The notes beneath the pieces are model-generated. The model was not told the origin of the DNA, ran no database searches, and worked only from the letters and a program-made list of their open reading frames with translations. A program made the translations under genes and the position numbers. Source: Clostridia bacterium (GTDB taxonomy: Bacteria > Bacillota > Clostridia > UBA1381 > UBA9506). Taken from it: a stretch of 34,776 nt of DNA. The DNA lies in NCBI GenBank assembly GCA_017396465.1, contig JAFQLU010000089.1, forward strand, positions 1 through 34,776, written 5' to 3'. Shown here in pieces: positions 1 to 34,776 of this stretch (the stretch's first letter is position 1; every line of letters starts with the position of its first letter).

Positions 1-10
1 ATGTATATTT

Positions 11-682
11 TCAGATGTGAATATACCATATGGTCATAATCGCAAAATCAGCAAACATATGAATGATCCATGAGGGATACATATTTTTGCTTTTGTCGTC
101 CACATAGTTAAATATCAAACCGCCAACCGCAAGACCGACCAGCGCCAGCGCAAGAAGTGGCAACGGAAAAGATGCGCCAATCATCGCCACATGATATATC
201 GCAAACATGCACGCGCTGAATAGATATGCCGTTTTCTTTGAAACATGCTCCGACAGCTTAATAAAGGCAACAAAACGGAACAAAAACTCCTCCAGAAGTG
301 AATTTCCAAAGGAAATATACAAAGCAACCGGAAGAAAGCCGCCCGCGGAAACATTCTGGTCTGCTGAAAGAGACGCAACCAATGCAGAATAGTCAAACCA
401 TCCCCTCGTCAGGAAAAACGCCGCCATAACAATTCCGTAAATCACCGCACCAAGACCTAAAAGCTTCAGCACGTTTTTGAGGTTCAGAGAAAAAGAATCC
501 GAAAACACCGGCTCCCTTCGCCATTTCATAAAAATGAGCGGCAGCACAAAAAAGAGTACCACTTTGAGAGCAGATTTCACCCAGTAAGCCGGCTCTATCG
601 CCACTTCAATAATCGCCATAAGGATGCAGCTTACAAAAACAATTCCCGTAAGCCATATCGATTTTTTTAAGGTTTGCTTCAT
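11..682 (-). CDS. CPBP family intramembrane metalloprotease (Abi-like)
   Basis: A 223-aa polytopic membrane protein with several hydrophobic helices. It carries the CPBP/Abi protease signature: EEFLFR (EExxxR, about residues 131-136), FAIYH in the next helix (FxxxH, about 161-165) and a late HMFAD (HxxxD). These residues form the metal or catalytic site in the Rce1/CPBP family. Bacterial members process membrane-associated peptides or give bacteriocin self-immunity, but the substrate here is unknown. The start is supported by GAGGTG five bases before the ATG. The gene stands alone, with its own likely promoter just upstream. The downstream neighbour lies outside the window, so any bacteriocin context cannot be judged. 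The family call is firm; the substrate is not known. Confidence 0.88.
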   Translation of the reverse strand: MKQTLKKSIWLTGIVFVSCILMAIIEVAIEPAYWVKSALKVVLFFVLPLIFMKWRREPVFSDSFSLNLKNVLKLLGLGAVIYGIVMAAFFLTRGWFDYSALVASLSADQNVSAGGFLPVALYISFGNSLLEEFLFRFVAFIKLSEHVSKKTAYLFSACMFAIYHVAMIGASFPLPLLALALVGLAVGGLIFNYVDDKSKNMYPSWIIHMFADFAIMTIWYIHI

Positions 683-714
683 TCAATCACCTCACGTTTG
701 TGGTTTGTTGGCAG

Positions 715-744
715 AATATAAAGACCGTATAATCCAGATGTCGA
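715..744 (-). promoter_or_regulatory. Probable sigma-A promoter of the CPBP gene
   Basis: On the minus strand a -35 hexamer TCGACA (744-739, five of six to consensus) is followed after 18 bp by the -10 TATATT (720-715). A transcript would start near 708 and give a leader of about 25 bases. This is a pattern match only. Confidence 0.42.
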
Positions 745-802
745 TTCTCTAGTAATAATTCATATCAAGTTAAAACTAAAAAATATTATCTAAATTATTC
801 AT

Positions 803-1147
803 TCAGTTTTCTGAATTATCCGTATACTTACATACATCCGAACATACGTAATGATTTGTTCTTTTATTTATAAAGCTTGTTTTTGCAGAACAAACCACGC
901 ATTTCCCTTCCGTCTCAATCTTATCAATTTCTAAAGTCAGAAGATATTCAACAAAATTTTTATAAGCACCCTCATTACTTATTATTGTTCCAAATCTTTT
1001 GTAAGCTTCCGTAATACTATCTATGTAATCAGATTGGTTTATATAATCGTCATATTTTTCATGCCAAAATAACGTTGGATGAAGAGTGTTACATTTTTGA
1101 CAGTATATGCCATCTATTTCAATCAAGTTTCCTCCATTGTTATTCAT
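803..1147 (-). CDS. Hypothetical small zinc-ribbon protein
   Basis: I do not recognise this 114-aa protein. It has two cysteine clusters: C16xxC19 followed by H23 near the N-terminus, and C83xxC86 then C102xxxC106 near the C-terminus. This suggests one or two zinc-binding knuckles. The middle is acidic and helix-prone. A reading frame extends upstream to 1180, but AGGAGGAGAG lies directly before the internal ATG at 1147, which makes that the start. The gene and its flanks (about 720-1190) look much richer in A and T than the operons on either side, and it belongs to no visible operon. It may be a recently acquired accessory gene. A role in nucleic-acid or protein binding would be a guess from the zinc ligands only. 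Confidence 0.68.
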   Translation of the reverse strand: MNNNGGNLIEIDGIYCQKCNTLHPTLFWHEKYDDYINQSDYIDSITEAYKRFGTIISNEGAYKNFVEYLLTLEIDKIETEGKCVVCSAKTSFINKRTNHYVCSDVCKYTDNSEN

Positions 1148-1225
1148 AATCTCTCCTCCTATTACGCCAGATTTCGACAATTTTTTCGCATCAATTCAGA
1201 ACAAGCCTTCTTCTCAGCCTGTAGC

Positions 1226-1263
1226 TCCCTCTTTTTGAAAAGGGACCGAAAACCGGTGTTTTC
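1226..1263. repeat. Pair of small adjacent inverted repeats
   Basis: Two short hairpins lie side by side in the gap downstream of the DUF1292 gene. TCCCT (1226-1230) pairs with AGGGA (1241-1245) around a T/A-rich centre. GAAAAC (1248-1253) pairs with GTTTTC (1258-1263) around CGGT. Neither has a good T-tract in the direction of the upstream operon, so this is at best a weak terminator. It may be a fragment of a dispersed palindromic repeat. Confidence 0.3.
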
Positions 1264-1288
1264 AGCCCCTTCCATGTTTAAGATTCCA

Positions 1289-1603
1289 TTATTCTGCGAA
1301 GTCGTATTCTTCGCTCATGCGGTTTTTGAATTCCTCGTATGCCATATCCAGTTCTGCCTCATCCTCAATGGGCATTAAGGTTTCAGAGCCGTCTTCCTCG
1401 ATGCGCAGGGTGTAAATCAGCACTTCTTCGCAGTCTTCGTCGCCTTCATCGGCAGGCAGAAGCACTACATAGATTTCCCCGTTGAAATCAAAGGAGTCCA
1501 GATGCAAAAATGCATGCTCTTCGCCTTCATCATTCACCAGGTGCACGATGCCCTCTTCTTCCTCTGCAGGAGGATTGTTTTTCTTACCTTTTGTGTCAGC
1601 CAT
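1289..1603 (-). CDS. DUF1292 domain protein (YrzB-like)
   Basis: A 104-aa very acidic soluble protein. Its core runs from about residue 18 to 80 and contains the IVHLVNDEGEEHAF start and the 'IYVVLLPADEGDED' strand typical of the DUF1292/YrzB family of Bacillota. The molecular role of the family is unknown. It usually sits near tRNA or RNA maintenance genes. Here it is the last gene of the nusB operon, two bases after the valS stop. Its ribosome site AAGGAGG is formed by the last codons of valS, seven bases before the ATG, so it is probably translationally coupled. The first 17 residues are a lysine-then-glutamate-rich tail outside the domain. Confidence 0.85.
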   Translation of the reverse strand: MADTKGKKNNPPAEEEEGIVHLVNDEGEEHAFLHLDSFDFNGEIYVVLLPADEGDEDCEEVLIYTLRIEEDGSETLMPIEDEAELDMAYEEFKNRMSEEYDFAE

Positions 1604-1605
1604 GA

Positions 1606-4245
1606 TTAAGCCTCCTTCTTGAATGCTGCAAGGCTTTCTTCCACCTTGTCCAGCATTTCGCGGTATTTTTCACCTTTTGCGCATTCTTCTTCTACAACGT
1701 GAGCCGGTGCTTTATCCACAAAGCCTTTGTTGGAAAGCTTGCCTTCTACGCGTTTGATTTCGGAAAGCAGGTGTTTCTTTTCGTCTTCTAAACGAGCGAT
1801 TTCTTTTTCAAAATCTACCAGTTCGCCCATGGGCATGAAAATCTGTGCACCGCCAACGATAACAGCAACTGCGTTTTCTTCGATGCCTGTTTTATCTGCC
1901 TGCACGGTAACATTTGCCGCACTTGCCAGTTTCTGGAAGAATACGCTTGCCGCGGTGAACAGCTCTTTCTGCTCGGTTACGATGAACATAGAAGCCTTCT
2001 TTGAGGGCGGAATGTTCATTTCTGCACGCTTGTTACGAACAGCCTTTAATGCTTCCATAACAGTTTCCATCTGCGCAGCCTCTTCGGGGAACGCTAAGCA
2101 ATCACAAGCCTTGGGCCACTCGGAAATTACGATGCTTTCGCCAACATGAGGCAGGCTCAGCCAGATTTCTTCTGTGATGAAAGGCATGAAGGGATGCAGA
2201 AGCTTTAAGGTGTTGGACAGTACATAAGAAAGAACATACTGCGCTGTTTTGTTGGAAGCGCCTTCTGTATCGTAAAGACGCGGTTTTACCAGCTCGATGT
2301 ACCAGTCGCAGAATTCGTCCCAGATAAAGTCATACAGCTTGGATACGGCAACGCCTAATTCAAACTTCTCTAAATTGTCTGTTACTTCTGCAACCAGACG
2401 GTTATACTTATCTAAAATCCATTTATCTTCCAGTGCTAATTCGGAAGCTTCGGGAACTTTCAGTTCGTCGATGGTCAGATTCATCTGTACGAAACGGGAT
2501 GCGTTCCAGATTTTGTTTGCAAAGTTACGGCTTGCGGTTACTCTTTCTGTAGAGTAACGCATGTCGTTACCGGGAGAATTACCGGTAGCCAGCGTAAATC
2601 TTAAAGCATCGGCGCCGTATTCTTCGATAACCTCCAAGGGGTCTACACCGTTTCCTAAGGACTTACTCATTTTTCTACCCTGTGCGTCACGCACCAAGCC
2701 GTGAATCAGCACATGCTTAAAGGGTTCTTTGTCCATATGCTCCATACCGGAGAAAATCATTCTGGCAACCCAGAAGAAGATGATGTCGTAGCCGGTAACT
2801 AAAACGCTTGTGGGATAGAAGGTCTTAAGGTCTTTGGTGTCATCAGGCCAGCCTAATGTGGAGAAGGGCCACAGAGCCGAGGAGAACCATGTATCCAGGG
2901 TGTCGGGATCCTGACGCATTTCTTTTCCGCACTTGGGACAGTTTGCGCTATCTTCCTTGGTAACAACCATTTCGCCGCAATCGTCACAATAGAATGCAGG
3001 GATTCTGTGTCCCCACCAGAGCTGACGGGAGATACACCAATCGTGAACGTTTTCCATCCAGTTTGTATAGGTTTTGCTGAAACGGTCGGGAACGAACTGC
3101 ACTCTGCCGTCTTTTACAACCTCTAATGCCTTATCAGCTAAAGGCTGCATTTTTACGAACCACTGGTCGGAGGTGATGGGTTCAACGGTTGTTCCGCAGC
3201 GGTAACACTGACCAACGTTATGTGCATGGTCTTTTACTTTTACCAAAAGTCCCAGTTCTTCTAAATCTGCAACCATCTGCTTTCTTGCTTCAAAACGGTC
3301 TAAGCCTTCGTATTTGCCGCCGTAGTGATTGATGGTGGCATCGTCGTTCATCACCTTGATGATTTCCAGGTTATGACGCTGACCCACTTCAAAGTCGTTG
3401 GGGTCGTGTGCCGGTGTGATTTTTACGCAACCGGTACCAAATTCTTTGTCAACATAGTCATCGGCAATGACGGGGATTTCTCTGCCAACTAAGGGGAGAA
3501 TCAGCATTTTGCCGACTAAATCCTGATATCTTTCGTCTTCGGGGTTTACGGCAACTGCAGTATCCCCCAGCAATGTTTCGGGACGGGTTGTGGCAATTTC
3601 CACAAAACCGTCGGAATCCTTGATGGGGTACTTGATGTGCCAGAAATGGCCTGCCTGCTCGGTGTATTCTACCTCGGCATCGGAAAGAGCCGTGATACAT
3701 CTGGGGCACCAGTTGATGATACGGTTACCCTGATAAATCAAACCTTTTTCATACAGGGATACAAACACTTCTTTGACCGCTTTGGAGCAGCCTTCGTCCA
3801 TGGTGAAGCGTTCTCTTGTCCAGTCGCAGGAGCTGCCCAGCTTTTTGAGCTGGTTGATGATTCTGCTGCCGTACAGCTTTTTCCAGTCCCAAACCTTTTC
3901 AATGAACTTTTCGCGACCTAAATCGTAACGGGTTTTGCCCTCTTCCTTACGCAGAACCTCTTCCACCTTAATCTGGGTTGCGATACCTGCGTGGTCTGTT
4001 CCGGGAATCCAGAGCGCGTTGTATCCTGCCATACGCTTATAGCGGATTAAGATATCCTGCAGGGTTTCATCCAACGCATGTCCCATATGGAGCTGACCGG
4101 TTACATTCGGGGGCGGGATAACGATGGTAAAGGGTTCTTTTTTAGAATCCTCCTCAGGCGTGAAATACCCTTTCTCTACCCATCCCTGATACAGTCTGTC
4201 TTCTACTTCCTTCGGGTTATATGTTTTGTTGATTTCATTAGACAC
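1606..4245 (-). CDS. valS: Valyl-tRNA synthetase
   Basis: An 879-aa class I aminoacyl-tRNA synthetase that charges tRNA-Val. Seen in order: the HIGH motif as HMGH at residues 53-56 after PPPNVTG; the editing (CP1) domain with [13 protein letters not shown] near residue 220 and the conserved [15 protein letters not shown] stretch; a CxxC...CxxC zinc knuckle (CDDC and CPKC) near 415-445; KMSKS near 525; an anticodon-binding helical domain; and a C-terminal coiled-coil arm with heptad-like lysine/glutamate residues. The length is normal for the family. The start is a GTG at 4245 with AGGAGG eight bases before it; it overlaps the upstream small gene by eight bases. No T-box leader precedes it, because it lies inside the nusB operon. 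Confidence 0.98.
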
Positions 4246-4432
4246 CGAATTTTCCTCCTAACCAAAATATAATAATACAGCCGATAATGACTAAAATTAA
4301 ACCTACCGATTTCACGGTATACATGGCTTTCATTATGCTTTCCGGGGATTCTGCTTTCTTTTTCAGTGCCACAGGCACTAAAAAGTTAATGACTGCACCG
4401 AGGATAATCAGCACATAGGCTAAAATTTTCAT
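4238..4432 (-). CDS. Small two-helix membrane protein
   Basis: A 64-aa protein with two hydrophobic segments, about residues 4-22 and 43-60, joined by a short charged loop (KKKAESPES). I do not recognise a family. It has a good ribosome site (AAGGAG seven bases before the ATG). Its ATG overlaps the pgsA stop as ATGA, and its end overlaps the valS start by eight bases. That fit between two essential genes argues that it is a real translated gene rather than chance. It could be an accessory membrane protein for phospholipid synthesis, but nothing in the sequence shows that. Confidence 0.75.
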
Positions 4433-4995
4433 TCTGCCACTCCTTTGTCATCTTGTTTTCCTATATATTTTTTAAATTTCTTCTGCTGTAAGAAATACAG
4501 ATACGCATATGATACAATTGCCGCAATGTTGGTACCCAGTGCCATGCCCAGCATCACGTCCTTTAACGTCTCGTTACTTTCCGAGAACATCAGAAGAATC
4601 ACCATAGCGCAGAACACAATCACCGTGTTTGTCTTGCCGAAAATGTTGGACTTCACAAAGGTTTTTCTGATATACAGGAAAATACCCCCGCATATCATCA
4701 GCACTTCTTTGATTGCCAGCACCAGCACAAACCAGGTGGGAACCATTTTTGCAAACAGCATGGAAACCACAACCGAGATCTGCATCAATTTATCTGCCAA
4801 CGGGTCTAAAAGCTGGCCTGTTTTAGATGTCTGATTGAACTTTCGGGCAATGTAGCCGTCTAACACATCCGTTGCGCTTGCCAGGATAAAAATAAGTCCC
4901 GACAGGGTTTTGGGTTGTCCCTCTAAAATGAACACCGCGATAAAAACCGGCACAAGGCACAACCGCGCAATGGTCAGAATGTTGGGAATTGTCAA
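4429..4995 (-). CDS. pgsA: CDP-diacylglycerol--glycerol-3-phosphate 3-phosphatidyltransferase
   Basis: An integral membrane CDP-alcohol phosphotransferase that makes phosphatidylglycerol phosphate, the first committed step to phosphatidylglycerol. It has the complete family motif D-x2-DG-x2-AR-x8-G-x3-D-x3-D, read as DVLDGYIAR...G..D...D about 50-75 residues in, and about six hydrophobic helices. A longer frame reaches 5028 inside xseA, but AGAAGG lies seven bases before a TTG at 4995. That start gives the usual N-terminus (fM)TIPNILTIARL and a 188-aa protein, so I use it. It follows xseA after 17 bases. The phosphatidylserine synthase or cardiolipin synthase families are less likely, because the N-terminal IPNxLTxxRL is typical of PgsA. 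Confidence 0.92.
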   Translation of the reverse strand: MTIPNILTIARLCLVPVFIAVFILEGQPKTLSGLIFILASATDVLDGYIARKFNQTSKTGQLLDPLADKLMQISVVVSMLFAKMVPTWFVLVLAIKEVLMICGGIFLYIRKTFVKSNIFGKTNTVIVFCAMVILLMFSESNETLKDVMLGMALGTNIAAIVSYAYLYFLQQKKFKKYIGKQDDKGVAE

Positions 4996-5012
4996 AATAA
5001 AACCTTCTTTCT

Positions 5013-6209
5013 TTATTGAACGATGCAATCCGCTTCCCCGTCGGACAGCTTTAAGGTAAATTCTGTTCCGGGAACGGCGTCTGCCGCATGGGAAATCAGC
5101 TTTCCTTCCTTTGTTAAGGCAATGCTGTATCCCCGGGAAAGGGTTTTTAGCGGACTGAGCGCATCGAGCTTCGCCATTTTGCTTTCTAAAAGATGCCGTT
5201 TGGTATCGGCAATTCTCATGAAAGCCTGTTCGGCGTTTTTCATCAGTCCGTCAATATATTGCTTGTGATCCGATAAGGTATCGGAAAAACAGGTAAAAGC
5301 GTAGGCGCTTGTCAATCGCTCCAAACGCTGTTTTTTCACTTCGATAAAATGCAGTAAGGCGTTTTGCAGTCTGTCCTTCTGCCCGGTAAAATAGGAAGAA
5401 AGCTCCTGCATAGACGGGCACACCAGCTCTGCCGCCGCAGACGGCGTGGGAGCGCGCAGGTCTGCAACAAAATCGGCAATGGTGAAATCCGTTTCGTGTC
5501 CCACCGCAGAAACCACGGGAATTTCCGATTCAAAAATTGCCCGTGCCACAACCTCTTCGTTAAACGCCCACAAATCCTCAATGGAGCCGCCGCCACGGCC
5601 GACAATCATCACATCGCAAAGCTTGTGACGGTTTAAAAACCGGATAGCTTCCGCAATCGCCGGCGCAGCACCGATGCCCTGCACCGCAACGGGAACCAGC
5701 TCAATTTCTGCCAAAGGATACCGTCTGCCGCTGACCTGAATCATATCGCGCACAGCCGCACCTGTTTTAGCCGTTACGATACCAATCCGTTCCGGAAAGC
5801 TCGGCAGAGGCTTTTTCCACGCTTCGTCAAACAGACCTTCCTCCGAAAGCTTTTTCTTGAGTGCTTCAAAGGCGGCATAAAGAGACCCTACACCATCCGG
5901 CTCAATGCTTTCGGCATAAAGCTGATAGGCACCGTCCCGTTCATACACGGAAATTCTGCCGCGCACCAAAACGCGCATGCCGTTTTCCGGGCGGAATTTT
6001 AAATACTGCGCATTTCCGCGGAACATCACCATTTTTATCAACCCGCCCTCATCCTTGAGGCTTGCATAGATATGCCCGGAGGAGTGGAGCTTAAAATTGG
6101 ACAGTTCGCCGCAAACGATGATATCGGAAAGATAGGAGTTTGCGTCAAACACCCGTTTGATATAATGGTTCAGCTGGGAGACGCTGACGGTTAACACTTC
6201 GTGTTCCAT
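5013..6209 (-). CDS. xseA: Exodeoxyribonuclease VII large subunit
   Basis: A 398-aa protein matching XseA, the catalytic subunit of exonuclease VII, which degrades single-stranded DNA to oligonucleotides. It has an N-terminal OB-fold DNA-binding domain (about 5-100, with the GELSNFK...SGHIYASLKD strand pair). The catalytic core follows, with GRGGGSIEDLWAFN near 205 and SAVGHETDFTIADFVADLRAPTPSAAAE just after. Then come a coiled-coil region and a C-terminal segment with LSRGYSI. It is second in the nusB operon, three bases after nusB. The small subunit gene xseB, usually next, is absent here; the next gene is pgsA. Confidence 0.96.
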   Translation of the reverse strand: MEHEVLTVSVSQLNHYIKRVFDANSYLSDIIVCGELSNFKLHSSGHIYASLKDEGGLIKMVMFRGNAQYLKFRPENGMRVLVRGRISVYERDGAYQLYAESIEPDGVGSLYAAFEALKKKLSEEGLFDEAWKKPLPSFPERIGIVTAKTGAAVRDMIQVSGRRYPLAEIELVPVAVQGIGAAPAIAEAIRFLNRHKLCDVMIVGRGGGSIEDLWAFNEEVVARAIFESEIPVVSAVGHETDFTIADFVADLRAPTPSAAAELVCPSMQELSSYFTGQKDRLQNALLHFIEVKKQRLERLTSAYAFTCFSDTLSDHKQYIDGLMKNAEQAFMRIADTKRHLLESKMAKLDALSPLKTLSRGYSIALTKEGKLISHAADAVPGTEFTLKLSDGEADCIVQ

Positions 6210-6212
6210 GGC

Positions 6213-6611
6213 TTATTTTGCTTTGAGAACAGAGGACAGAATTCCGTTTACGAATTTGCCGTTTTTCTCATCGTGATAGATTTTGGCAATCTCAACAGCT
6301 TCATTGATGGCAATTCCATCAGGAATGTCTTCCATGAACAGAATTTCGCAGACTGCCACACGCAAAGCGGAAAGCGTTACCTTGGGAAGTCTTCCCAGCT
6401 TCCATCCGTTTGAGTTTGTTTCGATGGTTTCATCAATCTCCGCCTGTTTTTCTAAACAGGTGCCAACCACGCGTTCTACATACTCACGCTGCTTGCCGGG
6501 CTTCTCTGCGTATTCGTCAAAACATGCCATCAGCTCTTCAAAGCTGTTTTTCTGCACTTCATATTCAAACATCAGTTTAAAACAATATTCGCGTGCTTCT
6601 TTTCTTGTCAT
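6213..6611 (-). CDS. nusB: Transcription antitermination factor NusB
   Basis: A 132-aa all-helical protein of the NusB family, which binds boxA RNA with NusE (S10) in rRNA antitermination complexes. The N-terminal TRKEAREYCFKLMFEYE and the C-terminal PDGIAINEAVEIAKIYHDEKNGKFVNGIL are the conserved NusB ends. A longer frame reaches 6695, but its extra 28 residues are unlike NusB. AAGGAG six bases before the ATG at 6611 fixes the start. It is the first gene of a six-gene minus-strand operon that runs to the DUF1292 gene. Typical length for the family. Confidence 0.96.
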   Translation of the reverse strand: MTRKEAREYCFKLMFEYEVQKNSFEELMACFDEYAEKPGKQREYVERVVGTCLEKQAEIDETIETNSNGWKLGRLPKVTLSALRVAVCEILFMEDIPDGIAINEAVEIAKIYHDEKNGKFVNGILSSVLKAK

Positions 6612-6657
6612 GCCCTTCTCCTTGTTCAAAGCAGAATTGTGTATACAACTCCACCTA

Positions 6658-6680
6658 ATTATACTAACTTTAACATTATA
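6658..6680 (-). promoter_or_regulatory. Candidate -10 boxes for the nusB operon
   Basis: Two perfect TATAAT hexamers occur on the minus strand upstream of nusB, at 6680-6675 and 6663-6658. Neither has a good -35 at 16-18 bp. Because the opposite side is closed by a terminator, the operon promoter must lie here, but which box is used cannot be decided by eye. Confidence 0.35.
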
Positions 6681-6732
6681 TACCATTTTGTGCAAAAAGA
6701 AAAGACTTTTTTTGAAAAAAAATGAAATTTTT

Positions 6733-6777
6733 CAAAAAAAATCAAAAACAAAAGGACACCCGAATTCTCGGGTGTCC
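6733..6777 (-). terminator. Rho-independent terminator of the 794-aa gene
   Basis: A perfect 10-bp stem (6754-6763 with 6768-6777, GGACACCCGA arm) has a 4-base loop. On the minus strand it is followed by a long T-rich tract (TTTTGTTTTTG then eight T). It ends transcription of the secreted 794-aa protein before nusB. Confidence 0.85.
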
Positions 6778-6780
6778 CGC

Positions 6781-6802
6781 TTCTCTTGTGCGCACAAGAG
6801 AA
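6781..6802. repeat. Perfect 22-bp palindrome after the stop of the 794-aa gene
   Basis: The half-site TTCTCTTGTGC is followed at once by its exact complement. The palindrome lies two bases after the stop codon of the 794-aa gene and three bases before the terminator stem. As RNA it would form an 8-bp stem with a 6-base loop. It could be a 3' stabilising hairpin or a protein-binding site. Confidence 0.75.
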
Positions 6803-6804
6803 AA

Positions 6805-9189
6805 TTATTTCAGTTCAACTGCCTTCGCAACAGGAATTGCGCTACCAAGCGAGCTCCATGCAAAGATTTTCGCGCGTGTTGCAGTACCGTCATTTGCGAC
6901 AGACATGGTAGCAACATTATTCTCACTTGCGAAGCTGTCAACCGCAAGCAGTTCATCGCCGTTATACAGTGCGATGATGCCGTCAAAGGTTTCCACTTCG
7001 TCAGTTTCGGGATAGTAAATAGCCGAAGCTGTTACAGTCTCTTCCAGACCGCTTGTGAATTTTAAAGCAAAGCCTGTGATTTTCACAGCTTCTGTTTCAG
7101 CAGATTTTGCAACAACTTCACCTGCTGCATTTTTACCTACAACAACCGCCTTATAGTATTTACCTGCTTCTCCTACGAAAGAACCGGTTGCATTTACATC
7201 TTCCAGCACATAGTCTACGCCGTTTTCAGATACATACAGTTCGTAAACCTTCTGTGTGGTAGCCGCAACCTGTGCACCGGTTTTCTCAGAAACAGTAATT
7301 TTGTTACCGTCTGCGGAAATGGCGGTGTCATAATAGGTTGTACCGATTTCTTCAATGGCAATGTCGTCAAATGCCATGATTGCACCATTTGTAGGACCGA
7401 AAGAGCCCAATCCGAGATAAATCTGTCCACTGACCTGTCTTGGCTTTGTGGTGAACTCATTTGTATATTCCATCCAGTCCGTTGTCACCGCTAAAGGTTT
7501 AAAATTATTAATGTAACCCCAATCTGCAGTTGACGCATTGTACCCTTCTTCACCGTCGATTTTACCATTTGCATCAACTTTCGGCCCTAAATTGTACATT
7601 CCGCCTAAAGAGCCGGTATTTGTTGTATAGGTTTCATCAGGTGCCATTTTTGCACGGAAAGTCAATCGATATGTTGTAGATGCTTTTAAATCCACACGAG
7701 TTACCAGACGACGGTTTGTCCCCGTTGCGCCGGCAGCATTACTGTCAAACGTTACCTTTAAATATTTGCCATGTGTTCCATTTGTAGCATCGTCAGATAC
7801 GATTTCTAAATGCGTATATGCATCATCGCCAAAGAACAAATGATCGTACAATTTTGCACCTGTATACACCTTTTCCTGGTATGCATTATACGACTTGGTG
7901 CCGCTTATTGTTGTTGATGTGCCGATTTCGCCGTTTTCAAAATCGCCGCCGTATACGATGTTATCCAGTTTTTCCAGCTTGATGCTGTCCACGTTATAGC
8001 CGAAGTATTTGCCCTGCGCGCAGATACCGATTCGATCAATCGTAACAGGTTTCTGAGAAGCAGTTCCGTTGACACCCATCGTATCCTTGGTTTTAAATAC
8101 AAATTCCACTTTCTTATCACCACTTCCGCTAAACGGGAACTGATACGAAGAACCACTATGCATATCAAACAATGCGCCGTTCACATCATCCTTAATATAT
8201 AAGTTGAAGTAATAATCGATGTTCGAAGCAACATTCACATTAGCTGTCAACTTATAATACGTATGAGGCATTACGGTAACATTCTGGAAGAATACACCGC
8301 TGGTACCGGAACCGGTGCAATAAATTTTACCGTCTTTTCTGCCTGCATTTGAGCCATTCCACATATAGTATGCCTGATTGTGCCAGAAGAACTGCGCATC
8401 AAACTGATCAGAATACCAAATTTTGTCTTTGATGCCGCTTGCTGTATCCTCAGTTTTCGTAAATGCGCCGTTTGTCAGAATTTCAGTTTCCTGATTGGTT
8501 GTTGTATCCGTCACAGTTCTGAATAATGATTCTTCAGAAGGGTTAAAGAAATCTTCGTATGCGATTACATTATCGCTCACATAAGGTTCTATCACGAATT
8601 CATCCATCAGGTAAGAACCAATAGCATTCACACGGAATTCAACCGTTGCTCCGCTGTAACCGTCTGCGTCAACATCTTTTGTGTGCCAGTTGTTTGCTGT
8701 TTCACCGTCAAACTTTGCTTTTGCTTCTGCGTGCATCGTATAATTTTCCAGATAGTAACGCGTGTAGCCGTCTGCTCTGGTTTCACCAACTGCAAGATTT
8801 ACTTGTTCAAACGCAGCTTTTACAGTGGAATCCTTCGGATCTGTTGTATTATGATAAAAAATAACAGACGGAGAAGAAATCACCGCATCCAGGGGTTTCA
8901 GCCATACAGAAACATTCATAACTTCACCCGGTCTGGATTTGAAGGGATACTGAACGGTACCACTGCTTGATGTCGTTGTGACCTTCAGCGCAGAAGATGA
9001 ACCTAATACGCCTCCGCCTACCAATTCTTTTTTTGCGGCAGAAGTCGTACCTAAAGCTGCATCCTCAGCAGTTTCAAAAGCAAGATGGTAAGATGTCTCC
9101 CTTTCAGGTGTCTCTGCCGCAACAGTCATTGCCGGAACAAGTGCTGTGAGCATAGTAACCGACAGTAAAATTGCTAAACGCTTTTTCAT
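6805..9189 (-). CDS. Secreted multi-module carbohydrate-binding-like protein (794 aa)
   Basis: Begins with a clear signal peptide (MKKRLAILLSVTMLTALVP..., cleavage near AAAET). Three beta-sandwich regions follow, at about residues 30-210, 215-405 and 410-610. The third looks like a CBM4/9-type jelly roll (YGGDFENG at its start; WMEYTNEFTT and AFDDIAIEEI at its end). Next come an Ig/FnIII-like segment (about 615-705, YELYVSENGVDY) and a C-terminal beta domain ending in TRAKIFAWSSL, a type often seen at the ends of large clostridial secreted proteins. I see no catalytic domain, no sortase motif, no dockerin and no SLH repeat. It shares its architecture with the two proteins encoded upstream. 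Start: AAGGAGG before ATG. It has its own promoter with twin direct repeats, and two hairpins follow the stop. The likely role is binding an extracellular glycan; the ligand is unknown. Confidence 0.82.
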   Translation of the reverse strand: MKKRLAILLSVTMLTALVPAMTVAAETPERETSYHLAFETAEDAALGTTSAAKKELVGGGVLGSSSALKVTTTSSSGTVQYPFKSRPGEVMNVSVWLKPLDAVISSPSVIFYHNTTDPKDSTVKAAFEQVNLAVGETRADGYTRYYLENYTMHAEAKAKFDGETANNWHTKDVDADGYSGATVEFRVNAIGSYLMDEFVIEPYVSDNVIAYEDFFNPSEESLFRTVTDTTTNQETEILTNGAFTKTEDTASGIKDKIWYSDQFDAQFFWHNQAYYMWNGSNAGRKDGKIYCTGSGTSGVFFQNVTVMPHTYYKLTANVNVASNIDYYFNLYIKDDVNGALFDMHSGSSYQFPFSGSGDKKVEFVFKTKDTMGVNGTASQKPVTIDRIGICAQGKYFGYNVDSIKLEKLDNIVYGGDFENGEIGTSTTISGTKSYNAYQEKVYTGAKLYDHLFFGDDAYTHLEIVSDDATNGTHGKYLKVTFDSNAAGATGTNRRLVTRVDLKASTTYRLTFRAKMAPDETYTTNTGSLGGMYNLGPKVDANGKIDGEEGYNASTADWGYINNFKPLAVTTDWMEYTNEFTTKPRQVSGQIYLGLGSFGPTNGAIMAFDDIAIEEIGTTYYDTAISADGNKITVSEKTGAQVAATTQKVYELYVSENGVDYVLEDVNATGSFVGEAGKYYKAVVVGKNAAGEVVAKSAETEAVKITGFALKFTSGLEETVTASAIYYPETDEVETFDGIIALYNGDELLAVDSFASENNVATMSVANDGTATRAKIFAWSSLGSAIPVAKAVELK

Positions 9190-9255
9190 GTTTTTCCTCC
9201 TTTTTTCAGATTTTTGTAATAGCTTTTTGTAACAGATGTCTCCCCAGAAATCTGT

Positions 9256-9281
9256 TGTACGTATAGAGGCCTATACGTATA
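9256..9281 (-). promoter_or_regulatory. Inverted repeat at the predicted 5' end of the 794-aa transcript
   Basis: TACGTATAG (9258-9266) pairs exactly with CTATACGTA (9271-9279) around a 4-base centre, and a G-T and a T-A pair extend it outward. The predicted transcription start is near 9282, so the hairpin would form at the very 5' end of the RNA. It could protect the messenger or be a repressor operator over the start site. Confidence 0.55.
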
Positions 9282-9288
9282 CAATTTC

Positions 9289-9317
9289 ATTTTATCATAC
9301 TTTTTTTCTTTCCGCCA
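9289..9317 (-). promoter_or_regulatory. Promoter of the 794-aa gene, weak -35 with extended -10
   Basis: On the minus strand: -35 region TGGCGG (9317-9312), exactly 17 bp, then -10 TAAAAT (9294-9289) preceded by TG one base away (extended -10). The -35 is far from TTGACA, which suggests dependence on an activator bound at the direct repeats ending one base upstream. The same layout occurs at 14820-14848. Confidence 0.6.
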
Positions 9318-9318
9318 C

Positions 9319-9362
9319 ACATTTCTTGCACAATTCGCGATTATTTTTCAACATTTCTTGCA
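9319..9362 (-). promoter_or_regulatory. Twin direct repeats, putative activator site (unit 2)
   Basis: On the plus strand ACATTTCTTGCA occurs twice without change, at 9319-9330 and 9351-9362, giving a period of exactly 32 bp (about three helical turns). The proximal copy ends one base before the -35 region. Two diverged copies with the same 32-bp period stand at 14850-14892 upstream of the other operon of the same gene family. Direct repeats touching a poor -35 are typical of activators such as the AraC family. Confidence 0.7.
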
Positions 9363-9363
9363 T

Positions 9364-9409
9364 AAAAAGACAAGGTGTAACAAAACAATTCATTTTGCTA
9401 CACCTTGTC
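9364..9409 (-). terminator. Rho-independent terminator of the 731-aa/1040-aa operon
   Basis: A 17-bp stem with one A-C mismatch pairs 9369-9385 with 9393-9409 (arm GACAAGGTGTA...) around a 7-base loop. On the minus strand it is followed by TTTTTATG. It lies 11 bases after the stop codon at 9421, and its T-tract borders the direct repeats of the next gene. Confidence 0.88.
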
Positions 9410-9420
9410 AAAATCTTATC

Positions 9421-12400
9421 TTATTTTAAATAGTCCAATGCAATCAGCTTGTCATATACCTTCTGCGCCAGTAAAGAATAGCCCACATCGCTTAAGTGCG
9501 TTTCGTCGGTATCGTCACAATATAAAGACTTGGGAATCTGCCCTTTTGCGATATATGCAAGGTCTGTATCCGTAGGCGTGATGCCTGCATCGGCCAAAGC
9601 CTGCTCGGATGCTAAATAGGGTTTCACATCCAGGAAGTTTTCGCCGAAAGCATCCTTCAGCTTTGCGTTGGTGTTATCCCATGCACTCGCCGCACCGGAG
9701 GTTAAGCCGATTACCACGAACTTTTTGCTTCCGGAGTGCGCAATCTGGGTTTCAATCAGGTCGATGAGTGCGTAAACATCTGCATCAGAATTGTCGTTTG
9801 CGGTGGTGTTTGCTGTAGTCCAGCCACCGTTGGTTCCGGTAAAGAAGATGTTCACATCGCCTTTGACGGAGTGTGCGTAAGGCACAAGCTTATCCCCTGC
9901 AGATACCGCAACCTCTTCGCCTGCTGTTTTTCTGGTAAATTTCGCCCAGTTTAACACTCTCGGCCAGACGGTGTTATTTACTTCCACGGAAAGGGTTCCT
10001 TCCACGCCGTTAATCACGCAGGGGTTCCAGCCGCCGGCGTTTACGTTTCTGGGCGTTACAACGCCGCCGTTTGAGGCTTCAAACTTGATTTCAACCGGCG
10101 TTTTATCTGCCGGAATCACAAAGTCTTCGGAAATCACGATATCCAAAGCACCCTGACGTGCCGCAATGGTGGTGGAGGTTTCGCCGCCAACACCCATGTT
10201 ATACACGGTAAGTCCCGTTAAATTTGCAAGTCCTACAGGGTAGGAATAGCTTGTTCCCTGGTTTCTGCCGTAGGTTAAGCTGTCGCCCCAGCAAGCGATG
10301 GTGTTTACCAATTTAAAGTCTAATTCGCGTGTTTCTGTTTTCGGCATGAGGGTTGTCATATCCCATACAAATGCTTTTGCCAGAAGAACGCCTTCTTCTT
10401 TGTCGGTGCTGAAAGATGCCACACCGTTTTCACTCGGAGCGCTTTCCACCTTCAGCATTTTGTTGTTTTCGCCATACTGTGCAACCACCAGCGTGAAGTT
10501 CTGCATTTCTCCGTTTTCAGAGAAATAGGATGCATTCGCCGAGATGGTTTTCTCTTCGCCTTTTAAAAACAGGGCAAAGCCTTCTGCGCGAATCACTTCG
10601 GTTTCAGCGCAAATGCCATTGCCTTCCTTTGTTTTGCCGGTGATTTCCACTTTTAAGAATTTGCCGCTATAGGAAGGCGAAACGGTGAATTTACCGTTTT
10701 GGGACTGTGCCGCTTTTGCGAAGTTCACACCGTCTTCGGAGATATATAAGGTATACAGAACACTCTTCTCATCCACGCCTGTGCCGTAGGATGCTTTAGT
10801 GGTAAGCTCTCCATTCTGATTTTCAAAGCTTACGTCACAGAAATTGTTTTCGATTTCTTCCACTACCAGCTCGTCTATCGCAATGGAAACGTCTGCTTTC
10901 GGCTGGAAGTTCGTAACCCCCAACAGCACCTCGCCAATCACCTGAAGATTCTGCGTGGTAAATTCAGCGGTCACGGTTTGCCATTTGTTTGTCAGCTTCA
11001 CCGTGCTGTGAATACTGTTGATATAGCCGTACCGTGCCGTTGCAGCATCGTAGCCCTCTTCGCCACTTGTCAGACCGTTTGCGTCCACTTTACCGATATT
11101 ATACATAGCCGCCAGGGTTTCCGTCTGTTCGCTATCGTCTGTTACCAGCTTTGCTTTAAAGGATATGCGGTGCGCCGTGTTTTTCTTAAGGTTTAAATAC
11201 CACACGCCGCGGCGGTTGTTATTGGTGCTTACCGCATCGGGATTATCAACGCCGGTAAAGTGCAGTTTCAGGTAGTCACCGTCGTCGCCGTTGGTGCCGT
11301 CATCAGCTACAACCTCTAAAACGGTATCCTCTCCGCCGCGTGCAACCACATCCACCATTTCGTTTCCGCTGTATGCATCTTTATATACTTTTGAGCCGTC
11401 TTCATTCACGGTGAGATTTTCCATATCACCGCCATAGATGCCTTCCTGCACCTTTTCGATTTTTAAATTATCTGCATACCAGATAACATAATCGCCACCG
11501 GTCACAAAGCCCACCTGCTCAAAGGGAACGCCCGTTTCACAATACACTCTTCCGGGATAGCTCTTGGTGCGGAACAGATATTCCACATGCTTGGTTTCGC
11601 CACCTGCAATTTCCACATCGGGGCCATACATATGACCGCCGGGAACAAAGCTGGACTGCTGCGAGGTTTCCATATAAAGGTAGGGTTTTACCACAATCGG
11701 ATAGCTTGCATTCGCCGTAATATCCGCAGAAATGCGGTATGTGGTTCCGGGCATCAGGTTTACATTGGGGAAATACACGCCGCGCATACCACTACCTGAT
11801 ACCTTTACGTTGCCCTTATCCGGCTGATATGCCGACTGAGGATGGGCAATCAGCTCCGCGGTATAGGTTTCGGAGGTACCTGCCGTTTCCGCTGTGGGGT
11901 TTGTGTAAACTGCTTTAATGTTGATTGCCTTTTCTTCAAAATCCTCATAGGCAACAAATTCGTCGCTTTTCTCAAAACGGATTTCATCTTCTAAATAGGT
12001 TATATCGCTTTGCGGCACACGAATGGTCATACGGGAGGATGCACCCTCCTGCTTTTTGATCGGCGCCTGATTGCTTCCGGGATACACACGGTCGCTGATG
12101 CGGTAGTTGTCCACATAATAGCGAACATAGCCATCCGATGCGGTTTCGCCCGCTTTTAAGGCAATCTGCTCCCAACCGGAGCCTGCAGAGCCGTCTTCCT
12201 TCACCGCCGGTGTGATAGCATACAGATACACAGATTTGATTTCACCGCTGACCGGCTTCAGCCATACCGATGCGTTATAGAGGCTGCCCGGCTCTAAATA
12301 CTGATACCACTGCACGCCGGCAACAGCGTTTTCCGTTGTAACGGACGCCGCACCGTTGGAGCCATGAACACCGTCGTCGGAAGGCGTGATAGCCACGTCC

Positions 12401-12543
12401 CATTCCCCTACTGCCAGAAAATCCGCTTCATCTTCAAAGGCAAAATGAACTGATTCCGGCATAACTGTTTCTTCTGCGCTCACAGGAAGCATCACACTTA
12501 CCAGCATGCACAGCATCATCAAAAGGGATAACACTTTTTTCAT
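9421..12543 (-). CDS. Secreted carbohydrate-binding-like protein with C-terminal SGNH/GDSL esterase domain (1040 aa)
   Basis: Signal peptide (MKKVLSLLMMLCMLVSVMLPVSA), then three jelly-roll CBM-like regions (about 28-195, 196-370, 371-565), an Ig-like segment (about 570-650) and a beta domain ending AKAFVWDM near 735. After ELDFK an SGNH hydrolase begins: CWGDSLTYG with nucleophile Ser755, block II GVGGETS, block III GTNGG with Asn905, and block V DETH with Asp1013 and His1016. All four SGNH blocks are present, so it is probably active, for example as a glycan deacetylase or acyl esterase. A beta-rich insert of roughly 95 residues lies between blocks II and III. The first 735 residues are a close paralogue of the 731-aa protein encoded 50 bases upstream in the same operon. 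Start: AAGGAGG eight bases before ATG. The substrate is unknown. Confidence 0.87.
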   Translation of the reverse strand: MKKVLSLLMMLCMLVSVMLPVSAEETVMPESVHFAFEDEADFLAVGEWDVAITPSDDGVHGSNGAASVTTENAVAGVQWYQYLEPGSLYNASVWLKPVSGEIKSVYLYAITPAVKEDGSAGSGWEQIALKAGETASDGYVRYYVDNYRISDRVYPGSNQAPIKKQEGASSRMTIRVPQSDITYLEDEIRFEKSDEFVAYEDFEEKAINIKAVYTNPTAETAGTSETYTAELIAHPQSAYQPDKGNVKVSGSGMRGVYFPNVNLMPGTTYRISADITANASYPIVVKPYLYMETSQQSSFVPGGHMYGPDVEIAGGETKHVEYLFRTKSYPGRVYCETGVPFEQVGFVTGGDYVIWYADNLKIEKVQEGIYGGDMENLTVNEDGSKVYKDAYSGNEMVDVVARGGEDTVLEVVADDGTNGDDGDYLKLHFTGVDNPDAVSTNNNRRGVWYLNLKKNTAHRISFKAKLVTDDSEQTETLAAMYNIGKVDANGLTSGEEGYDAATARYGYINSIHSTVKLTNKWQTVTAEFTTQNLQVIGEVLLGVTNFQPKADVSIAIDELVVEEIENNFCDVSFENQNGELTTKASYGTGVDEKSVLYTLYISEDGVNFAKAAQSQNGKFTVSPSYSGKFLKVEITGKTKEGNGICAETEVIRAEGFALFLKGEEKTISANASYFSENGEMQNFTLVVAQYGENNKMLKVESAPSENGVASFSTDKEEGVLLAKAFVWDMTTLMPKTETRELDFKLVNTIACWGDSLTYGRNQGTSYSYPVGLANLTGLTVYNMGVGGETSTTIAARQGALDIVISEDFVIPADKTPVEIKFEASNGGVVTPRNVNAGGWNPCVINGVEGTLSVEVNNTVWPRVLNWAKFTRKTAGEEVAVSAGDKLVPYAHSVKGDVNIFFTGTNGGWTTANTTANDNSDADVYALIDLIETQIAHSGSKKFVVIGLTSGAASAWDNTNAKLKDAFGENFLDVKPYLASEQALADAGITPTDTDLAYIAKGQIPKSLYCDDTDETHLSDVGYSLLAQKVYDKLIALDYLK

Positions 12544-12592
12544 TTTCTTTTCCTCCTTGGTTTTGTTATTTATCTTATTTTCATTATAAGCT

Positions 12593-14788
12593 TCATTCTG
12601 CCGCTTCTGTTTTGGGCTTAAGCGTTTTCATGTCCCACACAAATGCTTTGGCACAGGACGCTCTTTCTTCCTTTGGCACAGATAGTGTTGCCCCGTTTTC
12701 TTGGCTTTCTGCATAATCAATCTTCACCATCTGATTTTTCTCGCCGTACTGGGCAATCACCAGCGTGAAGTCTACCGTTTCTCCGTTTTCGGGGAAATAG
12801 TAAGACTGCGCATGAAAGACTCCCTCATGCTCTTTGAGCGCCAGGTTATATCCTTCCATGCGAACGGAATTGGTCTCTGCCAAAATGCGCATTCCTTCCG
12901 GATTGATTCCCGTCACTTCCGTTTTTACCATTTTTCCGCCAAAGAACGGAAGTACCGGAAAGGTTCCGTTTTCGGATTCTGCCACTTTTGCAAAATGCTC
13001 CCCGTCTTCGGAAATATAAAGCGTATGCAAAATGCTTTTCACGCCTTTGCCATAGGAAGCATTTGTAACCAGCTCGCCGTTTTGCAAACTTAAGCTTGCA
13101 TCATGAATTTCGTTTTCTATTTCTTCTATGCTTAGGTCATCCATTGCGATGGTGATGTCCTCATCCGGTCTGAAGTTTGAAATGCCCAAAAGCAGTTGTC
13201 CCACCTCATGGCGGTTCTGCGTGGTAAAGACGCCTGAAACCTTCTGCCACTGATTTGTCAGTTTCACTTTGCCGTTGATGCTATCAATATAGCCATACTT
13301 TGCTGTGGTGCTGTCAAAGCCGTCTTCGCCGCTTATCCGTCCATTTTTATCCACCTTGCCTATATTGTGCATTGCCGCCAGATACGCCGTTTTTTGCACA
13401 TTCTCCGTCACGATTTTTGCACGGAAGGAAATGCGGTATTCCGTATTCTTTTTCAGGTTCACATACCACACACCGCGACGATCGTTGGCGTTTGGTTTTA
13501 CGGCATCGGGATTTTTATTCCCCGTAAAATGCAGTTTGAGATAGTCACCAAACACGCCGTTTGTGCCGTCATCTTTTATCGGCTCTAACAAGGTATCTTC
13601 ACCGCCGCGCGCCGCAACCGTTGTGAGTGTTTCGCCAAAGTATGTGTTCTGATACACCTTCGCGCCGCTATCATTCACAGTAAGGTTTTCCATGTTGCCG
13701 CCGCAAACGATTTCCGGCACCTTTTCGATTTTGAAATTGTCGGCATACCAGATAACATATGTTCCCTTGGACACAAACCCGATTTGTTTATAAAGAATGC
13801 CGCTTTCGCTGTATGCCTTTCCCGAATATTCACTTGTGCGGAACAGATATTCTATATGTTTGGTTTCGCCTGCGGCCAAATCTGTAACGGGACCGTATGT
13901 ATTCTCTGCCCCTTCTATGCATAAAAAGGGTTTTACGGAAACCGAATAGTTCGCGTCAGTCGTGATATCTGCCGAGATGCGGTATGTGGTTGCCGGCAAA
14001 AGAGACACATCCGGAAAATAGAGACCGCGCTCTCCGCTTCCGGCTATCAGCACATTTCCCTTTTTCGGCTGATATTTCGTTTGCGAATGAGGAAGCAAAT
14101 TCACATGGTAGGTTTCAGAGGTTCCTTCGGTTGTTCCTGTGGGATTTATGTAAATAGCCGGAATTCCGCTTGCCTTTTCATCAAAGTCCTCATAGGCAAC
14201 ATAATCTCCTGCCGGCGCTAAGCGAACCTCGTCCGCCAGATAAAGTGCACCGTTTGTCGGCACACGCACCGTCACACGGGATACTGCACCTTCCTGCTTT
14301 TTCAAAGCAATGCTTTCGTTTCCGGGGTACACACGGTCGCTGATACGGTAGTTTTCCACCGAGTAACAAACATAGCCGTCCGGCGTTGATTTTCCTGCTT
14401 TTAACGTAATTTGCTCCCAGCCGGTAACATGTTTGCCGTTTTCGCCCACCCCTGCCGTGATGGCAATGAGGTACACAGTTTTGACTTCTCCGCTGATTGG
14501 TTTCAGCCACACGGATGCGTTATAAAGCCTGCCCGGCTCTAAATACTGATACCATTGAATACCGGCGGTATCAGAGCTTGTCTGAATCTGCGCCGCGCCG
14601 CCGGAGCCGCACACGCCGTCTATAGATGGCGAAATACTTATATCCCACGCACCCACCTTTAAAAAATCCGATTCATTCTCAAAGGAAAAATGCACCGACT
14701 CAGGCCACATCGTTTCATCCGCACAAACCGGAAGCAACATGCATGCCAGAATAAACAACGCCATCACAAACGATAGAACCTTTTTCAA
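12593..14788 (-). CDS. Secreted multi-module carbohydrate-binding-like protein (731 aa)
   Basis: Signal peptide (MKKVLSFVMALFILACMLLPVCA), three CBM-like jelly-roll regions (about 28-190, 191-360, 361-558), an Ig-like segment and a C-terminal beta domain that ends shortly after AKAFVWDM. It aligns along its whole length with residues 1-735 of the 1040-aa protein downstream (shared WYQYLEPG, YNASVWLKP, NYRISDRVYPG and GVWYVNLKKNT-type stretches). It stops where that protein continues into the SGNH domain, so the pair is a tandem duplication with or without the enzyme. No catalytic domain or anchor is seen. The start is a TTG at 14788 with GGAGGAGG six bases before it. It is the first gene of the two-gene operon, behind the twin-repeat promoter. 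Confidence 0.84.
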   Translation of the reverse strand: MKKVLSFVMALFILACMLLPVCADETMWPESVHFSFENESDFLKVGAWDISISPSIDGVCGSGGAAQIQTSSDTAGIQWYQYLEPGRLYNASVWLKPISGEVKTVYLIAITAGVGENGKHVTGWEQITLKAGKSTPDGYVCYSVENYRISDRVYPGNESIALKKQEGAVSRVTVRVPTNGALYLADEVRLAPAGDYVAYEDFDEKASGIPAIYINPTGTTEGTSETYHVNLLPHSQTKYQPKKGNVLIAGSGERGLYFPDVSLLPATTYRISADITTDANYSVSVKPFLCIEGAENTYGPVTDLAAGETKHIEYLFRTSEYSGKAYSESGILYKQIGFVSKGTYVIWYADNFKIEKVPEIVCGGNMENLTVNDSGAKVYQNTYFGETLTTVAARGGEDTLLEPIKDDGTNGVFGDYLKLHFTGNKNPDAVKPNANDRRGVWYVNLKKNTEYRISFRAKIVTENVQKTAYLAAMHNIGKVDKNGRISGEDGFDSTTAKYGYIDSINGKVKLTNQWQKVSGVFTTQNRHEVGQLLLGISNFRPDEDITIAMDDLSIEEIENEIHDASLSLQNGELVTNASYGKGVKSILHTLYISEDGEHFAKVAESENGTFPVLPFFGGKMVKTEVTGINPEGMRILAETNSVRMEGYNLALKEHEGVFHAQSYYFPENGETVDFTLVIAQYGEKNQMVKIDYAESQENGATLSVPKEERASCAKAFVWDMKTLKPKTEAAE

Positions 14789-14819
14789 CCGAAACCTCCT
14801 CCTTTCCTCATTTTATTAT

Positions 14820-14848
14820 ATTGTATCACATATTTTTTAGCTTCGCTA
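14820..14848 (-). promoter_or_regulatory. Promoter of the 731-aa/1040-aa operon, weak -35 with extended -10
   Basis: On the minus strand: -35 region TAGCGA (14848-14843), 17 bp, then -10 TACAAT (14825-14820) with TG one base upstream. It is followed by another TATAAT at once. Spacing and non-consensus -35 match the promoter at 9289-9317 exactly, and a direct repeat ends one base upstream. Confidence 0.6.
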
Positions 14849-14849
14849 C

Positions 14850-14892
14850 ACAATTATTGCAAAATCAGCAATAAAAATTCAACAATTCTTGC
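14850..14892 (-). promoter_or_regulatory. Twin direct repeats, putative activator site (unit 1)
   Basis: On the plus strand ACAATTATTGC (14850-14860) and ACAATTCTTGC (14882-14892) are 32 bp apart. They match the ACATTTCTTGC pair at 9319-9361 in sequence, orientation, period and distance to the -35 region. The site is squeezed between the terminator of the SLH gene and the promoter. Confidence 0.65.
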
Positions 14893-14894
14893 AC

Positions 14895-14927
14895 AAAAAG
14901 CCTCTGACCAAAGGGTCAGAGGCTTTT
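14895..14927 (-). terminator. Rho-independent terminator of the SLH-protein gene
   Basis: A perfect 14-bp stem (14896-14909 with 14914-14927, core GCCTCTGACC) with a 4-base loop. On the minus strand it ends in TTTTT. It begins one base after the SLH gene's stop codon and closes the uvrA-ispD-ispF-SLH transcript. Confidence 0.9.
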
Positions 14928-14928
14928 G

Positions 14929-17895
14929 TTACTTGCTGATTTCTAATGTTTTCATATTGATTTTGTGAATCCTTAAGGCTTCCGACGCATCTCTTCTGTG
15001 CTGATGGGCTAAAATCACATCTTTATCCATCTTACCGGTTTCAATCCCATACCCTTCAAACACGCGGGTTTCCCCGGTTTCGGTATCTGCCATTTTCAGG
15101 TAGAAGGAACCAACCGTATGCTCTAAAAAGAAGAATATTCTGTTTTCATACACGCCAACAATCCCTAACGAAAAATCAGACATGTCTCCACTGTAATCAA
15201 AATCTTTTTTGATTTTTGCAGGAACAGTTTCTGTATAAACCACCTGTTCCGTTCCATCCTTCAGATTTTTGCGGATAACAGACATTCCCTTGCCGTAATA
15301 CACCACCTGTCCGTTTGTTACAACCATGCCGGAATTTGTGCCTTTTACCAAGGCCTTTTTCATTCCGTTTTCTTTTTTATAAAGTGTCTGTCCGTCCAGA
15401 TAATAATGGGCATTGCCTATCGTCACACCCTGATAATTCACGGTTTCAAATGCGATATTTTCCGGATCCATAGATATATGTATCTGTGTGTCTGCATCTC
15501 CTACCGCTGCCATGGACCAGTAGGGGTAATACTGTTCCCGTTCTGCCGCAACACCATGCTCCTGCTCGGATTCTATCTTCATCTCATAGTAGCCGTTTCC
15601 GTCTGCCGCCGTCACATGATTTCCAATCGTTACGTCGGCACCGGGCAGCTTTTCCCCGGTTTTACTGTCTGTGACATAGCCGGAAACTTTCACATACTTC
15701 GGTGTAAGTACAAAGGATTCCCGCGTTTCCTTTTGCAGAACAGACAGGCTTTTTTCCGATGGCTTATGCTCGTTTTCAAAAGCCGTAATGCTCCAGCCGC
15801 CTTCTTCTAAAAACATTTCATAAGAACCCGTTCCATCTGCAGTAGCCGTTTGATTTTGCGCAAGTATATTCTTTTTTCTGCTTAAATATGCAGAAACCGA
15901 TTTTGCATGAACAACGCTTCCGGGAAGCACCTTGCCGGTATTTTTTTCCGTAACGGTTCCGGTCACCCGCATCTGCTTGTGTGGGCAGGCATCCATCGCA
16001 AAATCCGTCCCCCATTCCCCAATGGAAAAATACCAGGGAGAGAACACAAATGTAAATCCGCCGCTGATTTCCTTCACCTTTTTGCCGAAAATACTTTCCA
16101 CAAATTCATTCAGTTCATCCGCCAGCCCTATCGTGAATCGGTCATAAGAATAAATATCACCTTGCACACAGAAAGAACAACTGTGGCGTACGCCGTTTTT
16201 ATCCGGCGTCTGATTGTTTTCGTAAGAAGCTCCGTCTGATGAGACAGAAGTCTTTTTCTCTACAATCGTTTTTCCTTCTACGCCCAGTCCCATATCTGCC
16301 GTAATTTCCAAAATGTCCGGGCCTTCAATTTCCTCTTTGAACAAGGTAAAGTCTTTCAATCCCAGTGTTGCTTCTATGCTGGGACCTATCTCAAGTCTTC
16401 CTTCTGCATCCGCTTCCATTCCTGCGGAAAAGTCTGTGTCGGAATAGGTTTTAAATTTTCCGTCCAGAAGTTCTCCTCCGACCTGACTTTTGAGATTCGC
16501 CGTCGCTTCCACTTTGAATTCACCGCTTACCGATGCTACAATATAGGGTGTCACCTCCACGGTAATGGGGCCGGAAACAATAAATTCTATTGTGGGAAGT
16601 TCTATTTTATTTGTTGCGCCTTTATTGATAGCATATCCGGCAACAGCATCGATATTGCTGCTCACCTCCGCTTTGGCATACACGTCAACATCCAGATTTT
16701 CACCGGACAGCACCACATCCAAAAGAATGTTCATATCCATATTCAACGATGCATATGCACCTGTTTTATCTTTAAAATTCGGTGTTTCCAGCTTGAATTT
16801 CTGACTTGCAGAACCACTTGGAGACACATTCCAGTAAAGCTTTCCGTCTTTCCATTTCGCTTCTGCGGAAACTTCACCTTTGGCAGTTGCCGAAACTTCA
16901 CCTTTCTTTTTCGCATCGTCTCCGCTTTTTATGCCGGAAACATCACTGACCGTATATCCGCTTTTTTTCAGTTCTGCCGCTGTAGGAGAAACCACAGCAG
17001 ATATATCCATGCTATCCAGAACCTCCGAAAGTCCGGGAGCGGTTACGCCAACCGTTACCTTATCTCCATTTCGTTTCACACTGTCAATCTTCACCAGAAT
17101 TTCGTCAGTCTGCCCGCTTGCAGGCATATAAAGCACATCCCCTTGTGCGAGAGAAGCCACCACCTCACAGGGGTTGGAGAATGTAACCGTTTTCTTGACG
17201 GAATCCAATGCTTCTATCTTGTTATATTCCCCGGTTTGCGCAAACTTCACGCTTTTTTTCAGAACAATTTCATTTGCCGAATTTTCACGCAACACACCAA
17301 ACTGCGGTTTCGCTTTCATGGTTCTTGCAATTAACGCCGCAGCCTCGGCACGCGTTACCGTGTTTTCCGGACGGAAGCTACCGTCTTCATAACCGGTAAT
17401 AATTCCTTCCTCTGCCGCAACTGCAACAGCACTTTTCTGTTCTTCGTCCGTAACATCGCTAAACACACAAACTGTGTCATTGCTTATGCCGATTCCCTGT
17501 GCAATCCATACTGCCGCCTCACCACGCGTCATCGGTGCATCCGGATAAAAATAGTTCCCTTCCCTTTGCACAATACCGCTTATAACACCACAGGTAACGT
17601 AAGGCGTGTACCAGCTTTGGGCCGCTGTATCATAAAACATGGGTTCATAGGTTTTTCCGTCATCAAAATCCCCAAGAGCACAAGTCAGGAGCTTAATAAA
17701 CTGTGCACGTGTCAGTTTTTCGTTGGGTGCATAGTTACCGTCACCCACGCCGTTGATAATTCCACGGTCGGACAACATGTCTATCGTTTCATAAGCCCAA
17801 TGTTCCCGGGGTACATCCTGAAACTGCAATGCACCTGCCGCTTCGGTAAATAACATGATGATAAAAAGGCTTAACGCCGCTATTCTTTTTTTCAT
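14929..17895 (-). CDS. SLH-domain surface protein with carboxypeptidase-regulatory-like domains
   Basis: A 988-aa exported cell-wall protein. Signal peptide (1-22), then three S-layer homology repeats at about 23-73, 85-135 and 140-192. They are marked by FQDVPREHWAYE, LTRAQFIKLL, MTRGEAAVWIA, GYEDGSFRPENTVTRAEAAALIA; SLH repeats bind pyruvylated secondary wall polymer. A long beta-rich, low-cysteine region (about 215-620) with alternating strands follows, then a small cysteine cluster (CSFC near 580, CPHK near 635). Two carboxypeptidase-regulatory-like beta domains come next (about 640-735 and 738-815: VTGTVTEKNTGKVLPG, VSGYVTDSKTGEKLPG). A C-terminal propeller-like region (HYYLDGQTLYKK) ends the protein. 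A longer frame reaches 18015 inside ispF, but the signal peptide and AGGAG before the ATG at 17895 fix the start. Ligand unknown. It follows ispF by 23 bases. Confidence 0.88.
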   Translation of the reverse strand: MKKRIAALSLFIIMLFTEAAGALQFQDVPREHWAYETIDMLSDRGIINGVGDGNYAPNEKLTRAQFIKLLTCALGDFDDGKTYEPMFYDTAAQSWYTPYVTCGVISGIVQREGNYFYPDAPMTRGEAAVWIAQGIGISNDTVCVFSDVTDEEQKSAVAVAAEEGIITGYEDGSFRPENTVTRAEAAALIARTMKAKPQFGVLRENSANEIVLKKSVKFAQTGEYNKIEALDSVKKTVTFSNPCEVVASLAQGDVLYMPASGQTDEILVKIDSVKRNGDKVTVGVTAPGLSEVLDSMDISAVVSPTAAELKKSGYTVSDVSGIKSGDDAKKKGEVSATAKGEVSAEAKWKDGKLYWNVSPSGSASQKFKLETPNFKDKTGAYASLNMDMNILLDVVLSGENLDVDVYAKAEVSSNIDAVAGYAINKGATNKIELPTIEFIVSGPITVEVTPYIVASVSGEFKVEATANLKSQVGGELLDGKFKTYSDTDFSAGMEADAEGRLEIGPSIEATLGLKDFTLFKEEIEGPDILEITADMGLGVEGKTIVEKKTSVSSDGASYENNQTPDKNGVRHSCSFCVQGDIYSYDRFTIGLADELNEFVESIFGKKVKEISGGFTFVFSPWYFSIGEWGTDFAMDACPHKQMRVTGTVTEKNTGKVLPGSVVHAKSVSAYLSRKKNILAQNQTATADGTGSYEMFLEEGGWSITAFENEHKPSEKSLSVLQKETRESFVLTPKYVKVSGYVTDSKTGEKLPGADVTIGNHVTAADGNGYYEMKIESEQEHGVAAEREQYYPYWSMAAVGDADTQIHISMDPENIAFETVNYQGVTIGNAHYYLDGQTLYKKENGMKKALVKGTNSGMVVTNGQVVYYGKGMSVIRKNLKDGTEQVVYTETVPAKIKKDFDYSGDMSDFSLGIVGVYENRIFFFLEHTVGSFYLKMADTETGETRVFEGYGIETGKMDKDVILAHQHRRDASEALRIHKINMKTLEISK

Positions 17896-17918
17896 GGTTC
17901 TATTCTCCTGAGATGATG

Positions 17919-18395
17919 TTATTTTGTTATAATGCAAACACTTTCCGCCGCGATGCCCTCGCCTCTTCCGGGAAAGCCCAGTTTTTCCGTTGTGGTGGCT
18001 TTCACGTTTACGCAATCTGCATCTATGCCCAAGGTTTTGGCTATATTTTCTTTCATTTGAGGAATATAAGGCAAAAGCTTCGGTTTCTGGGCAATGATTG
18101 TGATATCAATATTGGAAACCGCGTATCCTTTTTCCGTCAGCAAATCACGCACATGTGCCATCAGCTTTAAGCTGTCGGCGCCGCGGTATGCTTCGTCTGT
18201 GTCGGGAAAATGCTTTCCGATATCGCCCATTGCCGCCGCACCCAAAAGTGCGTCCATAGCCGCATGGGTTGCCACATCAGCGTCAGAATGCCCTAAAAGT
18301 CCTTTTTCGTAAGGAATCTCCACGCCGCAAAGAATCAGTTTTCTGTCTTCCACCAGTTTATGCACGTCAAACCCGTGCCCTGCTCGAACCATCAT
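17919..18395 (-). CDS. ispF: 2-C-methyl-D-erythritol 2,4-cyclodiphosphate synthase
   Basis: A 158-aa protein of the IspF family, which closes 4-diphosphocytidyl-2-C-methylerythritol 2-phosphate to the cyclic diphosphate with loss of CMP in the MEP isoprenoid pathway. It has the zinc ligand motif GHGFDVH at the N-terminus, GHSDADV, then [11 protein letters not shown], and the C-terminal [20 protein letters not shown] longer frame to 18515 lies inside ispD and is unlike IspF. The ATG at 18395 overlaps the ispD stop as ATGA and has GGAGG upstream, so the two are translationally coupled. Normal length. Confidence 0.96.
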
Positions 18396-19093
18396 GTTCT
18401 TTCCTCCAATAAGCTTTCTGCAATCACGATATCCTCCGGCGTTGTTACCTTGATGTTGCGGTATGAGCCTTCCACCACGCGAATGCGCACGCCCAGCCGT
18501 TCCACCAGAGAGCAATCGTCGGTTGCCTGTGCCAGAATATCTTCCTCCGCCTCGTAAGCCTTCAGGATAATATCTTTCCCAAACACCTGCGGTGTCTGGA
18601 TTTCAAACATCACACTGCGATCTACCGTTTCTGTGATAAATCCGTTTTCGTCTGCCTGCTTCAAGGTGCATTTCGGGCGGACGCCAACCGCCGCCGCGCC
18701 TCCTTTGGCGGCTTCCACCACCGCATTATGGATATGCTTCTCCTCAATTAAAGGTCTTGCGCCGTCATGTACGGCAACAACCGTAGCTTCCTTTGATACG
18801 GCAGACAATGCCGATTTCACCGATGCAGCACGATGTGCGCCTCCGCGGACAATGGTCGAAAGCTTTGAGATAGCATATTCTTCCGCTATACGCCTCAGCT
18901 CCATCATATCCTCTTCTCTTGCAGAAAGGATGATTTCGTCAATCAATTCACTTTGTTCCAATGCCATCAGCGTATATGCGATAACAGGCCTTCCGGCAAG
19001 CTCTAAAAACAGCTTGTTTTTTTCTGCTCCCATTCTGCTTCCCGAGCCGCCCGCCGCAACAATACAGCTGACAAATTCATTTTTACTTTTCAT
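18392..19093 (-). CDS. ispD: 2-C-methyl-D-erythritol 4-phosphate cytidylyltransferase
   Basis: A 233-aa cytidylyltransferase that transfers CMP from CTP to methylerythritol phosphate. The nucleotide-binding N-terminus [20 protein letters not shown] carries the conserved GxGxRMG and lysine. VHDGARPLI, the [17 protein letters not shown] substrate loop and TDDCSLVE follow. GGGAGG lies six bases before the ATG at 19093; the in-frame TTG two codons earlier abuts that site and cannot be the start. It lies 16 bases after uvrA and overlaps ispF by four bases. It catalyses the step three before IspF's product and is next to its pathway partner, as in many bacteria. Confidence 0.96.
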
Positions 19094-19109
19094 ATCCAAC
19101 CTCCCGGTG

Positions 19110-21950
19110 TTATTTCCGGTTTTGCTTATCCATATGAAGCTTTAAAAATTCTCCCGTGTAGGAGTCTTTTACCTGAATGACTTCCTCCGGCGTTCCCGTT
19201 GCCACAACGGTGCCGCCCTTGTCGCCACCCTCGGGTCCTAAATCGATGATATAGTCTGCCGTTTTGATAACATCCAGGTTATGCTCAATCACCAAAACCG
19301 TGTTTCCGTTTTCCACCAGACGATCTAAAACCTCAAGTAGTTTATGCACATCTGCCGAATGAAGACCGGTCGTGGGTTCATCTAAGATGTAAAGGGTTTT
19401 GCCTGTTCCCCGTCTTGACAGTTCGGTGGAAAGCTTTACTCTTTGCGCCTCACCACCGGAAAGCTGTGTGGAGGGCTGACCCAGTTTCACATAGGAAAGA
19501 CCTACATCGTAGAGCGTTTGCAATTTCCGTTGAATCTTCGGATGCGCCGAGAAAAATTCCAGCCCCTCCTCCACGGTCATATCCAAAACCTCGTAAATGT
19601 TCTTGCCTTTATACCGTACCTCTAAGGTCTCTCTGTTATAGCGTTTGCCTTTACACACCTCGCAAGGAACAAACACATCGGGCAGAAAGTGCATTTCAAT
19701 CTTGATGATACCGTCACCGGAGCAGGCTTCGCATCTGCCGCCTTTTACATTAAAGCTGAATCTGCCGGATTTATAGCCGCGCATTTTCGCTTCGTTGGTG
19801 GATGCAAACAGCTCACGGATATCGCCGAACACACCGGTGTAGGTCGCAGGGTTGGAACGGGGCGTTCTGCCGATAGGCGACTGGTCGATATCGATGATTT
19901 TATCTAAATTCTCAATACCCTTCATTTCCCGGAACTTACCGGGAACGGCATAGGCACGATTTAATGTTTTAGAAAGATATTTATTGATGATTTCGTTGAC
20001 CAAGGAGGATTTTCCCGAACCGGATACACCGGTCACGCAGGTAAAGGTGCCCAGCGGAATTTCCACATCCACATCCTTTAAATTATTTTCCGCGCAGCCC
20101 AAGAAGGAAATGGATTTCCCGTTGCCTTTTCTGCGCGTTTTGGGAATGGGAATCTGCTTTCTGCCGCTTAAATACTGTCCGGTTACAGAGCCTTCGCACG
20201 CCATAATATCCTCTGCCGTACCCTTTGCAACAATCTCACCGCCGTGTACTCCGGCACCGGGGCCCACATCCACAAGATAGTCCGCCTCCAGCATAGTGTC
20301 CTCGTCATGCTCCACCACGACTAAGGTGTTTCCTAAATTTGTCAGCCTGCGAAGGGTTGCCAAAAGCTTATTGTTGTCCCTCTGATGCAGACCGATAGAG
20401 GGTTCGTCCAAGATATACAAAACGCCCATCAGTCCTGAGCCGATTTGCGTTGCCAGACGGATTCGCTGCGCTTCACCGCCGGAAAGTGTGCCGGAAGAAC
20501 GCGCAAGCGTCAGGTATTCTAAACCAACATTACACAAAAAGCCGATCCGTTCGTTGATTTCCTTTAAAACCAGCTCTGCAATCTGCTTTTCTCTGTCCGT
20601 GAGGGTGAGGTTTAAGAAAAAGTCTCTTGCCTTTTCCACCGACAGATTGGTAACCTCATCAATATTTTTGCCTCCCACGGTAACCGCCAAAACATCAGGG
20701 CGCAGCCTTTTTCCGTGACATTCGGGACACAGCTCAAACCGCATCATTTTCTCGATTTCCGCTTTGGCGTATTCACTGTTTGTGTCGCGGTATCTGCGTT
20801 CTAAATTTCCGATGATACCCTCAAACGCCGCATAGTAACGGGATGTGCCGTAGGAACGCTTTAGATACAGTTCCAACCGTTCGCCGCGCGTACCGTAAAG
20901 AAGTGCATCCAGCGCTTCCTTGCTGAAATCGCGGATTTTGGTGTCCATGTCAAAACCGTACCGTTTGCCCAGGGCAGAAAAATACATGTGTCCCATGGAT
21001 TCTTCATTATCAGAGGTTCCCCAGCCGCTGGCGGTGATACCGCCTTCGTTGATGCTACGGTCAAAATCCAGCACCAGATCCGGTGAAACCTTCATCATGC
21101 TGCCGATACCGGCACAGCAGGGGCACGCACCCATGGGGTTGTTAAAGGAAAACATACGCGGTGCCAGCTCTTCCATGCTGATGCCGCACTCATCACAGGC
21201 ATAGTTCTGGGAGAACATCAGTTCTTCTCCGTCGATGATATCAATCACCACAATACCGGAGGAAAGAGATGCCGCTGTTTCTAAAGAATCGGTCAGTCGC
21301 TGTTCGATTCCCTCTTTGAGCACTAAACGGTCAATCACGATTTCCACCGTATGCTTTTTATTTTTCTCCAGCTTAATTTCTTCCGAAAGGTCGTATATCA
21401 AGCCATCCACCCGCACGCGGACATAACCGTTTTTCTTTGCATCGGTGAATAGCTTTGTGTGCTCGCCTTTTTTGCCGCGGACAATGGGTGCCAACACCTG
21501 AAACTTGGTTTTTTCGGGCAACTCCTTGATTTTATCCACAATCTGGTCGATGGTCTGCTTTTTAATTTCTTTGCCGCATTTGGGGCAATGAGGAATGCCC
21601 ACTCTTGCGTACAGAAGACGCAGATAATCGTAAATTTCCGTTACAGTACCCACCGTGGAACGGGGGTTTTTGGATGTGGTTTTCTGGTCAATACTGATGG
21701 CAGGAGATAAGCCGTCAATATACTCTACGTCCGGCTTTTCCATCTGTCCCAAAAACATACGGGCATAGGAAGAAAGAGACTCTACATACCGTCTCTGCCC
21801 CTCGGCGTATAAGGTATCAAAGGCAAGGGAGGATTTTCCCGAGCCGGAGATTCCCGTAAACACCACAAATTTGTCTCTTGGGATTTCCAGATCCACATTT
21901 TTTAAATTGTGCTCTTTGGCACCTTTGATATAAATTCGTTTTTCCGACAT
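19110..21950 (-). CDS. uvrA: Excinuclease ABC subunit A
   Basis: A 946-aa nucleotide excision repair protein that scans DNA for lesions and loads UvrB. Two ABC ATPase halves are seen: Walker [16 protein letters not shown] near residue 30 and [14 protein letters not shown] near 640, with signature motifs [12 protein letters not shown] and [12 protein letters not shown], and [13 protein letters not shown] and [10 protein letters not shown] Walker B segments. The zinc modules are present ([13 protein letters not shown]...[12 protein letters not shown]...[10 protein letters not shown]). ATG at 21950 with AAGGAG nine bases upstream gives [19 protein letters not shown]; the frame extension to 21980 is rejected. 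Full family length. uvrB is not nearby. It lies 13 bases after the 437-aa gene, in one probable operon. Confidence 0.98.
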
Positions 21951-21963
21951 ACTTTTTATCTCC

Positions 21964-23277
21964 TTAGTCCGATACCGCAATCATAAACATCAGCTGCGTT
22001 GTCAGCTCCGATAATTTCTGATTGGTCTTTTCCGCAACCTCTTCTTTTGCAGTTTCATCCAGCTCTGCCAGCATCACACATTCTGCCGGTACTTCGGCTG
22101 TGCAACCGGAAACATCTGTATCCGTATGGGATACCACAGATATCGTCACCATTTTCTTGTCTGTTTCCGACGGTGATTTGGAATATTCATTCACATCCAT
22201 AGTGAAAAGGGTTGCACTTTCCGTCAAAGTTCCTTCTGTTTTGATGCTCCGTTCTAACATAAAGTTCGGAACGCCATCTGTATAGGGGACGAGACGGTAA
22301 CTGCCATCCTGATGCGCTGTAAATTCCAATACAGGTGCGTTTTCCGCCGAAAGAAGCAGGCTGTCCGATATCACGCGGCGGTCTTCGTCAATCAGGACTG
22401 TCAGCTTAAGCTGCATCTTTTTTTCTGCCAAATCCATCAGGAAGGTTTGCAGTGCCTCGTCGTAATCCGCCTCAAATTCAGCCTGAGAAACGGAAGGAAC
22501 TAAAAGCTCTGCTCCTGTATATGTGGCATGGATATTTTTGATAATTTGATCCCACTGTGTGTATAAAAAGTTTTTCAGCGCATAGTCTGATTTGATTTGA
22601 CTTACCACATCAGACAACAACCACGCCGCATCACCGGACAGAACAAGCTCTGTTCCCTGCTCCGTTTCCGTTCGGGAAAAAGCGCTGTCAGGAAGCATAC
22701 GATACAGCTCCATACCATAGGTTTTCAAATATTCAGAAAAAGTTTCTTTGTCTACGCCGTCTAAGATTTTCACATCCGTGCGGATACCCTGTCTGCCCAG
22801 CAAAAGCTCCCAAAGCTCTTTTGCTTCATCGGCGCAATAATATGTTCCGTCCGTCAACGCATCAGAGCCGACATAACTCAAACCACCGTTATTCACCCGC
22901 TCTGTTTGGAACAGTTCCTGCTCACCCATACGAAAGGCAAACCGGTAAACACCATCGCCCTCTACAAGAACGGACTGCTCTGTATGAATGGAAAGAGACT
23001 CCAATCTTTCCGTCAGGTCCGGTTCCACGAAGGCACCTTCCATATCCCAGGAAATATCCGTGCTTTTCTGAAAGAAAGGCGCTTCCTCCTGCTTTTCTTT
23101 GCCATGGAGGCTGTTATAATGCGCCAGCACAATCAGTTCCTTATCCGACGGGAACAGGTAGCGATACCCGACGTATCCTGCTAAAAGCACAATGATTCCC
23201 AGAATCACAAAGAGCGTAATCCACAATCCTTTTTTCTGTTTTTTTCTATTCTTTTTTTCTTCCGCCATTTCACTCAT
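21964..23277 (-). CDS. Unknown membrane-anchored extracytoplasmic protein
   Basis: A 437-aa protein I cannot assign to a family. The first 17 residues are lysine-rich, one strong hydrophobic helix covers about 18-40, and the rest (about 45-437) is soluble, acidic and mixed alpha/beta. The likely topology is N-in with the large domain outside. The body has no cysteine motif or catalytic signature I can name. It has paired features such as [20 protein letters not shown] and [12 protein letters not shown]-like segments typical of substrate-free scaffold or sensor domains. GGGAGG stands ten bases before the ATG at 23277. It is the first gene behind a good promoter and is followed by uvrA after 13 bases. 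That linkage looks positional rather than functional. Confidence 0.78.
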
Positions 23278-23311
23278 AATCTATATTCCTCCCATTTATA
23301 TCCTACTATAT

Positions 23312-23340
23312 ACTATACACCATCCGGCAAAAAAAATCAA
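23312..23340 (-). promoter_or_regulatory. Promoter of the 437-aa/uvrA/ispD/ispF/SLH operon
   Basis: On the minus strand: -35 TTGATT (23340-23335), exactly 17 bp, -10 TATAGT (23317-23312). The start would be near 23305, with a 28-base leader to the ATG at 23277. It is the only promoter-like pattern I found before the SLH gene. Confidence 0.6.
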
Positions 23341-23411
23341 TGTGTATTTTTTGTTTTCTTCGGTTAAAAATGAGTTTTTGGGGAAAACTATCCCTAAAGG
23401 GAGGCGCATGT

Positions 23412-23780
23412 ATGAGAAAGCCAAAGCATAATCTGTTTCTGCTTGCCGCAGGCGGCATCGTTGCCGGTTTCTTTAACGGCTTGTTCGGCAGCGGCGGCGG
23501 TACAATTATCGTTCCGTTTTTAGAAAAATTTCTGAAGCTGAATCCGCAAAAATCCCATGCCACCGCGATTTTTATCATATATGGTTTTACCGTAGTCAGC
23601 CTTTTGTTTTACGGATTTTCTCAAAGGCTTGACTTTGCTACTGCTTTCACCGTTTCCATCGGCGGTGTGGTGGGCGGCTTTTTGGGTGCAAAGCTTTTAA
23701 GCCGTCTTTCTTTTGCATCCATTCATAAAATTTTTGGTATTTTCATGCTGATTGCGGCAGGAAGGATGGTGTTTTTCTGA
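23412..23780 (+). CDS. TauE/SafE (TSUP) transporter, N-terminal half protein
   Basis: A 122-aa membrane protein with about four hydrophobic helices. It contains the family's repeat motif GFFNGLFGSGGGTIIVPFL near residue 20 and GGVVGGFLGAKLL near 88. Full TSUP exporters of sulfonates, sulfite or other organic anions are about 250 aa, with two such repeats in one chain. Here each repeat is a separate gene, and this is the first. The frame extends up to 23340, but GGGAGG seven bases before the ATG at 23412 and the family start MRKPKHNLFLLAAGG fix the start. Its TGA overlaps the next ATG as TGATG, so the halves are coupled and probably pair in the membrane. Substrate unknown. Confidence 0.88.
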   Translation: MRKPKHNLFLLAAGGIVAGFFNGLFGSGGGTIIVPFLEKFLKLNPQKSHATAIFIIYGFTVVSLLFYGFSQRLDFATAFTVSIGGVVGGFLGAKLLSRLSFASIHKIFGIFMLIAAGRMVFF

Positions 23781-24145
23781 TGCTCATTCTCATTCTTTCC
23801 GGTCTGTTCTCCGGCATCATCAGCGGCATGGGCATTGGCGGCGGAACCATTTTAATTCCCGCGCTCACCTTCTTTTCTTCCCTCGACCAACACACGGCGC
23901 AGGGCATCAATCTTCTGTATTTCTTACCTACCGCGGCAGTTGCACTCTTTGTGCACCGCAAAAACAATGCGGTGGAATGGAAGCTTGCCGTTCCCGTTAT
24001 GCTGTTTGGTATCATCGGCGCCTCCTTGGGCGCATGGCTTGCCCTTGCCATATCCCCCACACTTCTCCGCCGTTTTTTTGGAATATTCCTGTTTTTTATG
24101 GGCGGATATGAAATATACAAAGGATTTCAGAAAAACAAAACATAG
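23780..24145 (+). CDS. TauE/SafE (TSUP) transporter, C-terminal half protein
   Basis: A 121-aa membrane protein, the second half of the split TSUP transporter. It has about four helices and the same repeat motif as its partner, GLFSGIISGMGIGGGTILIPAL at the start and GIIGASLGAWLA near 75. It ends with a short basic tail. It begins one base before the end of the first half and is followed after 14 bases by a strong terminator, so the two form their own small operon. A frameshift of a single gene is less likely: the junction carries a proper stop and start, and each half is a complete repeat. Confidence 0.88.
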   Translation: MLILILSGLFSGIISGMGIGGGTILIPALTFFSSLDQHTAQGINLLYFLPTAAVALFVHRKNNAVEWKLAVPVMLFGIIGASLGAWLALAISPTLLRRFFGIFLFFMGGYEIYKGFQKNKT

Positions 24146-24159
24146 AATACAACTTCCCC

Positions 24160-24193
24160 AAAGCCGGATTTCCCCGGCTTTTTTTATTTTTTT
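24160..24193 (+). terminator. Rho-independent terminator of the TauE/SafE pair
   Basis: AAAGCCGG (24160-24167) pairs with CCGGCTTT (24174-24181) around a 6-base loop and is followed by TTTTATTTTTTT. This is a textbook plus-strand terminator. Confidence 0.9.
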
Positions 24194-24255
24194 GTCAAAA
24201 ACGCGATATAAAACATAAATATATGAAGTTTTTTTGAAAAAAATCGCTTTTTCTA

Positions 24256-24284
24256 TTTACGCCATGCGAAAAATATGGTATGAT
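24256..24284 (+). promoter_or_regulatory. Promoter of the yqeG-dxs-mnmE operon
   Basis: -35 TTTACG (24256-24261), exactly 17 bp, -10 TATGAT (24279-24284). The start would be near 24291, leaving a leader of about 33 bases to the TTG of yqeG. That is too short for a riboswitch. Confidence 0.6.
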
Positions 24285-24323
24285 AATATAGATATATTAT
24301 GAATTTCACTGAGGTGACATATT

Positions 24324-24827
24324 TTGAGTAAACTAAAACCCGATTATTATTACGACGACATATCTGAAATCCCCTTGCCTATGCTGAAGGAACAAGGCAT
24401 CCGTGCGGTGATTTGCGATCTGGATAACACGCTGGATTGTCACGAAACACCCACACCGTCTGAAAAGGCTCTTGCCTTTTTAAACGATTTGCGTTCCTTC
24501 GGCTTTGAAGTGTGTATCATTTCCAACGGCAAGCAGCCCCGGGTAGACCGCTATGTGCAGGGGCTTGGGATTCCCTATATTGCCAAAGCGGGCAAGCCTG
24601 CAAAAAAGAGCTATTTAAAGGCATTAAAGGCTGTGAAATGCAAGCCGAAGGCCGCGGCGTTTGTGGGCGACCAGATTTTCACCGACACCTGGGGTGCCAA
24701 CAGACTCGGCATCACCACCATTTTGGTGGAACCTATCAAATCCATCGAAAACCCCTTCTTCTATCCGAAGCGGTTTTTGGAAAAAATTCTGAAAGCAAAC
24801 ATCAAAAAGAGTGATTTACATGTATGA
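24324..24827 (+). CDS. yqeG: YqeG family HAD IIIA-type phosphatase
   Basis: A 167-aa haloacid dehalogenase-superfamily phosphatase. Motif I is CDLDNTLD (about 35-42), motif II IISNG (about 66-70), motif III the lysine in KPAKKSY, and motif IV GDQIFTDTWGANRLG (about 117-131). All catalytic residues are present. Family members act on small phosphates; the Bacillus subtilis YqeG substrate is related to phosphatidylglycerophosphate phosphatases (the eukaryotic relative GEP4/PTPMT-like role is established for yeast GEP4). A role in phosphatidylglycerol synthesis is therefore possible, which would complement pgsA, but this is inference. The start is TTG at 24324 with GAGGTG seven bases upstream. 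First gene of a six-gene plus operon; it overlaps dxs by eight bases. Confidence 0.9.
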   Translation: MSKLKPDYYYDDISEIPLPMLKEQGIRAVICDLDNTLDCHETPTPSEKALAFLNDLRSFGFEVCIISNGKQPRVDRYVQGLGIPYIAKAGKPAKKSYLKALKAVKCKPKAAAFVGDQIFTDTWGANRLGITTILVEPIKSIENPFFYPKRFLEKILKANIKKSDLHV

Positions 24828-26682
24828 TATTCTAAACCGGATGCATGAGCCATCCGATGTTTCGAAACTGAATCTTAATGAGCTGGAGCAATTGTCGGAA
24901 GAAATCCGCGCGTTTTTAATCGACTCTGTCTCCCGCACCGGCGGACATTTAGCCTCCAACTTAGGCGTTGTGGAGCTTACGGTGGCACTCACCCATGTTT
25001 TCGACTTTCCCGAGGATAAAATCGTATGGGACGTGGGACACCAGTGCTATGTGTATAAGCTTTTAACCGGTCGGAAAGACAGGTTTGACACTCTTCGGAA
25101 GTTCGGCGGTCTTTCCGGCTTTCCCAAAACGGCGGAAAGCGAATACGACTGTTTTAACACCGGCCATTCCAGCACATCTGTTTCTGCCGCATTGGGTCTT
25201 CAGAAAGCAAACCGCCTGGCAGGAAAGAATGAGCATGTGATTGCCGTGTTGGGCGATGGTGCTCTTTCCGGCGGTATGGCAGTAGAGGCGTTAAGCGACG
25301 CCGGCAACTGCGGCGGCAACTTTATCGTGATTTTAAATGATAACCATATGTCCATTTCCGAAAGTGTGAACGGGCTGACCGGGCACTTGAAGCGGCTTCG
25401 CACAACAGCAGGCTACCTCACCTTCAAATCCGGTCTGGAAAAGGCTCTGTCCCGTTTTCCTCTTGGCAGAAGCTTGGTTTCCGGTCTCAAAAAAATCAAG
25501 GACGTGACAAAACACATCTTAATCGGCAAAACTGTTTTTGACGATATGGGCTTTACTTATTTCGGTCCCGTGGACGGACACGATATGGATACCTTAACCC
25601 GATTGTTAAAGCGCGCAAAAACGGCGACAGGTCCCGTTCTGCTCCACGTTTTAACCCAGAAGGGGAAGGGCTATAAATTTGCAGAGGACTCCCCTGCCGA
25701 CTATCACGGTGTCAGCACCTTTGAAGCGGAAAAAGGCATTTCTCCCAAGCACGGCGAACTGACCTATTCCGGCATGGCAGGAAAAACATTGTGCGAGTTA
25801 GGGCAGGAAAATGACCGCATCTGCGTGGTAACTGCCGCTATGGCGGCAGGCACCGGTATGGATGCCTTTTCCCAGCAGTTTCCTCATCGGTTCTATGATG
25901 TGGGCATTGCTGAGCAGCACGCCGTAACCTTTTCGGCAGGTCTTGCCGCAGGCGGTATGATCCCTTTTGTGGTGATTTATTCCTCGTTCCTGCAAAGGGC
26001 CTACGACCAGATTCTCCACGATGTGTGCTTGCAGAACCTGAACGTGGTATTTTTAATCGACCGCGCCGGCATTGTAGGCGAGGACGGCGAAACCCATCAC
26101 GGATTATTTGATATGTCCTATCTTGCCACCATGCCTAACATGACCGTTTTTGCGCCGGCGGATTTTGATGAATTCCGCCAGATGCTGACATATGCGGCAG
26201 GCGGCTCGCATCAAGGGCCCCTTGCCATCCGCTACCCCAGAGGTCTCCGCCAGAGCGAATCCCGTTCGCCGGAAGCTTTTCTGCCGGGAAAAAGCGCGGT
26301 ATATACCAAAGGCACAGATGTTTGCCTGCTCTGCGCAGGGCTTTCTCTTCGTACCGGTGAAAAGGTAGCTGAAAGCTTAAAAGAGCATAACATTTCCGCA
26401 AGCCTTGTGAATCTGCGCACCGTGCATCCCATAGACGAAGAAACCGTTCTTTCCTGTGCAAAAAGCCATAAGGTTTTAGTGACCATTGAGGATGGCTCTC
26501 TTGTTGGCGGCGTGGGAGAACGCATCTGCGCACTTCTGACCAAAAAGCAGATCAGCTGTCCCGTTTTTGTCAAAGCATTTCCGCCCATTGTGCCTCACGG
26601 AAGCCCCAAAGAGCTGAAAAAGCTTTGCAGAATGGATGATGAGGCAATCACCGAAGAAATTATTACGAGGTATTTTTCATGA
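24820..26682 (+). CDS. dxs: 1-deoxy-D-xylulose-5-phosphate synthase
   Basis: A 620-aa thiamine-diphosphate enzyme that joins pyruvate and glyceraldehyde 3-phosphate, the first step of the MEP pathway. Seen: the N-terminal SRTGGHLASNLGVVELTVAL; the thiamine motif GDGALSGGM...LNDNHMSIS around residues 145-180; YFGPVDGHD near 245; the pyrimidine-domain EQHAVTFSAGLA near 365; DRAGIVGEDGETHHG near 415; and a transketolase C-terminal domain. Full length. An in-frame GTG lies three codons upstream, but the ATG at 24820 gives MYDILNRM, closer to the usual start. It overlaps yqeG by eight bases and the next gene by four. ispD and ispF of the same pathway are in the minus-strand operon at 17.9-19.1 kb. 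Confidence 0.97.
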   Translation: MYDILNRMHEPSDVSKLNLNELEQLSEEIRAFLIDSVSRTGGHLASNLGVVELTVALTHVFDFPEDKIVWDVGHQCYVYKLLTGRKDRFDTLRKFGGLSGFPKTAESEYDCFNTGHSSTSVSAALGLQKANRLAGKNEHVIAVLGDGALSGGMAVEALSDAGNCGGNFIVILNDNHMSISESVNGLTGHLKRLRTTAGYLTFKSGLEKALSRFPLGRSLVSGLKKIKDVTKHILIGKTVFDDMGFTYFGPVDGHDMDTLTRLLKRAKTATGPVLLHVLTQKGKGYKFAEDSPADYHGVSTFEAEKGISPKHGELTYSGMAGKTLCELGQENDRICVVTAAMAAGTGMDAFSQQFPHRFYDVGIAEQHAVTFSAGLAAGGMIPFVVIYSSFLQRAYDQILHDVCLQNLNVVFLIDRAGIVGEDGETHHGLFDMSYLATMPNMTVFAPADFDEFRQMLTYAAGGSHQGPLAIRYPRGLRQSESRSPEAFLPGKSAVYTKGTDVCLLCAGLSLRTGEKVAESLKEHNISASLVNLRTVHPIDEETVLSCAKSHKVLVTIEDGSLVGGVGERICALLTKKQISCPVFVKAFPPIVPHGSPKELKKLCRMDDEAITEEIITRYFS

Positions 26683-27899
26683 ATAAGATAGAACTTCTCG
26701 CTCCTGCGGGGAATTTAGAACGGCTCAAGGTTGCCATTCTCTATGGTGCCGACGCGGTTTACGCCGGTGGCGACGCCTTCTCCCTTCGCGTTCGGGCGAA
26801 AAACTTCTCCTACGAAGAATTAGCTCGCGGAATAGAATACACCCATAAGGCAGGCAAAAAATTCTACCTGACTGCAAATGTGATTCTGCACAACCGCGAT
26901 ATTGACGAGTTCATTTCCTATCTGGGCGACGTGAGAAAGCTTGCGCCCGATGGACTCATTATTTCCGACCTGGGTGCCTTTCAGCTGGCAAAGGAATTTG
27001 CTCCTGAAATCCCCATCCATGTCAGCACACAGGCAAATAATGTGAGCTACGCCACGGTGGACAGTTGGCACAAATTAGGCGCTTCCCGCGTTGTGCTTGC
27101 CCGGGAGCTTACTCTTCCCGAGGTGAAAACCATCCGCGAAAAAACCTCTCCCGATTTAGAGCTTGAGGCGTTTGTGCACGGTGCCATGTGCATTTCCTAT
27201 TCCGGCAGATGTCTGCTCTCTACCTATATGATCGGCAGAGAGTCCAACTCCGGTGACTGTGCGCACCCCTGCCGCTGGAATTATTCTTTGATGGAACAAC
27301 AGCGCCCCGGGGAATATTATCCCGTGTATGAAAACGAGCGGGGAACCTTTATCTTCAATTCCAAGGATATGTGCATGATTGAGCATATTCCGGAGCTGGT
27401 GCAGTCCGGCGTAACCAGCTTTAAAATCGAAGGCAGAGTGAAAACGGAATACTATGTTGCAACCGTTGTGGGTGCATACAGAAGAGCCATTGACGCGTAT
27501 CTTGAGAACCCCGATGCTTATCAGTTTAACCCCGCCTGGCTGGAGGAGCTCTACAAAGTCAGCAACCGAGGATACACCACCGGCTTCTGGATGGGAAATC
27601 CTTACGAAAACGGCCAGGAATACGAAAACGGCGGATACTTTCAGACCTATAATGTGGCGGCCATTTCCAATGGAACCGACGAGTCGGGCCGCACATCGTT
27701 TACCCAGAAAAACAAGCTTTGCGTGGGTGATGAGGTAGAAGTCATTCTTCCCAGCGAAGAATCCTTTTCCTACACCGTAACCCACCTGATTGATGAGTAC
27801 GGCACATCTGTGGAAAGCGTTCCCCATGCGATGCAGCCCTTTAGCATGGATATGGGAAGAGTGCTTCCTCCCTATGCCATGATTCGCAAAAAACTTTAG
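26679..27899 (+). CDS. U32 family peptidase-like protein (TrhP/YrrO type)
   Basis: A 406-aa protein of the U32 family. It has the N-terminal ELLAPAGNLERLKVAILYGADAVYAGG and the family signature EAFVHGAMCISYSGRCLLS (about 165-183), followed by GDCAHPCRW with the conserved cysteines. Although named peptidases, members of this group (E. coli TrhP/YegQ, B. subtilis TrhP1/TrhP2) are known to act in prephenate-dependent hydroxylation of tRNA wobble uridine to 5-hydroxyuridine. The length fits the single-chain YrrO/YegQ type. The ATG overlaps the dxs stop as ATGA. It shares an operon with mnmE, another wobble-uridine enzyme. A true collagenase role is less likely. Confidence 0.87.
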   Translation: MNKIELLAPAGNLERLKVAILYGADAVYAGGDAFSLRVRAKNFSYEELARGIEYTHKAGKKFYLTANVILHNRDIDEFISYLGDVRKLAPDGLIISDLGAFQLAKEFAPEIPIHVSTQANNVSYATVDSWHKLGASRVVLARELTLPEVKTIREKTSPDLELEAFVHGAMCISYSGRCLLSTYMIGRESNSGDCAHPCRWNYSLMEQQRPGEYYPVYENERGTFIFNSKDMCMIEHIPELVQSGVTSFKIEGRVKTEYYVATVVGAYRRAIDAYLENPDAYQFNPAWLEELYKVSNRGYTTGFWMGNPYENGQEYENGGYFQTYNVAAISNGTDESGRTSFTQKNKLCVGDEVEVILPSEESFSYTVTHLIDEYGTSVESVPHAMQPFSMDMGRVLPPYAMIRKKL

Positions 27900-27908
27900 G
27901 AGGTACTT

Positions 27909-28820
27909 ATGTTCGGTCTTTCGAAAAACGGCCGCGGTATTTCAAAAAAAGAAGCCGCGTCCCGGAATTATTTTGATATTTTAGGGCGCCATTTCTGGCA
28001 TATTGTGGGAGCATCCTTTTGGTATGCCCTTTCCAATCTGCTCTTTTTCGGCGCAAGCTATGTGCTGTTTAAAGCATATCTTGGCGGCGATAATTTTGTA
28101 AAAATTGCGCAGATGTTTTTAAGCGGACAGACCTTTATTCTGCCCATTGTTCCCTTTCTTCCCCTGATGCTGACGGGACCCTTTACGGCAGGCTTTACCT
28201 ATGTCATCCGCAACTATGCCAAGCAGGAGCACACCTTCCTTCGCTCCGACTTTTTTGAGCATTCCTGGAAAAATGTGCGACAGAGTCTGGTGGTTTCTGT
28301 TTTTTCCTACCTTGTGATGTATTTGGTTCTGCAGGCGCTTGTTGTGTATAACGGCATGTTTTTATCTGCCGGCATGCCCTTGGGTATTTTATACACAATC
28401 TTTGCCATTGTGTCTGTGCTTCTCATCATCATGAGCTTTTATATTTACCCTTTGATGGTCACCTTCCGCATGAGCCTGAAGGTTATTTTGAAAAACGCAT
28501 GGACCTTTACCGTGATGAAGCTTCCGCAGAATCTGATTATTTTTGCATTGTTAGCATTCATCAACGGTGGCCTGTTTTATGTGACCACATTTCTCTGGAT
28601 GCTTCCTGAAATCTATTTCATTCTGGCGGCGTTCCTTTTAACAGGCTTCACCTCCTACACCGCCAACTACTACATCTGGCATGTGCTGGACAAGCACATT
28701 GTGCAGTATGTAAAGCCCAAACGGGACAATGAGCGCATTTTCACCGACGAAGAGCATATGCCACCGGAGGAAGATGACGAAAACGATACATATTATGACT
28801 CGTATGATGACGAGTTTTAA
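27909..28820 (+). CDS. YesL-like (DUF624-type) membrane protein
   Basis: A 303-aa polytopic membrane protein with about six hydrophobic helices in three pairs (about 40-60, 80-105, 130-160, 170-195, 220-245, 245-265). The segment LTGPFTAGFTYVIRNYAKQEHTFLRSDFF resembles the conserved stretch of DUF624/YesL proteins of Bacillota, whose function is unknown. The C-terminal 40 residues are a hydrophilic, strongly acidic and tyrosine-rich tail (PPEEDDENDTYYDSYDDEF), likely cytoplasmic. AGGAGG lies before the ATG, which is nine bases after the U32 stop. Many YesL genes neighbour sugar transporters; here the neighbours are tRNA-modification genes, so no role is implied. Confidence 0.75.
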   Translation: MFGLSKNGRGISKKEAASRNYFDILGRHFWHIVGASFWYALSNLLFFGASYVLFKAYLGGDNFVKIAQMFLSGQTFILPIVPFLPLMLTGPFTAGFTYVIRNYAKQEHTFLRSDFFEHSWKNVRQSLVVSVFSYLVMYLVLQALVVYNGMFLSAGMPLGILYTIFAIVSVLLIIMSFYIYPLMVTFRMSLKVILKNAWTFTVMKLPQNLIIFALLAFINGGLFYVTTFLWMLPEIYFILAAFLLTGFTSYTANYYIWHVLDKHIVQYVKPKRDNERIFTDEEHMPPEEDDENDTYYDSYDDEF

Positions 28821-28834
28821 GCCGGAGAACCGTG

Positions 28835-29365
28835 ATGCATATTTCAGAAATTTATAAAAGTATATACCGCTACTGGGACGACACCACACCTCTTTACGGT
28901 GACTGCGGCAAGCTTTGCGGAAAAGCCTGCTGCGAAAGCGACGAAACCGACGAGGATGAAACGGGAATGTATCTGTTTCCGGGAGAAGAAAAGCTTTTTA
29001 AAGAAGATAAAAACTTCCGCGTGGTTTCCTCTGACTTTTCTTACGGCGACGGAAAAATTGCCGATATTGCCATCTGCAAAGGACCATGTCAGCGCGACCT
29101 GCGTCCCTTATCCTGCCGCATCTTTCCGTTGATTCCTTATTATAAGAACGGGAAGCTTACCGTGATTCAGGACCCCAGAGCGAAGCATATGTGCCCCCTG
29201 GCACAGAAAAAGGCACTTTCTTATTTGGACCCTGCCTTTATCCGCAAAACAGAGCAAACCTTCCGTCTTCTGCTTCGGTTTTCCGAAGTTCGCTCCTTTT
29301 TGATGGGACTGACGGAAATTTTGGATGACTGTTTGAAATTTGACCCTACGGAGGATTTGATATGA
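28835..29365 (+). CDS. Cysteine-cluster protein (YkgJ/UPF0153-like)
   Basis: A 176-aa soluble protein with an N-terminal CGKLCGKACC cluster (about 24-33) and a second group KGPCQRDLRPLSCRIFPLIPY (about 87-107), then a lone cysteine in HMCPLA. The CxxxxRPxxCRxFPL pattern is typical of the YkgJ/CxxCxxCC family, thought to bind zinc or an iron-sulfur cluster. Some distant members are linked to RNA or protein modification, but the function is unproven. A GTG at 28832 is possible, but GGAG stands seven bases before the ATG at 28835, which I prefer. The stop overlaps mnmE's ATG (ATGA), so translation is coupled to that tRNA-modifying GTPase. Confidence 0.8.
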   Translation: MHISEIYKSIYRYWDDTTPLYGDCGKLCGKACCESDETDEDETGMYLFPGEEKLFKEDKNFRVVSSDFSYGDGKIADIAICKGPCQRDLRPLSCRIFPLIPYYKNGKLTVIQDPRAKHMCPLAQKKALSYLDPAFIRKTEQTFRLLLRFSEVRSFLMGLTEILDDCLKFDPTEDLI

Positions 29366-30726
29366 CCGAACACACAACCATTGCCGCCATTGCCACGCCT
29401 CACGGCACCGGCGGTGTTTCCATCATCCGTATCAGCGGTGAGGATGCTGTGAGCATTGCAGACCGTGTGTTTACCGCCAAAAACGGTAAAAAGCTGGCAG
29501 ACGCCAAATCCCACACTCTGCACTATGGATGGATAAAAGAAGAAGACAGTGTGATTGACGAGGTGCTTGCATCCGTTATGCTATCGCCCAACACCTTCAC
29601 CCGAGAAAACACCGTGGAAATCAACTGCCACGGCGGTTTGGTGGTTACCGAACGAGTGCTCTCCCTGCTTCTTGCAAACGGTGCAAGCTTAGCATCCCCC
29701 GGCGAATTCACCAAGCGCGCCTTTTTAAACGGAAGACTGGATTTATCCCAGGCTGAAGCGGTAATTGATATCATCAATTCCCCCTCAAACCTTGCCCTGT
29801 CTTCTGCAGCAAATCAGCTGGGCGGCGCACTTTCTGAAGACATCAATCGCCTGCGTGATACTGTTTTAGAATCCCTCGCCAAAATCAACGCCAATTTAGA
29901 CTATCCCGAGGAAGACATGGACGAATACGATTCCTCCGAGCTTTTAACCGATTTAGAAGGCGTGAAAAACCGCCTTGCGGAGCTGTTATCCACAGCAAAC
30001 CGCGGACGGCTGATAAAAGACGGTATCGACACGGTAATCTGCGGTCGCCCCAATGTGGGAAAATCCTCTGTGCTGAATCTGTTGGCAAGAGAATCCCGCG
30101 CTATCGTTACCGATATCGCCGGAACCACCCGTGATGTCATCGAAGAACGGATTACCCTGCGTGATATTGTGCTGAACGTGTTTGACACGGCAGGTATCCG
30201 GGAAACAACGGACAAAATCGAGTCTTTGGGCATTGACAAATCCAAAGAATACATCGAAAAGGCAGAGCTTGTTCTGTTCGTCGTAGACGGCTCAAGTCCT
30301 CTTTCCGACGAAGACCTTACCCTTTACGATTCCGTGAAGGATAAAAACGTTATTATCCTGATGAATAAAGCTGATCTGGGAAGTCAGCCAGAAAACACAC
30401 TCCCGGCGGAAGATACCGTGGTGCTTTCTGCAAAGACCGGGGAAGGGTTAGATGCTTTGTCCGATAAAATCGAAGAAAAATTCCGTCTGGGCGAAATTTC
30501 CGCCACAAACACCGCGGTAATTACAAACCTTCGGCACAAAGAAGCTATTTCCTCCGCTTCTGCCTCCCTTTTACGCGCTTATGACGCATTGGCAAGCGGC
30601 ATGCCCCACGATATGGTTTCCATCGATTTGGTGGACTGTGCCACCCATCTGGGCGAAATTACGGGGAAGACCGTATCCGAAGAAATCGTGGACAAAATCT
30701 TTGCCCGGTTCTGTTTAGGCAAATAG
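29362..30726 (+). CDS. mnmE: tRNA uridine-5-carboxymethylaminomethyl(34) synthesis GTPase
   Basis: A 454-aa protein of the MnmE/TrmE family. With MnmG it installs the (carboxymethyl)aminomethyl group at C5 of wobble uridine 34, using methylenetetrahydrofolate and GTP. Seen: the N-terminal folate-binding domain (IAAIATPHGTGGVSIIRISGEDA), a helical domain, and the G domain inserted from about 220 with GRPNVGKS (228-235), DIAGTTRD, DTAGIRETTD and NKADL. The C-terminus is FCLGK, with the catalytic cysteine in the C(I/L)GK motif. Full length. It is the last gene of the yqeG-dxs operon. Its partner mnmG, often adjacent, is not in the window. Confidence 0.97.
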   Translation: MTEHTTIAAIATPHGTGGVSIIRISGEDAVSIADRVFTAKNGKKLADAKSHTLHYGWIKEEDSVIDEVLASVMLSPNTFTRENTVEINCHGGLVVTERVLSLLLANGASLASPGEFTKRAFLNGRLDLSQAEAVIDIINSPSNLALSSAANQLGGALSEDINRLRDTVLESLAKINANLDYPEEDMDEYDSSELLTDLEGVKNRLAELLSTANRGRLIKDGIDTVICGRPNVGKSSVLNLLARESRAIVTDIAGTTRDVIEERITLRDIVLNVFDTAGIRETTDKIESLGIDKSKEYIEKAELVLFVVDGSSPLSDEDLTLYDSVKDKNVIILMNKADLGSQPENTLPAEDTVVLSAKTGEGLDALSDKIEEKFRLGEISATNTAVITNLRHKEAISSASASLLRAYDALASGMPHDMVSIDLVDCATHLGEITGKTVSEEIVDKIFARFCLGK

Positions 30727-30793
30727 TATAATCCGTTATTTTGTCCCATACATTAGAAGTATACCCCTTTAGAACACGAAAGGATGACCTGTT

Positions 30794-32536
30794 TTGAAAG
30801 AAATCAAAAAGCAATCGTTTATGGAGGGTGCGGCAGTTTTGGTTATTGCCCATCTGGTGGTAAAAGTCATTGGTGCCTGCTTTAAAATCCCTCTGGCAAA
30901 TATTCTGCACGAAACGGGCATGGCGTTTTTCTCCCGTGCCTATAACCTGTATGCCGCCATGTTCGTTATGGCAACGGCGGGACTTCCCGTGGCAGTATCC
31001 AAAATGGTTTCGGAAAGTCTGGCAAAGAAAAATTATTTAGAGTCCAAGAAAATTCTGCGTGCGGCTGTAATCCTGCTGACCGTGATTGGTGCAATCGGCA
31101 CCTGTGTGCTCTTCTTTGGTGCCCGTGCCTTTGCAGAAGGGGCGTTTCAGTCTCCGGGAACCTATATGAGCATCCTTGCCATTTCCCCGGCAATTCTGTT
31201 TATTTCCATTCTGTCGGCGTTCCGCGGCTATTTCCAGGGACACTCCAACATGATTCCCACCGCATACTCCGAGGTTTTAGAATCCGTAACCAAGCTGGTT
31301 ATCGGACTTTTGGGTGCATACTTCTTTATGCAGTATTCCTACGAGCTTGCGGCGGCAGGTGCCGTGTTCGGCGTAACCTTAGGCGGTCTTTTTGCTCTGC
31401 TGCTTCTGATTTTCTTCTATTTAAGAAACAAAAAGCGCACCCCCAGCTATGACACGGAGGAAACCCGCACTACGGGAAAAATCTTCGTTACCCTGCTCAC
31501 CATCGCAGTTCCTATCACCATTGGTGCAGCGGTGATGTCTTTAACCAATGTCATCGATACATTCATGATTGGTAACCGTTTGCAGGCGATTACGGTATCT
31601 CCTGAAATGTATAACACCTTAACCGAATTTTTCGGACTTTCCGCAAAGGCTGTTTCTGTCGGAAATCCGCTTACGGCAAAGGCGGCAGATGTGATGTACG
31701 GTTCCTATTCCGGCTATGCCATGTCACTCTTTAATCTGCCCCCCTCCATCATCACTTCCATTTCCATGAGCATTGTGCCTGCGATTTCTGCGGCGCTGGC
31801 AATAAAAAATCAATCTGAAGCAAAGCTGCTTACGGAATCTTCCATCCGCATCACCACCATTTTCGCGCTTCCCTGTGCGATTGGTCTTTCCGTTTTATCC
31901 ACACCGATTTTAGTGGCGCTTTATAATAACGCAAGAGCGCAGGACACCTTGGCGCTTCTTTCTCTGGCAATCGTATTTGTCTGCACCGTTTCTGTTTCCA
32001 CAGCAATTCTGCAGGCATCGGGACACGTGTTCATCCCTGTGCGCAACATGCTCATTGGTGGTGCTTTTAAGGTTGTTTCCAACTTTATTTTAATTGCGAT
32101 TCCTTCCTTAAATATTGGCGGCGCCCCCATCAGCACCTTCTGTTGCTACCTGCTGATTGCCTCTTTGAACCTGATTTCCGTGGGCAGAATCATAAAGCCG
32201 AAGTTCTCCTTCCGCGACTTTATCTTAAAGCCTTTGGTATCCGCTTTGGCTATGGGCGTTTTAGTGTATCTTTCCTATAACCTGTTTGCACTTCTTTTAG
32301 GATGCCCCACCGTTTCCATCGGTGTGGATTTTCTGCCGCAAACCGCAATTGTTACACCGGTGGCAACCGTTGTGCGTTTTAAAACCATTCTTTCTCTGGG
32401 ACTTTCCATCGGAATCGGCGTAATTGCCTATGCTATTGCAATTTTCGCCACAAAGGCTCTCAAAAAAGAAGATATCGAAATGTTACCTAAGGGTAAAAAA
32501 ATTGCAAGTTTTATGGAAAGAAAGAAGCTTTTATAA
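30794..32536 (+). CDS. SpoVB/MurJ-like lipid flippase (MVF/polysaccharide biosynthesis family)
   Basis: A 580-aa membrane protein with about 14 hydrophobic helices and no large soluble domain. The start (FMEGAAVLVIAHLVVKVIGACFKIPLANIL) and GYFQGHSNMIPTAYSEVLE near 145 are typical of the SpoVB/YabM branch of the MOP flippase superfamily. Members move undecaprenyl-linked precursors (lipid II or other saccharides) across the membrane. The downstream mazG and HU genes match the yabM-yabN(mazG)-hup order of Bacillota, which supports the YabM/SpoVB-type assignment over YtgP/MurJ. The start is TTG at 30794 with AAAGGA nine bases before it. Which lipid it carries cannot be read from the sequence. Confidence 0.88.
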   Translation: MKEIKKQSFMEGAAVLVIAHLVVKVIGACFKIPLANILHETGMAFFSRAYNLYAAMFVMATAGLPVAVSKMVSESLAKKNYLESKKILRAAVILLTVIGAIGTCVLFFGARAFAEGAFQSPGTYMSILAISPAILFISILSAFRGYFQGHSNMIPTAYSEVLESVTKLVIGLLGAYFFMQYSYELAAAGAVFGVTLGGLFALLLLIFFYLRNKKRTPSYDTEETRTTGKIFVTLLTIAVPITIGAAVMSLTNVIDTFMIGNRLQAITVSPEMYNTLTEFFGLSAKAVSVGNPLTAKAADVMYGSYSGYAMSLFNLPPSIITSISMSIVPAISAALAIKNQSEAKLLTESSIRITTIFALPCAIGLSVLSTPILVALYNNARAQDTLALLSLAIVFVCTVSVSTAILQASGHVFIPVRNMLIGGAFKVVSNFILIAIPSLNIGGAPISTFCCYLLIASLNLISVGRIIKPKFSFRDFILKPLVSALAMGVLVYLSYNLFALLLGCPTVSIGVDFLPQTAIVTPVATVVRFKTILSLGLSIGIGVIAYAIAIFATKALKKEDIEMLPKGKKIASFMERKKLL

Positions 32537-32586
32537 CATTTTTCACACAAAGACTCAAAAAAACCGTTGAAATCGAGGAAAAACCG

Positions 32587-33384
32587 ATGAATTTTACAAA
32601 AAAAGACTATACTTTTGAAGATTTACTTGATATAATGAAAGTACTGCGTAGCGAGGGTGGATGTCCCTGGGATATTGAGCAGACCCACGAATCCATCAAG
32701 TATTGCTTGCTGGAGGAAGCTTGCGAAGCAATGGAAAGTCTGGATAAAAAAAGTCCGGACAATTTTGCCGACGAGCTGGGCGATGTTCTGCTCCAGGTTG
32801 TATTCCATGCGCGAATCGCAGAAGAAAGCGGCACCTTTTCTATTCGGAATGTGCTGAATCACATCTGCACAAAGCTGATCAGCCGTCACACCCACATTTT
32901 CGGGGACGATAAAAGCTCCAACGAAAAGGAAGCGTTAGACCTTTGGGAAAAGAACAAAATGGCAGAAAAAGGTCTGAAAACCCAAACGGAGCTGATGCGG
33001 GATGTGTGCTCCTATCTGCCCGCCTTGATGCGTGCGGAAAAGGTGCAGAAAAAAGCCGCAAAGGTGGGCTTTGACTGGGAGAATATCAAAGGCGCCCAGG
33101 ATAAGCTGGCAGAGGAAGCTAAAGAGCTTCAGGAAGCCATTTCAGAGTCCGATTTAGCTCACGCGAAGGAAGAACTGGGAGACCTGCTTTTCTCCTGCGT
33201 GAACGTGGCGCGTTTTTTAGGCGTGAATCCGGAAGAAGCGCTTCACGAAGCAAGCAACAAGTTTATCAACCGTTTTGAAAAAGTGGAAACCGCGGCAGCG
33301 CTGGAAGGCAAAACCCTTTCCGACATGACGCTTCCCGAGATGGACGCCATCTGGGACAGAATCAAAGCGGAAAACAAACAATAA
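32587..33384 (+). CDS. mazG: Nucleoside triphosphate pyrophosphohydrolase MazG
   Basis: A 265-aa cytosolic house-cleaning enzyme that hydrolyses NTPs or dNTPs to the monophosphate and pyrophosphate. It has two all-alpha MazG domains. The N-terminal one shows GGCPWDIEQTHESI then LLEEACEAMESL and ADELGDVLLQVVFHARI (the EExxE...ExxD metal-binding pattern, about 40-85). The C-terminal one shows VGFDWENIKGAQDKLAEEAKELQEAI and KEELGDLLFSCVNVARFL. It is the MazG form without the extra N-terminal methylase domain of B. subtilis YabN. GAGG before the ATG; 50 bases after the flippase gene. Confidence 0.95.
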   Translation: MNFTKKDYTFEDLLDIMKVLRSEGGCPWDIEQTHESIKYCLLEEACEAMESLDKKSPDNFADELGDVLLQVVFHARIAEESGTFSIRNVLNHICTKLISRHTHIFGDDKSSNEKEALDLWEKNKMAEKGLKTQTELMRDVCSYLPALMRAEKVQKKAAKVGFDWENIKGAQDKLAEEAKELQEAISESDLAHAKEELGDLLFSCVNVARFLGVNPEEALHEASNKFINRFEKVETAAALEGKTLSDMTLPEMDAIWDRIKAENKQ

Positions 33385-33389
33385 TTTTG

Positions 33390-33418
33390 TTTATGCTATA
33401 TGGTCTTTAGGCTATATA
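33390..33418 (+). promoter_or_regulatory. hup: Possible promoter of the HU gene
   Basis: TTTATG (33390-33395), 17 bp, then TATATA (33413-33418) in the 74-base gap between mazG and hup. The -35 is poor, but HU is normally made in far larger amounts than MazG, so an own promoter is expected. GCTATAT occurs twice here (33395-33401 and 33411-33417). Confidence 0.4.
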
Positions 33419-33458
33419 AGATTATATCAATATTTTAATACTTATAGGAGGAAGAATC

Positions 33459-33734
33459 ATGAATAAGACAGAATTAGTAGCAGCAATGGCTGAAAAAGCA
33501 GGTGTTTCCAAGAAGGACGCTGAAAAAGTTTTAGGCGCTTTTGTTGACGTTGTTGGCGAATCCTTGAAAAAGGGCGACAAAATCCAGCTGGTAGGCTTCG
33601 GTACCTTCGAAACAAGAGAAAGAGCTGCAAGAGAGGGTAAAAACCCCCAGACAGGCGAAAAAATCAAGATCGCTGCTTCTACAGTTCCCGCATTTAAAGC
33701 AGGTAAGGCTTTAAAAGATCTCATCGCAAAATAA
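33459..33734 (+). CDS. hup: HU family DNA-binding protein
   Basis: A 91-aa nucleoid protein. It has the HU fold throughout: MNKTELVAAMAEKAGVSKKDAEKVL helices, the VGFGTFETRERAAREGKNPQTGEKIKI beta arm with the conserved proline near its tip, and the C-terminal PAFKAGKALKDLI. It binds and bends DNA without strong sequence preference as a homodimer. A very strong ribosome site (AGGAGG) lies before the ATG. Its codon use is more biased to frequent codons than its neighbours, as expected for an abundant protein. A strong hairpin follows at once. Confidence 0.98.
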   Translation: MNKTELVAAMAEKAGVSKKDAEKVLGAFVDVVGESLKKGDKIQLVGFGTFETRERAAREGKNPQTGEKIKIAASTVPAFKAGKALKDLIAK

Positions 33735-33750
33735 TTGAACCACCACATAC

Positions 33751-33785
33751 AAACAGCTTCGGGCAATGCCCGAAGCTGTTTTGCG
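33751..33785 (+). terminator. Terminator of the HU gene
   Basis: A perfect 14-bp stem (33751-33764 with 33768-33781, core AGCTTCGGGC) with a 3-base loop starts 16 bases after the hup stop. The T-tract is short (TTTTGCG), so termination may rely mainly on stem strength. Confidence 0.82.
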
Positions 33786-33876
33786 TTATATGGTGCGTAC
33801 TATGCCGTTTTGCCGCAATATCATTGCAAAGCTTCTATAGCAATACAACAGCATTCACTTTTATTTCTTATGAAGC

Positions 33877-33923
33877 AAAAACACGGTGCGGTTCCCTTTT
33901 TCGGGGAACCGCACCGTGTTTTT
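33877..33923. terminator. Long bidirectional-type hairpin terminator
   Basis: A perfect 20-bp stem (33877-33896 with 33904-33923, core CACGGTGCGGTTCCC) with a 7-base loop. Both arms end in five A or T, so it can act on both strands. It closes the minus-strand beta-helix gene seven bases after its stop, and it backs up the HU terminator from the other side. Confidence 0.88.
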
Positions 33924-33930
33924 CTTCGTT

Positions 33931-34776
33931 TTACTTGGTTACCGTAACCTTCGTTGAAACGGTTTTCAGTATGCCTTGCTCGATATAATAATATGTGATT
34001 GTTGCTTCGCCTGCCGCCTTTGCGGTAACCTCTGTCGTTGTTGCCGTTGCCACATTGGGATTACTGCTTGACACATACCTTTCTACCATGTTCATGGGAT
34101 ACAGCTTTCCTTTTCTGGTGTAGCAATAAGGAATATTGCTCACGGTTTCGCCTGCGCTGATTTCGATTATATCCGTCGCCACAATGCGCTGGAGACCATA
34201 CTTGAAATTCTGCGCGTGTGCCTTTGTTACGCCGGCATTTTCGATAATTTCCATAGCTTCCGGCTGCCAACCTTCTCCTATGGGAGGCGTTGCATCCTCA
34301 AAGCGGATATTGGTGCCTGCGTTTCTGTGATTCATGGTGGTGGAATAGTTATCCCTTACCGTAATATCATGAATGGAGGATGTCCAGATATGAAGCCACA
34401 CAGGTGCATTATTGTGAGAACCCAGCTTTCCGGTCCACACCGCGTTCATGGACATATCAATAACATTTTCAGAAATTTCCCAGAACGCAGAGCCTTCGTC
34501 GGGATAGATGGCACCGTGCATGTTGCCGATATCCTCAAAATAGTTTCTGGTGAGCTGATTGAGGTTTTCGTTGGTGCCGCCCGTCATACCGATGGTATAA
34601 ATACCGCCGCCATCGTAGAGGTTATCATTCAGCACGCCGTGAATATAGTTTTCGCCCAGCACCAAGTTTTCCGTTGCGGTACCGGTATTTTCATGACTCG
34701 ACCAGCCGTAACCGATATGCATACCGGAATATGCACCGCTATAGATTTCGTTGTGTACCACGTTGGTATTTTTGGG
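33931..34776 (-). CDS. Partial secreted right-handed beta-helix protein with C-terminal Ig-like (Big_2) domain
   Basis: The 3' end of a gene that runs off the window; 281 codons are visible and the true start is outside. The apparent first codon at 34761 is an internal valine (the frame reads on as PKNTNVVHNEIYSG). The visible N-terminal part has the repeating N-x-I/V-x-x-N strand rungs of a right-handed parallel beta-helix (VVHNEIYSG, LVLGENYIHG, LTRNYFED, SENVIDMS, VRDNYS). DGGGIYTIG and the GYGWSSHENTG loop are typical of pectate-lyase-like or GH141-like carbohydrate-active proteins. The last 90 residues look like a bacterial Ig-like group 2 domain (VSSSNPNVATATTTEVTAKAAGEATIT). Probably a secreted glycan-active enzyme or binder. 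No catalytic residues can be assigned from this part. Confidence 0.8.
   Translation of the reverse strand, partial: PKNTNVVHNEIYSGAYSGMHIGYGWSSHENTGTATENLVLGENYIHGVLNDNLYDGGGIYTIGMTGGTNENLNQLTRNYFEDIGNMHGAIYPDEGSAFWEISENVIDMSMNAVWTGKLGSHNNAPVWLHIWTSSIHDITVRDNYSTTMNHRNAGTNIRFEDATPPIGEGWQPEAMEIIENAGVTKAHAQNFKYGLQRIVATDIIEISAGETVSNIPYCYTRKGKLYPMNMVERYVSSSNPNVATATTTEVTAKAAGEATITYYYIEQGILKTVSTKVTVTK

Follow-up and report, generated by a model that had tools for sequence, protein, structure and literature searches.

A 32-bp tandem repeat as the predicted operator of an AraC/XylS-family regulator of plant-glycan genes in an uncultured gut Clostridia bacterium

What controls two adjacent transcription units whose promoters carry the same pair of repeats? 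The window, by which we mean the whole 34,776-nt stretch analysed (contig C59 of an uncultured gut Clostridia assembly of 1.96 Mb in 140 contigs, 55% complete), has TGCAANAANTGT twice with a period of 32 bp before a gene for a 794-aa protein, and again before an operon for 731- and 1040-aa proteins, the coding strand being the minus strand. The first-pass annotation had described this twin repeat, with the proximal copy followed by one base, a TRGCGR -35, 17 bp and a TG-extended -10, and had postulated a dedicated regulon for extracellular glycan binding under an unseen regulator. The 32-bp repeat was confirmed base for base at both promoters, and the description of the promoter elements is true of both. 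As we discuss below, the repeats are probably the operator of a 285-aa AraC/XylS-family protein encoded on another contig, a reading drawn from sequence comparison.

The two promoters have a common layout, [TGCAANAANTGT]-N20-[TGCAANAANTGT]-N1-[-35]-N17-[-10]. Before the 794-aa gene, the AraC-type half-site TGCAAGAAATGT occurs at 9351..9362 (distal) and, 32 bp away, at 9319..9330 (proximal), both on the minus strand. A single G separates the proximal box from the -35-like hexamer TGGCGG (9312..9317, -), which matches TTGACA at 2/6 places, and 17 bp further lies the -10, TAAAAT (9289..9294, -), preceded by TGn. Before the 731/1040-aa operon, the distal half-site is TGCAAGAATTGT (14882..14893, -) and the proximal one, again 32 bp away, is TGCAATAATTGT (14850..14861, -); they are followed by a G, the -35-like hexamer TAGCGA (14843..14848, -; 3/6 of TTGACA), 17 bp, and a -10, TACAAT (14820..14825, -), also preceded by TGn. 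Each pair begins where an upstream terminator ends: the T-run of the intrinsic terminator of the 1040-aa gene (9369..9409, -) touches the distal box of the 794-aa promoter, and an upstream gene's hairpin and T-run, GCCTCTGACC..GGTCAGAGGC (about 14899-14925), precede the operon promoter. Both promoters are thus insulated and lie just ahead of their genes. In the window, the box pair (at up to 3 mismatches) was found twice against 0.01 expected, and none of 100 shuffles reached two; a single box was found 8 times against 5.1 expected, which is not significant. The signal is the pair, not the single box.

The products are related to one another. The 794-aa protein (6805..9189, -) has a signal-peptide-like N-terminus and no Pfam match of its own; it is homologous to the 731- and 1040-aa proteins at 31% identity, and a narrow single-protein search of genome contigs found no homologue of its gene. 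The first gene of the operon (12593..14788, -), with a TTG start behind AGGAGG, encodes the 731-aa CBM_4_9 protein, and the second (9421..12543, -) the 1040-aa CBM_4_9 protein, which is 60% identical to the first and has a weak GDSL/SGNH match below the curated cut-off. The leader of the 794-aa gene is about 93 nt long with two stable hairpins of 9 bp and 10 bp (9230-9282, -), and that of the 731-aa gene is short, about 25 nt; Rfam returned only sub-threshold matches to the window leader, which are taken as chance. Since the three proteins are paralogues (60% and 31% identity), and since two other promoters of the host, on contig C33, are near copies of each other, the window promoters could be alike through joint duplication of gene and promoter, with no regulation implied. 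We regard this as extremely improbable. Aligned with each other, the two window promoters agree at 92% and 85% of positions within the boxes, 58% across the spacer and 69% from -35 to -10. The flanks are near chance level: for 60 bp on the upstream side the identity is 42%, and for 60 bp on the downstream side 28%. This bears out the earlier remark that the surrounding bases differ. Moreover, on four other host contigs, and in other families of the class, the pair is found ahead of genes that are mostly unrelated.

Scanning the host genome for the box pair at no more than one mismatch gave 5 matches, against 0 for a reversed-pattern control. When exact boxes were allowed any gap of 5-35 bp, only the 32-bp period occurred, and no 21-bp version of the pair was found elsewhere in the host. 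When the proximal box was scanned for together with the promoter, the same 5 sites came back at 0 mismatches, plus sites on contigs C26 and C33 (C33b). The pair recurs in the host only at promoter position, with a 32-bp period at all six clear sites, where the proximal box is 1 bp away from a weak -35. In a leave-one-out test, the six 74-bp sites scored 32-68 bits, against 4.8-15.3 bits for the best background among 250,000 positions. C33b, scored without its sister site, does not stand out from background and is the weakest member. Matches at 3 mismatches on C40, C72, C81, C111 and C119 and at 2 mismatches on C48 were set aside as likely chance. The host hexamers match TTGACA at 2 to 5 of 6 places in the -35 and the -10 consensus at 5/6. 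The promoter description given in the first-pass annotation needs correction for the wider regulon: TTGCAR or TTGAAA is found at the -35 more frequently than TRGCGR, and 4/6 host promoters have the extended TG.

About five further host promoters carry the pair, and most of them serve genes whose products bind plant polysaccharide or cleave it. Of the genes that the first-pass annotation expected behind further pairs (secreted CBM, SGNH or beta-helix), examples were found on C133 and C26, and C33 has an RGL11-like gene in that position. The C133 target, truncated by the contig end, combines CBM_4_9 with a GH141 insertion domain (GH141_M) and a weak beta helix. A beta-helix fragment at the end of the window (33931-34776, -) is closely similar to the C-terminal part of this protein (VVHNEIYSGAYSGMHIGYGW) and represents a further paralogue, whose promoter lies off the contig. 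The C26 target is a 1152-aa SGNH (GDSL) protein with a weak CBM_4_9 match. Its site (C26:12465) has the distal box exactly 32 bp upstream of the proximal one, which sits in the loop of the upstream gene's GAGAGTTTCA..TGAAACTCTC terminator (L052:12500-12545); since the proximal box forms the hairpin loop, one stretch is both operator and terminator loop. On C33, the first site (C33a) precedes the RGL11-like gene (RGL11_C match), and C33b (C33:10253), a weak, diverged copy of the C33a promoter with a 30-bp period, precedes a gene for a 355-aa protein of no family. Next to these two genes are one for a secreted-type protein of 835 aa and one for another AraC (L008:7663-12944). Rfam at the gathering threshold gave no match at the C50, C133, C33 and C26 loci. 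The upstream regions of other CBM-like family genes in the host are without the pair, and the regulon thus takes in a subset of that family. The idea of a dedicated regulon stands; its restriction to extracellular binding does not, as the targets include cleavage as well as binding and the C33 products have no obvious signal peptide by eye.

The remaining site points to the regulator. Proximity of a pair to an AraC-type gene had been named as a possible support for the regulon, and on C50 the pair adjoins a divergent gene for a 285-aa AraC/XylS-family protein (G000:C50:1618-2472, -; the two-HTH AraC DNA-binding domain, PF12833 at 74.5 bits, PF00165, and PF02311 AraC_binding), about 70 bp from its start. 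The pair lies between the box promoter and the araC gene with its TTGACA-17-TATACT promoter, and the distal box abuts the TTGACA, so that autoregulation is probable as well. The box promoter itself faces no protein gene; RNA started there would run for about 100 nt to a strong 13-bp hairpin and T-run (L006:2621-2735), and may be what is left of a lost operon, or else a small RNA. The first-pass regulator thus has a likely name in the C50 AraC, with the pair beside its gene and beside homologues elsewhere. The host has 63 AraC-type (PF12833) matches, about one per 31 kb, and some relatives in its order give more than 100 AraC candidates. With 63 such genes in the host, another AraC could share the site, such as the 266-aa AraC at C33:6813-7613, whose cluster also contains two sites. 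We nevertheless consider it unlikely that another AraC-type protein is what binds the boxes: with one araC per about 31 kb, sharing a cluster with a site is not telling, the C33 gene is without a pair of its own, and among 29 other AraC loci of the host that were examined no box pair scores above 17 bits, whereas such a pair is present at the C50 AraC and at ten of its homologues outside the host.

Homologues of the C50 AraC were sought in 120 relatives, in the host's order, in genome contigs (with a 3-row AraC alignment) and in 391 genomes of the class, the class-wide search using an HMM built from the C50 AraC and three homologues. Ten homologues outside the host, those closest to the model, have the pair beside their own gene, with a period of 21 bp in five (L137-L141), 31 bp in four (L181-L184) and 32 bp in one (L185, on araC's own strand). 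The 11 box-bearing araC loci, host included, score 20-39 bits, against at most 15.8 for 36 other AraC homologues (321 bp upstream), and the layout of box, 1 bp, -35, 16-18 bp and -10 is kept in 11/11. Because it was run after the box had been defined, the class-wide search amounts to a blind test: the pair stood beside araC in 6/6 loci absent from the order search (L180-L185, with L180 and L139 covering one and the same contig region), and the already-known homologues in G022 and G003 were without it. Some homologues in the HMM had been chosen for their boxes, and the weightiest evidence therefore comes from the loci outside it (L139/L180, L141 and L181-L185). In the relatives examined, the pair was found only beside homologues of the C50 AraC. 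The 32-bp pair pattern gave 0 matches in about 200 relatives, a strict pattern including TTGAA in the spacer, which also missed the host C33 site, gave 0 in 120 relatives, and the pair is absent from two other, smaller genomes of the host's genus. One match, G091:C18, was set aside for its 3 mismatches and lack of a clear promoter downstream.

Response regulators, too, can bind direct repeats that abut the -35, and a two-component pair is present on C33 (18099-19960). A response regulator or other non-AraC activator is all the same a very improbable owner of the sites, since no two-component or other activator gene lies directly beside any pair, and in every other genome in which it was found the pair adjoins an AraC gene.

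The assignment to the C50 AraC has points against it. The protein is only 29-34% identical to the box-bearing homologues, and similarly distant homologues (L114, L115, L116 and L058) have no boxes upstream. A further point is that the C50 box promoter leads into the short terminated transcript instead of a protein gene. In the tree, nine box-bearing AraCs form one fully supported clade with the host AraC outside; the host protein and that of L185 adjoin this clade, where the tree is poorly resolved and five boxless AraCs also fall. Three changes of box label are needed, and a single box-bearing clade is not rejected (AU p = 0.29).

The best reading of these sites is that an AraC/XylS-type activator would occupy two half-sites set in tandem at a distance of three helical turns, next to the -35; periods of 21 and 32 bp correspond to two and three turns. 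Two monomers would sit on the same DNA face, the proximal one against the -35, and the bound regulator would bring RNA polymerase to promoters that could not work on their poor -35 alone, as in class II activation at XylS/Pm. At the Pm promoter of Pseudomonas, the repeat period is 21 bp and the XylS ligand is aromatic. We infer activation from the poor -35s, the good -10s and the position of the boxes, which lie upstream of the -10 and do not cover it; AraC-family activators are described with this layout in PMC8579813 and, for XylS/Pm, in PMC5481539. The XylS sites, too, are repeated in direct orientation, each with box A (TGCA), N6 and box B, the half-site being TGCA-N6-GGNTA (PMC9722767), whereas the distal host sites are TGCA-N6-GTNGA-like with a 32-bp period, and neither the GGNTA box B nor the 21-bp period was found. 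According to the title of a cited study, XylS and RNA polymerase have overlapping sites at Pm, and the host proximal box is 1 bp from the -35. The host system would work like XylS, but it is not XylS.

The closest known kind is the set of AraC-family carbohydrate regulons of Firmicutes with tandem-repeat operators, such as those reconstructed in Caldicellulosiruptor bescii (PMC8579813, with PecR, PecR2 and HemR for pectin). By their description, they are alike in having an AraC-family regulator, two 7-11-bp repeats at 21 or 32 bp upstream of the promoter, and local control of polysaccharide genes, including those for pectin. In contrast, the host regulator is predicted to reach unlinked operons on five contigs, and the period varies among relatives of the host AraC: predicted binding repeats have periods of 21, 31 or 32 bp at all clear sites, and the weak C33b copy has 30. 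RhgR/RhaR-type regulators of rhamnose and rhamnogalacturonan genes in Bacillales and others (PMC3870299) are likened to it by family, period and genes; their direct repeat has a 21-bp period, as in five relatives here, and the host period is 32 bp. Tandem repeats of 21- or 32-bp period are a known form of AraC-family carbohydrate operator from PMC8579813, which searched for exactly these two periods, and from PMC3870299 for 21 bp. An AraC-type glycan switch of this kind is therefore already known; the regulon itself is new, of a well-known type.

As judged from RGL11, GH141 and GH88/105, the ligand is probably derived from a plant glycan, with a fragment of pectin or rhamnogalacturonan the likeliest, and the regulator would switch on a regulon for such glycans. 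The pectin-type matches are RGL11_C on C33, GH141_M on C133 and PF07470 beside araC elsewhere; CBM_4_9 and SGNH are not substrate-specific by sequence. In the box-bearing relatives the usual divergent neighbour of araC is a GH88/105 hydrolase: it is PF07470 (GH88/105) in L137, L138, L140 and L141, and in L182-L184 it has the same sequence motif as GH88/105 genes. An N-terminal domain with an H-x-H-x-H-Y-E run is common to the host AraC and the GH88/105-linked AraCs, and a related ligand would fit its retention. It is conceivable, if somewhat less than probable, that an AraC clade which ordinarily serves a divergent GH88/105 operon was rewired in the host's lineage, in which the GH88/105 partner beside araC was lost, the C50 site starts only the untranslated RNA of about 100 nt, the AraC runs scattered, mostly secreted glycan-binding or -cleaving genes, and the clear operators are one turn longer (32 bp) than the 21 bp of same-order relatives.

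Where an uncultured gut lineage has 63 AraC genes, it is seldom possible to say which regulator controls which genes. Here a regulator, an operator and a target list are proposed together for its glycan foraging. The occurrence of the same box at 21, 31 and 32 bp beside related regulators also provides a natural test of the tolerance of AraC-type dimers for whole helical turns.
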